Assembly (NCBI RefSeq): GCF_000758625.1 | Contig: NZ_CP009283.1 | Span: 4,785,501-4,849,500, forward strand | Source of the DNA: Paenibacillus sp. FSL R7-0273 | Lineage (GTDB): Bacteria; Bacillota; Bacilli; Paenibacillales; Paenibacillaceae | DNA: 64,000 nucleotides | Direction of reading: 5' to 3' | In this document: positions 1 through 64,000 of the stretch, piece after piece | Layout: each line of letters starts with the position of its first letter | Position numbering within the stretch: the first letter of the stretch is position 1 | Notes under the pieces: generated by a model | The model's database searches: none | Seen by the model: the letters and a program-made list of their open reading frames with translations, nothing else | What the model was told of the DNA's origin: nothing | Program-made: the position numbers and the translations under genes

Positions 1-1303
1 GCCGTGTAAAGAGACGGATCGGTGTGCCTTCGAAATTGAATGCCGCGCGGATTTTGTTCTCCAGATAACGTTCATAGGAGAAGTGCATCAGCGACGGATC
101 ATTTACAAACACCACAATCGTCGGCGGCTTCACGGCAACCTGGGTTACGTAGTTGATGCGCAGGCGGCGTCCTTTATCTGTTGGCGGCGGGTTAATCGCA
201 ACGGCATCAGATACCACATCGTTAACCAGATGGGTGGTAATCCGCAGAGCGTGCTGCTGTGCAACATGCTGCACGACCGGCAGCAGCTTCTGCAGGCGCT
301 GCTTCGTTAATGCAGACAGGAACACAACCGGAGCATAGCTCATGAACAGGAAGTGATCACGGATTGTATTTTCAAAGTGCTGCATGGTCTTGTCGTCCTT
401 TTCCACGACATCCCACTTGTTCACGACAAAGATAGAAGCCTTGCCCGCATCATGCGCATAACCGGCAATGTGCTTATCCTGATCGATGATGCCTTCCTGG
501 CCGTTGATGACAACCAGTACCACATCCGCCCGTTCTATAGCGCGCATGGCGCGCATCACGCTGTATTTCTCTGTGCTTTCATAGACCTTTCCGCGCTTGC
601 GCATACCCGCAGTATCGATCAGGACATATTTCTGGCCATCCCGTTCAAACGGCGTATCAATTGCATCGCGTGTAGTTCCGGCTACATCACTGACAATAAC
701 GCGCTCTTCGCCAAGAATGGCGTTGACCAGCGAGGACTTGCCTACGTTAGGCCGTCCGATCAGCGCAACGCGGATTACATCATCATCGTATTCTTCATCA
801 GTCTTATCCGGCAGCTTCTCAACAACCGCATCCAGCAGATCGCCGACACCTGTACCATGGCTGCCGGAAATACCAATCGGATCGCCGATGCCGAGCCCGT
901 AGAATTCATAGATATCATCTGCACGCTTCATATTGTCCACTTTATTAATGGCCAGAACAATCGGCTTGCCTGACCGGAACAGAATCTGTGCTACCTCTTC
1001 ATCGGCATTTGTCAGTCCGCTCTTGGCCTCACACATAAAGATGATTACATCCGCTTCCTCAATAGCCAGCTCGGCCTGGACGCGGATGGACTTCAGGATG
1101 AAATCCTCACCGTCTACCTCAATCCCCCCGGTATCAATAACACTGAAGGATTTGCCGTTCCAATCGGAAATTCCATAAATCCGGTCACGGGTAATACCCG
1201 GTTTATCTTCTACAATGGCCAGCTTATCACCAATCAGCCTGTTAAATATCGTCGATTTGCCGACGTTAGGCCTGCCTACAATGGCCACAACGGGTCTTGC
1301 CAT
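1..1303 (-). CDS. der: Ribosome biogenesis GTPase Der (EngA), 3' end cut by window
   Basis: Der is a double-domain GTPase needed for 50S subunit assembly. Two P-loops of the form GRPNVGKS(T/S) are visible, one right after the start and one in the middle (complement of about 735-755), followed by the start of the KH-like domain. The frame runs off the left edge while reading GTPIRLFTR, which is the usual C-terminal region, so only a few residues are missing. The ATG at 1303 has AGGAGG seven bases upstream. It lies downstream of rpsA, plsC and cmk, the usual Bacillales order. Identification is secure. Confidence 0.95.
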
Positions 1304-1370
1304 ATTCATTCCTCCTGTCTTACTTACGTCTCTCATCATAGCAAAAAACAATTCAATTGGCTAACTCCAT

Positions 1371-1411
1371 ACAAACACAATCGGCGAACCCCCAAGTGAG
1401 GGCTCGCCGAT
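1371..1411 (-). terminator. Possible terminator after rpsA
   Basis: A hairpin pairs TCGGCGA with TCGCCGA around CCC/GGG (1381-1410). On the minus strand it is followed by a T-rich but interrupted tail. It sits between the rpsA stop and the der start and could partly separate the two genes. Confidence 0.5.
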
Positions 1412-1501
1412 TACTTTACCCGGTATAACACCACATATAAGAGCAGATAAGTTGCCTTATGCAGCATTCTTATATTGCAGTGTGAAGCTTAATGTAAGGG
1501 A

Positions 1502-2815
1502 TTAGTTGTTGCCCTTGAATTTATCCAGCTTGTCACCGAAACGCTCAGCCAGTGTGAAGCTGAGGCCTTCGTTGCTAAGGGATACGTTAGGATTGTTCAG
1601 AACTTCTTTAGGAGCTCTGTCCTGTCTCTCTCTGCGTTCAGGTTTAGCCGTAGGAGCCGGAGCTTCTTCGGTTTCCTTGATGCTGAGGCTAACGCGCTTC
1701 TCGGATGGATTGAAGTCCAGAACCTTAACCTGTACCTCTTGTCCTTCCTTAAGCACTTCGTGCGGAGTGCCGATGTGCTTGTGGGAAATCTGGGAGATGT
1801 GCACAAGGCCTTCAACGCCTGGCAGCAGCTCAACAAATGCACCGAAGTTTACAAGGCGTTTAACTTCGCCTGTTACTACATCGCCGATGTTGATCTTGCC
1901 GGCAGCAGAATCCCAAGGACCTGGAGCAGCAGCTTTGATGCTGAGGCTGATTTTGCCCTTTTCAGGATCTACTTTAAGTACTTTAACCGTTACCTTGTCG
2001 CCTTCGGATACAACGTCGGATGGTTTCTCAACGTGGTTCCAGGCGATCTCGGATACGTGAACCAGACCGTCAACGCCGCCTACATCAACAAATGCGCCGA
2101 ACTGGGTCAGACGTTGTACTGTACCTTCGATAACCTGTCCTTCAGTCAGCTCGGACATGATTTTCTGCTTGTTAGCTTCGAATTCTTCTTCCAGCACTTC
2201 TTTGGCGGAAAGAATAACCTTGCTGTTCTCGCGGTCCAGTTCTTTTACTTTAACGCGGAGTGTGCGGCCTTTGTAGTCGCTGAAATCTTCTACGAAGTGA
2301 CGCTCAACCATGGAAGCCGGAATAAATCCGCGCGCGCCGACATCAGCTACAAGACCGCCTTTAACAACATCAGCGACTGTAACTTCGATCACTTCCTGGG
2401 AAGCAAAATACTTCTCCAGATCTTCCCATGATTTTTCGCTGTCAATGGCACGTTTGGAGAGCACAAGGCTTTCCTTGTTGTCGTTGACGCTTACTACTTT
2501 GCATTCCACTTCTTGTCCTACTTCAACTGCTGCTGCAGCGTTGTCAAGCTGTACGGAAGAAAGTTCGCGAATCGGAATCACACCGTCGTATTTATATCCA
2601 ATGCTTACATAAGCTTGGTTATCTTCGATTTTGACGATTGTTCCTTTCACGGTATCGCCTTTTTTCACAGAAATGATTTCCAAACCTTCTTGGCTAGTCA
2701 CTTCTTCTTCGTTGCTAGCAGCAGGTGCAGCGGTTTCCACAGCTTCTGTTGCTTCCACAGCTTCGTTGTTCTCAACATTAGCTGCAGCTTCCTGATTTTT
2801 AATTTCTTCAGACAT
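1502..2815 (-). CDS. rpsA: 30S ribosomal protein S1 homologue (YpfD type)
   Basis: This is a 437-residue RNA-binding protein with four S1 (OB-fold) repeats at roughly residues 48-120, 135-205, 220-290 and 305-375. The last two carry the clearest signature (GAFVDVGGVDGLVHVSEI, GAFVELLPGVEGLVHISQI). The first 45 residues are Ala/Glu-rich, and the tail is a charged linker (ERRERQDRAPKE) before a short conserved end. Four repeats rather than six is the usual firmicute form, shorter than the Gram-negative ribosomal S1. The ATG at 2815 has GAGGAGGGTAAT just upstream. It lies between plsC and der. In Bacillus the homologue is dispensable and its ribosomal role is unclear, so the name reflects family only. 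Confidence 0.93.
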   Translation of the reverse strand: MSEEIKNQEAAANVENNEAVEATEAVETAAPAASNEEEVTSQEGLEIISVKKGDTVKGTIVKIEDNQAYVSIGYKYDGVIPIRELSSVQLDNAAAAVEVGQEVECKVVSVNDNKESLVLSKRAIDSEKSWEDLEKYFASQEVIEVTVADVVKGGLVADVGARGFIPASMVERHFVEDFSDYKGRTLRVKVKELDRENSKVILSAKEVLEEEFEANKQKIMSELTEGQVIEGTVQRLTQFGAFVDVGGVDGLVHVSEIAWNHVEKPSDVVSEGDKVTVKVLKVDPEKGKISLSIKAAAPGPWDSAAGKINIGDVVTGEVKRLVNFGAFVELLPGVEGLVHISQISHKHIGTPHEVLKEGQEVQVKVLDFNPSEKRVSLSIKETEEAPAPTAKPERRERQDRAPKEVLNNPNVSLSNEGLSFTLAERFGDKLDKFKGNN

Positions 2816-2982
2816 GTGATTACCCTCCTCGATTCAAAACCCCATTTATTTAAACCCGCGTATAGCAGGGTTCAAAACAATCAATACATGTATACCATTT
2901 CAGTATTACGTTAGTATGTTCCAAAAATTAGCGGTTATGCCGTTAATCCACAGCAGCATCAGAAAGCTTAACCGGATTGCTA

Positions 2983-3570
2983 TTATCTGGCGCTGGGCCT
3001 GCCGGTCTGAATCATCTCATGAATCCGTCCCATGATAACATCGGTAACCTCTTCTAGAGACTCGCTGCCCGCCCCGTCAAAGGCGCTCAGGTCAATAGGC
3101 TGCCCGTAGATGACAGTCATCCGCCGGAAAGGCTTGTAGGACCCGACGATAGCGGCCGGAACAACTGCTGCCCCGCTGCGGAGTGCAAAGCTTGCTGCAC
3201 CCTTCTTCGCCACACCGGTATCAGAGTTGCGTGTTCCTTCCGGGAAGATGCCCATAACATGTCCGCCGCGAAGCGTATTAAGGGCCGTTTTAATGGATTC
3301 TTTGCTTACGCCGCCACGTTTGACCGGAAAAGCGCCCAGCTTGCCGATAAGCCAGCCCAACACCGGGACTGCAAACAGCTCAGCTTTAGCCATATACTTA
3401 ACCTGACGTTCCAGCTTAATCCCGATCGTCATCGGATCGAGCAGGCTGATGTGGTTCGCGCAGAGCAGCACTCCGCCCTCCTTTGGCACATTTTCTCTCC
3501 CTACAATCTTAAGCGGGAATAAGATGGCATAAATCAAGCGAAGCAATCCACGGCAAAATACATAAATCAT
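2983..3570 (-). CDS. plsC: 1-acyl-sn-glycerol-3-phosphate acyltransferase
   Basis: PlsC transfers an acyl chain to position 2 of lysophosphatidic acid, giving phosphatidic acid at the inner membrane face. The 195-residue protein has an N-terminal hydrophobic segment, the catalytic NHISLLDP block (HX4D) near residue 39 and the FPEGTRN acceptor-binding motif near residue 110, then a P-x-A-I-V-G segment. Length is typical. It overlaps the 3' end of cmk by four bases (ATGA), so the two are translationally coupled. The pairing with cmk is standard in Bacillales. Confidence 0.93.
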   Translation of the reverse strand: MIYVFCRGLLRLIYAILFPLKIVGRENVPKEGGVLLCANHISLLDPMTIGIKLERQVKYMAKAELFAVPVLGWLIGKLGAFPVKRGGVSKESIKTALNTLRGGHVMGIFPEGTRNSDTGVAKKGAASFALRSGAAVVPAAIVGSYKPFRRMTVIYGQPIDLSAFDGAGSESLEEVTDVIMGRIHEMIQTGRPSAR

Positions 3571-4277
3571 GAATGATTTCTCTCCCCGTCAACGTGAGAT
3601 CTGCAGTGGGAGACAATGGCTTCCACGGCTTGATTGATATCCATAAAGGTCGTGTCCAGAAGAATGGCATCCTCTGCACGGCGCAGCGGCGAAATTTCCC
3701 GCCCTTCATCCAGACGGTCGCGTGCTGCAATATCGTGTTCAAGCTGTTCTAAAGTCACTGTTTCCGTATCCTTCAGCTCCTTGTAACGACGGAGAGCACG
3801 TTCCTCCACGCTTGCCGTCATGAAAATCTTCACTTCGGCATCCGGCAGCACGGTCGTACCAATGTCACGCCCGTCCATGACCACTCCCTTGCGGAGCGCC
3901 ATCTGACGCTGCAGATGACTGAGTCTGTCGCGTACCCCTTCAAGCTTCGAGTATTGCGATACCTGGCCGCTGACCTGAAGACTCCGGATATGCGGGGTTA
4001 CATCTTCCCCGCCCAGCAGCACCTTCTGCACATCTTCCTCCAGAATGAGCTCAATTACCATGTCCCGGACAATCCGGTTCACTTGAGTTTCATCCTCGGG
4101 TGGTATGCCTTCACGGAGCATATACCACGTAATAGCACGGTACATGGCACCGGTATCAACATAAATGTAAGAAAGCTTACGTGCTACCAATCGGGCAACA
4201 GTGCTCTTGCCTGCCCCAGCAGGTCCGTCGATGGCGACGTTAATTCTGTCGTAAGTATGTGTCCCCTGCCTGTCCAA
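3567..4277 (-). CDS. cmk: Cytidylate kinase
   Basis: This enzyme phosphorylates CMP and dCMP with ATP. A P-loop GPAGAGKST lies about 20 residues from the start, followed by YVDTGAMYRA and MDGRDIGT, the substrate-binding blocks of Cmk, and a lid region rich in Arg. The longest frame begins at a TTG at 4295, but that codon overlaps AGGAGG. The TTG at 4277 lies nine bases after the AGGAGG and is the better start, giving 236 residues. It is the first gene of the cmk-plsC pair. A short GC hairpin with a T run lies upstream at 4357-4379. Confidence 0.94.
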   Translation of the reverse strand: MDRQGTHTYDRINVAIDGPAGAGKSTVARLVARKLSYIYVDTGAMYRAITWYMLREGIPPEDETQVNRIVRDMVIELILEEDVQKVLLGGEDVTPHIRSLQVSGQVSQYSKLEGVRDRLSHLQRQMALRKGVVMDGRDIGTTVLPDAEVKIFMTASVEERALRRYKELKDTETVTLEQLEHDIAARDRLDEGREISPLRRAEDAILLDTTFMDINQAVEAIVSHCRSHVDGERNHS

Positions 4278-4356
4278 CGGGGCATTCCTCCTCAAACACT
4301 CATTCAGCCGAAATTCCGGCCGCTGCAGACCCCCAAGGAATCTGCTGATATTATCA

Positions 4357-4379
4357 AGAAAAAAGCAGGCATTGCCTGC
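4357..4379 (-). terminator. Small hairpin with T run upstream of cmk
   Basis: GCAGG and CCTGC flank a five-base loop and are followed on the minus strand by TTTTTTC. The stem is short. It could end transcription from the PilZ gene before cmk. Confidence 0.4.
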
Positions 4380-4461
4380 GACTTATAAAATTATACCACA
4401 GTTTGGAACACAGTGCAAAACCGCATAAAGGGCTAACCGTGCAAAAAAACACAAAAAATCA

Positions 4462-5130
4462 TCAGCGGTTACGGAAATCGAACTGGCGCTCGAAGCAATA
4501 ACGGATAATCTTTTGCCGCTCCGCATCGGAAATTTCCGAATATTTCAGCATAACCAGATTGCGGCCGTTATCCAGCTCCTTCATCCGCACAATCTCCCCT
4601 TCGAAGTTCGCATGCTCGATGCTGCCGTTGCGGTATGGAAGGAGTATCCAGCAGCTCAGCTTGTCAGCCAGCGCGAATTTGACCTTACCGTCACTCAGGA
4701 AAGAGGTCCCCCCGCCTCCGACATCGTCAGTACGGACAAGTATGCGGCTGCCGAGCGAGTCCTTTACCGCCAGCTCAAGCTCTGCGTTTACACGCAGGAA
4801 GCTGCGGCGCTGGATTTTGAAGATATGCTCCTCTTCAGGCTTACGGATCCGGATCATCCGGATCACATCCTCCTTAAACCCGATGACATGAGTATTGAAA
4901 TAATTTTTGATACCGCCCTCGGTCAGAAAATATACGGAGAGCTCATCTCCCATAAACAGCTTTTTCAGGCGTGCCTTGCCGATCTGCATCGGAATTTCAA
5001 TCAGGAGGGCATCGTCCTCAATGTCAGCGATTCTGGATCTGTATTCATTCTCTGCTTCAGCCGCATCGCTGGAAGCTACCTGTATGTAAAGATGCTCATT
5101 AATTTTGGGATACAATCCGGTCACCGCCAC
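4462..5130 (-). CDS. PilZ-domain flagellar brake-like protein (YpfA/MotI family)
   Basis: The 222-residue protein has an N-terminal YcgR-like domain (about 1-95) and a C-terminal PilZ domain. The c-di-GMP arginine motif is present as QRRSFLR near residue 107. The second motif, usually (D/N)xSxxG, reads DVGGGG near residue 137, so the usual serine is a glycine. YpfA/MotI of Bacillus slows the flagellar motor when bound to c-di-GMP; this gene occupies the equivalent place near cmk. The GTG at 5130 is the longest start but has no good ribosome-binding site; the GTG two codons later or a TTG are alternatives. Family is clear; binding of c-di-GMP is uncertain given the altered motif. Confidence 0.82.
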   Translation of the reverse strand: MAVTGLYPKINEHLYIQVASSDAAEAENEYRSRIADIEDDALLIEIPMQIGKARLKKLFMGDELSVYFLTEGGIKNYFNTHVIGFKEDVIRMIRIRKPEEEHIFKIQRRSFLRVNAELELAVKDSLGSRILVRTDDVGGGGTSFLSDGKVKFALADKLSCWILLPYRNGSIEHANFEGEIVRMKELDNGRNLVMLKYSEISDAERQKIIRYCFERQFDFRNR

Positions 5131-5227
5131 AAGTTAGTAATTAATCATATTACCGATTATAGCACGGCCTTTTGACACCGGGTTAGTAAAACTTGCTGTA
5201 CAGCCGGTCAAAATTTCAGACAGCAGA

Positions 5228-5260
5228 AGGAGGAGCACTCCCGCCGGAAGCACTCCTCCT
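5228..5260 (-). terminator. Strong hairpin after ypeB
   Basis: Near-perfect arms AGGAGGAGCACT and AGCACTCCTCCT end just past the ypeB stop. There is no real T run on the minus strand, so efficiency is uncertain. Confidence 0.45.
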
Positions 5261-5274
5261 CTAGCCTGCATATC

Positions 5275-6636
5275 TTATTGCTTGTCCTGTGCCCCCGAAG
5301 AGGTGCGCACCTCTTCGACAGCTTCCTCGTTTCCGTCAGCCGCATTCAGGTAGATCCGGTATTGGGAGCCGTTGATTTTTCCGCCGAATTCATAGGTCAG
5401 AAGCTCCACCGCATCCTCATTCTCGATCCAGGCCAGCCGGTGGTACAGCTCCCTGAATTCAGGATTCAGATGCTCTCTTACCTTCTCAACTGATAAGCCC
5501 GGCTCCGGAATCTCCCGCTTCTCCTGATGCTCCTTGGCATAATCACTGGCCTGGAAGCCTGTAGGCAATCCGGTATCCAGCCCGACGCGGACCGTTATTT
5601 TCTCCGGATAGATCAGCACTCCGTCCTGGCTGCTTACAAAGGTGAGATTACCCAGATTGTCATACCGGTCCGCATTGACAGCCGTCATGTCCGGGTACCC
5701 TTTTTTCGCGAGGAATTCACCGGATTTCTCCACCGCCTGCTCCATTGATACTTTGGCCTCCCCAACCTCGCGGTTGTCGTTATAGCCGATCAGCAGCCCG
5801 CCTTCTCTGGTGAAATTCATGGTAACCGGCTGCTTATGATCCGGACTCGTCACCGTAGCGGTATATGAGGCCCACTCGGTATCCTTCCCGTTTTCGCGGA
5901 TGTCCACCTGTGCATTTCCGCCAGCGCCGGCAAGCTTCACTGCCTTGGCTCTGATATCTTCCGCAGTAACCGGCTTACCGCCGAGCTTTTTCACAGAACG
6001 TTTATCGTAAATACTCGCTACAGACGGGCCCCAGTCCAGCTCCGGGTAGGCCGCAACCCGCTTATCCACAGTCTTGAACCCGTCGATAATCGTGTTGTCT
6101 TCAGCCTTTTCCTCGGTCGCAAGCGCTGTTTCCACATCCATCCACCGCAGCTTGTTGCCGATAACCTTTTCCTGCACCTCCTGAAGATCCTTGGAAATCT
6201 CACCGGAGTTTTTGTAGAGCGCCATCAGATTGGCCATCTCCCCTTCAGTCAGCGGCTTCTTCGTAAAATCACGGACAGCGGCTTTGTAGGAAAAGTTGGA
6301 TATCTTGGACAGAAACTCTTCAGTCTCACTAAAAGGCAGCAGCGTAAGCGGCAGCTGGTTAATCTCATTCTGCGCCTCACTTGTCAGCCTCCACACATTA
6401 ACCAGACCTTTACGGTGCATCCCGTTAGAAGCGGAATTCACCGCCAGGGTATTCCCAAGCTCGCCGTGAAGCCGCTCCACATGATAGGACAGGTCATGAA
6501 AAGCACGCTGATACTGGTTCTCCGCTTTAATCAGAATCGAATTCTTCTCCTGGTTCTCCTGATATCCCCAAACGAGCGCTCCTACCAGCAGCAAGGTGGT
6601 AAGCGGGAACATTATGGCACTTAATCTTTTGTACAT
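5275..6636 (-). CDS. ypeB: Spore germination protein YpeB
   Basis: YpeB sits in the inner spore membrane and is required for stability and localisation of the cortex-lytic enzyme SleB. The 453-residue length matches Bacillus YpeB (about 450). A single N-terminal membrane segment (about 7-25) is followed by a long helical region and two PepSY-like modules (about 190-400), e.g. ASYTATVTSPD and YPEKITVRVGLDTGLPTGF. The ATG at 6636 has AAGGAG upstream. In Bacillus the order is prsW-sleB-ypeB; here prsW is present but sleB is not, and the position is taken by a 48-codon gene. Function is confidently assigned by family; the SleB partner must be encoded elsewhere or be absent. Confidence 0.93.
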   Translation of the reverse strand: MYKRLSAIMFPLTTLLLVGALVWGYQENQEKNSILIKAENQYQRAFHDLSYHVERLHGELGNTLAVNSASNGMHRKGLVNVWRLTSEAQNEINQLPLTLLPFSETEEFLSKISNFSYKAAVRDFTKKPLTEGEMANLMALYKNSGEISKDLQEVQEKVIGNKLRWMDVETALATEEKAEDNTIIDGFKTVDKRVAAYPELDWGPSVASIYDKRSVKKLGGKPVTAEDIRAKAVKLAGAGGNAQVDIRENGKDTEWASYTATVTSPDHKQPVTMNFTREGGLLIGYNDNREVGEAKVSMEQAVEKSGEFLAKKGYPDMTAVNADRYDNLGNLTFVSSQDGVLIYPEKITVRVGLDTGLPTGFQASDYAKEHQEKREIPEPGLSVEKVREHLNPEFRELYHRLAWIENEDAVELLTYEFGGKINGSQYRIYLNAADGNEEAVEEVRTSSGAQDKQ

Positions 6637-6751
6637 AGGGCTGCAAGACTCCTTTCAGTAGCTTATTGCCGTTAGTTTGACAATAACTGAGAAGAGTTAT
6701 TCACCTTAACGGCCTCAAAATTAAAGAGATTACTTCCAGATGCTCGGGCGT

Positions 6752-6898
6752 TCAGGCCCGCTCCTCAATATCAAAGCCGGTGCTGCTGTTACAGAGGCAC
6801 TGCTTAAAGCCGGTCTGAATGATTCCCTGCTCCTTGCTGCCTCTTAATATGTAGGATTCTCCACACTGCCTGCATACAATCCGAACCTTTACACGCAA
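6752..6898 (-). CDS. Small zinc-ribbon-like protein between prsW and ypeB
   Basis: I do not recognise a named family. From a TTG at 6898, preceded by AGGGGG ten bases upstream, it encodes 48 residues with two cysteine pairs: CxxC at 9 and 12 (CRQCG) and CxC at 34 and 36 (CLC). This pattern suits a small metal-binding or nucleic-acid-contacting fold. A longer frame starts at an ATG at 6970, six bases after the prsW stop codon, but the extra 24 residues look non-coding and that ATG has only a weak site. It is probably cotranscribed with prsW and ypeB. Confidence 0.6.
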   Translation of the reverse strand: MRVKVRIVCRQCGESYILRGSKEQGIIQTGFKQCLCNSSTGFDIEERA

Positions 6899-6975
6899 AA
6901 AAAAGACACCCCCTCTCTTCTCTGGAATTCCTGCCTGCGGAACTTTCCGGGTAAGATAAAGTGTGTCCATCTTCT

Positions 6976-7671
6976 TTAGAGGTTAACCTCTTCCTCACGC
7001 TTCAAAAAACGGAACGGTGAACGGCTGTTAGCCCGCGCCACCTTCCCCATGCCGCCATACCACAATACCGCCATCAGAGGCACGATGAACCATATCCAGT
7101 AGTTGGTCATTGTGGCGAGGATAAAATCATATATTCCGTGCCATAACCAGGGCAGCAGCAAGGATACCAGCAGTATTCCTCTCGGCTTCTTGCCCTTGGT
7201 AAACTTGGCCCGGCCCATGTGATAGCCCATAATGACCCCGAACATCGCATGGCCGGATACCGGAAGCAGCGCCCTGATAAACATGGAGCCCAGCGAAGCA
7301 TGGCTGTACCACGCATACATCACATTCTCAATTGTTGCAAAGCCGAGCGAAATCGCTACAGCGTATAGTATTCCATCATAAGGCTCGTCAAATTCGGTAT
7401 GATTATAAATCATGTGGTACAGCACAAACCACTTGAGGCACTCCTCAACTCCTGCAGAAATCAGGAAGGAATCGACGTAAGCACCGCCGCCCAGCCCGAG
7501 CACCATGCCCCGCTGAATGATCATAACCGGAAAAACAATCAGCAGTCCAAGCAGAAATACCTTCAGGACAATATGCAGCGGCTCCTGGTCGTACTTGTCT
7601 TTCAGATAAAAAAAAGTCAGCAGCGCTAGTCCCGGTGCAACTGCCGACGTAATAACCGATAACAAAAGCAC
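6976..7671 (-). CDS. prsW: Intramembrane metalloprotease PrsW
   Basis: PrsW makes the site-1 cut in the anti-sigma factor RsiW in Bacillus, starting release of sigma W. The sequence shows about eight membrane segments and the conserved blocks FFYLKDKYDQEPLH near the start, GVEECLKW (the EExxK-type metal motif), the FATIEN segment and HAMFGVIMGYH. A GTG at 7671 lies eight bases after GGAGG and gives 231 residues; the frame is open to 7719 but the added part has no family likeness. It is followed at once by a small Cys-rich gene and then ypeB. No sigW or rsiW lies in the window, so the substrate here is inferred. Confidence 0.88.
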   Translation of the reverse strand: MLLLSVITSAVAPGLALLTFFYLKDKYDQEPLHIVLKVFLLGLLIVFPVMIIQRGMVLGLGGGAYVDSFLISAGVEECLKWFVLYHMIYNHTEFDEPYDGILYAVAISLGFATIENVMYAWYSHASLGSMFIRALLPVSGHAMFGVIMGYHMGRAKFTKGKKPRGILLVSLLLPWLWHGIYDFILATMTNYWIWFIVPLMAVLWYGGMGKVARANSRSPFRFLKREEEVNL

Positions 7672-7726
7672 CGAGCTTTCCTCCCCCAAACTTTCACCTG
7701 TAGATCTGCTCCCTGTCATTCTGCAG

Positions 7727-7755
7727 AAAAAGGCCCGGTATATACCCAGGCCCGT
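7727..7755 (-). terminator. Terminator after the mecA-type gene
   Basis: GGCCTGG and CCGGGCC pair around a short AT loop and are followed on the minus strand by TTTTTCTG. It separates the adaptor gene from prsW. Confidence 0.65.
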
Positions 7756-7765
7756 TTATCCAAGC

Positions 7766-8380
7766 TTATTCCTGGCGTTTGAAATGCGTACACAGCAGCT
7801 GGACAGCATTCTCAGCCATTACTGTCTTACCGTATTCATCCAGTACAGCTTCTGTTACCGGGGACGAATCCCCGAATTCAGACAACACGGCAATCAGTCC
7901 TGTAAGCACGGCTTCTTCATACTCCTTAGGATCGAAGTAGAGATACCATTTATTATTATAAGAATACAGTTTTCCCTGGGAAGTAATATTGCCGATGAGT
8001 ACATGTGCCGCTTCAACCAGAATCTCAAAATCGCGGAATGCATACACAATGGAGTCGCTTTGTTCGAGAGTAACTTCCATTTCGTAAATCTCTTCAGGCA
8101 TTTCTTCTTCCCCGGCTCCACCGTACTGATGGTGATCATATTTCCCCCGGGTCACAATAACGACCATACCTTGCGCGGGCAACGCGAACACTTCCACGGC
8201 AAGCGGACCTGTAGCGTCAAAGCCAAGCTCACTGTACGCCTGATCCATCATCTCCGTAAAAAGGTCGTGCACCTTGGGAACTTCCTGCCACATATCTTCC
8301 TTCTGGATGCCCCGCTCGCTCAGGTCGTCAAAAGTGAGGAAAATCCGTATCTTATCTTGACCTAATCGCTCTATTCTCAT
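7766..8380 (-). CDS. MecA/YpbH-family adaptor protein
   Basis: MecA-type adaptors present substrates to the ClpC-ClpP protease; the paralogue YpbH (MecB) lies near prsW in Bacillus, the same neighbourhood as here. The 204-residue product starts MRIERLGQDKIRIFLTFDDL, the usual MecA opening, and ends in the C-terminal ClpC-binding domain (about 115-204) with YSYNNKWYLYFDP. The middle (about 85-110) is acidic linker. The start chosen is the ATG at 8380, eight bases after AGGAGG; a longer frame from 8407 reads through that site. Which paralogue it equals functionally is inferred from position. Confidence 0.85.
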   Translation of the reverse strand: MRIERLGQDKIRIFLTFDDLSERGIQKEDMWQEVPKVHDLFTEMMDQAYSELGFDATGPLAVEVFALPAQGMVVIVTRGKYDHHQYGGAGEEEMPEEIYEMEVTLEQSDSIVYAFRDFEILVEAAHVLIGNITSQGKLYSYNNKWYLYFDPKEYEEAVLTGLIAVLSEFGDSSPVTEAVLDEYGKTVMAENAVQLLCTHFKRQE

Positions 8381-8546
8381 GACAGGATCCTCCTTTTGCA
8401 AGCTCATTTAATATTAATGTATGATGAGTCCCGAGTAATGAGCCAAAAATGGTTACTATGTAAGTATGTTATCATTTTGGCGGAGTAAATGCACGCAAAT
8501 AAATATATTTAATCATTCATTACCACGCCGCCGCTCGTCTGAATAC

Positions 8547-8592
8547 AAAAAAAGAATCATTCTGAAGATGGAATCATCTCCAAAATGATTCT
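8547..8592 (-). terminator. Rho-independent terminator
   Basis: AGAATCATT pairs with AATGATTCT and an inner AGATG pairs with CATCT; on the minus strand seven T follow. It ends the gene at 8610-8987. Confidence 0.85.
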
Positions 8593-8609
8593 GAACGGCT
8601 TCCTTGCGG

Positions 8610-8987
8610 TTACAAACCGGGTATGACTGTATGCGTGTCCTTCAGAATCTGCTCCACTTCATGTTTTACTTCAGGATTTGTACGGATGAAATCCTTCAGC
8701 ATGTTCAGGTTGGATTCCTTAGACTTTAAAATATCTTCATCCTTATGTCCGGTTTGCCCTGCGGTTTTATGCTCGGTCTTGGCTTCTTTGTCATGCGGGT
8801 CTGCAGCTGTGCTGCCGAACCCGGTCAGCGCCATACCCACAATCTTGTCCCGCGCTTTTTCACCGGCACCCTGAAGCTGTCCGCCCGGCTGCATCAGCGA
8901 GGACATCATGGCGCTGCGTTTTCTGGACATAATCATACTGGCGGCGGCACCAAGCACGACCCCGCACAGAAATGACGAAGTATTCAT
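8610..8987 (-). CDS. Small membrane-anchored protein of unknown function
   Basis: Not recognised beyond a general YtxH-like look. The 125-residue product starts MNTSSFLCGVVLGAAASMIM, one glycine/alanine-rich membrane segment, followed by a basic RKR and a long hydrophilic, Lys/Glu/Asp-rich region. The last 35 residues form a likely amphipathic helix. The ATG at 8987 has AGGAGG nine bases upstream. It is divergent from the deacetylase gene, with about 85 bases between starts. Confidence 0.7.
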   Translation of the reverse strand: MNTSSFLCGVVLGAAASMIMSRKRSAMMSSLMQPGGQLQGAGEKARDKIVGMALTGFGSTAADPHDKEAKTEHKTAGQTGHKDEDILKSKESNLNMLKDFIRTNPEVKHEVEQILKDTHTVIPGL

Positions 8988-9072
8988 ATCTCTAACCTCC
9001 TTGTATGGTAAAATCATGCTTAGTGTTCGCGGAAAGATTCCGGCTCATACAGCCAAACAACAAGAAAGCGAG

Positions 9073-10005
9073 ATGAAAAAAGTGGGTAAAGCAATTTCAG
9101 CACTGCTGCTGGCAACCCTTCTGCTGTCAGCCTGCAGCAGCGGAAACGATAACAGCCAGCCTGCACAGGGCAGCGCATCTCCGGCTCCCGCAGCCACTGA
9201 CACGGCTGCCGCAGACGCATCTGCACCGGCCGCCGATACAGGCAGCACTGCGGCACCGGCTGTTACTCCCGGCCCGTCAGCGGAGGCAACCGTCACACCG
9301 GCCGCATCAGCGGCAGCCACAGCGCCGCCGGCAGGCAGCGAATCGGCTTCTGCCGAAATTCCGCTGCTGTACCATATGAACAAAAATTACGATATTGTTC
9401 CGAATGAGGAAGGCACTGACAAAAAGGTGGTCCTGCTTACGTTTGACGACGGCCCCAAAGAAGCAGAAATGATCAATGCGATGATGGATACGCTGGACAA
9501 GCACAAGGCCAAAGCGATCTTCTTCGTTAACGGGTACCGTGTTAAAGAGCATCCTGAGCTGCTGGAGCTGCTGCATGAGCGCGGCGGCATTATAGGCAAT
9601 CACAGCTGGGACCATATCGTGCTTAAGGATAAGAGTTACGCAGAAGTGAATAAGCAGATCGGGGATGTTCAGAGCATCGTTAAGGACATCACCGGTGAAG
9701 CACCGGCGTTCTTTCGTCCGCCGCACGGTGCAGGCGGGGATGTCGGCAAGCAGGTCGCTGCCGAGAACGGAATGTTATATATGACCTGGTCCGTAGGATC
9801 CCTGGACTGGGAAATGAAAGAAAAGGATACAGGCAAGACCGAGACACTTGTCAAAAATGTGACTGACCAGCTGCATTCCGGCAGCAACATCCTGATGCAT
9901 GAGCTGCCCTGGACAGTCGAGGCACTGGATACGCTGCTGACCACGCTTGAAGGCAAAGGCTACAGCTTCGTCGATCCGCGCAGCATTGAGCTCAAGATGC
10001 GCTAA
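9073..10005 (+). CDS. Lipoprotein polysaccharide deacetylase (NodB domain, CE4)
   Basis: This is a predicted surface-anchored sugar deacetylase, acting on peptidoglycan or another N-acetylated polymer. The signal sequence ends in a lipobox LSAC with the modified Cys at residue 21. An Ala/Pro/Thr-rich linker (about 25-95) leads to the NodB domain: TFDDGP, then HSWDH (metal histidines), RPPHG, and LMHE near the end. The last motif is usually L-x-H-D/S; here the residue after His is Glu. The ATG at 9073 is chosen because the signal peptide begins there; the upstream frame has no such feature. The ribosome-binding site is weak (AAGAAAGCGAG). A strong terminator follows. Confidence 0.88.
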   Translation: MKKVGKAISALLLATLLLSACSSGNDNSQPAQGSASPAPAATDTAAADASAPAADTGSTAAPAVTPGPSAEATVTPAASAAATAPPAGSESASAEIPLLYHMNKNYDIVPNEEGTDKKVVLLTFDDGPKEAEMINAMMDTLDKHKAKAIFFVNGYRVKEHPELLELLHERGGIIGNHSWDHIVLKDKSYAEVNKQIGDVQSIVKDITGEAPAFFRPPHGAGGDVGKQVAAENGMLYMTWSVGSLDWEMKEKDTGKTETLVKNVTDQLHSGSNILMHELPWTVEALDTLLTTLEGKGYSFVDPRSIELKMR

Positions 10006-10030
10006 GCATAAAGTACTTAATCACTACCAG

Positions 10031-10068
10031 AAAAAGGGACCCCTGGCATATTGCCGGGGGTCCCTTTT
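10031..10068 (+). terminator. Rho-independent terminator after the deacetylase
   Basis: GGGACCCC-T-GGC pairs with GCC-G-GGGGTCCC, flanked by A5 and TTTTCT. It can work on both strands for the converging genes. Confidence 0.85.
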
Positions 10069-10131
10069 CTGCGTTTACAATATCAGTATACATAAAAGAG
10101 GTTTCAATGCTCACCGCTGCTGTCTGCAGCA

Positions 10132-10980
10132 TTAGTTGTTATCCCTGCCGGACCCTTTACGCAGCGTCAGCACATGCATCTCTGCCGGGCTCCGCCAGCG
10201 GAGCGGAAGATGCGCTGTGCCGAAGCCCCTGCTGATCAGCAGCTTGGCTTCGCCTCCGCTGCCATCCTTTCTGGGAATGCTGTACATGCCGGCATTGTAT
10301 GTACGGTAGAACGGATCGGCATGCATCTGCAGGCCGAAGGGAAGCACAACCTGGCCCCCATGGGTATGGCCGGCAAGGATAAGATCCGCAGGGACAGCCT
10401 TTTGCCCGGCGAGCCACAGCGGGTCATGCACCAGAATGATCCGGAAATGCGGAGTATCATGAGGGGCCACCGGCGGCAAAGGGGCATAGCCCTTCTTGCC
10501 TCCCTGCTTTGGAAAGTCCATTCCGGTCAGCATCAGCCTCTGGCCGTTATGTTCTATGAACACATTCTCGTTCATAAGCAGCCTTATCCCGCTGCCGCGG
10601 ATAATATTATCCGCCAGCGCTGTATTGGCCTTGTAGTCATGATTGCCGTGAACCGCATAGGCAGGAGCCAGGGAGGCCGCAAGCTTCATGTTCTCTGCCA
10701 GCCTGGCCGTGGGATTCCCTTTCTCTGTGAGGTCTCCGCCCAGAAATACCGCTTCTACCTGCCCGGCCAGGGGTGCAAGGAGAGCTTCGGGAAGCCGCCG
10801 GCGGTGAATATCAGTAATAAAGAGAATCCGGAAGCCGTCAAAAGCCGCGGGCAGCTTGCTGATAAATATTTCCTCGGCAATAATGCTCTTCCTGAAGGCT
10901 GCTGTAACCATGACAGCGGCAAAAATCACCATTGCCAGCAGCAGGACGGATACGGCCGCTGCAACCCAGGCGGCTACCAT
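10132..10980 (-). CDS. Membrane-bound metallophosphoesterase (YkuE-like)
   Basis: The 282-residue protein has an N-terminal membrane segment (about 3-27) and a calcineurin-like phosphoesterase domain. Metal-binding blocks are all present: DIH, GGDLTEKG, GNHDYKAN, VHDP and GHTHGGQ. In this family the substrate varies (nucleotides, lipid intermediates, cell-wall precursors) and cannot be told from sequence. It is the last gene of a tightly packed trio: its ATG overlaps the stop of the upstream small gene by seven bases. The final residues are basic. Confidence 0.85.
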   Translation of the reverse strand: MVAAWVAAAVSVLLLAMVIFAAVMVTAAFRKSIIAEEIFISKLPAAFDGFRILFITDIHRRRLPEALLAPLAGQVEAVFLGGDLTEKGNPTARLAENMKLAASLAPAYAVHGNHDYKANTALADNIIRGSGIRLLMNENVFIEHNGQRLMLTGMDFPKQGGKKGYAPLPPVAPHDTPHFRIILVHDPLWLAGQKAVPADLILAGHTHGGQVVLPFGLQMHADPFYRTYNAGMYSIPRKDGSGGEAKLLISRGFGTAHLPLRWRSPAEMHVLTLRKGSGRDNN

Positions 10981-11396
10981 AGCGTCCTCAGCTCAGGTGC
11001 GCCTTTGATTCCCCACAGCACGAGGAAGCCAAGCAGCATAATGAACAGGACATACAGTGAGTTAACGAATATTTTGCTGAGCCGGACACGCTCTGACGGA
11101 TAGCTCTGGGAACGGGAAGGGGTTTCCTCTGTTTCCTGAGCTGCCGTGCGTTTAGGCCTGTCCTGCCTGGAGGAGGACCCGGATGCCCCGTGTCTTGCTT
11201 TTCTGGAGAGTCCGGCAGACGGCTTGGCGGTTTCAGGCCGCATCTCAGCAGATTCAGCATCAGCCTGTCTTTTCCTGGAAACGGCGGCAGGACGGCTTGG
11301 ACGCTCTGCGGTTTTGCGGTCTGCGGTTTTGCGGTCTGTAGTTTTGCGCTCTGCGGATTTGCGGCGGGATTTAACCCGGCTTAGTTCCTCGTTCAT
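10974..11396 (-). CDS. Basic repeat-containing membrane protein, function unknown
   Basis: Unrecognised. The 140-residue product is a hydrophilic, very basic and Ser/Arg-rich region (1-100) containing KTTDR, KTADR, KTAER pentapeptides, then one C-terminal membrane segment (about 112-131) ending APELRTLW. The ATG at 11396 has AGGAGG six bases upstream and overlaps the stop of the CPBP protease gene (ATGA); its own end overlaps the metallophosphoesterase start. The tight packing suggests a common process at the membrane. Topology would place the basic arm in the cytoplasm. Confidence 0.7.
   Translation of the reverse strand: MNEELSRVKSRRKSAERKTTDRKTADRKTAERPSRPAAVSRKRQADAESAEMRPETAKPSAGLSRKARHGASGSSSRQDRPKRTAAQETEETPSRSQSYPSERVRLSKIFVNSLYVLFIMLLGFLVLWGIKGAPELRTLW
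11308..11352. repeat. Three 15-bp tandem units in a coding region
   Basis: Two identical 15-base units and a third with two changes encode the (K-T-x-D/E-R) pentapeptides of the basic membrane protein. The unit keeps frame, so copy number could vary without breaking the gene. Confidence 0.8.
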
Positions 11397-11986
11397 GATT
11401 CCCTCCTGTAGCGGATCACAAGCCCTGAGAACAGGTCGATCAGGAAATGGCACAGGATCGGCGCCCATAAAGTGCCGGAATGAATATAAATGTAGCCAAG
11501 CCCGTAGCTGCTCAAAAATACCCAGCCCGTAGGAATCCAGTGGCGGAGATAACGGACGTGAATCACAGCAAACAGAATACTTGTCCAGTAAGGCCCGAAC
11601 GCATGCTGGATGGCACCGCGGAACAGCAGCTCTTCACATACCGCAACTATAGCCGCAATAACGACAATATGCCAGACAGGACGGCGGCCGAACAGGAGCT
11701 CATTGATCCCTCCGTCATCCATGCTATCCTGCGGGGCAATATAGGTTAACAAAAAATCCACAATCAGCATAATCGCTGCTAAACCAAGGCCCCAGAATAC
11801 AAATTGCGCACTGTCAGGAAAATTTAATATGTCAATGGGATTTCTTTTCTGCAATAATATCCATATCAGACCGATAAATAAAGTAAGGCCCTGTGTAATA
11901 TAGAGATTAATCAGAAGCAGCCTGTCTGTAAGCTGCGCGGGATCGGCCTTTTTGATTTTGATATTGCCTAATTTGAATTTTTTCAT
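11393..11986 (-). CDS. CPBP-family intramembrane metalloprotease
   Basis: The 197-residue protein has about five membrane segments and the family blocks EELLFRG (EExxxR), FAVIH (FxxxH) and HFLID. The family (CAAX proteases and bacteriocin-processing proteins) cleaves or binds partners inside the membrane; the substrate is unknown. The ATG at 11986 follows AGGCAGG. It heads the three-gene minus-strand operon with the basic membrane protein and the metallophosphoesterase. Confidence 0.87.
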   Translation of the reverse strand: MKKFKLGNIKIKKADPAQLTDRLLLINLYITQGLTLFIGLIWILLQKRNPIDILNFPDSAQFVFWGLGLAAIMLIVDFLLTYIAPQDSMDDGGINELLFGRRPVWHIVVIAAIVAVCEELLFRGAIQHAFGPYWTSILFAVIHVRYLRHWIPTGWVFLSSYGLGYIYIHSGTLWAPILCHFLIDLFSGLVIRYRRES

Positions 11987-12052
11987 TGTAACCTGCCTGT
12001 TCTAAATTGTTTTTACATAAGATCATTTTCCCAGAAGAAGGAGCACTAAATT

Positions 12053-12961
12053 ATGAATAGCCGTAACTCCCGCACTCAAATGTTATACACACTAGGTTTT
12101 TTATTTTTCCTGATCTGCGCATTTGCCGCATTTTTTACGGGAGTGAAGGTTGGAGCTGACAAGACGGAGGCTAAATATGCCCATCTGACCGGTACTGAAG
12201 GAGCTGTCGAGGAATTCTCCGGTTCATACCAGCAGCAGGATCTTGTTGCCTTCTATCATAACGTATTTTTGCCTTACCGGGAATTCAAGCGGAATTGGAA
12301 CAGCGAGGTGGATAATCTGGCCCGCAGCTCAGATGCGCGCACCAATGCGGCAACGCTCAAGAATCTCGGCCTCCTGGCTGATAAACAATACGGCAAGGTC
12401 AGCAAAGACTCCCTGTTCACCAGCTCACCGCTGCTGTCCCAGGCACAGCTGAATATTCTCAAGAGCCTGACGCTCTTCTCGCAGGCTTCAGGCAAAGTAA
12501 CCGCAGGCACCTCCGGTTCAGAGACCGCCAAGGCGCTCAAGAATGATAATTTCACGGCAAGTGCCATCAAATTCGGACTTCTGGCACAGAAGGATTTCTA
12601 TGATTCCATGCTGAAATGGGGCTCCAAAACCAGCAGCAGCATCCCTGCAGCAACAGGGGAGCTCAAAACATTGTCCTTTGTGGCCTGGAAAAAGATGCCC
12701 CTGCTGCTCAAAAATGCAACTGTAGCGAACATTATGCTGAACCGCAACATTTACGGCGCTTACGATCCGCAGGATATTTCAGCCAAAATTGATGATATGA
12801 TCTATTCCGGCACCGCCAGCTCACTCGGCCTGAAGGATGTCCAGTCCTCCATCACGCTGCTTATTTCTACAGGCGCGGTCCAGGAGCAGGACTACATGAA
12901 GTGGCGCGAACAATACTACGGCAAGGAAATTGTACCGCAGCTGCCGTTCTTCTATGAGTAG
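12053..12961 (+). CDS. Membrane-anchored protein of unknown function
   Basis: I do not recognise this 302-residue protein. One N-terminal membrane segment (about 12-32) precedes a long, mostly helical and Leu/Ser/Lys-rich domain probably outside the membrane. No cysteines or catalytic motifs stand out. The ATG at 12053 follows AAGGAGCACTAAATT. It stands alone between the CPBP operon (divergent) and the T-box of serA. Confidence 0.7.
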   Translation: MNSRNSRTQMLYTLGFLFFLICAFAAFFTGVKVGADKTEAKYAHLTGTEGAVEEFSGSYQQQDLVAFYHNVFLPYREFKRNWNSEVDNLARSSDARTNAATLKNLGLLADKQYGKVSKDSLFTSSPLLSQAQLNILKSLTLFSQASGKVTAGTSGSETAKALKNDNFTASAIKFGLLAQKDFYDSMLKWGSKTSSSIPAATGELKTLSFVAWKKMPLLLKNATVANIMLNRNIYGAYDPQDISAKIDDMIYSGTASSLGLKDVQSSITLLISTGAVQEQDYMKWREQYYGKEIVPQLPFFYE

Positions 12962-13027
12962 AACCAGCTATTGCATCATAACGAAAATTAAAGCTCACTT
13001 CAAGACAGCAGGGGCAGAATAAGCCTA

Positions 13028-13057
13028 TTGACATAGCTGGCAGCACCATGTTACATT
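13028..13057 (+). promoter_or_regulatory. Sigma-A-type promoter for serA
   Basis: TTGACA at 13028-13033 and TACATT at 13052-13057, spaced 18, place the transcript start just before the T-box leader. Confidence 0.6.
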
Positions 13058-13065
13058 ATGAAAAA

Positions 13066-13331
13066 TTAATCACGTAAAACCGATGAAGGAACAAAGATTC
13101 TGAAGGTCTCCAGAGAGCCGGTGGTTGGTGCAAACCGGTGGCGGACAGTGTTCTTTAGCGCTCCTGAGATATTGTATCGAACGAATAGTAGATACAATCG
13201 GATCATCTCCGTTACCAGTGTGGCCTTTTGGGCCAATGAGGCTGCTTCTTAACAGATGCAGTGAATTAGGGTGGTACCACGACAACTCTCGTCCCTTACT
13301 ACGGCAGTAGTATGGGGTTGGGAGTTTTTTT
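13066..13331 (+). promoter_or_regulatory. T-box leader of serA
   Basis: The conserved T-box core GGGTGGTACCACG lies at 13269-13281. Upstream are the Stem I elements, including the AGAGAGCCGGTGGTTGGTG region (about 13112-13130). Downstream, AACTCTCGTCCC pairs with GGGTTGGGAGTT followed by seven T, the terminator that alternates with the antiterminator. Uncharged tRNA would allow read-through. The gene and an AGC triplet on the 3' side of Stem I (about 13157) fit serine, but I did not fold the RNA, so the specifier is inferred. Confidence 0.92.
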
Positions 13332-13540
13332 GTTACCCAAATTCAGCATTTTTGGTCTAAAAGGCCCATACCCTGTTTTCCGGGCACAGCTGCATGCCGC
13401 TTCTTTTATGCGACAGCGCGTTACCCCTTTATTTCAGCATCGTCATCCATTCCGTTACACCGCTTCCGGTACTGTGGACTGCCCCACACGGGCATCCTTA
13501 GGCATATTAGCTTTTTAACTTTTAAGGGGGATAAGAAACC
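13332..13540 (+). other. Untranslated stretch between T-box terminator and serA
   Basis: About 209 bases separate the T-box terminator from the serA start. I see no gene and no second clear terminator, only short GC-rich patches and the ribosome-binding site AAGGGGGAT. Confidence 0.6.
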
Positions 13541-15133
13541 ATGTTTAAAGTATTAGTGTCGGATCCGATCAGCGATTTGGGTATTCAGCAATTGATGGAC
13601 GCAAACGATGTAGTTGTGGATAAGAAAACAGGACTGAGCGAAGACGAGCTAATCGCCATCATCGGCGAATATGACGGTCTGCTTGTCCGCAGCCAGACAA
13701 CGGTTACCGAGAAAATAATCGCTGCCGGCACCAACCTGAAGGTTATCGGCCGTGCCGGAGTCGGTGTTGACAACATTAAGCTGGAGGCGGCTACGCAGCG
13801 CGGTGTCGTAGTTATCAACGCTCCTGACGGAAATACCATTACAACCTGTGAGCATGCCTTTGCTATGATGATGGCCCTCGCCCGCCATATTCCGCAGGCC
13901 TATGCCAAGACGATTAACGGTGTATGGGACAGAAAGACCTTCCTCGGTGTTGAGCTGCGGGGCAAAACACTGGGCGTTCTCGGCATGGGCCGGATCGGCA
14001 GTGAGGTGGCCAAGCGCGCCAAGGCATTCGGAATGAGCATTCTTGCCTATGACCCGTTCCTGACGGCCGACCGTGCCGAGAAGCTGGAAGTAAAGCTGGC
14101 TTCGGTCGATGACATTGTGCGCGGAGCTGATTTTATTACTGTACACACCCCGCTGACTCCTGAAACACGCCATATGATTTCCCGTCCGCAATTCGAGGTG
14201 ATGAAAAAAGGCATGCGCATCATAAACTGTGCCCGCGGCGGTGTTATTGATGAGATGGCGCTGATTGAAGCCATTGACAGCGGCATTGTGGCCGGAGCTG
14301 CGTTCGACGTATTCGAAAAGGAGCCGCCGCAGGCTGATCATCCGTTCCTGTCGCATCCAAAGGTAATCGTTACTCCGCATCTGGGCGCTTCGACTGTAGA
14401 AGCGCAGGAGAACGTAGCTATCGACGTTTCGGAGCAGGTCCTGCACATTCTGCGCAATGAGCCGTTCATTAATGCCGTCAATATCCCGCCGGTTGCTCCT
14501 AGCGTAATGAATAAGCTTCAGCCGTACTTCACGCTCGGCGAGAAGCTGGGAAGCTTCGCAACACAGCTTACACACGGCGCCATCAGCGAAATCAACGTGG
14601 AATATGCCGGGGACCTCTCTGATGTAGATACCCAGCCTCTGACCCGCTATATTGTCAAGGGTGTGCTGTCCCGCCACTTTGCCGGCGACGTTAACATCGT
14701 CAACTCCATGCATCTGGCCAAAACCAGAGACGTGAATGTAGTTGTAACGAAATCGCCTAAGACCAAAGGCTTCACAAACCTGATTACTGTAACCTTGAAG
14801 GCCGATCCGGATGAAGTGCGCCTGGTTGCCGGCACGCTGCTGCAGGGCTACGGTGAACGCATTGTCCAGGTGAATAACTTCCCGGTTGATATCGCGCCGG
14901 AAGGCCACCAGATCCTTATTTCCCACAACGATAAACCGGGTATTATTGGTCTCGTCGGTACGCTGCTGGGTGAAAATGACGTCAACATCGCATCCATGCA
15001 GGTTGGCCGTAAAATCGTCGGTGGCGCAGCAATCATGCTGCTGACCGTTGATAAAGCAGTACCGCAGCATGTGCTGGTGAAGCTTGCCGGACTGCCTGAA
15101 ATTAATACTGCTGAAGAAGTCATTCTCGTGTAG
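13541..15133 (+). CDS. serA: D-3-phosphoglycerate dehydrogenase
   Basis: SerA oxidises 3-phosphoglycerate to 3-phosphohydroxypyruvate, the first step of serine synthesis. At 530 residues it is the long form: substrate and NAD-binding domains (about 1-310), an intervening (ASB) domain (about 315-450) and a C-terminal ACT domain (about 455-528). Visible residues include the nucleotide loop GMGRIGSE, catalytic Arg in NCARGG, Glu in FEKEPP and His in TPHLGAS. The ATG at 13541 follows AAGGGGGATAAGAAACC. Expression is probably controlled by the T-box upstream and may also be subject to serine feedback through the ACT domain. Confidence 0.96.
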   Translation: MFKVLVSDPISDLGIQQLMDANDVVVDKKTGLSEDELIAIIGEYDGLLVRSQTTVTEKIIAAGTNLKVIGRAGVGVDNIKLEAATQRGVVVINAPDGNTITTCEHAFAMMMALARHIPQAYAKTINGVWDRKTFLGVELRGKTLGVLGMGRIGSEVAKRAKAFGMSILAYDPFLTADRAEKLEVKLASVDDIVRGADFITVHTPLTPETRHMISRPQFEVMKKGMRIINCARGGVIDEMALIEAIDSGIVAGAAFDVFEKEPPQADHPFLSHPKVIVTPHLGASTVEAQENVAIDVSEQVLHILRNEPFINAVNIPPVAPSVMNKLQPYFTLGEKLGSFATQLTHGAISEINVEYAGDLSDVDTQPLTRYIVKGVLSRHFAGDVNIVNSMHLAKTRDVNVVVTKSPKTKGFTNLITVTLKADPDEVRLVAGTLLQGYGERIVQVNNFPVDIAPEGHQILISHNDKPGIIGLVGTLLGENDVNIASMQVGRKIVGGAAIMLLTVDKAVPQHVLVKLAGLPEINTAEEVILV

Positions 15134-15158
15134 AGTAAACGGCCCTTCACAAATAATA

Positions 15159-15210
15159 ATGCCCGTCTGGAATATGCGCTTTACAGCCGCTTCCAGACGG
15201 GCATTTTTTT
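15159..15210 (+). terminator. Terminator after serA
   Basis: GCCCGTCTGGAA and TTCCAGACGGGC are perfectly paired and followed by ATTTTTTT. The other strand is A/T-rich too, so it may also serve the converging SDR gene. Confidence 0.9.
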
Positions 15211-15228
15211 ATAATATATGCTTCTCTG

Positions 15229-16074
15229 TTATTCCTCCATCAGAAAGGCCGGGACTCTGCGCCCGTCTGAATCTGTAAAGCCGTATTTTTCCGCCAATAC
15301 TCCTACCTGCTGAGGAATGCCCGAAAGTGACAGTTTGCCTGTATCTTCTGCCAGAGCGACAACAGCGCGGCCAATATACGCAGTAGACTCCGTGTTCTTC
15401 AGCGCCTCTACCTCCTGCCAGTGCTCCTCATCCGTTCCGAATTCCTCCAGCACAAGCTCTGTCCGCATCCAGCCCGGGGACAGCGGGATAACCGCGATGC
15501 CGTCTGCCGCAAGCTCAACCGACAATCCGTATGCCATCCGGATGAGTGCATTTTTGGCCAGATCATAATAGAAATTACCGGTATACTTGTCCCTGTCCCA
15601 AAAGGTGGTGTGAATAATCAGTCCGCCGCTGTCCTTAGTACTGCGCATGAGCGGAACCGCATAGTAGTTCGTCATCAGCTGTGCCCTGACACCTGACTCA
15701 AACATATTGCTCCAGTGGGCCGGGGGCTGCTCCCAGAACGGTTCGAGGCCGATCGGCAGCTGATTGCCGCCCCAGACATTGTTAACCAGAATATCAAGCC
15801 TGCCCTTTTCTTCTGCTATCTGCCGGATGACCCTCTCCGTCTCCTGATCATTGGTATGATCACAGTGGATGGCTGCCGCTTCACCGCCGTTCTCCACAAT
15901 TTCGTTGCAGACCGAATCTATCGTTCCCCTTAGCTGTCCTGCCTGCTTTAGTCCTGTGCTCCTTCCGGTGATATAGACAAAGGCGCCTGCCTTCGCCAAT
16001 TCCAGCGCTATTCCCCGTCCCGCCCCTCTGCTTCCTCCGGTAACTAAGGCTATCTTTCCCTGAAGTTTTGTCAT
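15229..16074 (-). CDS. SDR-family oxidoreductase
   Basis: The 281-residue protein is a short-chain dehydrogenase/reductase with the cofactor loop TGGSRGAGRG near residue 12, an NN in VNNVWGG near 98, and the active-site YDLAK. Thirteen residues before the catalytic Tyr, where a Ser is usual, there is a Thr (HTTFW). ITGRS after the second strand suggests NADP. Substrate is unknown. It is divergent from a WYL regulator and the two share a 150-bp intergenic region with a perfect 24-bp-arm palindrome, so it is a likely target of that regulator. Confidence 0.87.
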   Translation of the reverse strand: MTKLQGKIALVTGGSRGAGRGIALELAKAGAFVYITGRSTGLKQAGQLRGTIDSVCNEIVENGGEAAAIHCDHTNDQETERVIRQIAEEKGRLDILVNNVWGGNQLPIGLEPFWEQPPAHWSNMFESGVRAQLMTNYYAVPLMRSTKDSGGLIIHTTFWDRDKYTGNFYYDLAKNALIRMAYGLSVELAADGIAVIPLSPGWMRTELVLEEFGTDEEHWQEVEALKNTESTAYIGRAVVALAEDTGKLSLSGIPQQVGVLAEKYGFTDSDGRRVPAFLMEE

Positions 16075-16136
16075 CCTGTATCCTGCTCCTCTCCAATGTT
16101 ATGTGCCCATATTCTGTACTTCTCAGCTTCATATCA

Positions 16137-16189
16137 TTATTATATCCATTATATATGTCATCAATTGACATATATAATGGATATAATAA
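16137..16189. promoter_or_regulatory. Perfect 24-bp inverted repeat, probable operator
   Basis: Arms at 16137-16160 and 16166-16189 are exact reverse complements around a five-base centre TCAAT. They lie between the divergent SDR and WYL-regulator starts. The right arm begins with TGACA of a TTGACA box (16165-16170), and TATAAT occurs inside it, so binding would mask promoter elements. An operator for the WYL protein is the natural reading; an RNA hairpin is less likely because no T run follows. Confidence 0.7.
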
Positions 16190-16224
16190 AAATAAACATA
16201 ATCTGATTTGAAGGGAGTGTATCT

Positions 16225-17214
16225 ATGAGGGCAGACCGTTTATTATCCATAATGCTTCTGCTGCAGGCCCGCGGCAAAGCCAGCTCGCGCGAGCTGGCCG
16301 GACTTCTCGAGGTTTCCGTACGGACGGTTGTACGTGATATGGAGGCACTGAGCATGTCCGGTGTTCCTGTATTCGCAGAAAGAGGCCGTGACGGCGGCTG
16401 GATGCTGCCTGAGGGCTACAGAACCTCCTTAACCGGAATGAAGCCCGCTGAGATCGGCTCACTCCTCCTGGCAGCGGACTCCGCTGTTATTGAAGCGCTT
16501 GGTATTAAGGACGATTATTCCTCGGCAGTCCGCAAGCTGGAGGCGGCCGGCGCCACGCCGCAGAGCTCACAGATCCAGCTGCTTAATCAGCGCATTCATA
16601 TCGACGGTGCAGCCTGGCATCCTTCCGGTGAAGCTTATCCGTATCTTTCTCTCCTGCAGGAGGCTGTTTGGACGGACCGGAAAGTTTCCATTGTATATAG
16701 TAACAACGGCGAGCACAAAGAGCGCCTTATCTCTCCGCTGGGGCTCATAGCTAAACGCGGTGTCTGGTATGCCGCCGCCGAGAGCGGCGGAGAGCTGCGG
16801 ACTTACCGGGTATCGAGGATTATCTCGGCTGAAATAACCGGTAATCTCTTTACCCGCCCTGAAGGATTTGAGCTGGCCCGATACTGGGAGGAATCAACCG
16901 CTTCCTTTAGGGCTGCACTGCCTCGTTACCCTGCCACCCTCCTGCTCAGCAGTTCCGGCGAAAAGATCCTGAGGCAAGAGCGCTACGTAACTGTTCAGAC
17001 AACAGTCCAGTCATTCAAGGAAGGCTGGCAGGAAGTACAGGCTGAATTTCAAACGTTGGAATCAGCCTGCAAAATTCTTCTGTCCCTGGGACAGGAGGCT
17101 GCTGCAACCGCCCCGCCGGAGCTGGTGGATATGCTTAAGGCCGCTTTGCGGGAAACCTGCGCTTTATATGAAGAAATAACGCAGACCCTTCCGGCCGGAG
17201 AATCCGGACCTTGA
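16225..17214 (+). CDS. HTH/WYL-domain transcriptional regulator (YafY type)
   Basis: The 329-residue protein has an N-terminal winged helix (about 1-65; RADRLLSIMLLLQARGKASSRELA region), a linker, and a WYL domain (about 140-215) with the GVWYAAAE block. WYL domains bind small ligands or nucleic acids and adjust repressor or activator function. The ATG at 16225 follows GAAGGGAG. The divergent SDR gene and the palindrome between them suggest self-regulation and control of the SDR gene. Confidence 0.87.
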   Translation: MRADRLLSIMLLLQARGKASSRELAGLLEVSVRTVVRDMEALSMSGVPVFAERGRDGGWMLPEGYRTSLTGMKPAEIGSLLLAADSAVIEALGIKDDYSSAVRKLEAAGATPQSSQIQLLNQRIHIDGAAWHPSGEAYPYLSLLQEAVWTDRKVSIVYSNNGEHKERLISPLGLIAKRGVWYAAAESGGELRTYRVSRIISAEITGNLFTRPEGFELARYWEESTASFRAALPRYPATLLLSSSGEKILRQERYVTVQTTVQSFKEGWQEVQAEFQTLESACKILLSLGQEAAATAPPELVDMLKAALRETCALYEEITQTLPAGESGP

Positions 17215-17305
17215 AGTTTTATGTCAGTTTTTACAGTAGACTGTTTCCCGGCAGATCCCCTATAATATTACAATACACACCATCTTTCTTAGGGGGAACT
17301 TTATT

Positions 17306-18556
17306 ATGGACTGGATGACTAAGCTTCCATTAAAGCAGAGAATCGTTGCCGGCTGTTACCTTGTTGCCGCTTTATTCGCTGTTCCGGTTTTAATCACGCT
17401 TGTAATCATGGGCAAAATCGTTATCGGCATCATTCTCATCGCCGCACTGGCAGGACTGACTTATCCTCTGGCACGCTTTGTAGAGAGAACGCTTACATCT
17501 TCTTTTGACGAGTTCTCCAACGTTACCCATACCATAGCCAAAGGCGACTTTACAAGCCGCGCTGACGAAAACGGGTCAATGGGCGAGGTCAGCCGCTCCT
17601 TTAACACCATGATTGACAAGCTCAAGAAAATCCTGACGGAAGCCTCACAAATTACGCGGCATGTAATGGATGCCAGCAGAGGCATCGAGGACAAGAACCA
17701 CAGCCTCAAAATTGTAATGGCCCAGGTCGCCTCCTCCTCCAATGAGCTCGCTGTCGGCGCTAACGAAATCTCCGCAGATATTGCCGACATGACGGAATCC
17801 ATCAAGGATATCGAAACTAAGGTAGCCAATTACACGCACTCCACCAAGGAGATGAACAAACGCTCTATACATACGCTTGAACTGGTTGAACAAGGGAGGG
17901 TATCAGTAGATACCCAGGCGGAAGGCATGCGCAAAAATATTGAGGCCACCAATAAGGTCGCCGGTACCATAGAGGCGCTCTCCCAGAATGCCCGCGGTAT
18001 TTCCATGATTGCCAAGTCCATTACCGAAATTGCCGAGCAGACCAACCTGCTGTCGCTGAACGCTTCAATTGAGGCGGCACGCGCAGGTGAGCACGGCCGC
18101 GGCTTTGCCGTTGTCGCCCAGGAGGTGCGCAAGCTCGCAGAGGAATCCACCGCCTCAACCAAAGAGGTCTTCACCCTGATCCGCAGTATCGAATCCGATA
18201 TCAAGCAGGCGGTGGAGAATATCGCCATTAACGAAGAGGTTGTTCAGGTACAGAACGAGCTGATTGTGGAGACTGCCCATATCTTCTCCCAGATCGTGCA
18301 AAGCGTTCAATACATAACCGAGCAGATCGCAGCCTTCTCCCAGGAAAGTGACCTTATGCTGGAGAGTGCCCTCAAAATTTCCGGCGCCATTGAAAATATC
18401 TCAGCAATCACCCAGCAGACGGCTGCAGGTACCGAAGAGGTGTCTGCAGCAATGAATGAGCAGATCAATGCCCTGCAGTCTGTAGCTGATGAGACAGACA
18501 AAATGACCCAGGCCGTATTCCAGCTGCAAAAAACCATTCACATATTCAAGTTTTAA
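17306..18556 (+). CDS. Methyl-accepting chemotaxis protein without sensor domain
   Basis: This 416-residue chemoreceptor has two adjoining membrane segments (about 14-35 and 37-58) with only a turn between them, a HAMP-like segment (about 58-110), and a long coiled signalling domain. The tip motif around residues 245-275 ([22 protein letters not shown]) is the CheA/CheW-contacting hairpin. No extracellular domain exists, so the input must come from the membrane, the cytoplasm or a partner. The ATG at 17306 follows AGGGGGAAC. A terminator separates it from the c-di-GMP riboswitch operon downstream. Confidence 0.92.
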
Positions 18557-18577
18557 GCAAGCATTACTTTGGTCCCA

Positions 18578-18610
18578 AAGCTGCCGTTCTTTAGAAGCGG
18601 CAGCTTTTTA
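18578..18610 (+). terminator. Terminator after the chemoreceptor gene
   Basis: AAGCTGCCG and CGGCAGCTT pair around TTCTTTAGAAG and are followed by TTTAAG. Confidence 0.8.
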
Positions 18611-18680
18611 AGTTTTGTAAGCCAGGTTCACTGAATCGTCCTGCAATTCGTCAATTTTCGCACTTTTCTGCATAATAGTA

Positions 18681-18708
18681 TTGACAATGATAGAGTTAAA
18701 AATATATT
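18681..18708 (+). promoter_or_regulatory. Promoter of the c-di-GMP riboswitch operon
   Basis: TTGACA at 18681-18686 and TATATT at 18703-18708 are 16 bases apart, with the riboswitch starting about 45 bases downstream. Confidence 0.65.
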
Positions 18709-18759
18709 GTAAAAGTAAAATTACCCAATGTAATATTATCCAACTTTGTACCTAACCCC

Positions 18760-18848
18760 ATATCGGCAAAATTCTCCGAAAGGAAATGACGCAAAGCCAT
18801 GGATCTACAGTCTCAGCTATCGGGACCATGATTGCCAGGTTGCAGCCC
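18760..18848 (+). promoter_or_regulatory. c-di-GMP-I (GEMM-I) riboswitch
   Basis: The conserved order of GEMM-I aptamers is visible: CGGCAAA (18764-18770), a CCGAAAGG tetraloop region (18776-18783), TGACGCAAAGCC (18787-18798), a variable arm, then ATGATTGCCAGGTTGC (18828-18843). These match the GGCAAA, GAAA loop, GACGCAAAGCC and receptor-side elements. A 10-bp hairpin with a weak T-rich tail lies at 18895-18917. The first gene starts at 18982. Whether c-di-GMP turns the operon on or off cannot be read from sequence. Confidence 0.87.
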
Positions 18849-18894
18849 GGGACGCCAGAATCATTCTGTCCTTAACGGCTATAGATGCAACTGG

Positions 18895-18917
18895 CCTGTG
18901 CTCATTTTGAGTACAGG
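18895..18917 (+). terminator. Hairpin downstream of the c-di-GMP aptamer
   Basis: CCTGTGCTCA pairs with TGAGTACAGG around TTT (one G-T pair), followed by TATTCTATTGTC. It is probably the expression platform, but the T tract is broken. Confidence 0.5.
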
Positions 18918-18981
18918 TATTCTATTGTCACCAGAGTCACTAGAATCGCTAGACAAATACACAACGGATAGGGTGGAGCAT

Positions 18982-20610
18982 TTGAAAACAGTCGCAGATT
19001 ATATGGCAGAGGCGCTTCGCAGCCTCGGCGTAACACATTCCTTTGGTATTATCGGTAAATCAATTTGTCCTATTGCTCTTAAAATGGTTGATTACGGCAT
19101 CGAATTTATTCCGGGCAGACATGAATCCAGCTGCGGCTTCGAAGCCGCGGGCTATGCACTCAAAACCGGCGGGCTAGGTGTTGCCTTCGGCACCTCAGGC
19201 CCGGGCGGAACCAACCTGCTTACTGCAGCAGCACATGCCAAAGCCAACAATCTTCCTGTCCTGTTCATTACAGGACACCAGTCAATTAAGGAGCTCGGAA
19301 TTCCGCAGTGCCAGGATTCCTCCTCTTATCTGGCCGATCTGGCGGATATGTTCAGACCGGCTACCTTATTCAGCAAGCTGGTTGAGCGCGGAGATCATTT
19401 CAGCACGATTTTTAATCATGCCATTTCTATTGCTCTCAGCAAGCGCGGTCCGGTGCATCTGTGTATTCCTTTTGATGTCCAGACAGAAATGCTTGAAGAA
19501 TGCCGTATTGTTCTTCCTGAACGCGAGCCGCTTGTCAGCATCGGGAATTTTGAGCGTGTAATTGCGGCAATCAATGCATCCTCACGTCCGCTGATTATTG
19601 CCGGTAAAGGCGTTAACCGGTCCGGTACGCATCAGGAGCTGGTACAGCTCGCTGAAACCTTCAATATCCCGATCGTTACAACTCCGGGGGGAAAAGGCGC
19701 TATCGCCTGGGACCATCCGCTATACCACGGCCCTTGCGGCGTAGGCGGCTGCAAGCACGGGGATGACATGCTGAACAGCAGCGATCTTTACATTGTGCTC
19801 GGCTCGCGCCTGAGTGATATGACGATCTGCAATCTCAAAGCGGAAAACCATCCGGCTACACTGATCCAATTCGATTCCGACCCTACCTTTGTCGGTAAAA
19901 TTCTGAATTCGCAGACGATTGCGGTCAGCGGAGATCTGCGTGATAACCTGACCTACTACCTGCAGAATATCGACAGAGATACTGTTGTCAGACATGAAAT
20001 AACTGTAGAGGCTAATTACCATGATGAGCTGCCGGAGCTGCCAAAGCTCTCCATCGCTTCCGTCCTGAGTACTTTGAGCGATCAGATTCCTTATAACAGC
20101 TCGGTATTTGTAGATGACGGCAGCCACGGCTTCCATGCTGTTAAATGGTATAACGTCAAGAAGCCGGGAAGCTTTATCTTTGATGCCTATTTTGCCTGCA
20201 TGGGCAACTCGATCGGCATGTCCATCGGCGCCAAAGTGGCGGCACCTGATGAAACGGTCTTCTGCATCACCGGTGACGGCTGCTTCATGATGCTCGGCGC
20301 TGAGATCAACACCGCAGTCTGCAAGGACATCCCGGTTATTTTTATCGTGGTTAATAATATGCAGCTCGACATGGCTCTTAAGGGCATGGAAAAAACAACC
20401 GGCAGAATTGACGGTACCCTCTTCGAGGTTCCGATGGATGCCGCAAAATTCGGGGAATCCCTCGGAGCTGTAGGCTACAAGTGTGAAACAGCCGGACAGT
20501 TTGCAGCAGCTCTTGAAGCCGCAATCGCCTCCAATAAGGTAGCAGTCATTGAACTGCTTACCGACCGTGACGAAATGCCTCCGACAGCGCACCGTGTATT
20601 GAATCTGTAA
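18982..20610 (+). CDS. ThDP-dependent acetolactate-synthase-like enzyme
   Basis: The 542-residue protein has the three-domain layout of ThDP enzymes: N-terminal Pyr domain (about 1-165) with the cofactor-activating Glu in GRHESSCGFEAAGYA, a middle Rossmann-like domain (about 185-320), and the PP domain (about 365-540) with the GDGCFM ... VVNN ThDP/Mg signature. It resembles IlvB-like proteins, but no regulatory-subunit gene or other branched-chain pathway gene is nearby, so biosynthetic acetolactate synthase is not assumed; an acyloin- or ketoacid-processing carboligase or decarboxylase is possible. The TTG at 18982 is chosen (GGGTGGAG just upstream); the frame is open further but without similarity. 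First gene of an operon behind a c-di-GMP riboswitch. Confidence 0.85.
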   Translation: MKTVADYMAEALRSLGVTHSFGIIGKSICPIALKMVDYGIEFIPGRHESSCGFEAAGYALKTGGLGVAFGTSGPGGTNLLTAAAHAKANNLPVLFITGHQSIKELGIPQCQDSSSYLADLADMFRPATLFSKLVERGDHFSTIFNHAISIALSKRGPVHLCIPFDVQTEMLEECRIVLPEREPLVSIGNFERVIAAINASSRPLIIAGKGVNRSGTHQELVQLAETFNIPIVTTPGGKGAIAWDHPLYHGPCGVGGCKHGDDMLNSSDLYIVLGSRLSDMTICNLKAENHPATLIQFDSDPTFVGKILNSQTIAVSGDLRDNLTYYLQNIDRDTVVRHEITVEANYHDELPELPKLSIASVLSTLSDQIPYNSSVFVDDGSHGFHAVKWYNVKKPGSFIFDAYFACMGNSIGMSIGAKVAAPDETVFCITGDGCFMMLGAEINTAVCKDIPVIFIVVNNMQLDMALKGMEKTTGRIDGTLFEVPMDAAKFGESLGAVGYKCETAGQFAAALEAAIASNKVAVIELLTDRDEMPPTAHRVLNL

Positions 20611-20641
20611 TAATATCACATCATTCAGGAGGTTTTCTTAA

Positions 20642-21010
20642 GTGGAAAGTTCAGTGAACAGCGGGGTTAAGCATTTTACCAATCTGTCCGGGGATTACGG
20701 CAGCAAACATATGGAGCCGATTAATGAGCATTTTCCGGAATTGGCTGAGTACATTATGGGCAATGCCTACGGCGATATTTTTCAGCGTACAACGATCGGC
20801 GCAGACTGGAAGGAAATTGCTGTGATTTCAGCCCTGATCACCATGGGCCAGTTCGAACAGCTCGGCGTACATTATGTAATGGCGCTGCGTGTAGGCATGA
20901 CCGTGGAGCAGATCAAAGGTATCCTGCTGCACCTGGTACCGGCAATCGGTGTACCGAAGGTTATTTCTGCCTTTAATGTGCTGCTTGCCACACTGGAGGA
21001 AATCAAGTAG
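20642..21010 (+). CDS. Carboxymuconolactone-decarboxylase-like (AhpD fold) protein without cysteines
   Basis: The 122-residue helical protein has the CMD pattern: WKEIAVISALITMGQFEQLGVHYVMAL, then GMTVEQIKGILLHLVPAIGVPK. It has no cysteine at all, so it cannot be an AhpD-like peroxidase; a lactone or keto-acid decarboxylase role or a binding role fits better. The GTG at 20642 lies nine bases after AGGAGG. It starts 31 bases after the ThDP gene, so the two are probably cotranscribed and may act on the same metabolite. Confidence 0.82.
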   Translation: MESSVNSGVKHFTNLSGDYGSKHMEPINEHFPELAEYIMGNAYGDIFQRTTIGADWKEIAVISALITMGQFEQLGVHYVMALRVGMTVEQIKGILLHLVPAIGVPKVISAFNVLLATLEEIK

Positions 21011-21059
21011 CTTTTGAACATGTAGAATACACCTATTTTGTTTTGGAGGCTTGAGCCAA

Positions 21060-21404
21060 ATGGGCAAATACGCGCTGAAAACCGATCCCGAGAACAGAAT
21101 CCTGCATATCCAGCTGGAGGGCACCTTCTCCAATGAGGATGGCCTCAAATCGATTCAAGCCTACCAGCAGATCGTCAATCCGATTACCTCCAGTGAATAC
21201 TCCCTGCAGATTGACTGCCGCAAGCTGAATGTCACTGCTCCGGATGTGGTTCCCCTGCTGGAAAGCTGCTTTCATATGTTCAAATCGGATGGTTTTCAGC
21301 AGGTTTCCCTTGCTCTCGAAAATAATCCGCTGCTCAAAATGCAGCTCTCCCGGCTTGGCCGTAAGGCAGGGCTTGAGAATATGCTGATTGTTCCTTCTTT
21401 TTAA
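21060..21404 (+). CDS. STAS-like (SpoIIAA-type fold) protein
   Basis: The 114-residue product alternates strands and helices like STAS proteins: KTDPENRILHIQLEGTF, a helix, YSLQIDCRKLNVTAPDVV, a helix, then QVSLALENN. The fold assignment is tentative and no phosphorylatable Ser motif is clear. The ATG at 21060 lies ten bases after GGAGG; the TTG at 21051 is too close. Third and last gene of the c-di-GMP riboswitch operon, followed by a strong terminator. Confidence 0.65.
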   Translation: MGKYALKTDPENRILHIQLEGTFSNEDGLKSIQAYQQIVNPITSSEYSLQIDCRKLNVTAPDVVPLLESCFHMFKSDGFQQVSLALENNPLLKMQLSRLGRKAGLENMLIVPSF

Positions 21405-21430
21405 GCGTAATTGCCAGCTCTTATATGATC

Positions 21431-21480
21431 AAAAAAGCAACCGGCAGACAAGTGATAACTTGCCTGCCGGTTGCTTTTGT
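21431..21480 (+). terminator. Bidirectional terminator
   Basis: AAGCAACCGGCAG and CTGCCGGTTGCTT pair with inner CAAGT/ACTTG. T-rich on the plus side and A6 on the left, so it can end the riboswitch operon and glpK. Confidence 0.88.
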
Positions 21481-21523
21481 TTAGCGGCTTCACGTCTCTT
21501 GCACAAAGAGAGACGGGCCTAAG

Positions 21524-23017
21524 CTAATGACGGGCTTCGTGCTTCTCCCAGCCCATTGTCCGCTCTACCGCATCCTTCCACACGTCATAGCGGCGCTCCC
21601 GCTCTTCTTCACCCATCCGGGGCTCAAAGTCCCGCTCCGCCTTATTGAAGCTCTCCAGCTGCTCTCTCGACCAGATTCCGGACGTCAGCCCCGCCAGCAG
21701 CGCTGCGCCAAGCGCCGTTGTCTCAGCGTAGGTTGTACGGGTCACTGTACTGCCGAGGATGTCCGCCTGGAACTGCATCAGCAGATTATTGCGGACAGCT
21801 CCGCCGTCCACACGAAGTCCGGTCAGCGGCATGCCGGCGTCCTTCTCCATTGCGCCGATGACATCACGGGACTGAAAGGCCAGCGCCTCCAGCGTAGCCC
21901 GTACGAGATGACCTGCGTTTGTGCCCCGGGTAAGACCGAAGACAGCTCCGCGGGCATACATATCCCAGTAAGGGGCGCCAAGACCAGTGAAGGCAGGTAC
22001 AACTACGACACCTTCGCTGTCGTCTACCTCTGCAGCCTTTTGCTCGGAATCAGCCGGCCCTTCTATCAGGCCAAGCCCCTCATGCAGCCACTGCACAGCA
22101 GCCCCGGCTACAAACACGCTGCCCTCTAACGCATAATACAGCTCGTCCCCCATGCCCCAGGCAACAGTTGTAAGCAGGCCGTGCCTGGAGGCAACTGCTT
22201 CAGTGCCCGTGTTCATGAGGATGAAGCAGCCTGTGCCGTAGGTGTTCTTGGCACTCCCCGCTTCCAGGCAGGTGTGGCCGAACAATGCAGCCTGCTGGTC
22301 GCCGAGCACAGAGCGGATCGGGATTTCCGCACCGAACCAGCGGGCATCTGCCATGCCGAAATCACCGCCGGACATGCGGACCCCGGGCAGCATCGCCCGC
22401 GGGATGTTAAGCTCCCGGATCAGCTGGTCATCCCATCTGCGTTCATGCAGATTATACAGCATCGTCCGCGAAGCATTGGTCACGTCTGTCGCATGCACAG
22501 CGCCGCTGGTTAGCTTCCAGATAAGCCAGCTGTCGATAGTGCCTGCCAGCAGCTCCCCGCGCTCTGCACGCGCTCTGGAGCCTTCTACGTGGTCCAGAAT
22601 CCAGGCCAGCTTGGTAGCCGAAAAGTAAGCATCTACCACCAGGCCTGTCTTATCCGCAATCTCCCGGGCCAGGCCCTGCCGTTTGATCTCCTCACACTGC
22701 TGAGCTGTGCGGCGGTCCTGCCATACGATCGCCGGGTATACCGGCTCTCCCGTCACCCTGTCCCAGATCAGCGCCGTTTCCCGCTGGTTGGTGATGCCAA
22801 TGGCAGTAATGTCCGCTGCCGCTATTCCGCCTGCCTGTATGGCGTCCCTGGCTGCTGCCAGCTGGCTCTCCCAGATCTGCTCCGGATCATGCTCCACCCA
22901 GCCCGGCCGGGGAAAGGACTGCTTAATATCGTATTGCCCCTGGGCGACCATCCCGGCCTGATGGTCAAACAGTATAGCCCTTGAGCTGGTAGTCCCTTGA
23001 TCCAATGATAAAATCAT
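21524..23017 (-). CDS. glpK: Glycerol kinase
   Basis: GlpK phosphorylates glycerol to sn-glycerol 3-phosphate. The 497-residue length is standard. Visible blocks include DQGTTSSRAILFD at the start, the substrate segment WVEHDPEQIW, GDQQAALFGH and the glycine-rich GLGAPYWD and VDGGAVRNN regions of the FGGY C-terminal domain. The ATG at 23017 follows AGGAGGCAATTATAG. It stands alone: no glpF, glpD or glpP lies beside it in the window. Confidence 0.96.
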   Translation of the reverse strand: MILSLDQGTTSSRAILFDHQAGMVAQGQYDIKQSFPRPGWVEHDPEQIWESQLAAARDAIQAGGIAAADITAIGITNQRETALIWDRVTGEPVYPAIVWQDRRTAQQCEEIKRQGLAREIADKTGLVVDAYFSATKLAWILDHVEGSRARAERGELLAGTIDSWLIWKLTSGAVHATDVTNASRTMLYNLHERRWDDQLIRELNIPRAMLPGVRMSGGDFGMADARWFGAEIPIRSVLGDQQAALFGHTCLEAGSAKNTYGTGCFILMNTGTEAVASRHGLLTTVAWGMGDELYYALEGSVFVAGAAVQWLHEGLGLIEGPADSEQKAAEVDDSEGVVVVPAFTGLGAPYWDMYARGAVFGLTRGTNAGHLVRATLEALAFQSRDVIGAMEKDAGMPLTGLRVDGGAVRNNLLMQFQADILGSTVTRTTYAETTALGAALLAGLTSGIWSREQLESFNKAERDFEPRMGEEERERRYDVWKDAVERTMGWEKHEARH

Positions 23018-23088
23018 CTATAATTGCCTCCTAAAGTGACGGGTATATTATGTTCCACGATGAACAAGATTAAAGGAGTCCTTTCAAC

Positions 23089-23116
23089 AAAAAGCACCTC
23101 TGCATTCAGAGGCGCT
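23089..23116 (-). terminator. Terminator after resE
   Basis: GCGCCTCTG and CAGAGGTGC pair around a short loop and are followed on the minus strand by TTTTTG. Confidence 0.75.
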
Positions 23117-23134
23117 GTCAGTCTAAGTCCGGAT

Positions 23135-24580
23135 TTACTGTTTTTCGACAGGAAGCCGTAGCGTAAAATTCGTACCTTCGCCAAGCTTACTGGCGGCAAA
23201 AATCTGTCCGTGATGAGATTCGACGATATTTTTAACAATAGCCAGCCCAAGACCGGTACCGCCGGACTCCCCTCGTACACGGGCTTTGTCAGCCTTGTAG
23301 AAACGCTCAAAGATAAAGGGCAGGTCATCCGGATGAATTCCGGCACCCTGGTCACGGATCTCAATTTCTAGATAACGGCGTCCATCGAGCACAGTTAAAC
23401 CTGCCGTAATGGAGATCTGCCTGTCAGCAGGAGTATGCCTGAAGGCATTGTCCAGCAGATTGGTAAGCACCTGCTCCAGCTTATCCACATCTGCAGACTT
23501 CAGCAGCAGCAGACCTTCAGGCCTGTGCAGCTCCAGGATGATATCACGTTCCTTGGCGCGGACGGAAAATTTACGGTAGATGCGGTCGAGCAGCTCGCCC
23601 ATATCCACCTGTCCCATCATCATGTCCGTATGCCCTGCCTCCATCCGGGCCAGATCAAGCAGATCCTTGACCAGCCTGCCCATCCGCAGGGATTCATCAT
23701 GAATCACCTGCACCAGCTCATTCCGCTCTTCAGGGGAAGAGGCCATGCCGTCCAGCAGCGCTTCACTGTAGCCCTGCATCATCGAGAGCGGCGTACGGAT
23801 CTCATGCGAGACATTCGCTACGAAATCCCGGCGCATCTTCTCCAGACGCACCTCCTCTGTCACATCTCGGAGCACAGCTACCGCGCCCCTGATATGATTC
23901 TCCGAATACAGCGGAGCCATATGCACAGACCATACACCCTGGCGCACATGAACGTTAGCACGCTGATCCCCGCCCTGGCGGAGGGTATCCATAAATAACG
24001 GGCGCAGCGGGAGCGGAACTGCACTGTAAACGGCATCGTCCGCTCCTGAACCGTTATCGTTTTCGAGCTGATGCTCCAGGCTTAAATTGCTCCATATCTC
24101 CAGCAGCTTCTGTCCATGAGGGTTCGTGAGTATGACCTGGCCTTCGTTATCAAAGGTAATTACAGGATCAGTCATACTGCGCAGCACACTGGATAAGTGC
24201 CCCTTTTCATGGTTCAGGCTGCGGATATTCTCTTCCAGCTCTGCAGCCATGTGATTAAAGGAGGTAGCCAGCTGGCCAATCTCATCACTGGTCCGGAGCG
24301 TCAGTCTCGTGCCGTATTGACCCCGGCGGATATTGTTAGCCGCTTCAATAACCTGCTGCATCGGCTGTGTAATTTTGGTAAACAGGAACAACGCGAAAAA
24401 CGTTGTTAAGGAAAAACCGATCATTGAAGCATAAGTAAATAAACGTTTGATCGCCCCGGAATTGGCGAAGTTGCTGTCGATATAGGGAAGCAGGAACAGT
24501 CCTACCGTAATGAGCACGACTGCAACAAGGCAGATAATCGTAACCCATAGCTTCCCGACAAGGCTTCTCCAGAAGCTCAC
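23135..24580 (-). CDS. resE: Sensor histidine kinase, ResE type, without large outer domain
   Basis: In Bacillus ResE senses redox state or NO and phosphorylates ResD. This 481-residue kinase has two membrane segments (about 11-33 and 48-68) with an outer loop of only about 15 residues, a HAMP domain (about 70-122), a PAS domain (about 135-225), the H-box VSHEIRTP, and the ATPase domain with N, G1 (DQGAGI) and G2 (GGTGLGLAI) boxes. Bacillus ResE is over 580 residues with a larger outer domain, so sensing here must rely on HAMP/PAS. The GTG at 24580 directly abuts the resD stop codon. The name comes from position after resABCD; WalK or PhoR types look alike. Confidence 0.88.
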   Translation of the reverse strand: MSFWRSLVGKLWVTIICLVAVVLITVGLFLLPYIDSNFANSGAIKRLFTYASMIGFSLTTFFALFLFTKITQPMQQVIEAANNIRRGQYGTRLTLRTSDEIGQLATSFNHMAAELEENIRSLNHEKGHLSSVLRSMTDPVITFDNEGQVILTNPHGQKLLEIWSNLSLEHQLENDNGSGADDAVYSAVPLPLRPLFMDTLRQGGDQRANVHVRQGVWSVHMAPLYSENHIRGAVAVLRDVTEEVRLEKMRRDFVANVSHEIRTPLSMMQGYSEALLDGMASSPEERNELVQVIHDESLRMGRLVKDLLDLARMEAGHTDMMMGQVDMGELLDRIYRKFSVRAKERDIILELHRPEGLLLLKSADVDKLEQVLTNLLDNAFRHTPADRQISITAGLTVLDGRRYLEIEIRDQGAGIHPDDLPFIFERFYKADKARVRGESGGTGLGLAIVKNIVESHHGQIFAASKLGEGTNFTLRLPVEKQ

Positions 24581-25297
24581 CTATTTGGGTACCTCAAGCT
24601 TGTAGCCTACTCCCCAGACTGTGGTGATCATTGCAGCCGATTCCGGTGATACTTTATTCAGTTTCTCGCGGAGTCTTTTGACATGTGTATCAACGGTACG
24701 CAGGTCTCCAAAAAACTCGTAATTCCACACATCCTTGAGCAGCTCCTCACGGGAGAATACCTTGTCCGGCGAAATTGCCAGATAATGCAGCAGCTCATAT
24801 TCCTTCGGAGTCAGACTGACCTCCTGGCCGCCGGCAGTAACGCGGTGGGCATCATGCTCAATAATAAGATGCGGAAATACAATATTGTTACTGGAATTGC
24901 TCTCTTTGGATAAAAAGGCTGTCGCCGAAGAACGCCGCATAATGGCCTTGACCCGGTAGATCACCTCACGCGGGCTGAACGGCTTAACCACATAATCGTC
25001 GGCTCCCATCTCAAAGCCCTGCACACGGTTGATTTCCTCGCCCTTGGCGGTAAGCATCAGAACCGGTGTGGACTTGACGCCTCTAAGTCTGGTCAGCACT
25101 TCAATTCCGTCAATCCCCGGCAGCATGACATCCAGCAGGATAAGACCGTAATCATTGGCTGTTGCTTTGCGCAGAGCAATTTCGCCGTCCTCTGCTTCGT
25201 CGATTTCGTAGCCTTCTTTTTCCAGATACATTTTCAGCAGGCGGCGAATGCGCTCCTCGTCATCCACCACCAGAATTCTATTCAGATGCTCAGCCAT
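24581..25297 (-). CDS. resD: Response regulator, ResD type
   Basis: The 238-residue OmpR/PhoB-type regulator has a receiver domain (1-120; acidic pair in VVDDEER, phospho-Asp in LLDVMLPG, Lys in VKPF) and a winged-helix output domain (about 140-235; LTPKEYELL, RTVDTHVKRLREKL). The ATG at 25297 lies nine bases after GAAGGGG, matching the 240-residue length of Bacillus ResD; the longer frame to 25315 has no site. It abuts resE and follows resC after about 170 bases that probably hold its own promoter. Confidence 0.92.
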   Translation of the reverse strand: MAEHLNRILVVDDEERIRRLLKMYLEKEGYEIDEAEDGEIALRKATANDYGLILLDVMLPGIDGIEVLTRLRGVKSTPVLMLTAKGEEINRVQGFEMGADDYVVKPFSPREVIYRVKAIMRRSSATAFLSKESNSSNNIVFPHLIIEHDAHRVTAGGQEVSLTPKEYELLHYLAISPDKVFSREELLKDVWNYEFFGDLRTVDTHVKRLREKLNKVSPESAAMITTVWGVGYKLEVPK

Positions 25298-25467
25298 TAA
25301 CAACAACCCCTTCATCTAATACAGTTGAACAGTTACCCTATTATGCCTCACGCCTGAGCGTACGGGATTTACATTACTATAACGCAAAATAACACCGGAT
25401 AAACGAAACACCCAAAACTCACAGACAGATCTGACCCTTGATCAGGAGCCTGAAATGCCTTGTTCCA

Positions 25468-26730
25468 CTAGTCTGTTCCCGCATAGGAATGAAGCCCGGC
25501 GATCACCAGATTCACGCCTATCAGGGTAAACATGACCACTAGAAAACCAAGAACGGCAAGCCAGGCCGATCTGCGTCCCTGCCAGCCGCGGGCCAGCCGC
25601 AAATGCAGATAAGCGCTGTAAAACAGCCAGGTTACGAGTGCCCAGACCTCCTTAGGGTCCCAGCCCCAGAACCGGCCCCAGGCAATCTGCGCCCAGATCA
25701 TGGCAAATATCAATGCCCCCAGCGTAAATATCGGAAAGCCGATCGCAATGGCCCTATAAGCAATCTCATCGAGATCATTCTCGTCAATTCCGTCCATTAC
25801 CGGATGGATTGCCTTGCCCAGCGGCCTGCGGACTATTAATCGGAGTATGAAGTACAGGATCAGACCGGATAAAAGCGACCAGATTACGGTATTGAATTTG
25901 CGCCCCGCGTTGACACCATTCATCCAGGAGGGTGCTTCAAACAGCGGCTTTGTGATGCCGAGAAACGGCTGGAAAACCTCGGTTTCGCTCTGGTAAGGTG
26001 CCACAATCGGCGGCATTTTATAACTCACTTTCTCTATTGTACTATCACCCTGCCCGGCGCTGTCAATCGTTACGTTATTGCGGACAAAAACCGATTCGTA
26101 TCCTGCACCGCGGAAGGCAAAGACACTTCCGAGAAACCCAATTATAACAATGATTGAAAAGAGAGTAAATTCAACCAGCCGCTGCTGTTTGCGGTCACTG
26201 GGCGCTTTGCTGTCGAAATTCACAGTACGCAGAAGGTACATCAGTCCGGCGGCAAAGCCTACAGCAAAGAAGGATTCGCCAAGCGCAGCAAGCGTAACAT
26301 GGATATTCAGGTAAATGGATTTCAAGGAAGGAATTAGCGGCTGCACCTCTTGCGGAAATACGGCCGCATAGGCCATCACTATGATCGATACAGGAACCGC
26401 AAACACACCTAGAATGATTTTGCGGTAGATGGCAAAGATTACAGTGAACGCAACCATGATCATCATCGATAGAAAAGTCATGAACTCATACATATTGCTG
26501 ACCGGAATATGGCCTGAGCCGATCCAGCGGGTAATGAAATAGGCCAGATGGCACAGCAGTCCCAGAGAGGAGGCGATAAAAGCAGCTTTGCCCCATCGGG
26601 CGGTATGCTCACCGGGCTTCCTGCCGGACCACCGGCGGCCCATAATGGCAATCGTGAACAGCATAAACGCCCCGCTGTACAAAAAGAAGGCAACGATAAA
26701 CACATCACTGCTGAAATCAAGCAGGCTCAT
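25468..26730 (-). CDS. resC: Cytochrome c maturation protein ResC (CcsA-type)
   Basis: ResC forms with ResB the system II haem export/ligation complex. The 420-residue membrane protein has about eight membrane segments and the haem-binding tryptophan-rich motif AWGRFWGWDPKEVWALVTWL near residues 355-375. The ATG at 26730 overlaps the resB stop by four bases. Last of the three coupled resABC genes. Confidence 0.93.
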   Translation of the reverse strand: MSLLDFSSDVFIVAFFLYSGAFMLFTIAIMGRRWSGRKPGEHTARWGKAAFIASSLGLLCHLAYFITRWIGSGHIPVSNMYEFMTFLSMMIMVAFTVIFAIYRKIILGVFAVPVSIIVMAYAAVFPQEVQPLIPSLKSIYLNIHVTLAALGESFFAVGFAAGLMYLLRTVNFDSKAPSDRKQQRLVEFTLFSIIVIIGFLGSVFAFRGAGYESVFVRNNVTIDSAGQGDSTIEKVSYKMPPIVAPYQSETEVFQPFLGITKPLFEAPSWMNGVNAGRKFNTVIWSLLSGLILYFILRLIVRRPLGKAIHPVMDGIDENDLDEIAYRAIAIGFPIFTLGALIFAMIWAQIAWGRFWGWDPKEVWALVTWLFYSAYLHLRLARGWQGRRSAWLAVLGFLVVMFTLIGVNLVIAGLHSYAGTD

Positions 26731-28415
26731 GCCAGACCTCCCCCGTTGTCCAATGATTTTTCATCGACTATCAGGTCTACCTTCTGCAATAGGGCAGCGA
26801 TTTCGCGCCGGAAGCCGAACCAGTTCTTGCTGGTATGTCCGCCAAGCACCAGCTCCCCGTCCTCTACACACAGCCAGATGCGTCTGTGCTGCCAGTAGAA
26901 GCCCAGCACAAGCCCCAGCATAATAATCCCCGCCCCGGTCCAGACAAACGGCATCGCCCGGTCTACCCGGATATTAAGGTAAGAGGTCGAAGCCGAAAAA
27001 TCAACATCGCCCATATCCTGTACCGTAAGCTCCAGAAAACGCCCGTTTCCGCCCAGCCGGTTATTAATCGCCTGCTGCTGGAACTGCTCCTTATCCACCT
27101 GCTTCGGAAAATAAAAATACTGCTGGCCCTCTTCCGGCAGTCCCGGTCCGGTTATCAGAAACAGGAAGGCCGGAGCATTCGGATACGGAGATTTGGATAC
27201 CGGCTGGCCCTCTTCATTCAGACCAAAGTCCATATACTTTTCTTTGAGGGAAAGGGTATACGGTCCTGACTGAAACACACGCTCCGGGTTGTTCATATCC
27301 AGCTTGAACTTGCCGTAGCCCTCTCCGGTAGCGGCATTCACAAGTTCCGGCTGCACCGAACGAAGCACAGGCGTCAGATCATAATCAAACTGATACGCTT
27401 TCAATCCTTTGTAGCTTAATGGAGAATTAACTCTGATGTCGTGGCTGGCGACCTCTGCAAGCTGAGGCTCACCGGACAGATCTGTGCATTCAGCCGTACA
27501 TTCATAGAGCACCGCCTTAGTCTCATAAAGCTTGGGCAGCACCTTTTTGCCGCGGAACTCCTCCGGCATTTCTTCATCACTGTAAAACTCCACAGTAAAC
27601 TGCTCATTCTTCAGATAATAGGTCGTATCGGGAATTCTCGTGATCTCCCCCTGCTGAAAAGCAAGATGCTGATCCATATTCAGTCCCGGCAGCCCCCTCG
27701 CCAACACGGCAAGCAAAAAAACAATCAGGCCAATATGTATTACATAAGGTCCCCAGCGGCTGAAACGGTGCTTCTCGGCAAGCAGCGCGCCCCCTTCGGT
27801 CCTGACACGGTAGCCCTTCTTCTTCAGCGGCACTGCCAGCGCAGCAACCCAGGCTTCCGGCTCTGCTTCCACCCGTGTTACCAGCACAGCCTTCTGACGG
27901 GTCAGAAACTGGCGGTGCTTGCGCACCTTCTGGCGGGTAAGCGCCTTATACAGCGGCAGCACGCGGTCCAGGCTGCAGATTACCAGCGAAGCTCCGATCA
28001 TGACCAGCAGGGTTACGAACCACCAGGATTCATAGGTGTGCGAAAGGCCGAGTCTATAATATATATTCCCGGCTGTTCCGTACATTTCTTTGTAGTAGGT
28101 TGATGCATCAATATTAAGAAAGGTGCTCTCCTGCGGGAAGATAGTCCCCAGCATGGAGCCAAGCAGTGTAAGCACAATCAGGTAAATGGCTATTTTGACC
28201 GAGGAAAAAAAGTTCCATACCCTGTCAATCACACCCGGATTAACGCGCTGTGAACGGCGGGCAACACCGTCATAGCGCATTTCCAGATTCCCGCCGGCTT
28301 TAAGCTCCCTGTCGTCCAGAGGCTTGCCGCAGGCTTCGCACAGCACAGTTCCAACCGGATTCTGATGGCCGCAGTCGCATTTGGTATTGCTGAACCGTGG
28401 CTCCCGCGGAATCAT
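26727..28415 (-). CDS. resB: Cytochrome c maturation protein ResB with N-terminal zinc ribbon
   Basis: ResB (Ccs1) holds haem and apocytochrome for ligation. The 562-residue protein has three membrane segments near the N-terminal half (about 75-95, 125-150, 220-240) and one near residue 495, with a large outer loop between. Its first 35 residues carry four cysteines at 13, 15, 26 and 29 (CDC, CEAC) in a zinc-ribbon pattern, an extra module not needed for the Bacillus protein. The start overlaps the resA stop by four bases. Confidence 0.92.
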   Translation of the reverse strand: MIPREPRFSNTKCDCGHQNPVGTVLCEACGKPLDDRELKAGGNLEMRYDGVARRSQRVNPGVIDRVWNFFSSVKIAIYLIVLTLLGSMLGTIFPQESTFLNIDASTYYKEMYGTAGNIYYRLGLSHTYESWWFVTLLVMIGASLVICSLDRVLPLYKALTRQKVRKHRQFLTRQKAVLVTRVEAEPEAWVAALAVPLKKKGYRVRTEGGALLAEKHRFSRWGPYVIHIGLIVFLLAVLARGLPGLNMDQHLAFQQGEITRIPDTTYYLKNEQFTVEFYSDEEMPEEFRGKKVLPKLYETKAVLYECTAECTDLSGEPQLAEVASHDIRVNSPLSYKGLKAYQFDYDLTPVLRSVQPELVNAATGEGYGKFKLDMNNPERVFQSGPYTLSLKEKYMDFGLNEEGQPVSKSPYPNAPAFLFLITGPGLPEEGQQYFYFPKQVDKEQFQQQAINNRLGGNGRFLELTVQDMGDVDFSASTSYLNIRVDRAMPFVWTGAGIIMLGLVLGFYWQHRRIWLCVEDGELVLGGHTSKNWFGFRREIAALLQKVDLIVDEKSLDNGGGLA

Positions 28416-28936
28416 GGATCCACCAGCCTTCCGATCTGTGCGTCAAGCGAATCCAGCTCCAACTGCCCGATGTGAATGCTGTCCACTCTGCCTTCAGGGT
28501 TGATGAAAAAGGTCGTCGGCAGCGGAGAAACGCCATAGCTGCGCACTGCATCCCGCCCGGTATCCATAACAACAGGAAATTGGATATCCACCTGCTTGAC
28601 GAAGTTCTCAACAGTCATCTGGTCTTCCCCGACATTGACGCCTACAACAACTACCCCTTGATCCTTCCACTTATCGTACTGTGCCTGCAGGGCAGGCATC
28701 TCCTTCACACAGGGACCGCACCAGGAGCCCCAGAAATTCAGCACGACAGTCTGACCCTTATACTCATCCAGCGTGTGGGTCAGGCCGTCAAGCCCCAGCA
28801 GCTCAAAGGAGGGCGCCTTACTGCCTTCATGCGGTTTGCCGTCTCCGCCAAACACCGAGGTGCCAATGGCATAGCCTCCAAGCAAAAGTATCAGAAACAG
28901 AATTACGATTTGAATCGGCTTTCTCGCTTTGCCCAC
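28412..28936 (-). CDS. resA: Thiol-disulfide oxidoreductase ResA
   Basis: ResA reduces the haem-binding cysteines of apocytochrome c. The 174-residue protein has an N-terminal membrane anchor (about 7-26) and a thioredoxin fold with WCGPC and the EMPALQAQ helix, plus the later cis-Pro in PLPTTFFI. A GTG at 28936 is used. It begins the coupled resABC run and lies about 110 bases after rluB. Confidence 0.94.
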   Translation of the reverse strand: MGKARKPIQIVILFLILLLGGYAIGTSVFGGDGKPHEGSKAPSFELLGLDGLTHTLDEYKGQTVVLNFWGSWCGPCVKEMPALQAQYDKWKDQGVVVVGVNVGEDQMTVENFVKQVDIQFPVVMDTGRDAVRSYGVSPLPTTFFINPEGRVDSIHIGQLELDSLDAQIGRLVDP

Positions 28937-29048
28937 ACGCGAAGCCCCCTTCTGTGACGCAATTCATACACTTAAGTTGTCAGGTGTGAACATCCTATGA
29001 ACATTATACCGAATATTGTCACAGTTTTAGGAGAGGAAAATGTGAACT

Positions 29049-29807
29049 TTATGTGTCTTTGCGTGTTTGGTTAGTCTTCAAGGCGCCTGCCTTGGCGATC
29101 TGCTGGAGATGGTTAATTTCATCCTTGGTCAGGTGGCGGTAGGAGCCGCGCTTGAGATTCTGCAGCAGAATATCGCCGAAGGAAATCCGCTTCAGCCGGA
29201 TAACCGGATGAGAAATCGCCTCGAACATCCGGCGCACCTGGCGGTTGCGGCCTTCGTGGATGGTAATGCTGATGACGGATTCCTTGCTGGCCTCGTCCAC
29301 ATCCTTGTATTCCACTTCTGCCGGTGCGGTCATGCCGTCCTCCAGCTTGATGCCTGCCTTTAGCTTGTCCAGGGCGGTGCCATGCGGAGTACCCTTGACC
29401 GTAGCCAGATACGTCTTCGGCACGTGATGCTTCGGATGGGTCAGCAGATTAGCAAACTCCCCGTCATTCGTCAGCAGCAGCAGCCCTTCTGTGTCATAAT
29501 CCAGCCGGCCTACAGGGTATACCCGCTCCTTGATGCCTTTCAAATAATCCGTTACTACCTTACGGCCCTTATCATCAGATGCGCTGGTGATGACACCTTT
29601 GGGCTTGTTGAACATAATGTAGATTTTATTTTCGCCCCGGATCAGTCTTCCGGCCACTTTAATAATATCCTGCTCGGGGTCTACCTTGGTGCCGAGTGTT
29701 GTTACCAGTTCCCCGTTGACCTCCACTTTACCGGCCAAAATCAATTCTTCACATTTGCGTCTGGACGCAACACCTGCTTGCGCCAAAATTTTCTGTAATC
29801 TTTCCAT
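29049..29807 (-). CDS. rluB: 23S rRNA pseudouridine synthase RluB
   Basis: The 252-residue RsuA/RluB-family enzyme has an N-terminal S4 RNA-binding domain (MERLQKILAQAGVASRRKCE) and the catalytic block PVGRLDYDTEGLLLLTNDG with the active Asp. GRNRQVRRMFE near the end is the other family motif. It sits in the Bacillus order rluB-resA and 20 bases after the amidase gene. Confidence 0.94.
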   Translation of the reverse strand: MERLQKILAQAGVASRRKCEELILAGKVEVNGELVTTLGTKVDPEQDIIKVAGRLIRGENKIYIMFNKPKGVITSASDDKGRKVVTDYLKGIKERVYPVGRLDYDTEGLLLLTNDGEFANLLTHPKHHVPKTYLATVKGTPHGTALDKLKAGIKLEDGMTAPAEVEYKDVDEASKESVISITIHEGRNRQVRRMFEAISHPVIRLKRISFGDILLQNLKRGSYRHLTKDEINHLQQIAKAGALKTNQTRKDT

Positions 29808-29827
29808 TTTCGACTACTCACCTCAGG

Positions 29828-30172
29828 TTAATGATAACCATCAGCGGGATAAATCACAAGTTCATTCCACGGAAAAAAGTTTCCCGGACAAGTTTTACTG
29901 TGCGGCTCGATCAGCAGCGGCGAAATCTGATAGCGTGCCGCCAGCTCAAGAATGAGCTTGCCGGCGGCAAACAGCTGCTCCCGGCGGCCAGGAAGCTGCG
30001 GTATGCTCTCTTCCTCCCCGTAGTTTCCTTCCAGACAGATATGGATGTGGTCCGGATCTGTCAGCAGCGGCGCGGCGTAAATCCCGCCGTCCTTCCCCAC
30101 CCAAAAATCAAATCCCTTGCCGTTTATCGACGGACAGCGGGAATGATGCAGAATAAATCCTTTATATTCCAA
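29828..30172 (-). CDS. Short N-acetylmuramoyl-L-alanine amidase (Amidase_2/PGRP fold)
   Basis: The 115-residue product has the amidase_2 layout: HHS at the first strand, HIHICLEGNY (core strand and metal His) and a C-terminal SKTCPGNFFPW, matching the CPG-FPW end of type 2 amidases, with Cys as third metal ligand. The TTG at 30172 lies about 12 bases after GGAGGGG; the frame is open to 30370 but that part overlaps repeat DNA. No signal peptide is visible, so it is either cytoplasmic or exported by another route. It lies just before rluB. Confidence 0.78.
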   Translation of the reverse strand: MEYKGFILHHSRCPSINGKGFDFWVGKDGGIYAAPLLTDPDHIHICLEGNYGEEESIPQLPGRREQLFAAGKLILELAARYQISPLLIEPHSKTCPGNFFPWNELVIYPADGYH

Positions 30173-30265
30173 CGCATGCCGGCCCCCCTCCGTATTGCTG
30201 CAATAGCATATGATTGGGGGGAGGGCGGGGTGACGGGTTGGTTTTTTAAAATGGGGCTGATCGGC

Positions 30266-30432
30266 GGGGATGGGCTGCAGCCGTAACTGCGGGAAGTTTT
30301 GGACTTCCGGCCGCTGTTGTCTGCAGATTTCCTGATTAAACCGCTGTTCGCGGTAGAAATCTGCAGACAAAGGCGGACGCTAACGCTCCTACAGTTCCAA
30401 AATCCCCTCCGTTACTCCCGCCCATCCGCTGC
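30266..30432. repeat. Long imperfect palindrome in intergenic DNA
   Basis: A 15-bp perfect core (30317-30331 and 30356-30370) extends outward into longer imperfect arms (GATGGGC, GTAAC, TTTTGGA blocks mirrored on the right). A small inner hairpin ACCGC/GCGGT sits at the centre. The form suits a REP- or MITE-like element; no transposase is nearby. Confidence 0.65.
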
Positions 30433-30440
30433 AAAACAAA

Positions 30441-30464
30441 CCCTCACCCCGCTGAGGGTGAGGG
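30441..30464. repeat. Perfect 9-bp-arm hairpin
   Basis: CCCTCACCC and GGGTGAGGG flank a six-base loop just right of the long palindrome, possibly part of the same element. Confidence 0.6.
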
Positions 30465-30690
30465 TAACATGCGGGCAAGCAGCTTGGCTGCGCTTGCCGG
30501 AACCGCGCCGGCAGAGTTAAAGCCCCTCTGCCTGTAAATATAAAAGATAGCAAATTCCAATATTGGGCTGAGTGGCCTGCAAATACATACGGTGATCCAT
30601 ACATAGCCCGTAAAATATGGCAGACGGAGCCCCCCCAATACCTAAGTGGAAATAAGACAACTAAATTACTCTTTTTCAGACAAATCCAGC

Positions 30691-30779
30691 ATTTAGGTGG
30701 AAAAAGCACACTTAGATCATCGAAAAAGCATCATTTTAGCCAAAACAGGCGGAATCAGGTGTCTTTTTTCCAACTAAAT
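30691..30779. repeat. Degenerate inverted repeat with AAGTGGAAA-type motifs
   Basis: ATTTAGGTGGAAAAAGCACAC (30691-30711) has an imperfect inverse at 30759-30779. Related pieces occur at about 30643-30663 and 30786-30840. No protein-like frame is convincing between 30173 and 30974, so the whole 800 bases is taken as non-coding repeat DNA. Confidence 0.55.
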
Positions 30780-30872
30780 CCGGCAAGTGGATGAGGACAC
30801 ACAATGTAAGCGGTTTAAATCCAACTAATTAGTGTGGACTTGCGGGATCTTCCGAAATAAATCTGCCAACAC

Positions 30873-30920
30873 AAAAAACCGGTGCCCGAATACCTGCAAG
30901 TGCAGGTACCCGGACACCAG
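30873..30920 (-). terminator. Terminator after ptsH
   Basis: CTGGTGTCCGGGTACCTGC pairs with GCAGGTATTCGGGCACCGG (a few mismatches), then TTTTTT on the minus strand. Confidence 0.85.
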
Positions 30921-30974
30921 TTTTATTCGTTGCAGTAAGGGTCAGCCCTATGAGCAGGCGGCACTCAGCCGGTC

Positions 30975-31250
30975 TTACTCCTGAACCTCTCCCAGCCCTT
31001 CCTTAACCATAACATCCTGCAGCGCGCTCAGCACTTCCGCGGCCTGTCCGCCTTCGGCAATCAGGCTCAGCGTATCGCCGGGCTCCAGGCCGAGCGACAG
31101 CACGCCGAGAATCGATTTCAGGGTAACCTTCTTGCCGCCGCTCTCCGCGAACACCTCGGTATCCTTAAATTTGGTTGCAGTATTGACCAGAGCTGTCGCC
31201 GGACGGGCATGGATGCCGTCTTCATCGATGATTTTAAATGTCTTTTGCAT
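30975..31250 (-). CDS. ptsH: Phosphocarrier protein HPr
   Basis: HPr carries phosphate from enzyme I to sugar permeases. The 91-residue protein has the active His at residue 14 in GIHARPAT and the regulatory Ser46 in KSILGVLSLG, the HPr-kinase target that links to CcpA. The ATG at 31250 gives the normal N-terminus; the frame is open four codons further. It is unusual in being the last gene of a beta-glucoside operon rather than beside ptsI, and may be a second, operon-specific HPr. Confidence 0.92.
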   Translation of the reverse strand: MQKTFKIIDEDGIHARPATALVNTATKFKDTEVFAESGGKKVTLKSILGVLSLGLEPGDTLSLIAEGGQAAEVLSALQDVMVKEGLGEVQE

Positions 31251-31285
31251 AATAAGCTTCACTCACTTTCTTCTATTGGAATGGT

Positions 31286-33202
31286 TTAGGCCTGCACGGT
31301 GTAGAGCAGCTCCTGCTCCTTCACTGTGGAACGGCCTCCGGGTTTGATGGAGCTGTACTCGGCAATGTTAGTGATAATTACCGGTGTAATGGTGCTGTAG
31401 CCTGCTTTTTCAATCTCTGCGCGGTCGAACTCCATCAGCAGGTCGCCAACGGATACCTTGCTGCCGGCTGTCACTTTCGGCGAGAAATGCAGTCCCTTCA
31501 GCTTCACAGTATCGATACCGATATGGATCAGCATCTCGGCGCCGTTATCGCTGACCAGGCCAATCGCATGTCCGCTCTTTGACAGGGAGAACACCGTACC
31601 GTTGACAGGAGATACTACCCGGCCTTCAGACGGCTGGATCGCAAAGCCCTTACCCATAATTTCTTCAGAGAACGCTGGATCGTTTACTTCGCTCAGCGGT
31701 TTAACTTCACCGGTAATCGGGCTGTAGATATCTTCAGTAACCTTAGCAGCAGCTTCAGCTTCCAGCGCATCAGCAATCACTGCTGAGTTAGAAGAAGTAT
31801 TTGCATTAGCCGTTGCAGCCGGAACCGCTGCTGCTGCAGCTTCAGGCTCGTCTTCAAAGCCCAGAATGTAAGTTACAATGGCTGCCACAACAATACCGAT
31901 TGCAAAGCCGATCACGGAGTAGACAAAGGTTTCACCAATAACCATCGGAATACCGGACAAACCGGCCAGACCGCCGATAACATAAGCTTTTACTTTAAAC
32001 AGGCTCAGGAACGCTCCGCCCACTGCTCCGCCGATCAAAGCGCCGATAAACGGCTTTTTGAAACGCATGTTAACCCCATACATTGCAGGCTCGGTAATCC
32101 CCATCAGCGCCGTCACACTTGTCGAAAGGGCCAATGGCTTCAGCTTGCTGTTTTTCGTTTTCAGGAAGACACCGAAGGTTGCACCGGCCTGGGCAAAGTT
32201 GGCTACCATCATAATTGGAATGATGTAATCATATCCAAGGCTGGCAATGGAGGCGATCATGATCGGAATCAGCGCATAGTGCATACCTGTAATAATCAGC
32301 AGGGACATGGTACCGCCCAGCAGAAGGCCGGCGAACAATCCGGTATTGTTAAACAGCCACGAAATGCCGTCAGTCAGACCGTTACCGATGATAACGCCCA
32401 GCGGACCTACAGCTATCAGGGTCAACGGTACAATTACGAGCAGTGTAACGGTTGGAACAATAATCAGCTTAAGCGAGGCATGTGTAACTTTATCGACTGC
32501 TTTTTCCACATAGGAAGCAAGCCATACCGCAATGATGATCGGAATAACCGACGAGGAATACGTTGCAGCTACAACAGGCAGGCTGGCAAAAGTAACCGGC
32601 TCACCCGCGCCCAGCAGCGTTGTAACCGTCGGATGCAATATAGCGGCACCAATCGCTGCACCGATATACATATTGCTTCCCAGCTTGCGGGCCGCACTGA
32701 CCGCCAGAATGATCGGCAGGAAGTAGAAGGCGCCGTCACCGATAGCCGAAAGAATGACATAGGTTGAACTGGTTGTACCCATCCATCCCGCTGCTACCAG
32801 CAGGGCAATGATCCCTTTGATCATACCTGCGCCGGTAATCGCCGGCAGAATCGGAGTGAAGCTTCCGGAGATGAAATCGAGTATGCTGCTTAGCACATTC
32901 TTTTTCTTCTTGTCTCCGGCATCAGCTGAGGACGAGCTTACTCTTCCCTCGGGAGCGCCCTTCATATTCTTTACCAGCTCGTTATATACGACCGGCACAT
33001 CGTTACCGATGATAACCTGGAACTGGCCCCCGTTGATCATTACACCCATAACGCCATCCGTTTTCTGCAGAGCCGCTTTATCCGCTTTATTGTTATCGTT
33101 AAGGTTAAAGCGTAGGCGTGTCATGCAGTGGGTAACCTGTTCAATATTCTCTTCTCCGCCCACCAGCTTCAATATATCTTTGGAGAGTGCTGTTTTATCC
33201 AT
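31286..33202 (-). CDS. bglP: Beta-glucoside PTS permease, EIIBCA
   Basis: The permease imports and phosphorylates aryl- or beta-glucosides. The 638-residue protein has EIIB (1-90; phospho-Cys26 in HCMTRLRF), EIIC (about 105-455, about ten membrane segments) and EIIA at the C-terminus (about 495-638; His in LIHIGIDTVKLKG). The ATG at 33202 lies nine bases after AAGGAG; the TTG-started frame at 33220 reads through that site. Expression is controlled by the antiterminator site and terminator in the 130 bases upstream. Confidence 0.94.
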   Translation of the reverse strand: MDKTALSKDILKLVGGEENIEQVTHCMTRLRFNLNDNNKADKAALQKTDGVMGVMINGGQFQVIIGNDVPVVYNELVKNMKGAPEGRVSSSSADAGDKKKKNVLSSILDFISGSFTPILPAITGAGMIKGIIALLVAAGWMGTTSSTYVILSAIGDGAFYFLPIILAVSAARKLGSNMYIGAAIGAAILHPTVTTLLGAGEPVTFASLPVVAATYSSSVIPIIIAVWLASYVEKAVDKVTHASLKLIIVPTVTLLVIVPLTLIAVGPLGVIIGNGLTDGISWLFNNTGLFAGLLLGGTMSLLIITGMHYALIPIMIASIASLGYDYIIPIMMVANFAQAGATFGVFLKTKNSKLKPLALSTSVTALMGITEPAMYGVNMRFKKPFIGALIGGAVGGAFLSLFKVKAYVIGGLAGLSGIPMVIGETFVYSVIGFAIGIVVAAIVTYILGFEDEPEAAAAAVPAATANANTSSNSAVIADALEAEAAAKVTEDIYSPITGEVKPLSEVNDPAFSEEIMGKGFAIQPSEGRVVSPVNGTVFSLSKSGHAIGLVSDNGAEMLIHIGIDTVKLKGLHFSPKVTAGSKVSVGDLLMEFDRAEIEKAGYSTITPVIITNIAEYSSIKPGGRSTVKEQELLYTVQA

Positions 33203-33238
33203 CTTGATATGCTCCTTCAATTCCGAGTTTTTTGGAAC

Positions 33239-33300
33239 AAAAAAACCTAAACACCCATAGTATCGCGATAATGCCGCATATACTATTCAGCGTTTAGGTT
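33239..33300 (-). terminator. Antiterminated terminator before bglP
   Basis: AAAACCTAAAC pairs with GTTTAGGTTTT across a loop, ending in T7 on the minus strand. The left arm overlaps the 3' part of the antiterminator site, so the two structures exclude each other. Confidence 0.88.
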
Positions 33301-33323
33301 TTGCCTGCTTAGAGTAACAATCC
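33292..33323 (-). promoter_or_regulatory. LicT-type RNA antiterminator site before bglP
   Basis: Reading GGATTGTTACT ... GGCAAAACCTAAA, the consensus of LicT/SacY-class sites, in the space between licT and bglP. Confidence 0.88.
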
Positions 33324-33332
33324 CGTCTTGCT

Positions 33333-34193
<861 letters not shown>

Positions 34194-34210
34194 TTACGCC
34201 GTCAGAGTAG

Positions 34211-34262
34211 TAAAAAGGCAAAACCAAAACAGGCACTTAATGCCAGCTTCTGGTTTTGCCTG
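34211..34262 (-). terminator. Antiterminated terminator before licT
   Basis: AGGCAAAACCA pairs with TGGTTTTGCCT and ends in TTTTTAC on the minus strand. It overlaps the antiterminator site. Confidence 0.85.
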
Positions 34263-34280
34263 AAGGTTCAGTAACAATCC
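34249..34280 (-). promoter_or_regulatory. LicT-type RNA antiterminator site before licT
   Basis: GGATTGTTACTGAACC ... AGGCAAAACCAGA on the minus strand matches the class consensus. Confidence 0.85.
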
Positions 34281-34303
34281 AGTTTTAGTTTTCCCGTATA
34301 TGC

Positions 34304-34332
34304 ATATTATCACATTGCCTGCAGATTGACAA
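34304..34332 (-). promoter_or_regulatory. Promoter for licT-bglP
   Basis: TTGTCA and TAATAT spaced 17 bases on the minus strand, starting a transcript just before the second antiterminator site. Confidence 0.6.
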
Positions 34333-34340
34333 CAGCATTA

Positions 34341-35826
<1,486 letters not shown>

Positions 35827-35855
35827 TTATTTTATAAGTATGATGCCCGAAAACA

Positions 35856-35932
35856 AGAAAAACCTAAACCGTTAGTAAAGAAATCGCCACCTCCAAAAGG
35901 AGAGGACAAATGCTTTACCATCAGTTTAGGTT
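35856..35932 (-). terminator. Antiterminated terminator before bglH
   Basis: AAAACCTAAACTG pairs with GTTTAGGTTTTTC across a long loop holding its own hairpin. It overlaps the antiterminator site. Confidence 0.8.
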
Positions 35933-35958
35933 TTGCCTGGCCCGGCCAGTAACAATCC
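35923..35958 (-). promoter_or_regulatory. LicT-type RNA antiterminator site before bglH
   Basis: GGATTGTTACTGG ... GGCAAAACCTAAACT on the minus strand; third of three sites in this operon. Confidence 0.86.
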
Positions 35959-36050
35959 ATTAAACGATGCATTTAAGGATTATTCAATTGCTTCTATCCT
36001 AACACAGCAATTCCGGAATTTCAAATTCTTAATTTATCTGGAGCTCCTGA

Positions 36051-36584
36051 CTATCCGAAAACCAGCAGACATACAGCAATGGCGGCGATGAAGCCGACAA
36101 TGTCAGAGAACAGGCCGACCTTAAGCGCATAACGGCCGTTACGGATGCCTACTGCGCCGAAATAGACAGTCAGCACATACAAGGTTGTGTCGGTGCTTCC
36201 CTGAATGGTGGAGGCAATCATGCCGATCAGGGAGTCCGGACCATGAACGCGTATCAGATCAGTTGTATAGGCCAGCGAGCCGGTGCCGGTCAGCGGACGC
36301 AGCAGGCCGAGCGGCAGCACCTCAGGCGGCACACCGAGCCCTTCCAGTGCGGGAGCAATAAAGCCCATCAGGAAATCCAGCGCCCCGGAGGCCCGGAACA
36401 CGCTGATGGCCACAAGCATGCCGACCAGATGCGGAATAATGGCAATTGCAGTCCCGAAGCCGTCTTTAGCCCCTTCTACAAAGGATTCATATACCGGAAC
36501 CTTGCGTGTAAAAGCATACAGCGGGATAAAGGTGATCATGACCGGGATCGCCCAGGCAGAGATGATGCTGATTAGGTGTAACAA
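36051..36584 (-). CDS. spmB: Spore maturation protein B
   Basis: SpmB is needed with SpmA for full dehydration of the spore core. The 177-residue membrane protein has four or five membrane segments and the nucleoside-gate-like block LPLGLLRPLTGTGSLAYTTD. A TTG at 36584 follows GGGTGAG. It is the last gene after dacB and spmA, the Bacillus order. Confidence 0.92.
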   Translation of the reverse strand: MLHLISIISAWAIPVMITFIPLYAFTRKVPVYESFVEGAKDGFGTAIAIIPHLVGMLVAISVFRASGALDFLMGFIAPALEGLGVPPEVLPLGLLRPLTGTGSLAYTTDLIRVHGPDSLIGMIASTIQGSTDTTLYVLTVYFGAVGIRNGRYALKVGLFSDIVGFIAAIAVCLLVFG

Positions 36585-36591
36585 GCTCGGC

Positions 36592-37257
36592 TCACCCTTT
36601 CATCGAGGTATGCGGGACGGCTGATCCTCCGGCGGTGTGATCCCCGGGCCTTACGGCCGGCGGCTTCGGCGGCCGGCGCAGCAGGGACAGCCTGCGCATC
36701 AGCCTGTCCGCGCCAACCGCAGCCAGTGTCGCTACGGCGGTTGCCGCCAGCGTTGTGCCGACAATCCCGGCCGGATCGGCAGAGCCGTAATTGAGCCGGA
36801 TCGCGATCAGCGTGGCCGGAATAAGCGTAATGCTGGCTGTATTCAGCGCAAGCAAGGTGCACATGGCCGGGGTCGCCGTAGTCTTGTCAGGATTCAGCGT
36901 CTGCAGCTCCTGCATCGCCTTGATACCCATTGGTGTTGCCGCATTGCCCAGGCCAAGCAGATTGGCGCTCATGTTGGACAGAATATAGCCGATTGCCGGA
37001 TGGCCCTTGGGCACATCCGGGAACAGAAAGCCTACCACCGGCCCTAGCAGCCGGGCTATTTTGCGCAGGAGGCCGGCATCCTCGGCCACCCGCATCATTC
37101 CCATCCAGAATACAAGTACGCTGATCAGTCCAAAGCTTACGGTAACCCCGTTCTTGGCGCCGTCAAAAACTGCCGCTGTAAAAGCATCCATCCGGCCGTT
37201 CACGGCGGCAAATACAAAGCCGATCACAATCATCCCCAGCCAGATTCCATTAATCAT
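36592..37257 (-). CDS. spmA: Spore maturation protein A
   Basis: Partner of SpmB. The 221-residue membrane protein has several segments and the block SNMSANLLGLGNAATPMGIKAM typical of SpmA. The C-terminal 30 residues are basic and Pro-rich. The ATG at 37257 follows GGAGGGACCGGA. It lies between dacB and spmB with a gap of only seven bases to the latter. Confidence 0.92.
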   Translation of the reverse strand: MINGIWLGMIVIGFVFAAVNGRMDAFTAAVFDGAKNGVTVSFGLISVLVFWMGMMRVAEDAGLLRKIARLLGPVVGFLFPDVPKGHPAIGYILSNMSANLLGLGNAATPMGIKAMQELQTLNPDKTTATPAMCTLLALNTASITLIPATLIAIRLNYGSADPAGIVGTTLAATAVATLAAVGADRLMRRLSLLRRPPKPPAVRPGDHTAGGSAVPHTSMKG

Positions 37258-37304
37258 TCCGGTCCCTCCCCTGTCCTGCTCTCTCTCATTCCCAGGTGCG
37301 CTTA

Positions 37305-38510
37305 CTACCTTCCCATCTGCAGCAGCGCCCGTAAAGCGCTCCCGAGCGCCTGCAGCCAGTTATCTGCCGGATATTCAGCTGTTCCGGCCGGACTGTAGCG
37401 CTTCATGTAAAGAGATTTCTCCGGCGGGAGCCGGTCCGGCTCATACACCGGCACACGGCCGATTTCCTTCCCGCCAAGCTGGAGTACAACGGCTCCTCTG
37501 AGTCCGAAGTCGCTGGTACGGGCTGTTGTCCCGCCGGCGGCAGCCGGCTCCTCATTTAAGACCAGCTTTGTTGTAATTCTGGCTTCCTCACCCTGGCCGA
37601 GCGGGTAAGCGAACTTGCGGGAGGTCAGGAAGCTGTAGCCGCTGATGCCCTCTCCGCGTTCAATCAGGGTTTTAAGCGGATAATGGTTGAAGCCGAAGTT
37701 CAGCAGTGCAGCATGATCATTCCAGTCGTTGCCGTCATTCAGCGTAACAGCAACCAGCTGCTGGCCGCCGCGCGTAGCGGAGCTAACGAGACAACGCATC
37801 GCTTTTTTGGTATATCCGGTCTTAACCCCGTCCGCACCTTCATACAGGCGCAGCATTTTATTTTTGTTAGCCCACTTGTAGTCCCATTTCTCATACGGAT
37901 TGTCAGCTGTTTTCTCCTGTGTCTTCACAATTTCCTTAAAAGCGGGATTATGCATGGCGTAAGCGGTCAGCACGGCCATATCATTGGCACTGGAATAATG
38001 ACCTTCTGCATCCAGACCGTGCGGATTGGCAAAATGGGTGTTCTTCAGCCCCAGCTCCTCCGCCTTGGCATTCATCAGATGGACAAACCCTTGCTCCGAT
38101 CCCCCCACATGCTCGGCGATTGCCGTGGCCGCATCATTTCCTGAGCGCAGCATCAGGCCGTAGAGCATATCCTCCAGCAGCATCTCCTCGCCCAGCTTCA
38201 GGTACAGTGAGGAGCCCTCCTTGGCAAAAGCATTTTTGCCCACCTTCACTTCGGAAGTCAGGTCCCCGTTCTCTATCGCCACGATTGCCGTCATGATTTT
38301 GGTCAGGCTGGCGATCAGCATCGGCTCATCCCCCCGGCTGCTGTAGAGGAGCCTTCCCGATTCGACATCAATCAGCGCTGCAGCCCTGGCATGGGTTGAG
38401 ATAGAGGCATTCTCCGCATGCACGGGATAAGCCGGGGCTATAACAGCCAGCAGCAGGCCCATTATCAGAAGCAGCAAAGGCTTTCCTGTGATCATTTTTA
38501 GTGGTTTCAT
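37305..38510 (-). CDS. dacB: D-alanyl-D-alanine carboxypeptidase (DacB type, PBP5 family)
   Basis: DacB trims peptide side chains of the spore cortex. The 401-residue protein has a signal peptide (about 1-32), the SLTK active-site Ser near residue 69, SGN and KTG (VKTGYT) motifs, and a C-terminal beta-rich domain. The ATG at 38510 is six bases after GGAGG; the longer frame from 38531 adds residues before the signal peptide. The dacB-spmA-spmB order supports a cortex role rather than the housekeeping DacA. Confidence 0.92.
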   Translation of the reverse strand: MKPLKMITGKPLLLLIMGLLLAVIAPAYPVHAENASISTHARAAALIDVESGRLLYSSRGDEPMLIASLTKIMTAIVAIENGDLTSEVKVGKNAFAKEGSSLYLKLGEEMLLEDMLYGLMLRSGNDAATAIAEHVGGSEQGFVHLMNAKAEELGLKNTHFANPHGLDAEGHYSSANDMAVLTAYAMHNPAFKEIVKTQEKTADNPYEKWDYKWANKNKMLRLYEGADGVKTGYTKKAMRCLVSSATRGGQQLVAVTLNDGNDWNDHAALLNFGFNHYPLKTLIERGEGISGYSFLTSRKFAYPLGQGEEARITTKLVLNEEPAAAGGTTARTSDFGLRGAVVLQLGGKEIGRVPVYEPDRLPPEKSLYMKRYSPAGTAEYPADNWLQALGSALRALLQMGR

Positions 38511-38610
38511 GTTCATCCTCCGGCTTTTCATTCAGTTCTTCTTTCCTTATTCCTTCTGTGTTGTACAAGTGTATGCGGAAGGCTTGACAGGTATGTCCCT
38601 CCCGCAAGGC

Positions 38611-38643
38611 AAAAAAGGACACCGCCCTGTTAAGGCGGTATCC
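38611..38643 (-). terminator. Terminator after ytfJ
   Basis: GGATACCGCC and GGCGGTGTCC pair and are followed on the minus strand by TTTTTTG. Confidence 0.85.
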
Positions 38644-38667
38644 CCGGCTGTCCTACGCTACAGGCCA

Positions 38668-39159
38668 TTAATGGGCTGATGGATTGGAATGCACGCTTTC
38701 TGTTTTTACCGTTGTCGTTTTTGTACCCGGAGCGCCGACAATCTCGGCACCTACCGGTGTACCGGATTGGATCATGTTCTGGATTTTGTCGATCAGATTC
38801 GGCGCGGCATCAATGATTTTTTCAAACAGATGGGTCTGATTATCCAGCGGCACAATATGTACCCCTTCCCTGCCGACTACCAGAAACGCAATCGGACGAA
38901 TGGATACCCCTCCCCCGCTGCCTCCTCCGAATGGGAGCATTTTGACTCCGCTCCCGCTTCCGTTGATGCCGGGAGCGTCATCCTCCACCCGGAAGTCACT
39001 GCCCCCTGCAGCAAACCCGAAGGCCACTTTACTGATCGGCAGAATTACACTGCCGTCCGGGGTTTCGACCGGATCCCCGACAATCGTATTAACATCCACC
39101 ATGCCTTTGATATTTTCCATCGCCGTCTGCATCAGACCTTGAATCGGATGGTCGCTCAT
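38668..39159 (-). CDS. ytfJ: GerW-family sporulation protein YtfJ
   Basis: The 163-residue protein has the YtfJ blocks MENIKGMVDVNTIVGDP and a glycine-rich centre (GGGSGGGVSI), then LDNQTHLFEKIIDAAPNLIDKI. The family is made in the forespore and one member (GerW) is needed for germination. The ATG at 39159 follows AGGAGGATATCAAT. Upstream lies ytfI, the usual partner. Confidence 0.9.
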   Translation of the reverse strand: MSDHPIQGLMQTAMENIKGMVDVNTIVGDPVETPDGSVILPISKVAFGFAAGGSDFRVEDDAPGINGSGSGVKMLPFGGGSGGGVSIRPIAFLVVGREGVHIVPLDNQTHLFEKIIDAAPNLIDKIQNMIQSGTPVGAEIVGAPGTKTTTVKTESVHSNPSAH

Positions 39160-39275
39160 ATTGATATCCTCCTTTGGCTTTTAAAGACTTTTCAGGTCGA
39201 TCACAGGTGATATCATCCCCAATACGCAGCATTTGTATGTAAGATGTTTCTTAGCATAAGCTCCGTAAGCGGGAA

Positions 39276-39962
39276 TCAGTTTTTATTCTTAAGCAGACGT
39301 ATCCAGCGCGACAGCCCGCCCTTTACCCGGATAACACGCCACAGCAGCTGGATTCCTGCAAAGAAAACACTGGAAACCGGCAGCTTGCCGGTACAGACAG
39401 CCTCTGTAGAAAAGCACAGCTCATCGCGGAACACCGGCACGACAAACATCCGCGGACTGCGCTGCAGCCGGACGTAACGCGAGATCCAGCCGACCATGCC
39501 CCATTTCAGCCCGGACAGCGCTCCGGTAGCCGTCGCGGTGTACGCCGCATCACCCAGCGAGAAATCCGTCGACCAGTCGAACCGGGTAATGATGACGTGG
39601 GACATCAGGCTTTTTATCCAGCTTTTCAGGTCCATGGTGGCCTGCAGCGCCTCTTTCAGCTTCCTCTTCCAGTCCCGCAGCGTCTCATCGTCAATCTGTT
39701 CCACCGAATCAGCATCCTGACGTACAGGCGCAATTCCGCTCTCCTCGAGCTTTATCTTTACTCCGCGGGCAATTCCCTCATAGATCAGCTTGGGCAGCTC
39801 ATAATGGAATTTAACCAGGCCGAATAAAGCTTTTATATCGAATTCAATGCGGTCATCCTTGCCGATTCTGCATAAACGGAAGTGAAAATGAATGGAGGAA
39901 GACAGCACCAGTACAATTACAAGCAGCAGCAGGGCTAAGGGTACAGCAAGCCATAACGTCAC
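39276..39962 (-). CDS. ytfI: DUF2953 protein (YtfI type)
   Basis: The 228-residue protein has an N-terminal membrane segment (about 3-22) and a cytosolic or outer domain containing KFHYELPKLIYEG and FDWSTDFSLGDAAYTATATG, the DUF2953 pattern. A GTG at 39962 follows TTGGAGG. Function is unknown; pairing with ytfJ suggests a link with sporulation. Confidence 0.85.
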   Translation of the reverse strand: MTLWLAVPLALLLLVIVLVLSSSIHFHFRLCRIGKDDRIEFDIKALFGLVKFHYELPKLIYEGIARGVKIKLEESGIAPVRQDADSVEQIDDETLRDWKRKLKEALQATMDLKSWIKSLMSHVIITRFDWSTDFSLGDAAYTATATGALSGLKWGMVGWISRYVRLQRSPRMFVVPVFRDELCFSTEAVCTGKLPVSSVFFAGIQLLWRVIRVKGGLSRWIRLLKNKN

Positions 39963-40102
39963 GGATTAACCTCCAAGCAGCCTTTTTATAGAACCCTTGG
40001 ATTAGTATGGCAAAGTTGGCTGGAAAACATTCGGACAGATTCAAATCGCTGCAAAAAGCAGAATCCTGCTCTGCCGGGTCTGCCCGGATATCTGTGTATA
40101 TG

Positions 40103-40132
40103 AAAAAAAAACGCTGCTCCAAATGGAGCAAC
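40103..40132 (-). terminator. Terminator after scpB
   Basis: GTTGCTCC and GGAGCAGC pair around ATTT, followed on the minus strand by nine T. Confidence 0.85.
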
Positions 40133-40160
40133 GGCTATTGATTACGCTAAGGATAATGGC

Positions 40161-40760
40161 TTATTGCCCTACATCATCGAACGACATCTGGCTGTCCAGC
40201 TTATTGAACAGAAGCTGGGTTTCCTCCTCCAGATTGTCTGCTGAATCCAGGCTGGACGGCTCCGGCAGCTCCTTCAGGCTGGCAAGCCCGAAGCTGTCCA
40301 GAAAGGATTTGGTAGTCCCGTACAGAATAGGGCGTCCCACCGCTTCCGCACGTCCAACCTCGTGAATCAGATCCTTGTTGTTCAGCGTATGAATCGCCCG
40401 CTCAGATTTCACACCGCGGATCTCCTCAATCTCAACCCGGGTAATCGGCTGGCGGTATGCCACAATGGCCAGTGTCTCAAGCGCTGCCTGGGACAAAGAG
40501 GATCTGGCCGGCGAATAGGCCAGCCGCTCGAAATAGGGTGCATGGTCAGATAATGTAGCCAGCCGGTAGTTACCGGCAATCTGCACTACCTGCAGGCCGC
40601 GCTCCTGAGCCACGTAATCATCCTTGAGCTCCTCAAGCGCCCGGCCGGCTAAATCCGGACGCTGTTCGGTAATCTCGGCAATTTGCCGGACAGACAACCC
40701 CTCATCCCCGGACAGGAACAGCAGACCCTCAATAATTGATTTCAGCGTTTTGTAGTCCAC
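40161..40760 (-). CDS. scpB: Segregation and condensation protein B
   Basis: ScpB is a winged-helix kleisin-associated subunit of the SMC complex. The 199-residue protein has two winged helices (about 1-85 and 90-165), with YRQPITRVEIEEIRGV the family block. A GTG at 40760 sits after GGAGGAGAGG and is preferred to the ATG at 40802. It overlaps the 3' end of scpA by about 32 bases. Confidence 0.93.
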   Translation of the reverse strand: MDYKTLKSIIEGLLFLSGDEGLSVRQIAEITEQRPDLAGRALEELKDDYVAQERGLQVVQIAGNYRLATLSDHAPYFERLAYSPARSSLSQAALETLAIVAYRQPITRVEIEEIRGVKSERAIHTLNNKDLIHEVGRAEAVGRPILYGTTKSFLDSFGLASLKELPEPSSLDSADNLEEETQLLFNKLDSQMSFDDVGQ

Positions 40761-41520
40761 TGAAGTCCTCTCCTCCTCTCCACTCCATGACAATGTCATC
40801 AAATAATTTTTCCTGATAGCAAAAAATCGCCTTCATCTTCATCAGCTCCAGAATGGCCAGGAAGGTGGTAACAATCTCATGCCGGTCCATACTCTCATGC
40901 AAAAGCGCAGAGAACCGCAGCCTGCCGCCCATGCCTCTGCGCATCAGCGCCTCCGACACATCACGGATCCGGTCCTTGACCGAGATTTCATCACGGGTAA
41001 TCCGCTGGTAGGAGGTTCTTCTAGCCGCCTTGCTGAGCGCTTTACGGAAAGCGGCAATCAGGTCAGAGGTGTGCAGCCCTTTAAGCGTATTATCCAGATT
41101 CACCGGCACAAACGGACCGAGGTCCTCGGGTTCTTTGGTGAAAATCAGGCTGCGCTCGCTCTCCATATCCATGAGCTGTACGGCAATACTCTTGATTTTG
41201 CGGTATTCGATCAGCCGCTCCACCAGCTCGGCCCGCGGATCATAGCCATCGTCCTCGTAGTATTCGAAATCTTCGATCTCAATCACCGGCGGCTTCGGCA
41301 GCAGCAGCTTGCTCTTGATCGACAGCAGTGTGGCCGCCATGACAAGAAACTCGCTGGTAATATCCAGCTCAAGCTCCTGCATGCTCTGCAGGTATGCCAT
41401 ATACTGCTCGGTAATCTCGCTGACCGGAATGTCCTGGATGTCGATTTCCGCCTTGTCGATTAAATGCAAGAGCAGATCGAGCGGACCTTCGAACGTCTCC
41501 AGCTTGTACAATACAGTCAC
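40729..41520 (-). CDS. scpA: Segregation and condensation protein A (kleisin)
   Basis: ScpA bridges the SMC heads. The 263-residue protein starts VTVLYKLETFEGPLDLLLHLI, the family start, with acidic middle region (PPVIEIEDFEYYEDDGYDPR) and a C-terminal winged helix (LELMKMKAIFCYQEKLFDDI). The GTG at 41520 lies seven bases after GGAGG; the frame is open to 41601 without similarity. Confidence 0.94.
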   Translation of the reverse strand: MTVLYKLETFEGPLDLLLHLIDKAEIDIQDIPVSEITEQYMAYLQSMQELELDITSEFLVMAATLLSIKSKLLLPKPPVIEIEDFEYYEDDGYDPRAELVERLIEYRKIKSIAVQLMDMESERSLIFTKEPEDLGPFVPVNLDNTLKGLHTSDLIAAFRKALSKAARRTSYQRITRDEISVKDRIRDVSEALMRRGMGGRLRFSALLHESMDRHEIVTTFLAILELMKMKAIFCYQEKLFDDIVMEWRGGEDFSGLQNAEINY

Positions 41521-41680
41521 GAAATTTCCTCCTGCTAAAAAAAGTAAAGTGCAGCGCCGCAAACAGGACGCTACACAAGTAGAAAGATTATTATAGTCCA
41601 AGCTTTCTTCTTATACTTATAAATAATCACGAATGCTGCCAATCCGTCAAGAGGGGAGCATGCGTTACTGCCTAAAAAGC

Positions 41681-42154
41681 TTATTTAAACAGCTTGTTCA
41701 GGTTAGCCATTTCAATTGCGGAGGTAGCTGCATCCCAGCCTTTGTTGCCTGCTTTGGTTCCGGAGCGCTCAATTGCCTGCTCGATATTCTCGGTAGTTAC
41801 CACACCGAAGATCGTCGGAACACCAGTCTTGAGGTTGATGGCCGCTACTCCTTTGGCAACCTCGTTGCAGACATAATCATAATGTGTTGTTGATCCGCGG
41901 ATAACCGTACCGAGTGCAATTACTGCATCGTACTTGCCGCTTTCGGCCATCTTCTGGCAGATGAGCGGAATTTCGAATACGCCCGGCACCCAGGCCACAT
42001 CTACCTCATCATCGGCAACCCCATGGCGCTTAAAGGCATCCAGTGCGCCGGACAGCAGCTTGCTTGTAATAAATTCATTAAAACGTCCTACAACAACACC
42101 ATAACGCAATCCCTCGGAGACTAAATGTCCTTCAAAATAATTCGGCATATTCAT
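41681..42154 (-). CDS. ribH: 6,7-dimethyl-8-ribityllumazine synthase
   Basis: RibH condenses the RibA and RibB products to lumazine. The 157-residue protein has the [17 protein letters not shown] and [17 protein letters not shown] blocks. Last gene of the riboflavin operon. I see no clear terminator in the 160 bases that follow. Confidence 0.95.
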
Positions 42155-42196
42155 TCATCAACCCTTCATTAGTTAGTTGGTAGTTTGTGGCACAGA

Positions 42197-43450
42197 CTAA
42201 GCCTTTGAATCCTCATTCTGTTCAATGTTGTCAAAAGACAGCAGATGGCCGAGCTTGGCCTGCTTGGTATGAAGATAACCGGTGTTATCCTTGTTCTCCG
42301 GCATCTGGATTGGGACACGCTCTACAACCTCAAGGCCATAGCCCTCGAGTCCCTTGATCTTGCGCGGGTTGTTGGTCAGCAGCTTGATCTGGCGGACGCC
42401 GAGGTCCTTCAAAATCTGCGCCCCGATGCCATAGTCCCGCAGGTCCGCCGGGAACCCGAGCTTGAGGTTGGCATCAACTGTATCCAGCCCTTCCTCCTGC
42501 AGCTTGTAAGCCCGCAGCTTGTTGATCAGGCCGATGCCTCTGCCCTCCTGGCGCATATAGAGCAGCACGCCCCGGCCGGCGTCTTCGATCTGGCGCAGCG
42601 CCGCTTCAAACTGCGGGCCACAATCGCAGCGGTGGGAATGGAACACATCACCGGTGAGACATTCGGAGTGAACGCGCACGAGCACCGGCTCGTCGCCGGA
42701 AATATCGCCCTTAACCAGCGCGACATGCTCCTTGTCATCCACTTCATTAGTGTAAGCAATAGTCTGGAAGGTGCCGAAATCGGTCGGCAGATTCACCGAT
42801 ACCTCACGGGTGACCAGCTGCTCCTTCTCGTTGCGGTAATGAATCAGATCCTGAATGCTGATCAGCTTAAGATCATGCTTCTTCGCTATCTCCACAAGAT
42901 CAGGCAGCCGGGCCATCGTGCCGTCAACCTTGACCACCTCGCAGATGACGCCGGCCGGATAAGAGCCGCACATGCGGGCCAGATCGACAGCAGCCTCGGT
43001 GTGGCCGGAGCGGCGCAGCACGCCGCCCTTTTTGGCGATCAGCGGGAACATATGGCCCGGTCTGCGGAAATCGGACGGCTTCGCAGCCGGATCCATTAAG
43101 GCCTTGATGGTCTGGGAGCGCTCGCCGGCGGAAATACCGGTAGTCGTGCTGGCATGGTCAACCGAAACGGTAAAGGCTGTGCCGTGGTTATCGGTGTTGT
43201 GGGTAACCATCGGCTGAAGATCCAGCTCCTCTGCGCGCTCGGCCGTGATTGGTACACAGACCAGACCGCGTCCTTCGGTAATCATGAAGTTAATAACCTC
43301 CGGTGTAGCCCGTTCAGCCAGGGCAACAAAATCCCCTTCGTTCTCACGGTCCTCGTCATCAACCACAATAACCACCTTGCCGCGCATCAGATCATATATG
43401 GCATCTTCAATCGGGTCCAGTACACTGTCCTGCTTGTTGTGTTCGCTCAT
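42197..43450 (-). CDS. ribBA: Bifunctional DHBP synthase / GTP cyclohydrolase II
   Basis: The enzyme makes 3,4-dihydroxy-2-butanone 4-phosphate (N-terminal half, [11 protein letters not shown]) and opens GTP (C-terminal half, zinc site [17 protein letters not shown] and RQEGRGIG). The 417-residue length and domain order are normal for Bacillales. It sits between ribE and ribH. Confidence 0.95.
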
Positions 43451-43470
43451 TATTCTGTCCTCCTAATCAC

Positions 43471-44136
43471 TTATACAAATCCGTTTGCCGCCAGAAAATC
43501 ACGGCTTATGCTTGAGCTGCCCGCTTCGTCCTCACTGCCTGCGCCCTTGTAATGCAGGAGATGATCGACATATTTCCCGAGCACATCGCACTCGATGTTG
43601 ATGCTGTCTCCCGGCCGCTTATGGGCAAGCACCGTTTCACCGAGTGTATGGGGGATAATGGACACGGTGAAAGCCGAGGATGACGTATTCACCACAGTAA
43701 GACTGATGCCGTCAAGGGTAATGGAGCCTTTGGGGATAATGTATTTGAACAAAGCGCTGCGGTCCGGCGTAATCTCGAACACGACGGCATTCTGGTCGCG
43801 CTTGACGCTGCGGATCTCACCTGTACCATCTACATGGCCCTGAACGATGTGTCCGCCAAACCGGCCGCCGGCTGCCATCGCCCGCTCCAGATTCATCCGG
43901 CTGCCGCTGCGCAGCTCCTTCAGGTTACTGTTGCGGTAGGTCTGCGGCATGACGTCCACGGTAAAAGAATGCTCGCTGATTGAGGTTGCCGTCAGGCAGA
44001 CACCATTGACGGCCACGCTGTCGCCGATTTTGAGGTCGCTCATAATCAGCGATGCGCCGATATTCAGCACCAGCATCTCGCCGCCGCTGCTGACACCGCG
44101 CAGCACGCCGATCTCCTCGATCAATCCGGTGAACAT
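43471..44136 (-). CDS. ribE: Riboflavin synthase alpha chain
   Basis: The enzyme dismutates two lumazines to riboflavin. Two lumazine-binding repeats are seen: 1-95 (MFTGLIEEIG, VNGVCLTA, VDVMPQT) and 98-195 (GHIVQGHVDGTG, LDGISLTVV, IPHTLGE). At 221 residues it has normal length. The ATG at 44136 follows AGGAGGGGATC. Confidence 0.95.
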   Translation of the reverse strand: MFTGLIEEIGVLRGVSSGGEMLVLNIGASLIMSDLKIGDSVAVNGVCLTATSISEHSFTVDVMPQTYRNSNLKELRSGSRMNLERAMAAGGRFGGHIVQGHVDGTGEIRSVKRDQNAVVFEITPDRSALFKYIIPKGSITLDGISLTVVNTSSSAFTVSIIPHTLGETVLAHKRPGDSINIECDVLGKYVDHLLHYKGAGSEDEAGSSSISRDFLAANGFV

Positions 44137-44208
44137 ATGATCCCCTCCTAAAAGTATTGTGGCTTCGGAAGCAAATGCTTCGTTTTGTCAGGAATACAAC
44201 AACTCTGA

Positions 44209-45309
44209 TTAACGCACCGGTGTGCCGCTGATACAGACATTATCCCCGAGCACTTCCACTTCCAATCCCTCAAGGGTGATTGCATCCTTCATCAGCGCTA
44301 TGCCCGGAAAATCGAAGGTTCCCGGAGCTTCTGCTCCACCGCCGACAATCTTAGGCGCATAAAAGAGCACTACCCGGTCAACCAGTCCGCTCTCCAGCAT
44401 CGCGCCATTCAGCGTTCCGCCGCCTTCCAGAAGAATCGAGCTGATCTCCAGCTCACCGAGCTTGACCATCGCTTCCTTCAGATCCACCCGCGGCCCGTCT
44501 CCGCTCGTTACGACTGTAACACCTGCCGCCGTAAGCGCCGCTCTGCGTTCCGGATCAGCCGCTGCGGTTGTCACAATAATCGTCGGCGCCTGTCCGTCGG
44601 TAACCACACTTGCTTCCAGCGGAGTACGCAGGCTCGAATCAATAACAATCCGCACCGGATGAAGTCCGGGAACCTCTAGCCTGGTTGTCAGTGAAGGATT
44701 ATCGGCAATGACCGTGCCTACGCCTACCATAATCCCCTGATGACGGTGGCGCAGCGTATGTACAATTTCCCGTGCCTGACCATTTGATATCCACTTGCTG
44801 TCACCTGTCTTTGTCGCAAGCTTACCGTCCAGCGTGCTTGCACTTTTCAGGGTTACAAAGGGCTCCTTGGTCAAAATGTACTTAATAAACCGTTCATTCA
44901 GCCGCAGGGCACGGCTTCGCAGCAGCCCGACTTCAACGTCGATCCCTGCTTCGCGCAGCATTTCGAAGCCCCGGCCCGCCACCTGCGGGTTAGGGTCTTC
45001 ACAGGCAACAACCACCCGCGCCACCCCTTCGTCAATCAGCCGCTGGCTGCAGGGCGGCGTCTTGCCGTGGTGACTGCACGGCTCAAGCGTGACATAGGCG
45101 GTACTGCCTTGCGCTTTGCCTGCCGCCATATTTAATGCATGCACCTCAGCATGGCCGGTTCCGCGCTGCAGATGAGTACCAAGGCCGATCACAGCTCCGT
45201 CCTTAACGACTACGCAGCCGACTACCGGGTTAATTCCCGTCTGTCCCTGCGCTCTTTCCGCCATATCCAGCGCAAGCGACATGTAAAACTCGTCATTCAT
45301 AATATCCAT
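44209..45309 (-). CDS. ribD: Bifunctional pyrimidine deaminase/reductase
   Basis: RibD deaminates and then reduces the GTP-derived pyrimidine. The 366-residue protein has the zinc deaminase domain (about 1-145; HAEVHAL and PCSHHGKTPPC) and the reductase domain (about 150-366; ILLEGGGTLNGAM). The ATG at 45309 follows GGAGGCAGATC. First gene of the operon, behind an FMN riboswitch. Confidence 0.95.
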   Translation of the reverse strand: MDIMNDEFYMSLALDMAERAQGQTGINPVVGCVVVKDGAVIGLGTHLQRGTGHAEVHALNMAAGKAQGSTAYVTLEPCSHHGKTPPCSQRLIDEGVARVVVACEDPNPQVAGRGFEMLREAGIDVEVGLLRSRALRLNERFIKYILTKEPFVTLKSASTLDGKLATKTGDSKWISNGQAREIVHTLRHRHQGIMVGVGTVIADNPSLTTRLEVPGLHPVRIVIDSSLRTPLEASVVTDGQAPTIIVTTAAADPERRAALTAAGVTVVTSGDGPRVDLKEAMVKLGELEISSILLEGGGTLNGAMLESGLVDRVVLFYAPKIVGGGAEAPGTFDFPGIALMKDAITLEGLEVEVLGDNVCISGTPVR

Positions 45310-45354
45310 GATCTGCCTCCAATCTCTGCTAAGTTGCCTTCAGTTAAAAAACAG

Positions 45355-45393
45355 AAAAACCCGTCTCAATCTCCAGGAGGAGTTCAAGACGGG
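45355..45393 (-). terminator. Terminator of the ribD FMN riboswitch
   Basis: CCCGTCT...CTCC pairs with GGAG...AGACGGG and is followed by TTTTTCTG on the minus strand, between aptamer and ribD. Confidence 0.8.
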
Positions 45394-45526
45394 ATATACG
45401 AGAGTTTGCCGATAATTCTAATAAAATGGTGCGTAAATAAACCTACTCACAAATCTTTGTGAAAGTTCGCACAATATATATTGGAATACACCAGTACGCC
45501 TGCCCGTTCAGGGGCAGTACGTTATT

Positions 45527-45693
45527 CTCTCCTTCTTCCATCCAGACTATACTGTCGGTCCCGGAATTGCACCGGGTCCACCGTCCATATCATAGATACG
45601 GCGCGGGTAGCGGACTAAGCACGTCAAGGCTGCAACAGCCATTGAACAGTGACATCACCGCCGGTAGGGAATTACACCCTGCCCTGAAGGATC
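45527..45693 (-). promoter_or_regulatory. FMN riboswitch of the riboflavin operon
   Basis: On the minus strand the RFN core reads CAGGGCAGGGTGTAATTCCC, CCGGCGGTGATG, the variable arm, GGACGGTGGACCCGGTGCAATTCCGGG, and the closing GACAGTATAGTCTGGATGG. Confidence 0.95.
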
Positions 45694-45717
45694 AAATCAG
45701 TATGAAATTAAGTACCG

Positions 45718-45746
45718 ATTATAGCACAGCCAGCAGCACTGACTAA
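45718..45746 (-). promoter_or_regulatory. Promoter of the riboflavin operon
   Basis: TTAGTC and a perfect TATAAT spaced 17 bases on the minus strand, with the aptamer starting about 25 bases later. Confidence 0.6.
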
Positions 45747-45771
45747 AATAAAGTTAGCACTATACGGTAAA

Positions 45772-45818
45772 AAAAGCAAGCCCAACGTACCTCGCAGCAG
45801 CCGGATACAGTCGGGCAG
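45772..45818 (-). terminator. Possible terminator after mscL
   Basis: GCCCGAC and GTTGGGC pair across a long loop and are followed on the minus strand by TTGCTTTTTTT. Confidence 0.4.
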
Positions 45819-45837
45819 TTATAGCATAATGTGCGGC

Positions 45838-46233
45838 CTACGCCTCACCCTGCTTGTTTGCTTTTAACAGATCACGGATTTCAGTCAGCAGAGCGATCTC
45901 TGGATCCGGTGCGGGAGTTTCTACAACCTCCACTTTTACCGTCTCCTTGTGCTTAAACCGGTTGGCCAGCTTGACCACCATAAAGATGGAGAACGAGATG
46001 ATAAAGAAATCCACCACACTTTGTAGGAATACCCCGTATTTTACCTCTGCATCAAGATAAGTAAAAGTAAGCTTTTCCAGATCAACCCCACCGCTCAGCA
46101 GGCCTGCAAGAGGCATGATAATGTCAGCAACCAGCGAGGAGACGATTTTGCCGAATGCTGCCCCAATAATTACGGCAACTGCCAGATCAAGCACATTCCC
46201 CTTGATGGCAAAGCTTTTAAATTCCTTCCACAT
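45838..46233 (-). CDS. mscL: Large-conductance mechanosensitive channel
   Basis: MscL opens under osmotic down-shock. The 131-residue protein has the family start [30 protein letters not shown], a second membrane segment (about 67-88) and a C-terminal helix. Standalone. Confidence 0.95.
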
Positions 46234-46331
46234 TCCATTTCCCTCCGATTATGAATTTTGGTTAGTATAACATGTTATTCTCAGCTCACCATACAAAAAA
46301 GCTTTTAATATTACAGCAAAAAGGACTTAAT

Positions 46332-47540
46332 CTATTGCCCATGCAGCTCCCGGTAAGTCTCGCCGATAAACCGGGTATATACGGATGGCGGAAACTGCTG
46401 CACCCGCTCGTAGGCAATCTGTGACTGCTGGCGTGCTTCCTCCAGCTTTCCTTGTCTGCCATATATCCTTGCTTTGTACGCATAGGAAGTGAAGACCGCA
46501 GCACGGTCAAGAGGATGGTGGACATCATCAGCCAGAGTAACTCTGGACAGCAGCTCCAGTGCTTCCTCATCCCGGCCCAGATAAAATAAAGCCGTTCCCG
46601 CTGCCAGGCTCCAGCTTGATACATATCTGTCTCCTTCTGCTTCAAACTGTGCCCCCAGCTGCAGGGTATCCTCGTAACGCCGCTCTGCGTTCAGCTGTCT
46701 CATCTTGGCAAGCCTGAGCAGCTGTAAGGACATCGCGTCCTCCGACAGCTCCACATACAGCCGCGATTTATCCAGATAATGCCCCGCTTGCTCCAAATTT
46801 CCGGACATCAGGGCTAGGTTCGATAACACGCGGTACAGATGGTCTGTCAAATAATACACACCCTCTTCACGTGACAGCGCTATGGCAGCCAGTGCCGCCG
46901 CCTCGCTTCCGCTGTAGTTCCCAAGAGCGGACAGAGTAACGCTTTCTGCATAGTGAAGGTCAATTTCAAACAGTAAATTGCTGCCGACCTTTTTACTCAT
47001 ATACAATTCCCTGACGTCCAGGATCAGCTCCAGACTTTCCTCGTATCTGCTCTGTGTAAACAGGAGCGCGTAGGTCAGATACCGGACTTTGGCACTCTCC
47101 ACAAATAAGCCAAACCGCTCATAGATTTCTGCGGCCCTCGCTACAGCCTCTTCTCCTCCGTCTGTGCCTGTATAATAGCAGGCTGCGATATAAAACTCCA
47201 TAAGCCGGGCAGCATCTACGGTCACCGGAAGTTTTCCGTCCAGCATCGGCCTCACACCGCTAACCACCGCGCTATAGTTTTTAAGCTTAAACTGCGCTGC
47301 TATGTCACGTACCATACCGGCCAGGTCTATCCCCTGATCATCTTCAAGGAAATAACCAGCGTCTACCCCCAGCCGTTCAGCCAGGATCTGCAGACTGCGC
47401 ATGGACGGCAGGGCACGGCCGTTCTCTATCTGGCTAAGCATGCTTTTGGTCATTGCTTCTCCGGCCAGTTCGGTCTGCGTAAGCTTTTTGGATTGGCGCA
47501 GTGCTTTTATTTTATCTCCGATTGTCTGCTTGGTTGTCAT
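46332..47540 (-). CDS. XRE-type regulator with TPR-like C-terminal region
   Basis: The 402-residue protein has an N-terminal HTH (about 8-63; GDKIKALRQSKKLTQTELA, SMLSQIENGRALPS) and a long array of helical repeats (about 85-390), the layout of peptide-sensing or Rgg/PlcR-like regulators. No cognate signal peptide gene is visible next to it. It diverges from an MFS transporter gene, with inverted AT-rich elements between them, so the transporter is the likely target. The ATG is at 47540. Confidence 0.85.
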   Translation of the reverse strand: MTTKQTIGDKIKALRQSKKLTQTELAGEAMTKSMLSQIENGRALPSMRSLQILAERLGVDAGYFLEDDQGIDLAGMVRDIAAQFKLKNYSAVVSGVRPMLDGKLPVTVDAARLMEFYIAACYYTGTDGGEEAVARAAEIYERFGLFVESAKVRYLTYALLFTQSRYEESLELILDVRELYMSKKVGSNLLFEIDLHYAESVTLSALGNYSGSEAAALAAIALSREEGVYYLTDHLYRVLSNLALMSGNLEQAGHYLDKSRLYVELSEDAMSLQLLRLAKMRQLNAERRYEDTLQLGAQFEAEGDRYVSSWSLAAGTALFYLGRDEEALELLSRVTLADDVHHPLDRAAVFTSYAYKARIYGRQGKLEEARQQSQIAYERVQQFPPSVYTRFIGETYRELHGQ

Positions 47541-47605
47541 CTTTTACAGCCATCCTTATATCCGTCTTTCTTCCAGTATAGCTTATCTCAGATTAACAAT
47601 AAAAC

Positions 47606-47682
47606 AAAGTTAAATATAATTAAACTTAATATTGCACAAAACCTGCATTGACACTATAATCTGTTTAATATAACTTAACTTT
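47606..47682. promoter_or_regulatory. Paired inverted elements between regulator and MFS gene
   Basis: A 20-base element at 47606-47625 recurs inverted at 47663-47682 (AAAGTTAA...ATTAAAC ends kept). The second copy overlaps the likely -10 (TATAAC 47669-47674) of the MFS promoter, whose -35 TTGACA is at 47648-47653. A likely operator. Confidence 0.5.
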
Positions 47683-47705
47683 TTTTCATTTGAGGAGTGC
47701 TGTAT

Positions 47706-49046
47706 ATGGTAAAAAAACCAGGCTTATGGACTGTTCCAGGCAATCGTAATATGCTGCTTTTCTTCACCGCCAAGCTCGCATCCATTCTCGGCTCAGGCAT
47801 GTATACCTTTGTGGTGGGCTTGTATATCTTGAAGCTGACCGGCTCGGGAAGCAGCTTCGCAGTTACAATGGTCTGCGGAATGCTGCCCCGGATTGTGCTC
47901 GCCCCTTTTGCCGGAGTGATGGCTGACCGCATGAACCGCCGCAAGCTGCTGATTTATTCCGATTTTGCCGCTGTATTGGCGCTGCTGCTGGCCTATCTGG
48001 CTGTCTCGCTTAACGGGGTTTCGCTGCTTCCGGTCTATGTGACTCTCGTTATGCTGTCTGTATGCTCCACCTTCTACGGCATCGCCATCTCCTCTTCCCT
48101 GCTCCAGCTTGTAGAGCCAGGCTCGCTGCAGCGGGCCGGCTCACTTAATCAAACTGCCGGCTCCATCGGCAATTTGCTCGCTCCTGTACTTGGCGGTATG
48201 CTGTACGCTGTTGTTCAGCTAGAGCAGTTCATGCTGCTGAACGCAGCAGGCTTCGCAGTCTCTACCCTCATGAGCCTGGGGCTGCAGTTCAAGCCGTCAG
48301 CCAGCTCTGCTGACTCTGCAGACCCCAGCTCTTCCCCTGCTGGCCGGCCGGGCTCCCGCACCGGTCCTGCAATATTCGCAGAGTTCCGCAGCAGCATTGC
48401 CGGAGGAATCTCCTACGCATTTAAAAAGCCTGTCATCCGCGCTATTCTCATCATTGTATTCTGGGTCAATTTTTTTGTAGTAGCACTGAATGTTGTGCTG
48501 CCCTATACAGCCGTTCAGAATCTCGCCCTTTCCTCCGCCCAGTACGGATCGATTAATGCCATGCTTGCCGCCGGAATGCTGGCAATGTCACTGCTGCTGA
48601 CCGTCCGCCGGCAGAGCGCCAGCCCTGCCGGCTCCCTGATCCGCGGACTGGTCCTGCTGGGCCTGCTGTTCATTGCCATGCTGCTGCCGCTGATATTTGA
48701 TTTCGGGCGCACCGCCGCCTTTATCTACCTGCTCGTCCTGCTGTTCATGGTCGGCTGCACAGTCATGAATATCAATATTCCGGTCCAGGTATATCTGCAG
48801 CAGACAGTAGAGCCGGAATATCTTGGCAGGGTATTTGCAGTTGTTGAAACAGCTGGAGGGGCCATCGCACCGGCCGGAATGATTCTGTATGGATTACTGG
48901 TTGACCGGATCCCGACCTCACTGATTCTGGGCATATCCGGCTTGGCTATAATCACCGTTGCGCTGCTGGGGGCTAAGGGCCTTAAGCAGCATAGTGTTCA
49001 GGAAGCCCCGCAGGAGCTGGAGGCAGGGATACAGCTTCATAATTGA
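47706..49046 (+). CDS. MFS transporter
   Basis: The 446-residue protein has about twelve membrane segments and the motif-A-like loop GVMADRMNRRKLL near residue 75, typical of drug/macrolide-type MFS efflux proteins. The ATG at 47706 lies eight bases after AGGAG; a GTG at 47697 overlaps the site. Substrate is unknown. It is divergent from an XRE-TPR regulator that probably controls it. Confidence 0.87.
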   Translation: MVKKPGLWTVPGNRNMLLFFTAKLASILGSGMYTFVVGLYILKLTGSGSSFAVTMVCGMLPRIVLAPFAGVMADRMNRRKLLIYSDFAAVLALLLAYLAVSLNGVSLLPVYVTLVMLSVCSTFYGIAISSSLLQLVEPGSLQRAGSLNQTAGSIGNLLAPVLGGMLYAVVQLEQFMLLNAAGFAVSTLMSLGLQFKPSASSADSADPSSSPAGRPGSRTGPAIFAEFRSSIAGGISYAFKKPVIRAILIIVFWVNFFVVALNVVLPYTAVQNLALSSAQYGSINAMLAAGMLAMSLLLTVRRQSASPAGSLIRGLVLLGLLFIAMLLPLIFDFGRTAAFIYLLVLLFMVGCTVMNINIPVQVYLQQTVEPEYLGRVFAVVETAGGAIAPAGMILYGLLVDRIPTSLILGISGLAIITVALLGAKGLKQHSVQEAPQELEAGIQLHN

Positions 49047-49079
49047 GCTCAATCATATCTGTCTGACTAAACAGCAAAG

Positions 49080-49108
49080 AGCCTGCGGCAATCATCTGCC
49101 GCAGGCTC
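49080..49108. terminator. Hairpin between converging genes
   Basis: AGCCTGCGGCA and TGCCGCAGGCT pair around a short loop. T runs on either side are poor, so it may only partly terminate. Confidence 0.5.
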
Positions 49109-49156
49109 CTGCTCTATAGCTGTACTGCAATAACTTATTAAAATTTAAAATTACGT

Positions 49157-52100
49157 TTACTGATTACGTCTGTGTCTGAACACCCGGTTCAAGATCACAC
49201 CTGCAGCAATCAGTCCGGCACCCGCCAGATAGAGCGGCAGGGGACTGCTCTCTCCGGTCTGCGGCAGCCGTCCTCCTCCGGATTCCGTTACGGTTCCTCT
49301 TGGGATGGAGTCATCGTTAATGTCAATCTCCGGAGTCCCTCCGTTATCAGGAGCACCGCTGTCCGGATCGACGCCGCCCAGCGGAATCTCATCATCGACC
49401 GGAATTTCCACCGGCTCCTCCCCAGGAGTTCCCGGAGGAACCGACGGGCCAGCTGACGCCGGCGGAGTTATGGCCGGACCGGCAGGAATCTCATCATCCT
49501 CAATAATTACACCCGGTACTACAGTTCCTGGCGGAGGCGTTTCCGGTGTACCTCCCGGAATTGCCGGTGTGACTGCCGGGGTCGGCAGCGGGGTCGCCGG
49601 AGCTGAAGGGGCCGGTGATGGCGTAATGCCAGGGCCCGCTGACTCAGTTGGTACCGGTGATGCCGTCGGCGCCGGTGACTCTGTCATAGCCGGTGTTGGC
49701 GCAACAGTTGGTGTCGCCGTTGGCGCAATAGTTGGTGTTGCCGTTGGTGCCACGGTTGGTGTAGCTGTCGGGGCAACCGTCGCCGTAGGCAGCACTGCAG
49801 TGTTGTAGACGGTCAGGTTAACACCTGTTACTGAACCAATGGTCACCTGATACTCCTTAGTATCCAGTACATACCCGCTTGGAGCAGCTGTTTCAATCAG
49901 GATATAGCTGCCGAGCCAGAGGTTGTTGAACACCGTTTTTCCTGCTGCATCTGTAGTCCGTGTATTAACAAGAATACGTTCAGCGCCGTTCAGCCGGTAC
50001 AGCTCAAAGGTTGCCCCAGCCAGCACCTTACCGCTATCCTGTGCATCCAGCTTGCTGACAGTCAGTGTCCCGCGCTCGCCGCTGCCGGTTCCTGAGCCGC
50101 TGGATACGCCAACGATAATTTCCGAGGTTGTATCCTTTTCAACAAGCACTACATTATTACCGGTAAATTTCGCCGTATTAGTCACTTTATCGCCGGTCTT
50201 CGCTGCGATCAGCGACTGATATTCCAGAATATAGGCTCTGTCGATGTCACGGGCAAAGCTCAGTTCGAAGCTCTGTCTGCCATCATTATCAGCCAGTATC
50301 TGCAGGGTATAATCCACACCTTTAACTAATTCGGTGCCGCTCTTGGTGATATCCCCGTTCGCAGCAGCAGCTCCAGCGTACAGCCGGAAAGAATCCGGCA
50401 GCAGAATCTGGTTATAGCTCGGTGTATCAATGATCTTTGCATCCTTCACATGGGACTGGCTGCGGTTCACCGCAAGGCTCCAGTTGATCTTATCCCCGTT
50501 CTGCAGCCCGTTCTTCAGCACATACTCTCCGCCATGCGGGATCGTCACCGAGGCAATCAGATCCTTGGATACCTTTACGGTACCGTCCAGAAGCTTAGCA
50601 GTGTTAACTACAGTACTGCCAATCAGCTGTCCTGCAAGGCTGGTCTTGAAGACAATCACATAAGGCTCGTTAATGCTGTCTGCAAATACAACCCGCAATT
50701 CATTGCCGCTTCCTACTGAGTAGGAATATGCGTTTTTGCTCAGCTCGGCCCCTCTGGAGTAATCTCCCTTGGCATCAACCTTCAGGCTGTAGACGCTCAG
50801 AGAATCCGGAACCAGGCTCTGTCCTGCGGTCAGAACATCTGAAACAATAGGTGAAGCTACTGCTTTCGCCGTATAATTAACCCCTACTGTCCAGGTCAGC
50901 TCTTTGCCGGAAGCATCATACACCCCGGTTTTGAAGCCGTTGTTCTTCCACTCGGAACGGGGAATGAATTTCCCGTTAGCACTCGTGGTCTGCGTAACGC
51001 CCTCAATATCCTTCCAGTCAATTCTGGCGGTGTTTATGAACTCGTCGGTATTACCCTTCAGCCAGTCATTGCTAAACTGGGTCGTATAGCTGATGGTATA
51101 TGAACCGGTAATTGCGGTTTTGAATTTCACCTTAAACCCGGCATTCGGCACAACCGGTGTAGCATATTCCAGTGTATACGCCGATTCGCCAAGCACAGTA
51201 TTGCTGGCATTCCGCACAACGATGGTTTCCGGAAGCAGCTTTTGACCGCCCTGCGGGAAGGTATCTGTGACTACTACCTCCTTCATCGGGTAGTTATCGC
51301 CGTTTATCGTAATCTTCCAGTTAGCGGTATGCTCTTTATAATCTGCACCAGAGAAGGTTTTGTAGATAATAATGGGTCTGACCAGCTGGGTGGCCGTATC
51401 ACTATAGGTGCTGTCAGACACGGTATTCGTAACCGTGTGGTCCTTAAACACCCGGCCTGCCGCCCCGGTTTTGTACTCAATGAGGAATGCGGAGCTTATA
51501 CCATCCGTGAACTGCAGCTTAAAGCCCTGCTTATTCTCAGCACCGGTTATACCGGTTACGGTAAAGTCCTTATTCTCAGTCAAGGCTGTTCCTTTAATGG
51601 CTTTGCCGCTGGAATCCAGCGTCACCGGATACACAACGACTGAACCGGGCACCAGCCGCTGGGAATCGTCAAATAAATCGGTGAGCACCGCGCTTTGCTG
51701 CGGGATAGCCTTCAGATTGTAATTGTATTCAATAGCCCAGGTAATGACCTGGATACCCCAATCGTAATGAACGGCCTGCTTCTTCAGGCTGCCGCCGCGC
51801 TCGACGGTCACTGTCGCAGAGGCACTGGCCGGGTCACGTCCGTCTCCGGTAAAGGTCGCGGTGTTAGTGTAGCTCGAATCGTCGCTTGTAACACCTGTGG
51901 AGTAGACCAGCCGGTACGCGCCGTTAATTACAGGATCGGCAAACCGGACAGTCAGCACACCTCCTGCAACCTCAGCAGTATATTTGCCGGCATCCAGCAA
52001 TACCCCCTGCTGCACCGTGCCGTCAAGCTGGACATTCAGCTGATATACAGCCACTGTTACAGTACTGTCCAGTGTCAGGCCGGCCGGAATCGGATCGGTA

Positions 52101-52747
52101 ATAACCGCATTCGTTACAGGCTCCAGCCGTTTATTCACATCTACAGTCCAGTCGATCCGGCCGGCATTGAAGCCGCCCGCAACACCGGACTTCCCGATCG
52201 TTGAGCCCACCTCCGGCTTGAAGGTTACAACTATGGTCTGTGAGCCGCCGTTAACCGGAAAGACGATCTGCTCGGTCGTACTCCCGCCGATCTTTGTCCG
52301 GTCAAACTTGGTATTTACACGCAGGGTTCCGTGCACGTTCCCATGGCTCTCAATGTAGCTGCTAAAAGTCATAGCCACCTCATGAGTGTCCTTGCTGATC
52401 GTGAACTGACCCGCCTGCCCGTCATCTGAGACGAGTTCGCCGCTGATATCATTGTACAGCTGGAACTGCTCAGGGAGCTTGAAGGTAAAAGTATCCCCTG
52501 CTTTATAGCTGTGTCCGTCCGGAAGCGCCCATGTATAATCTAGGGTGACGGTTGAATTCACGTCATATACGCTGCCCGTAACTGTGCTTCCGTCAGGTCC
52601 GTAAACAGCCATGGACACACTGGTAATGATGTCCGCCTCATTTTCGATCGCCGCTGCCTTAGCCTGTGAAATAAACCCGATACCGTAAGCGTATTGCACA
52701 AATAGCATAACAACCACAATCGCCAGACTAAACCTTTTTTTCACCAT
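49157..52747 (-). CDS. LPXTG-anchored surface adhesin with repeated collagen-adhesin-like domains
   Basis: This 1196-residue protein has a signal peptide (about 1-32, ending AKA-AA), a head domain of SdrC/Cna A-region type (about 40-190), then five related modules of about 130 residues each (each starting with a W-T/A/K/S-I/V-x-V/Y strand such as IDWTVDVN, ITWAIEYN, ANWKITIN, LTWTVGVN, INWSLAVN). A SpaA/Cna-B prealbumin-like domain follows (about 889-985; GTLTVSKLDAQDSGKVLAGATFEL), then a Pro/Thr-rich wall-spanning region with TPTVAPTA repeats, and LPQTG at 1161-1165 with membrane segment and RHRRNQ tail. It should be attached to peptidoglycan by sortase; no sortase gene is in the window. Ligand is unknown. 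Confidence 0.88.
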   Translation of the reverse strand: MVKKRFSLAIVVVMLFVQYAYGIGFISQAKAAAIENEADIITSVSMAVYGPDGSTVTGSVYDVNSTVTLDYTWALPDGHSYKAGDTFTFKLPEQFQLYNDISGELVSDDGQAGQFTISKDTHEVAMTFSSYIESHGNVHGTLRVNTKFDRTKIGGSTTEQIVFPVNGGSQTIVVTFKPEVGSTIGKSGVAGGFNAGRIDWTVDVNKRLEPVTNAVITDPIPAGLTLDSTVTVAVYQLNVQLDGTVQQGVLLDAGKYTAEVAGGVLTVRFADPVINGAYRLVYSTGVTSDDSSYTNTATFTGDGRDPASASATVTVERGGSLKKQAVHYDWGIQVITWAIEYNYNLKAIPQQSAVLTDLFDDSQRLVPGSVVVYPVTLDSSGKAIKGTALTENKDFTVTGITGAENKQGFKLQFTDGISSAFLIEYKTGAAGRVFKDHTVTNTVSDSTYSDTATQLVRPIIIYKTFSGADYKEHTANWKITINGDNYPMKEVVVTDTFPQGGQKLLPETIVVRNASNTVLGESAYTLEYATPVVPNAGFKVKFKTAITGSYTISYTTQFSNDWLKGNTDEFINTARIDWKDIEGVTQTTSANGKFIPRSEWKNNGFKTGVYDASGKELTWTVGVNYTAKAVASPIVSDVLTAGQSLVPDSLSVYSLKVDAKGDYSRGAELSKNAYSYSVGSGNELRVVFADSINEPYVIVFKTSLAGQLIGSTVVNTAKLLDGTVKVSKDLIASVTIPHGGEYVLKNGLQNGDKINWSLAVNRSQSHVKDAKIIDTPSYNQILLPDSFRLYAGAAAANGDITKSGTELVKGVDYTLQILADNDGRQSFELSFARDIDRAYILEYQSLIAAKTGDKVTNTAKFTGNNVVLVEKDTTSEIIVGVSSGSGTGSGERGTLTVSKLDAQDSGKVLAGATFELYRLNGAERILVNTRTTDAAGKTVFNNLWLGSYILIETAAPSGYVLDTKEYQVTIGSVTGVNLTVYNTAVLPTATVAPTATPTVAPTATPTIAPTATPTVAPTPAMTESPAPTASPVPTESAGPGITPSPAPSAPATPLPTPAVTPAIPGGTPETPPPGTVVPGVIIEDDEIPAGPAITPPASAGPSVPPGTPGEEPVEIPVDDEIPLGGVDPDSGAPDNGGTPEIDINDDSIPRGTVTESGGGRLPQTGESSPLPLYLAGAGLIAAGVILNRVFRHRRNQ
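49697..49785. repeat. 24-bp tandem repeats in the adhesin wall region
   Basis: About three and a half degenerate 24-base units encode the (P-T-A-T-P-T-V/I-A) octapeptide of the wall-spanning region. Copy number could change in frame. Confidence 0.75.
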
Positions 52748-53036
52748 TCCCCGGTAGCCCCCATTTCCTGGTTTTCATTTCAAGCTCCCACCAAGGATTC
52801 TGTTCAAGATGACGCCGAACCTGCTTGTAGATGCATACTCCGCCCCAAGGCCAGTTATGTATTCCGGTCGTAATGCGTCCATCTTATGTAAACATACAGA
52901 ATTCCTTCCTTTTCTGGTCAGCTTGAGCGTTATATACTTATATCACCTAAGTATAGAAGCTTAGAATCAGAATAATGTTTAAAATCGGAATATTTATTTT
53001 TGCTAAGCAAGCCTTATTTAAAAAGGAGCGACATTT

Positions 53037-53792
53037 GTGGACCTGATCACCTTATTCGGACGGAAGCATGAAACGGATTTCATTATGTTCTCGCTGCCGC
53101 ATTTCCTTGCTCTTGGTGTGACAGCAATACTCTGCCTGCTGCTGTTCTCAGCCAGATTTGCGCTGCGTACCCGCCCTTCACTGCGGAACTCCGTCCGCTG
53201 GCTGCTGATCCTGGTGCTGCTGGCTGCAGAAGGAGGGCTGCATGCCTGGTATCTTTCCCACGGCATCTGGACAGCCCGGCATTCACTGCCGCTTGAGCTA
53301 TGCGGAATTACCCTGCTCTTATCCGTTATCATGCTGCTGACCCGCAGCCGTCTGCTTTATGACTTTCTATATTTTGCCGGGATCGGCGGAGCCGTTATCG
53401 CCCTCTTAACCCCAAATCTGGTGTATCCTTTTCCCCATTTCCGTTTTGTGCTGTTCTTTACCGCCCATGCGGCAATTGTGCTGTCATCCCTGTTCATGAC
53501 CTGGGCCTACGGCTACCGGCCAACCTGGCGCTCGCTGCTGTTCACGATGCTGTGTCTCAACCTGGTTGCTGCTGCCGTGTTCGGCCTGGATAAGCTGCTC
53601 GGTGCCAACTATATGTTCCTGGCGCATAAGCCCGGCACCTTCTCCGTACTCGATTATTTCGGACCCTACCCTTACTACCTGCTGGTGGAGGAGGCCTTTG
53701 CCTTTCTCATCTTCCTGATGATGTTCCTGATCTTTTTCAAGCTGCCGGAAGCCCTTAGAAGCCGGAGCACCTCCCGGAAAAGAAGTCTATAG
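53037..53792 (+). CDS. TIGR02206 family membrane protein (YwaF type)
   Basis: The 251-residue protein has six or seven membrane segments and the family blocks FSLPHFLALG, HSLPLELCGITLLLS, FPHFRF and GYRPTWRSL. Function is unknown. The GTG at 53037 lies eight bases after AAGGAG. It is divergent from the adhesin gene; the 290 bases between (52748-53036) hold no convincing gene. Confidence 0.85.
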   Translation: MDLITLFGRKHETDFIMFSLPHFLALGVTAILCLLLFSARFALRTRPSLRNSVRWLLILVLLAAEGGLHAWYLSHGIWTARHSLPLELCGITLLLSVIMLLTRSRLLYDFLYFAGIGGAVIALLTPNLVYPFPHFRFVLFFTAHAAIVLSSLFMTWAYGYRPTWRSLLFTMLCLNLVAAAVFGLDKLLGANYMFLAHKPGTFSVLDYFGPYPYYLLVEEAFAFLIFLMMFLIFFKLPEALRSRSTSRKRSL

Positions 53793-53800
53793 GCTTGTAC

Positions 53801-53842
53801 AAAAAAACAGCACCGCGCTGGAAAACCAGTGCGGTGCTGTTT
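53801..53842 (-). terminator. Terminator after ppiB
   Basis: AACAGCACCGC-CTGG pairs with CCAG-GCGGTGCTGTT and ends on the minus strand in T7. It can also stop the converging membrane-protein gene. Confidence 0.85.
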
Positions 53843-53881
53843 CATCATCCGAAAAGGGCGCAGGCCCATGAAACGGAAATA

Positions 53882-54313
53882 TTAGGCTTCGATAATTTCG
53901 ACCGAAGTCATTTTGTCGCGGCCCTGGAAGCTGTCAACCAGCTCCATACCCTGTACTACTTTACCGAATACAGTGTGTACTCCGTCAAGGTGAGGCTGTG
54001 GTGCGTAGCAGATGTAGAACTGGCTTCCGCCTGTGTTTCTGCCGGCATGCGCCATTGCCAGTGTTCCGCGCTCGTGCTTGTTAGGGTTGATCTCACAGTT
54101 GATTGTGTAGCCTGGACCGCCGGTTCCTGATCCGTTAGGGCAGCCGCCCTGTGCCACGAAGCCAGGGATAACGCGGTGGAATACCAGACCGTTATAGAAA
54201 CCGTCGTTAGCCAGCTTCTCGAAGTTGGCTACAGTGTTAGGAGCATCGTTTTCAAACAGGTCGATCAGCACTACGCCGCCGTTCTCAAGTGTTACCTTTG
54301 CTTGCTTTGCCAT
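53882..54313 (-). CDS. ppiB: Peptidyl-prolyl cis-trans isomerase (cyclophilin)
   Basis: The 143-residue cytosolic cyclophilin has [13 protein letters not shown] and the [15 protein letters not shown] block. Short loop length is typical of bacterial PpiB. The ATG at 54313 follows GGAAGGGGTCATTTAC. Confidence 0.94.
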
Positions 54314-54459
54314 ATGTAAATGACCCCTTCCAAAAGTTCAGATGTAGAATACGTTTATTAGTTTACTATGAAACTCCGCACAAAGCAAAGCAAGCGGGAG
54401 GGTTTCCCGCTTGCTCTGCAAATGAACCAGCTTAAAAGAACGCTGAGGGGCTCACAATC

Positions 54460-55794
54460 CTACTTCGCTACAGCCTGCTTGGCAATACGCTCCGGGACAA
54501 TATCATTAGCGACAATGTCACCATGGCTCTCGCGGCGTACAACCAGGTCGCTCTGGCCGTTCTGCACAAAGACGACTGCCGGACGGCGGATACGGTTGTA
54601 GTTGCTGGCCATCGAATAGTTGTAGGCACCGGTGCAGGCAACTGCGAGCAGATCCCCGCTCTTAACAGCGGGAAGCTCTACATCCCAGATCAGCATATCG
54701 CCGCTCTCACAGCATTTGCCGGCGATGGATACTGTTTCTTCATTAGCTTCAGTAGCCCGGTTGGCAAGCAGTGCTTCATACTTGGATTCGTATAATGCCG
54801 GACGCGGATTGTCTGTCATACCGCCGTCAACAGCCACATATTTGCGGACTCCCGGAATCTCCTTGTTCGTGCCCACTGTGTACAGCGTAGTACCGGCATC
54901 ACCGACGATGCTGCGGCCCGGCTCTACCCAGATCTGCGGCAGAGAACTGCCGATGCCGGCGAAATGTGTCTTCACAGCATCTGTAATAGCTGCGACATAT
55001 TCCGAAACCAGAAGCGGTGTATCACCCTCCACATAACGGATACCAAAGCCGCCGCCGAGATTGACGACAGGGAAATCAACGTTCAGCTCTTCCTTCACCT
55101 TGCGGGTAAACTCAGCAATCCGTTCAACAGCCAGCTGGAAGCCCTCTGTTTCAAAAATCTGTGAGCCGATGTGCGAATGCACGCCCAGCAGCTGCAGATT
55201 GGCTTTATCTGAAGCCTGCTGTACAGCAGCATAGGCAGAGCCGTTACCGATATCAAAGCCGAACTTGGAATCGGTCTGGCCGGTCGAAGCATAGGCATGG
55301 TGTGCATGGGCTTCAACGCCCGGCGTTACGCGCAGCAGCACATTCACGGTTACTTCCTTGCTGGCTGCAATGGCCTGCAAAAGGCCCAGCTCCACGAGAT
55401 TATCAACTACAAAGCAGCCGATCCCCGCTTCAATCGCCATCTCAATTTCATCCGGGGTCTTGTTGTTGCCGTGGAAATGAATGCGCTCAGCCGGGAATCC
55501 GGCTTCAAGTGCCGTGTACAGCTCTCCGTCTGATACCACGTCCAGTGACAGACCTTCTTCGTCAACCAGGCGGCACATCGCCATGATCGAAAACGCTTTG
55601 CTTGCATAAGCAACCTGGAAGCCGAGTCCGGAGGCTCTGAAGGCATCCATATACTCGCGGCAGCGCTGGCGGATTAATTGCTCGTCCATTATATATAGCG
55701 GGGTACCATATTCCGCCTTGAGATCGGTCACATCACATCCGCCGATTTCCAGATGTCCTGCATCATTAATCCGGCTCGTCCCGTGTAAAAACAT
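54460..55794 (-). CDS. lysA: Diaminopimelate decarboxylase
   Basis: LysA makes lysine from meso-diaminopimelate with PLP. The 444-residue protein has the PLP-Lys in YASKAFS, GGGFGIRY, EPGRSIVGDAG and the CESGDM dimer-interface motif. The ATG at 55794 lies eight bases after GGAGG; a slightly longer frame starts at 55809. It follows the spoVA genes after about 200 bases, probably as its own unit. Confidence 0.95.
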   Translation of the reverse strand: MFLHGTSRINDAGHLEIGGCDVTDLKAEYGTPLYIMDEQLIRQRCREYMDAFRASGLGFQVAYASKAFSIMAMCRLVDEEGLSLDVVSDGELYTALEAGFPAERIHFHGNNKTPDEIEMAIEAGIGCFVVDNLVELGLLQAIAASKEVTVNVLLRVTPGVEAHAHHAYASTGQTDSKFGFDIGNGSAYAAVQQASDKANLQLLGVHSHIGSQIFETEGFQLAVERIAEFTRKVKEELNVDFPVVNLGGGFGIRYVEGDTPLLVSEYVAAITDAVKTHFAGIGSSLPQIWVEPGRSIVGDAGTTLYTVGTNKEIPGVRKYVAVDGGMTDNPRPALYESKYEALLANRATEANEETVSIAGKCCESGDMLIWDVELPAVKSGDLLAVACTGAYNYSMASNYNRIRRPAVVFVQNGQSDLVVRRESHGDIVANDIVPERIAKQAVAK

Positions 55795-55992
55795 TGTCCA
55801 GTCCTCCAATTTCCGTGGAACGTCTTAATTCCACCCTGTCTATTGTATGAAATGCTGCCCCGCAGAGTTCCAAAAACAGGCTTCGGGCTGAAACCCGGAT
55901 CTCACAGGGGCTATTTAGTGTATTCAGTATAACAGACAGAGGGAACGTCATAGAATGGACTAATTTGCAGTTGATTTGTATTTTTTGTACGG

Positions 55993-58545
55993 CTACTTTT
56001 CGTTCCTCTGAACAGGCGGCATTCTTGTATTATCCCGCGTTTTGTTGAATGACGGCCTTGCTTTGGAGCTGAGCACCGGCTGCCGGACCAGAATGGCCCC
56101 CATGGCTTTTGCATTAAATGGTATAAACGGCCACAAATATGAGGAGTTATAGGACCGGTGCGTCGTCAGCAGTATGACAAGCAGCGTTGACCCGATCATA
56201 AAGCCCTGCACCTGGAAGGCAGCTACGGCGAGCAGCAGTGCAAGCCTGACAATCCGGTTAGCCAGCCCCAGCTCATAGCTCGGAGTCGCAAACATCCCGA
56301 TGGAGGCCACCGCCATATACAGCACGACCTCGTTGACAAAAAGCCCGGTCTGCACAGCGATGTCACCCACCAGAATAGCCGCGATCAGGCCCATTGCCGA
56401 GCCCAGCGGGGTCGGCGTATGCACAGCGGCCATCCGCAGCAGATCGACCCCGAGCTCAACGATCAGAAACTGGGCCAGCAGCGGGATTTTGGCCATTTTT
56501 TGCGGACCGATGAACTCCAGCACCGCCGGCTTTAGCTCAGGATGGATAACCATCAGCATCCATAACGGAAGCAGGAACATGGAGGCAAACACCCCTATGA
56601 ACCGTACCCAGCGCAGATAGGTACCCATGAACGGGGTCTGCCGGTTCTCCTCGGCATGCTGGCACAGATCGAAGAACGTCGTCGGCAGGACAATGACGCT
56701 CGGCGAGGTATCTACAAAGACAACAACCCTGCCTTCCAGCAGATGGGAAGCGACTGTATCAGGGCGCTCCGAATAGCGGACCAGCGGATATGGGTTCCAG
56801 CCCCTGCCGACGATGGCCTCCTCCAGCTGCTTGTCCGCCAGCGGGATGCCGTCGATGTCAATGCTCTTGATTTTGTCGGTAACGGCCTGCACCTGCGTCT
56901 TGTCCACAATATCATCAATATAGGCGACACAGACATCGGTCCGTGTCCGGCGTCCGACCTGATGCATCTCATATTTCAGTCCGGGATCGCGGAGTCTTCT
57001 GCGCACCAGCGCCACATTGCTGAGCAGTGTTTCTGTGAACCCGTCACGGGCCCCGCGCACCACCCGCTCAATCGAGGGCTCATCCGGGCCGCGGGCCGGG
57101 TAGGCACGGGTATCCATGATGATAACCTGGTCTTCACCCTCAATAAAGAATACGCTCATGCCCGACAGCACCTTATTGATGCTCTCACTCAGCAGCTCGC
57201 CTTTTTCCACCTGAATGTGAGGGATGTATTCGGTCATGAAGCTGCTAAGCGCACCGGTGGACACCTCGTCCGGAGTCAGGTACGTCAGCCGTTTCAGTAT
57301 TTCATCAATAATAGTATCCTTGGCAAAACCGCTGATGCAGAGGAGTGCCGCCTTGCGTCCGCCGAAGGTCATTTCCCTGAACACAATGTCAAAGGAGGAC
57401 CCGAGCCCCAGCACCTCCGTCAATGTCTTCTTGGTATCCTCCAGAGACTCCGGAATTTTATCATTGCCCTGCCAGTAAATGATCGATTGCTCAAGCGAGT
57501 CAGAGCGCTCCGAGTCCCGCTTCTTCTGCAGCGGATCAGTCTGTTTTTCCTGCTTCCCGCCAGCCTGCTTTCCGCTTTTTTTCGCTTTTGCAGACTTTTT
57601 GCCGTCCTGCTCTTTATCCTGCCGGCTGCTTGCAGCTTCCGCCTCCTGCCCTCCGCCGTCTTCCTCCTCCTCATCAGGCTCATCACCGAACAATCTGGCG
57701 AAGAGCCCCCTTTTTGCTGCTTCCGGCTCACCGGTACCCAGCTCACCGGATATTTCGGCATCCTGGCCGCCAGAGAATCCGCTCTCCTGCCGGCTGGAAA
57801 CTCCTCCGTCCTGCTGGCCTGAATTTCTGCTCTCCTGCTGGCCCGAATTTCCGCTGTCCTGCTGCGCTGCATTCCCGCTGGCCTGGCTGCCGCTATCCTC
57901 CGTCCCGGACGCTTCCTGCTGATCCTCGTCATCGCCAAACAGCGTGGACAGGAAGCCCTTCAAGCCGCCCCCCTTCTCCGGGGTCTCTTCCTCTTCCTCT
58001 TCCTCTTCCTGTCCCCCCGTGTCCTCCCGGGCACTGCTGCTGACGGCTCCGGGGCCGTCATTAGACTCTGTGCTTTCATCAGCGTCTGCCTGCTCCTTCT
58101 CACCTTCCTGATCCGGTGTACCGGGTCCGTCGGAGGCCTGCAGATCATGGTCCCCATATCCCGTTGCTCCGGCATCTACGCCGATATCGGCCCCGTCTGC
58201 CGCTGCATCATTCGTCCGGGCAGCTTCGCCTCCAGCCCCTTCCTGGTACCCGGTACCTGTTCCTGCATCGCTGCCGCTCCCCTGACTTTGGTTATTATTA
58301 CCGGATCTGCTGTCCGCAGGCCCGTTATTTACCGGCTGATTCGTATCCATTGTATCGTCTCCCTCCGCTCTGTCGGCAGCTGCAGTCACATGACCGCCTT
58401 CCGGAACCGTCAGGCCTCCCTCAAGCAGGCTGCCCAGTTCCTCCGGCGGCTCTTTCCTATCCTCCTGTACTTCCGTAGGCGGGGGACCAGAGGCCTCTCC
58501 TTTCTCGGCCTTCACCTGGTCTCCGCTGTGAATATACCTCACCAA
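55993..58545 (-). CDS. spoVAF: SpoVAF (GerA-family) with a long acidic N-terminal extension
   Basis: The C-terminal half (about 348-850) is a GerA-type germinant-receptor A-subunit, the SpoVAF branch, with several membrane segments after residue 620 (PLWMLMVIHPELKPAVLEF, GDIAVQTGLFVNEVVLY) and normal length for that part. The first 347 residues are low-complexity, rich in Gly, Ser, Glu, Asp and Gln, with an E8 run near 180-187 and two copies of an amphipathic module (GLKGFLSTLFGDDED at 194-208, RGLFARLFGDEPDEE at 279-293). Bacillus SpoVAF is about 490 residues. TTG at 58545 or GTG at 58542 starts, after GAGGGGG. Third gene after spoVAA and spoVAB. Confidence 0.88.
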   Translation of the reverse strand: MVRYIHSGDQVKAEKGEASGPPPTEVQEDRKEPPEELGSLLEGGLTVPEGGHVTAAADRAEGDDTMDTNQPVNNGPADSRSGNNNQSQGSGSDAGTGTGYQEGAGGEAARTNDAAADGADIGVDAGATGYGDHDLQASDGPGTPDQEGEKEQADADESTESNDGPGAVSSSAREDTGGQEEEEEEEETPEKGGGLKGFLSTLFGDDEDQQEASGTEDSGSQASGNAAQQDSGNSGQQESRNSGQQDGGVSSRQESGFSGGQDAEISGELGTGEPEAAKRGLFARLFGDEPDEEEEDGGGQEAEAASSRQDKEQDGKKSAKAKKSGKQAGGKQEKQTDPLQKKRDSERSDSLEQSIIYWQGNDKIPESLEDTKKTLTEVLGLGSSFDIVFREMTFGGRKAALLCISGFAKDTIIDEILKRLTYLTPDEVSTGALSSFMTEYIPHIQVEKGELLSESINKVLSGMSVFFIEGEDQVIIMDTRAYPARGPDEPSIERVVRGARDGFTETLLSNVALVRRRLRDPGLKYEMHQVGRRTRTDVCVAYIDDIVDKTQVQAVTDKIKSIDIDGIPLADKQLEEAIVGRGWNPYPLVRYSERPDTVASHLLEGRVVVFVDTSPSVIVLPTTFFDLCQHAEENRQTPFMGTYLRWVRFIGVFASMFLLPLWMLMVIHPELKPAVLEFIGPQKMAKIPLLAQFLIVELGVDLLRMAAVHTPTPLGSAMGLIAAILVGDIAVQTGLFVNEVVLYMAVASIGMFATPSYELGLANRIVRLALLLAVAAFQVQGFMIGSTLLVILLTTHRSYNSSYLWPFIPFNAKAMGAILVRQPVLSSKARPSFNKTRDNTRMPPVQRNEK

Positions 58546-58607
58546 CCCGTAACCCCCTCAAAAGTTCTTCACGCCTCAGACCTGCAGAACCAGGAGCCGC
58601 AGTCCGC

Positions 58608-59033
58608 TTAGCGCTGGTACACAAACCAGTCAAACAATGAGCCCGCCACCTTGCCGCAGACCATGGCCATCAGCAGCCCGAACAAATATTGCGTCATATG
58701 CAGCCGTTTGGCGAGGATAGGCAGCACGTTCAATACCTCTGTCAAGGCAGCAGCCAGCATGCCGACAAAAATCCCGTCAAGCAGCCCCACCCCCAGCTCT
58801 GCCAGCGGACCGGCTGCTATTTTCCAGTTCCAGAAATCACTGACTGTTCCAAGCAGCGAGCCGCCGACCATCGCGCCCTCATACCAGTGCACTTTATTGT
58901 AGGAGGAAGTCAGCTGGGCGAGACGGGGAACCATATCCAGCACGATAAAAAGGGCAATGACCCCCCCGCCGACGGCGATTCCGGCCGCTACCCCCAGCAG
59001 CAGATGAAGCCCGAGCGAGAGCGGCGCCGTCAT
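58608..59033 (-). CDS. spoVAB: Stage V sporulation protein AB
   Basis: The 141-residue membrane protein has four segments and the SpoVAB pattern GGVIALFIVLDMVPRLAQLT and YEGAMVGGSLLGT. The ATG at 59033 overlaps the spoVAA stop (ATGA). Part of the dipicolinic-acid channel apparatus by family. Confidence 0.9.
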   Translation of the reverse strand: MTAPLSLGLHLLLGVAAGIAVGGGVIALFIVLDMVPRLAQLTSSYNKVHWYEGAMVGGSLLGTVSDFWNWKIAAGPLAELGVGLLDGIFVGMLAAALTEVLNVLPILAKRLHMTQYLFGLLMAMVCGKVAGSLFDWFVYQR

Positions 59034-59689
59034 GGGACTTCTCCTTTTTTCCCGGAAGAGCCTTGCCGGTGCTCGAGCTTGCTGTATTCCTCATGCACTA
59101 CATAATGATCGATATTTTTCTGGTACAGGAACATTTCTACCTCCAGCGGCGTCGGCTCCTCGTTCCATTTCTTTTTGAACAGGTGATTGAAAAAGACGAC
59201 CATCCCGAACCCGATCCCCAGCGAATACGCCACCTGAAAAACATAAGGATGCTCATCCCGCCGCCCGGTCAGCATCTCGACAATCCGCACATGCACCTCC
59301 TGCATGCTGACATCGGCATGAAAATTCATAATCGTCAGCGCCGAGCCGAAGAACAGCAGCAGCCAGACCAGCACAAACAGGGCAATCGACGGCTTGCGCA
59401 CCTCAAGCGGGCCTTCAATCTGGACAATGGTCCGCCCCTCGCCGATCGGCTGGATATCAGCTCCAGGTACAAGCTCGTGAATGCGCGGGATGATGGTCAG
59501 CAGATCAATCAGAATCAGATTCCCGTCGCTTTGCTCCGGCTGGAGCAGCAGAATGGAGTCGAGCTTCTCCCGCAGCTCGGGACCGGCAATCAGATAAGCC
59601 ACATCCCGCAGCATAACCCCCTTGCCCTTGGGCACTGTAACCCGGTTCTTCAGCTGTATGTAAATTGCGGGTGCCCGCTTATCGTTCAT
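59030..59689 (-). CDS. spoVAA: Stage V sporulation protein AA
   Basis: The 219-residue protein has an N-terminal cytosolic part (YIQLKNRVTVPKGKGVML) and two membrane segments (about 125-145, 175-195). The ATG at 59689 lies nine bases after GGAGG; an ATG two codons earlier is closer to it. It couples to spoVAB. The spoVAC, AD and AE genes are not here. Confidence 0.88.
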   Translation of the reverse strand: MNDKRAPAIYIQLKNRVTVPKGKGVMLRDVAYLIAGPELREKLDSILLLQPEQSDGNLILIDLLTIIPRIHELVPGADIQPIGEGRTIVQIEGPLEVRKPSIALFVLVWLLLFFGSALTIMNFHADVSMQEVHVRIVEMLTGRRDEHPYVFQVAYSLGIGFGMVVFFNHLFKKKWNEEPTPLEVEMFLYQKNIDHYVVHEEYSKLEHRQGSSGKKGEVP

Positions 59690-59783
59690 CTTCATGCACC
59701 TCCTCAAAGGATGACAGCAGAATAACGGTAGTATGGGAGAAAGGCCTTATTTTTACTCTTAAGCACAAAAAAACCACGCAACT

Positions 59784-59834
59784 AAAAAAAGGATATCTTC
59801 TCAGCTGCAACAGCTGCATGAAGATATCCTTTTG
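59784..59834 (-). terminator. Terminator after the EamA gene
   Basis: AAGGATATCTTC and GAAGATATCCTT pair perfectly around an inner AGCTG hairpin and are followed on the minus strand by T7. Confidence 0.9.
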
Positions 59835-59878
59835 TTACATTAAAGCCCTGGGGTCACTCCCCTCAGGCATATTTACGG

Positions 59879-60847
59879 TTAAGCGGCCTGCTTCAACTCA
59901 GTCTGCGCCTGCCTGCTCTGCTGGCTGGAAACATAGAATAAAGCGGTCCAGATCAGAGCGAACCCGACGACCTGCGCCATAGTTACCAGCTGGTGGTAGA
60001 CAATCCAGTTAATCAGAATCCCGGTCATCGGAAAGCTGAGCTCTGCGAGTGTGGCAAAAGAGGCTTTGGTTGTATTCAGGCCCTTATAGTACAGCAGCAT
60101 ACTAAGAAGTCCGGGCAGCAGCGCCTGCAGCAGCAGATTAACTGCAACGAGTGAAGTGGCTCCCAGTCCGCCGCTCACCTGCCATGGTGCACCTTCCAGT
60201 GTAGTGAGGACGAACAGCAGAGGCAGGGCCAGTATAAAGCGCAGTGAGGTTACCGTCTCATAGCGCATGGAGCCGAGCAGGTACCGGCCCATTACAGTCG
60301 ATCCGCCCCAGAGTGCGGCAGCGCCCATAGCCATCAGGCTGCCAACGCTGATAAAGTTGTTAACATGGCCGAAGGGAACCGTCCAGCCGAAGGTCAGCAG
60401 ATAGGTTCCGGCCAGGGCAAGCACAATCAGAAGGCCGAAGTTGCGCGGAAGCCGTTCTTTCAGAATTACGGCAGCCAGGCCGATGGCAAATACCGGCTGC
60501 AGCTTCTGCAGCAGCAGAACAGCGTTCAGGTCGCCGCTGGACAAAGCTTTGGTGAACAGGATGGTTGCCAGTGCAGAGCCGCCCCAGGACACGACCAGCA
60601 ATGCGCCTGCCTGGCGGAGTCCTACATTCTTCAACTCAGCCCGGTGGCGCCAGAGTACAGGCGCAGCTGCGATGAAAAGCACCACATGCTCCAGCAGCAC
60701 AATCTGTGAGGAAGTTAATGAATCCAGCAAAATGATCCGGAACAGCGGATCGACGCCCCAGAGCGCAGCTCCCAGCACGACCAGCCAGAAGCCGCTGCGG
60801 ATTGGCGCTCTGCCAATCCCTGATGATGAAGCCGTTGCATTACTCAT
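59879..60847 (-). CDS. EamA-family transporter, probable riboflavin transporter
   Basis: The 322-residue protein has ten membrane segments in two EamA repeats (about 17-150 and 165-310). Family members move many metabolites. The gene lies behind an FMN riboswitch with its own terminator, so a flavin or flavin-precursor role is strongly suggested. RibN-type riboflavin importers belong to this superfamily, but the substrate is inferred from regulation only. The ATG at 60847 follows AAGGAGAATGAATT. Confidence 0.88.
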   Translation of the reverse strand: MSNATASSSGIGRAPIRSGFWLVVLGAALWGVDPLFRIILLDSLTSSQIVLLEHVVLFIAAAPVLWRHRAELKNVGLRQAGALLVVSWGGSALATILFTKALSSGDLNAVLLLQKLQPVFAIGLAAVILKERLPRNFGLLIVLALAGTYLLTFGWTVPFGHVNNFISVGSLMAMGAAALWGGSTVMGRYLLGSMRYETVTSLRFILALPLLFVLTTLEGAPWQVSGGLGATSLVAVNLLLQALLPGLLSMLLYYKGLNTTKASFATLAELSFPMTGILINWIVYHQLVTMAQVVGFALIWTALFYVSSQQSRQAQTELKQAA

Positions 60848-60886
60848 AATTCATTCTCCTTGTCGATACAAACCCTCGATAAGAGA

Positions 60887-60930
60887 CCAAAAGCCCCCGA
60901 TCCGCCCAGCAAAGGGCAATTATCGGGGGC
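60887..60930 (-). terminator. Terminator of the second FMN riboswitch
   Basis: GCCCCCGAT and ATCGGGGGC pair across a loop and end in TTTTGGTCT on the minus strand, just before the EamA start. Confidence 0.85.
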
Positions 60931-60974
60931 ATCTCGAATAAAAGGCAACAGGAATACACCTGTGTCCATATTCT

Positions 60975-61120
60975 TTGATCCTCTCCCATCCGGACTTTAC
61001 CGTCGGCTCTGGATTGTCACCAGATCAGTCAATTCCGCGTTAACAGCGGAGCTTGAGTCGCGGGCTTAGTTCGCTTTGAACATCACCGCCGGTCAGGAAT
61101 TTCACCTTACCCCGAGAATC
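60975..61120 (-). promoter_or_regulatory. FMN riboswitch of the EamA transporter
   Basis: The minus strand shows CGGGGTAAGGTGAAATTCC, GACCGGCGGTGATGTTC, the AAGCCCGCGA region, GGTGACAATCCAGAGCCGACGG and AAAGTCCGGATGGGAGAGG, the RFN core in order. Confidence 0.95.
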
Positions 61121-61328
61121 TTGTATTCCGTTATTTTTTTCACAATCTCAGGATAACTCCATTCGCTGATTTCGTCCAGTCTTTTATGAAAATATTTTGC
61201 TGTATTTCATACAGAAAGGCATGGCCTGTTCCATTTTTCAAAACAACTGGAAGATATTATGATTTTAATAAGGTATAATGGAATCATCTGTTTTTTTATA
61301 TACTTTATCATTCAGAAAGAGGGTCCAC

Positions 61329-62504
61329 GTGAAAAGATCTGTCTGGTTAAACCTGCTGTTTTCTATTGCAGCCGTAGTTCCTATCGCCTTACTGGCCTTT
61401 ATCGGCTATTTTATCGTTGCCCTAATGGGCGGTTTCAGGTTCTATGCACCGCTCTCTGCTGTTGTTGCTGCCGGGCTGTGCGCCTACATCATCGCTGCCA
61501 TCTTTGACTGGTTTGAGCCGCGCACCCGCGGCATTGCCTTTGCTTCATTCCTGGGACTGTGTCTGCTGGCCACCGGCGGGTATGAGATCAATAAAGCCTA
61601 TGTGAACAGTCTGGCCGAAGTAAGCGAGCAGGAGGTTTCTCTTGAGCAGTATCAGCCGTTCCATGCTGAATCCAAAGCTGCCGTGCTGGACCAGCCGGCC
61701 TCCTATCAGATCACGGACACGGTACTTCCGCGTCTTGACGGGGCTACTGCGCTTTATCCGCTCTACTCCGCCTTTGTGCAGGCTGTATATCCCGAGGATA
61801 AATATGATCCGTATGATTTTGAGGGCAGTCCGGTAGTGTGCTCCTCTACCTCATATGCCTATAAGCGGCTGATCTCCGGAGAGACAGACATCATCTTTAC
61901 CGCCACCCCTTCACTCGCCCAGGAAAAAGAGGCGAAGCTGGCCGGCCGCGAGCTGGTGCTGACACCGATCGGCCGTGAAGCCTTTGTCTTTTTCGTCAAC
62001 AAGCGTAATCCGGTAAACAGCCTGAGCACGGAGCAGATTATGGACATCTACTCCGGCGGGCTGACCAACTGGAAGGAAGCAGGCGGCCGGAATGACCGGA
62101 TCCGGGCCTTTCAGCGTGATGAGGGCAGCGGAAGCCAGTCCATGCTCCAAAAAATCATGCAGGACCGCACCCTGATGCAGCCTCCGTCTGAGGATGTGAT
62201 GGGCCTGATGAGCGGTATTATCTCCCGGACCTCCAATTACCGTAACTACAAAAACGCTATCGGCTTCAGCTTCCTCTACTATGCCTCCCAGATGAACAGC
62301 AGCGACGAGCTTAAGCTGCTTGCAATAGACGGGATTGAGCCGAACAGAGAGAACATCAGCAGCGGAGCTTACCCGTACACAGTGAATTTTTATGCTGTAA
62401 CAACAGGAACACCTTCTCCTAAGCAGCAGGAGTTCCTCGACTGGATCGTGTCTCCCGAGGGACAGGAGCTGGTGGCTAAGACCGGGTACGTGCCGGTTAA
62501 CTAA
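61329..62504 (+). CDS. Membrane-tethered PstS-like substrate-binding protein
   Basis: The 391-residue protein has three N-terminal membrane segments (about 8-30, 36-58, 65-84) followed by a PBP-like domain resembling PstS (LPRLDGATALYPLYSAFVQAVYP, ISGETDIIFTATPS, DEGSGSQSMLQKIM, WIVSPEGQELVAKTGYVPVN). Ordinary PstS proteins are lipoproteins; this one is anchored by a helical bundle and has no PstCAB genes beside it, so it may be a sensor or scavenger. The GTG at 61329 lies six bases after AGAGG; the frame is open upstream. Confidence 0.82.
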   Translation: MKRSVWLNLLFSIAAVVPIALLAFIGYFIVALMGGFRFYAPLSAVVAAGLCAYIIAAIFDWFEPRTRGIAFASFLGLCLLATGGYEINKAYVNSLAEVSEQEVSLEQYQPFHAESKAAVLDQPASYQITDTVLPRLDGATALYPLYSAFVQAVYPEDKYDPYDFEGSPVVCSSTSYAYKRLISGETDIIFTATPSLAQEKEAKLAGRELVLTPIGREAFVFFVNKRNPVNSLSTEQIMDIYSGGLTNWKEAGGRNDRIRAFQRDEGSGSQSMLQKIMQDRTLMQPPSEDVMGLMSGIISRTSNYRNYKNAIGFSFLYYASQMNSSDELKLLAIDGIEPNRENISSGAYPYTVNFYAVTTGTPSPKQQEFLDWIVSPEGQELVAKTGYVPVN

Positions 62505-62542
62505 CTGCAGAATTTCTTTGCTTTAAAGGAAAAGGGAATTTG

Positions 62543-62583
62543 AAAAGGGAGTGTTCCGGATTATCCGGGAGCACTCCCTTTTT
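62543..62583 (+). terminator. Terminator after the PstS-like gene
   Basis: AAGGGAGTG-TCCGG pairs with CCGGG-CACTCCCTT and is followed by TTT. Confidence 0.85.
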
Positions 62584-62659
62584 GCGCCGGACAGCCTGAC
62601 GGGTGAATCTCTAATATATGTAAAAATCCGGGTAACACCTTTAATTTGGTAAATAGTAA

Positions 62660-62682
62660 TGATAGCGCTGTTATTCTATAAT
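62660..62682 (+). promoter_or_regulatory. Possible cre site and -10 of the xylanase gene
   Basis: TGATAGCGCTGTTA (62660-62673) resembles a CcpA cre site with two mismatches and lies just before TATAAT at 62677-62682. No good -35 is seen. The remaining leader to 62833 holds no convincing gene. Confidence 0.4.
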
Positions 62683-62833
62683 CATCTCGTATTCTAGCAA
62701 ATATGCCGAGAGACCCACCGGAAGGAGATGAAGCGGCGGCAGGGGATAAGCGCAAATCCGCATTCCGAAAAGCACATTCTCAGGCAAGGCAATGAACCAA
62801 TGAACACCCCATCAAACTCTAGGAGGCTTTCCC

Positions 62834-63469
62834 ATGTTCAAGTTTAAAAAGGCAGTTACAGCACTTCTTACAGCTTCAATGGCTTTTGGCATGTTTGCAG
62901 CAACGGCAGGAGCAGCAGCGACTGATTACTGGCAGAACTGGACTGACGGCGGAGGAACTGTAAACGCTGTCAATGGAACTGGAGGTAATTATAGCGTTAA
63001 TTGGTCTAATACAGGTAATTTCGTGGTCGGTAAAGGCTGGAATACCGGATCGGCTAGCCGGACTATTAATTACAATGCCGGTGTATGGTCACCGTCAGGC
63101 AATGCCTATTTGACGCTCTACGGATGGACCCGCAACTCACTGATCGAATACTACGTCGTTGACAGCTGGGGAACCTACCGGCCTACCGGTACTTATAAAG
63201 GTACCGTTACGAGTGATGGCGGCACCTATGATATCTATACAACTACGCGGACTAATGCGCCGTCCATCGACGGCACCGCGACCTTCACCCAGTTCTGGAG
63301 CGTCCGGCAGTCGAAACGGGCAACCGGCAGCAACGTTGCGATTAATTTCGCTAACCATGTGAATGCCTGGAAGAGCAAGGGCATGAATCTGGGCAGCAGC
63401 TGGTCCTACCAGGTGCTGGCTACCGAAGGCTACCAGAGCAGCGGCAGCTCCAATGTAACGGTGTGGTAA
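62834..63469 (+). CDS. xynA: Endo-1,4-beta-xylanase, GH11
   Basis: This secreted enzyme cleaves xylan. The 211-residue protein has a signal peptide (about 1-28) and a GH11 jelly roll with the nucleophile Glu in [11 protein letters not shown] and the acid/base Glu in ATEGYQSSG. Length is typical of single-domain GH11 enzymes. The ATG follows AGGAGGCTTTCCC. Confidence 0.95.
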
Positions 63470-63578
63470 GGATTTAACCACATATGGCCGAGAGCCGTCC
63501 GGTTGCCGCCGGGCGGCTTGCTGCCGGAGATACATACGGCAGCCCCAGCTCTTCTAGCCACATAAAGGAGAATGATTC

Positions 63579-64000
63579 ATGAGCAAACTGTGGCATGTCC
63601 TCGCGATTGCCCTGACGGCCCTGCTCTGCGGTTGTTCGCAGGAGCAGTCTGCTCCTCCTAAGCCTACGGATGAACCTGTCCAGGAGGACAGCCTGGTATT
63701 GATACAAGGCGGAACATTTGTCAGCACCCTGACCCATTACGCTGTTCAAGGCGTCACCCTCCCTGATTTCTATATCGGCAAGTATGAGGTTACGCAGCAA
63801 GAATGGATAGATGTCATGGGTGGCAACCCATCCTTATTCAAGGGCAGCCGCCTGCCGGTGGAAATGGTCAGCTGGTATGACGCTGTGGAGTACTGCAATA
63901 AACGGAGTACTCAAGAGGGATTTGAACCTTATTATGTGATCGATACAAAGACCCGCGACCCGGCCAATAAAAGCGGGAGCGATGTGCTGAAATGGACAGT
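63579..64000 (+). CDS. Formylglycine-generating-enzyme-like lipoprotein, cut by window end
   Basis: The frame opens with a lipoprotein signal (LLCGC, Cys19) and a short Pro/Glu linker, then a SUMF1/FGE-type domain: IQGGTFV, FYIGKYEVTQQEWIDVMGGNPS and LPVEMVSWYDAVEYCNKRS. The ATG at 63579 follows AAAGGAG. True sulfatase activation is unlikely for an exported bacterial lipoprotein; many such domains bind sugars or act in cell-surface assembly. It starts 109 bases after the xylanase, and may be cotranscribed. C-terminal part lies outside. Confidence 0.8.
   Translation, partial: MSKLWHVLAIALTALLCGCSQEQSAPPKPTDEPVQEDSLVLIQGGTFVSTLTHYAVQGVTLPDFYIGKYEVTQQEWIDVMGGNPSLFKGSRLPVEMVSWYDAVEYCNKRSTQEGFEPYYVIDTKTRDPANKSGSDVLKWT

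Follow-up and report, generated by a model that had tools for sequence, protein, structure and literature searches.

A conserved c-di-GMP-I riboswitch precedes a ThDP-CMD-STAS operon in Paenibacillus, and relatives of its enzymes lie behind DhaR-type sensors

Riboswitches of the GEMM-I class are already known as such, and the domain type represented by DhaR has an established role in reading the metabolic enzyme next to it. Among GEMM-I switches, the closest counterpart to the locus reported here is Cd1 of Clostridioides difficile, which controls flagellar genes. Cd1 has been described as an OFF-switch whose aptamer can be present together with the terminator, both in competition with an antiterminator, and cyclic-dinucleotide switches with like aptamers occur in both polarities (PMC9262584). 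An acetolactate-synthase-like enzyme was not reported as a GEMM-I target in the literature searched, most of it outside subscription journals. The same literature yielded nothing on acyloin with c-di-GMP or on CMD with GGDEF and thiamine pyrophosphate, and nothing beyond a genome annotation on CMD, acetolactate synthase and diguanylate together.

The locus lies in a 64,000-nucleotide stretch of the Paenibacillus sp. FSL R7-0273 genome, referred to here as the window; all features described are on its + strand. A conserved GEMM-I aptamer and terminator stand ahead of genes for a ThDP-dependent enzyme, a CMD-family protein and a STAS-like protein, and elsewhere the ThDP-CMD family is found directly behind sensors with DhaR-type GAF and PAS domains and GGDEF-EAL or histidine-kinase output. 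The window's locus has the riboswitch in place of such a sensor, of which a single search of the genome also gave no clear copy. We favour, with modest confidence, the reading that the operon forms the metabolic branch of a signalling module and is controlled by c-di-GMP. These data suggest that the linkage of a ThDP-CMD pair to signalling is new, and that it connects a metabolite to a lifestyle decision.

Aptamer, terminator and polarity of the leader

The initial annotation had proposed a GEMM-I aptamer with a promoter and a downstream hairpin, and each of these elements was recovered. A covariance-model search with RF01051 returned a match at 18755-18847 that scored 61.8 bits (gathering threshold 35; E 1.1e-9) and covered the entire model (positions 1-87), and the aptamer score together with a conserved downstream expression platform identifies the leader element, by sequence, as c-di-GMP-I (GEMM-I). 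Upstream, a predicted sigma-70 type promoter at 18681-18708 (TTGACA-16-TATATT, 11 of 12 consensus letters) belongs to a class of promoter-like sites of which 9 were found and 3.7 expected in shuffles; in the leader alignment TTGACA was invariant, and the -10 region nearly so, across 40 distinct leaders. Downstream, an intrinsic terminator hairpin with a U-rich tail, the putative expression platform, spans 18894-18930, its stem (18894-18918) being followed by ATTCTATTGT. Because terminator-like sites as a class were not enriched (3 found, 2.7 expected), the case for this terminator is its conservation in 40/40 distinct leaders. Pairs 1-7 and 9 form in all 40 and pair 8 in 35, and pair 6 shows a compensatory change, being G-U, G-C or A-U. 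The tail in the window, TATTCTATT, occurs in 6/40 leaders and is weaker than TTTTCTATT, which occurs in 20/40. Folding of the whole 251-nt leader was no better than that of shuffles (z -0.96), 36/200 of which did equally well.

Wherever a fetched locus carried an orthologue with 81% identity or more, the aptamer was present (51/51; 12 and 39 loci in two scans). Some genomes are represented from two collections, and removal of 12 duplicate leaders left, with that of the window, the 40 distinct leaders. Across the genus, an orthologue of at least 79% was found in 58 of 100 genomes (the window's own included); 37 of these were fetched as loci, the other 21 including those at 79-80%. The aptamer was absent from 11/11 loci of a sister clade at 73-75%, which retain the genes, and from L199, where the ThDP and CMD proteins are 76% identical to those of the window; since the genes are kept there without it, control by c-di-GMP is not indispensable. 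No aptamer was found among 59 sensor-linked or related loci.

The 5' arm of the terminator, CCUG, is complementary to CAGG of the aptamer 3' strand, and CAGGUU with NNCCUG gives 5 or 6 pairs in 40/40 leaders. This arrangement resembles Cd1 in its GEMM-I aptamer, its separate downstream terminator and its possible antiterminator using the aptamer 3' strand, and differs from it in the target, ThDP-CMD-STAS, and in the weakness of switching in the energy model for the window leader. Because the layout resembles that OFF-switch, c-di-GMP probably represses the operon. Without c-di-GMP, CAGGUU of the aptamer 3' strand would pair with NNCCUG of the terminator 5' arm and transcription would continue; with c-di-GMP, the aptamer would retain its 3' strand, the terminator would form and the operon would be off. 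As the terminator would form when the aptamer is bound, the enzymes would be made in the low-c-di-GMP, motile state. Against this reading, the antiterminator is not favoured in the window leader: in the truncated RNA it came to -33.7 kcal/mol versus -35.3 for the free fold and -34.7 with the aptamer helix, and its pair probability was 0.01 in this leader and at least 0.3 in only 16/40. In its preferred free fold, GGUUGC of the aptamer pairs instead with a GCAAC that precedes the terminator (a six-pair partner for GGUUGC lies just upstream of the terminator in 17/40 leaders, compared to 6.5% of random 14-mers); this pairing is compatible with the terminator and therefore would not by itself produce switching. 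The comparatively weak tail of the window's terminator also counts against it.

An ON-switch, in which c-di-GMP would block termination and the operon would be made in the sessile state, appears unlikely. Such a polarity would fit the occurrence of both kinds among switches with like aptamers (PMC9262584) and the weak antiterminator of the window leader. However, terminator and aptamer do not overlap, the computed structures form the terminator with the aptamer helix enforced, and nothing was seen that would open the terminator once the ligand is bound. For the window leader, folding energies do not discriminate between ON and OFF.

The ThDP-dependent and CMD-family proteins

The three closely spaced genes of the initial annotation were confirmed as open reading frames, with gaps of 31 nt (ThDP-CMD) and 49 nt (CMD-STAS-like, counted to ATG 21060) and with corrected starts suggested for the first and third; within Paenibacillus the block is conserved. 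The families assigned to their products held as well. The first gene (18982-20610) encodes a ThDP-dependent enzyme of 542 aa with PF02776, PF00205 and PF02775 over their cut-offs; leader and protein alignments suggest that it starts at TTG 18982, and an alternative in-frame start, GTG 18973, falls inside the likely ribosome-binding sequence. The N, M and C domains of the superfamily, the catalytic Glu and the RHE, GDG and NN motifs are all kept. The three-domain ThDP fold, the catalytic Glu and the GDG-NN motif are shared with IlvB/AlsS, BbmA and CsmA, from which the window protein differs in scoring below the ALS cut-offs, in having no small subunit nearby and in forming its own clade. The solved structure nearest to it by sequence is BbmA (E 5.4e-69), for which the literature searched, mostly outside subscription journals, contained no paper with thiamine diphosphate.

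That the enzyme is a misplaced branched-chain acetolactate synthase is highly improbable. Among NCBIfam models, that of the ALS large subunit matched it best, but at 274.8 bits against a cut-off of 538.35 (TIGR00118); TIGR02418 gave 185.7 against 551.1 bits, and the protein fell below the cut-off of every ALS model listed. The initial annotation had remarked that no branched-chain amino acid genes are adjacent, and tblastn with IlvN, IlvC and LeuA queries from the own genome detected no homologue anywhere in the window, at 63 close or sister-clade loci, or at 59 loci that were sensor-linked or served as controls. A run reading as ilvB-ilvN-ilvC-leuA (names read from the sequences) sits elsewhere in the genome, from C1:1419276, and in the tree the ThDP protein stands apart from IlvB in its own clade, the window's type grouping with the kinase-linked L142/L201 (support 100/100). 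An ilv identity was rejected on the basis of these cut-offs, the tree, the context and the separate run.

The second gene (20642-21010) encodes a CMD-family protein (PF02627, 44.7 bits, cut-off 23) that, as originally proposed, contains no cysteine among its 122 residues. PcaC and AhpD belong to the same family. A PcaC identity was rejected at 40.9 bits against a cut-off of 155.7 (TIGR02425), and an AhpD identity because a protein without cysteine has no CXXC, the redox motif of AhpD.

Linkage of the enzyme pair to sensors

Linkage was examined at 47 loci, picked from search matches rather than at random; L196, L200 and L215 have no ThDP open reading frame and were dropped. Among the 46 ThDP genes, 45 are 39-50% identical to that of the window and one (L199) is 76% identical. 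Directly ahead of 43/46 lies a sensor that combines a GAF domain of the DhaR type with a PAS domain and has GGDEF-EAL (35) or histidine-kinase (8) output, so that most of these sensors are predicted to synthesise or degrade c-di-GMP; as called, sensor and ThDP open reading frames range from 105 nt overlapping to 85 nt apart. CMD lies downstream in 42/46, as found with a broader CMD profile, and a reading from tblastn with the window CMD, that the 43-50% relatives have no CMD, was dropped. Outside the order, ThDP follows 10/12 GAF-bearing sensors compared to 0/10 GGDEF-EAL genes without that GAF; the class-level sensor search lists matches at E up to 1e-150 and does not give a frequency of sensors.

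By both sequence and fold, the linked sensors, which lie outside the window, carry a DhaR-type effector domain. Compared with DhaR(N), the GAF domain gave a best Foldseek E of 1.5e-13, TM 0.78-0.86 over three entries and a profile E of 2.1e-10; its closest solved structures are the DhaR(N)-DhaL and DhaR(N)-DhaK complexes, and it is presumably AcoR-like as well. The full-length DhaR model scored 65.8-71 bits against 551, as expected for one domain. The sensors thus share an N-terminal DhaR(N)-like domain with DhaR/AcoR-type regulators, whereas their output is GGDEF-EAL or histidine kinase and their neighbour enzymes are ThDP and CMD.

A single search of the window's genome for the sensor domain gave one weak match, in an open reading frame with a LuxR-type HTH, and no clear copy, so nothing in that genome is known to read a product. 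In one relative (G007) both arrangements occur at separate loci, L015 being of the riboswitch type and L146 linked to GAF-GGDEF-EAL. The two arrangements are therefore not exclusive, and the reading that the sensor is absent wherever the riboswitch is present was narrowed to the window's locus and genome.

The initial annotation had connected the operon to lifestyle switching through a diffusible acyloin or ketoacid. The connection gains support from the homologous ThDP-CMD pairs behind GAF-PAS-GGDEF-EAL or GAF-PAS-kinase sensors; the diffusible product itself is hypothetical. With low confidence, the ThDP enzyme may decarboxylate or ligate a 2-keto acid, the CMD protein may turn its product into a small ketone-type compound, and the GAF sensors may read this compound in species having them; an acyloin-like product is a guess. 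We tentatively entertain, at less than even weight, the idea that the pair makes an undescribed signal passed through DhaR-type GAF sensors to c-di-GMP turnover or kinase output in Bacilli, with the copy of the window's lineage placed under a c-di-GMP riboswitch. If true, this would constitute a circuit leading from a metabolite to c-di-GMP, in which sensor, kinase, chemoreceptor and riboswitch are interchangeable connections. Because the enzyme relatives are repeatedly paired with c-di-GMP or kinase sensors of the DhaR domain type, a single enzyme pair and a single sensor domain would suffice to test what signals determine the c-di-GMP levels of Gram-positive soil bacteria.

Two other explanations were considered. 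In one, which we consider rather doubtful, the linked sensors would use their GAF domain to bind the ThDP or CMD protein itself and would report its substrate state to the GGDEF-EAL or kinase output, with no need for a diffusible product; this putative contact would have been lost at the window's locus, leaving the enzymes under c-di-GMP control. The binding of DhaK and DhaL by DhaR(N), in the very complexes closest to the GAF domain, offers a precedent, and the tight spacing of sensor and ThDP reading frames agrees with it, but the likeness concerns the whole GAF domain, and related GAF domains bind small molecules, such as acetoin in the case of AcoR. In the other, also somewhat unlikely, the enzymes would serve overflow or catabolic 2-keto-acid metabolism, tuned to lifestyle by c-di-GMP or sensor control, and their product would be no signal. 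The ThDP enzymes named among the matches are metabolic, and the adjoining STAS and KASIII-like genes would fit a small biosynthetic pathway; however, a position directly behind GAF sensors in 43/46 genes, and also in families outside the order, would be unusual for plain metabolism.

Surroundings of the operon and the STAS-like protein

A hairpin with a T tail at 21431-21480 (-33.3 kcal/mol), recognised by eye and absent from the terminator-scan list, is probably the end of the operon. On the other side lies a chemoreceptor gene (17306-18556) whose product has HAMP and MCP signalling domains, a hydrophobic N-terminal stretch and no recognised sensor domain. It is followed by a terminator-like hairpin at 18577-18607 and is probably its own transcription unit; a homologue is found near the operon in 11/13 and 34/39 riboswitch-bearing loci of two sets.

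The third gene (21060-21404) encodes a STAS-like protein of 114 aa for which comparison suggests a start at ATG 21060, its Met being invariant in 21/21 alignment rows. The protein has no Pfam match, in which it differs from SpoIIAA, RsbV, RsbS and the DUF3478 STAS proteins, but is predicted to share their STAS/SpoIIAA-like fold: its model (pLDDT 91.7) matched SpoIIAA-like 2q3l, SpoIIAA, RsbV and RsbS in Foldseek, with TM about 0.5-0.7 in matches at E up to 0.001. The Thr of LNVTAP, invariant in 21/21 rows, is only suggestive of a phosphorylation site for partner switching, and it is not found in the own-genome paralogue. Because relatives recur in a cassette with KASIII-like genes and without ThDP, partner switching is not implied, and a role as a sigma-factor switch was dropped. 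The KASIII-like proteins retain the cysteine in NANC, and their His and Asn positions appear, as we judge them against FabH motifs, to be changed.

The riboswitch operon and its conservation

The initial annotation described a GEMM-I (c-di-GMP-I) aptamer, flanked by a promoter and a hairpin, ahead of three closely spaced genes, and this arrangement was borne out in each of its parts. The aptamer at 18755-18847 (+) matched the Rfam model with 61.8 bits against a cut-off of 35, with the promoter TTGACA-16-TATATT at 18681-18708 upstream and a hairpin with a U-rich tail at 18894-18918 downstream. For the first gene, encoding a three-domain ThDP enzyme, leader and protein alignments led us to favor the start TTG 18982 over GTG 18973, which lies within the likely ribosome-binding sequence. 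After gaps of 31 and 49 nt follow genes for a CMD-family protein without cysteine and for a STAS-like protein, the latter more likely starting at ATG 21060. The strong hairpin at 21431-21480, recognized by eye and by folding, probably closes the operon. The third protein had no Pfam match; its confident structural model (pLDDT 91.7) retrieved 2q3l as the best Foldseek match (E 4.4e-5), followed by SpoIIAA and RsbV, and RsbS at 1.1e-3, suggesting a SpoIIAA/STAS fold. The upstream neighbor (17306-18556), with its own terminator-like hairpin at 18577-18607, is a chemoreceptor with a HAMP domain, a signalling domain and a hydrophobic N-terminus, in which no sensor domain was recognized; a homologue is kept near most riboswitch-bearing copies of the operon. 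The window also holds a T-box leader (13074-13299, +) and two FMN riboswitches (45526-45695 and 60974-61123, both -).

Among 19 loci scanned, the aptamer was present in 12/12 with an orthologue of at least 82% and in 0/7 more distant ones. In a second search, for which 20 aptamers served to build a model, it was detected in 39 of 56 loci, and these 39 are exactly the loci of that set whose orthologue reaches 81%. Of the 17 aptamer-free loci, 11 belong to a sister clade at 73-75% (xylanexedens, pabuli, taichungensis and kin), and in the other 6 the ThDP homologues reach at most 50%. L199, the locus of a 76% orthologue, was also without aptamer. With the window proteins as queries, CMD was found in 13/13 and STAS in 12/13 loci of the close set (own locus counted; missed in L020), and in a second set that took in the sister clade the counts were 50/51 and 49/51, so that the conservation of the three-gene block across Paenibacillus, which the initial annotation had raised, held. 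An orthologue of at least 79% was carried by 58 of 100 genomes of a genus sample. As judged from sequence, the riboswitch operon is real and conserved. A GEMM-I aptamer anywhere in the genome was found in one of six genomes with a 74-75% orthologue, compared to eight aptamers in the window's genome, and GEMM-I therefore looks scarce genome-wide in this clade, rather than at the operon locus alone. In one close relative (L010, aptamer 1281-1373), CAGCAAA stands where most others have GGCAAA, at what we take, by Vc2 numbering, to be the position setting c-di-GMP versus cGAMP preference.

Possible operation of the switch

After duplicate removal, 40 distinct leaders remained, the window's own among them. 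In all of them a T-rich tail (6.7 T in 9 on average, minimum 5) comes after the hairpin CCUGU..CAGG; pair 6 is G-U, G-C or A-U across leaders, and pair 8 is broken in 5/40. CAGG in the aptamer 3' strand has the same letters as the terminator 3' arm, and in 40/40 leaders CAGGUU of the aptamer could form 5 or 6 pairs with the terminator 5' arm. In 17/40 leaders, the 14 nt that precede the terminator hold a 6-pair partner for the aptamer's GGUUGC, compared to 6.5% of random 14-mers. Aptamer and terminator can form side by side, and any antiterminator would have to compete with each of them. In PMC9262584, the OFF-switch Cd1 is described in the same terms, with coexisting aptamer and terminator and a competing antiterminator. 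However, the pairing favored by the free fold of the window leader leaves the terminator intact, which counts against Cd1-like switching. So does an energy model of the truncated transcript, in which antiterminator probability reached at least 0.3 in 16/40 leaders and was 0.01 in the window. OFF is our better guess for the polarity of the switch, and not a result.

Coupling of ThDP-CMD pairs to signalling genes

The main new point to emerge is that the ThDP-CMD pair is repeatedly coupled to c-di-GMP or two-component signalling genes. The gene directly upstream of 43-50% ThDP homologues encodes an unannotated N-terminal domain, PAS, and then either GGDEF-EAL or HisKA-HATPase; the reading of these homologues as unrelated metabolic genes was dropped once the neighboring genes were read. 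Using our own profiles on 47 loci, picked rather than random, we counted 46 ThDP genes in 44 loci. Of these genes, 43 lie immediately behind a sensor (35 GGDEF-EAL, 8 kinase), and 42 have CMD no more than 900 nt downstream. The three lacking an upstream sensor are L199 (ThDP-CMD-histidine kinase-response regulator), L213 (ThDP-CMD-chemoreceptor) and L220, where a GAF-kinase gene lies beyond CMD on the opposite strand. A Niallia sensor was the query of a class-level search across 398 genomes, which was confined to matches at E up to 1e-150 and hence gives no frequency. Here ThDP followed sensors with the N-terminal domain in 10/12 loci and GGDEF-EAL genes without it in 0/10; of the two exceptions, the L224 sequence stops just behind the sensor and L225 is without ThDP. 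In L232 and L233 the sensor is divided between two ORFs. L198 and L202 each hold two complete, facing modules, with sensor(GGDEF-EAL)-ThDP-CMD on one strand and sensor(kinase)-ThDP-CMD on the other.

The modeled N-terminal domain (pLDDT 88.3) resembles the effector region of the E. coli activator DhaR, known as DhaR(N), with Foldseek E values of 1.5e-13 to 3.7e-13 and TM 0.78-0.86 across three entries and a profile match at E 2.1e-10. A partial NCBIfam DhaR match occurred in 3/3 cases, and a Pfam GAF match, below cut-off, in 1/4 domain members (E 0.0023). By title, DhaR(N) structure entries are complexes with DhaK and DhaL, which means that a domain of this kind is able to read an adjacent enzyme. 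Related domains, as in AcoR, read acetoin.

We placed 32 ThDP proteins in a tree, with a midpoint root that serves the drawing only. In it, L199 and the sister clade group with the riboswitch-bearing genes (support 100/99), and the kinase-linked L142 and L201 join this group at 100/100. All of these fall, together with the other sensor-linked genes, in a larger 27-row group with support of 92/99, below the starred level; outside it fall IlvB, a second ALS-like protein, IolD (on a long branch) and L148/L149. In the latter two loci, the ThDP gene is more distant, at 32% identity, and again adjoins a 936-aa gene, which in L149 is GAF-PAS-GGDEF-EAL. GEMM-I was found in 0/59 sensor-linked or related loci. 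The sensor-domain search among riboswitch-bearing genomes covered the window's genome, which had no convincing copy; its one weak match (E 8.8e-5) falls in an ORF that also encodes a LuxR-type HTH. One genome can hold both arrangements, as the relative G007 does with a copy of the riboswitch type (L015) and another linked to GAF-GGDEF-EAL (L146), and our claim on sensor loss is narrowed accordingly. The wiring of the module differs between lineages.

Enzyme function and the KASIII extension

The ThDP enzyme retains the catalytic motifs, and is below the cut-off of each acetolactate synthase model among the best 25 of 63 matches. By sequence, BbmA and CsmA are the closest relatives with a solved structure. 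Cofactor-free decarboxylases occur in the CMD family, and a decarboxylase acting after a carboligase would have its parallel in AlsS-AlsD. By this analogy only, ThDP-CMD would give an acyloin, one of the products on which the initial annotation had speculated.

Of 27 loci with long flanks, 23 have a KASIII-like gene behind the operon. L063 and L064, two close kin of the window, lack it, as does L087; L086, with an aptamer of 75.2 bits, has only a 34-residue KASIII match behind CMD, and STAS was not found there. In the window, the gene after the operon is on the opposite strand. STAS-KASIII also occurs as a separate cassette and downstream of a more distantly related ThDP gene (L254, L255 and L257). 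One such cassette in the window's own genome (L150, 3497-5090) forms a second GEMM-I operon, with its own aptamer at L150:3497-3587 (63.5 bits; C1:3207496), and is the single aptamer-bearing locus among 21 KASIII loci with flanks of ~1.5 kb. Of the genome's eight GEMM-I aptamers, two therefore stand ahead of related genes; others precede FapA-like, transglutaminase, adhesin-like and GH26 proteins. At C1:634653-634889 (L003, L002), tandem GEMM-I aptamers precede a transglutaminase-domain protein.
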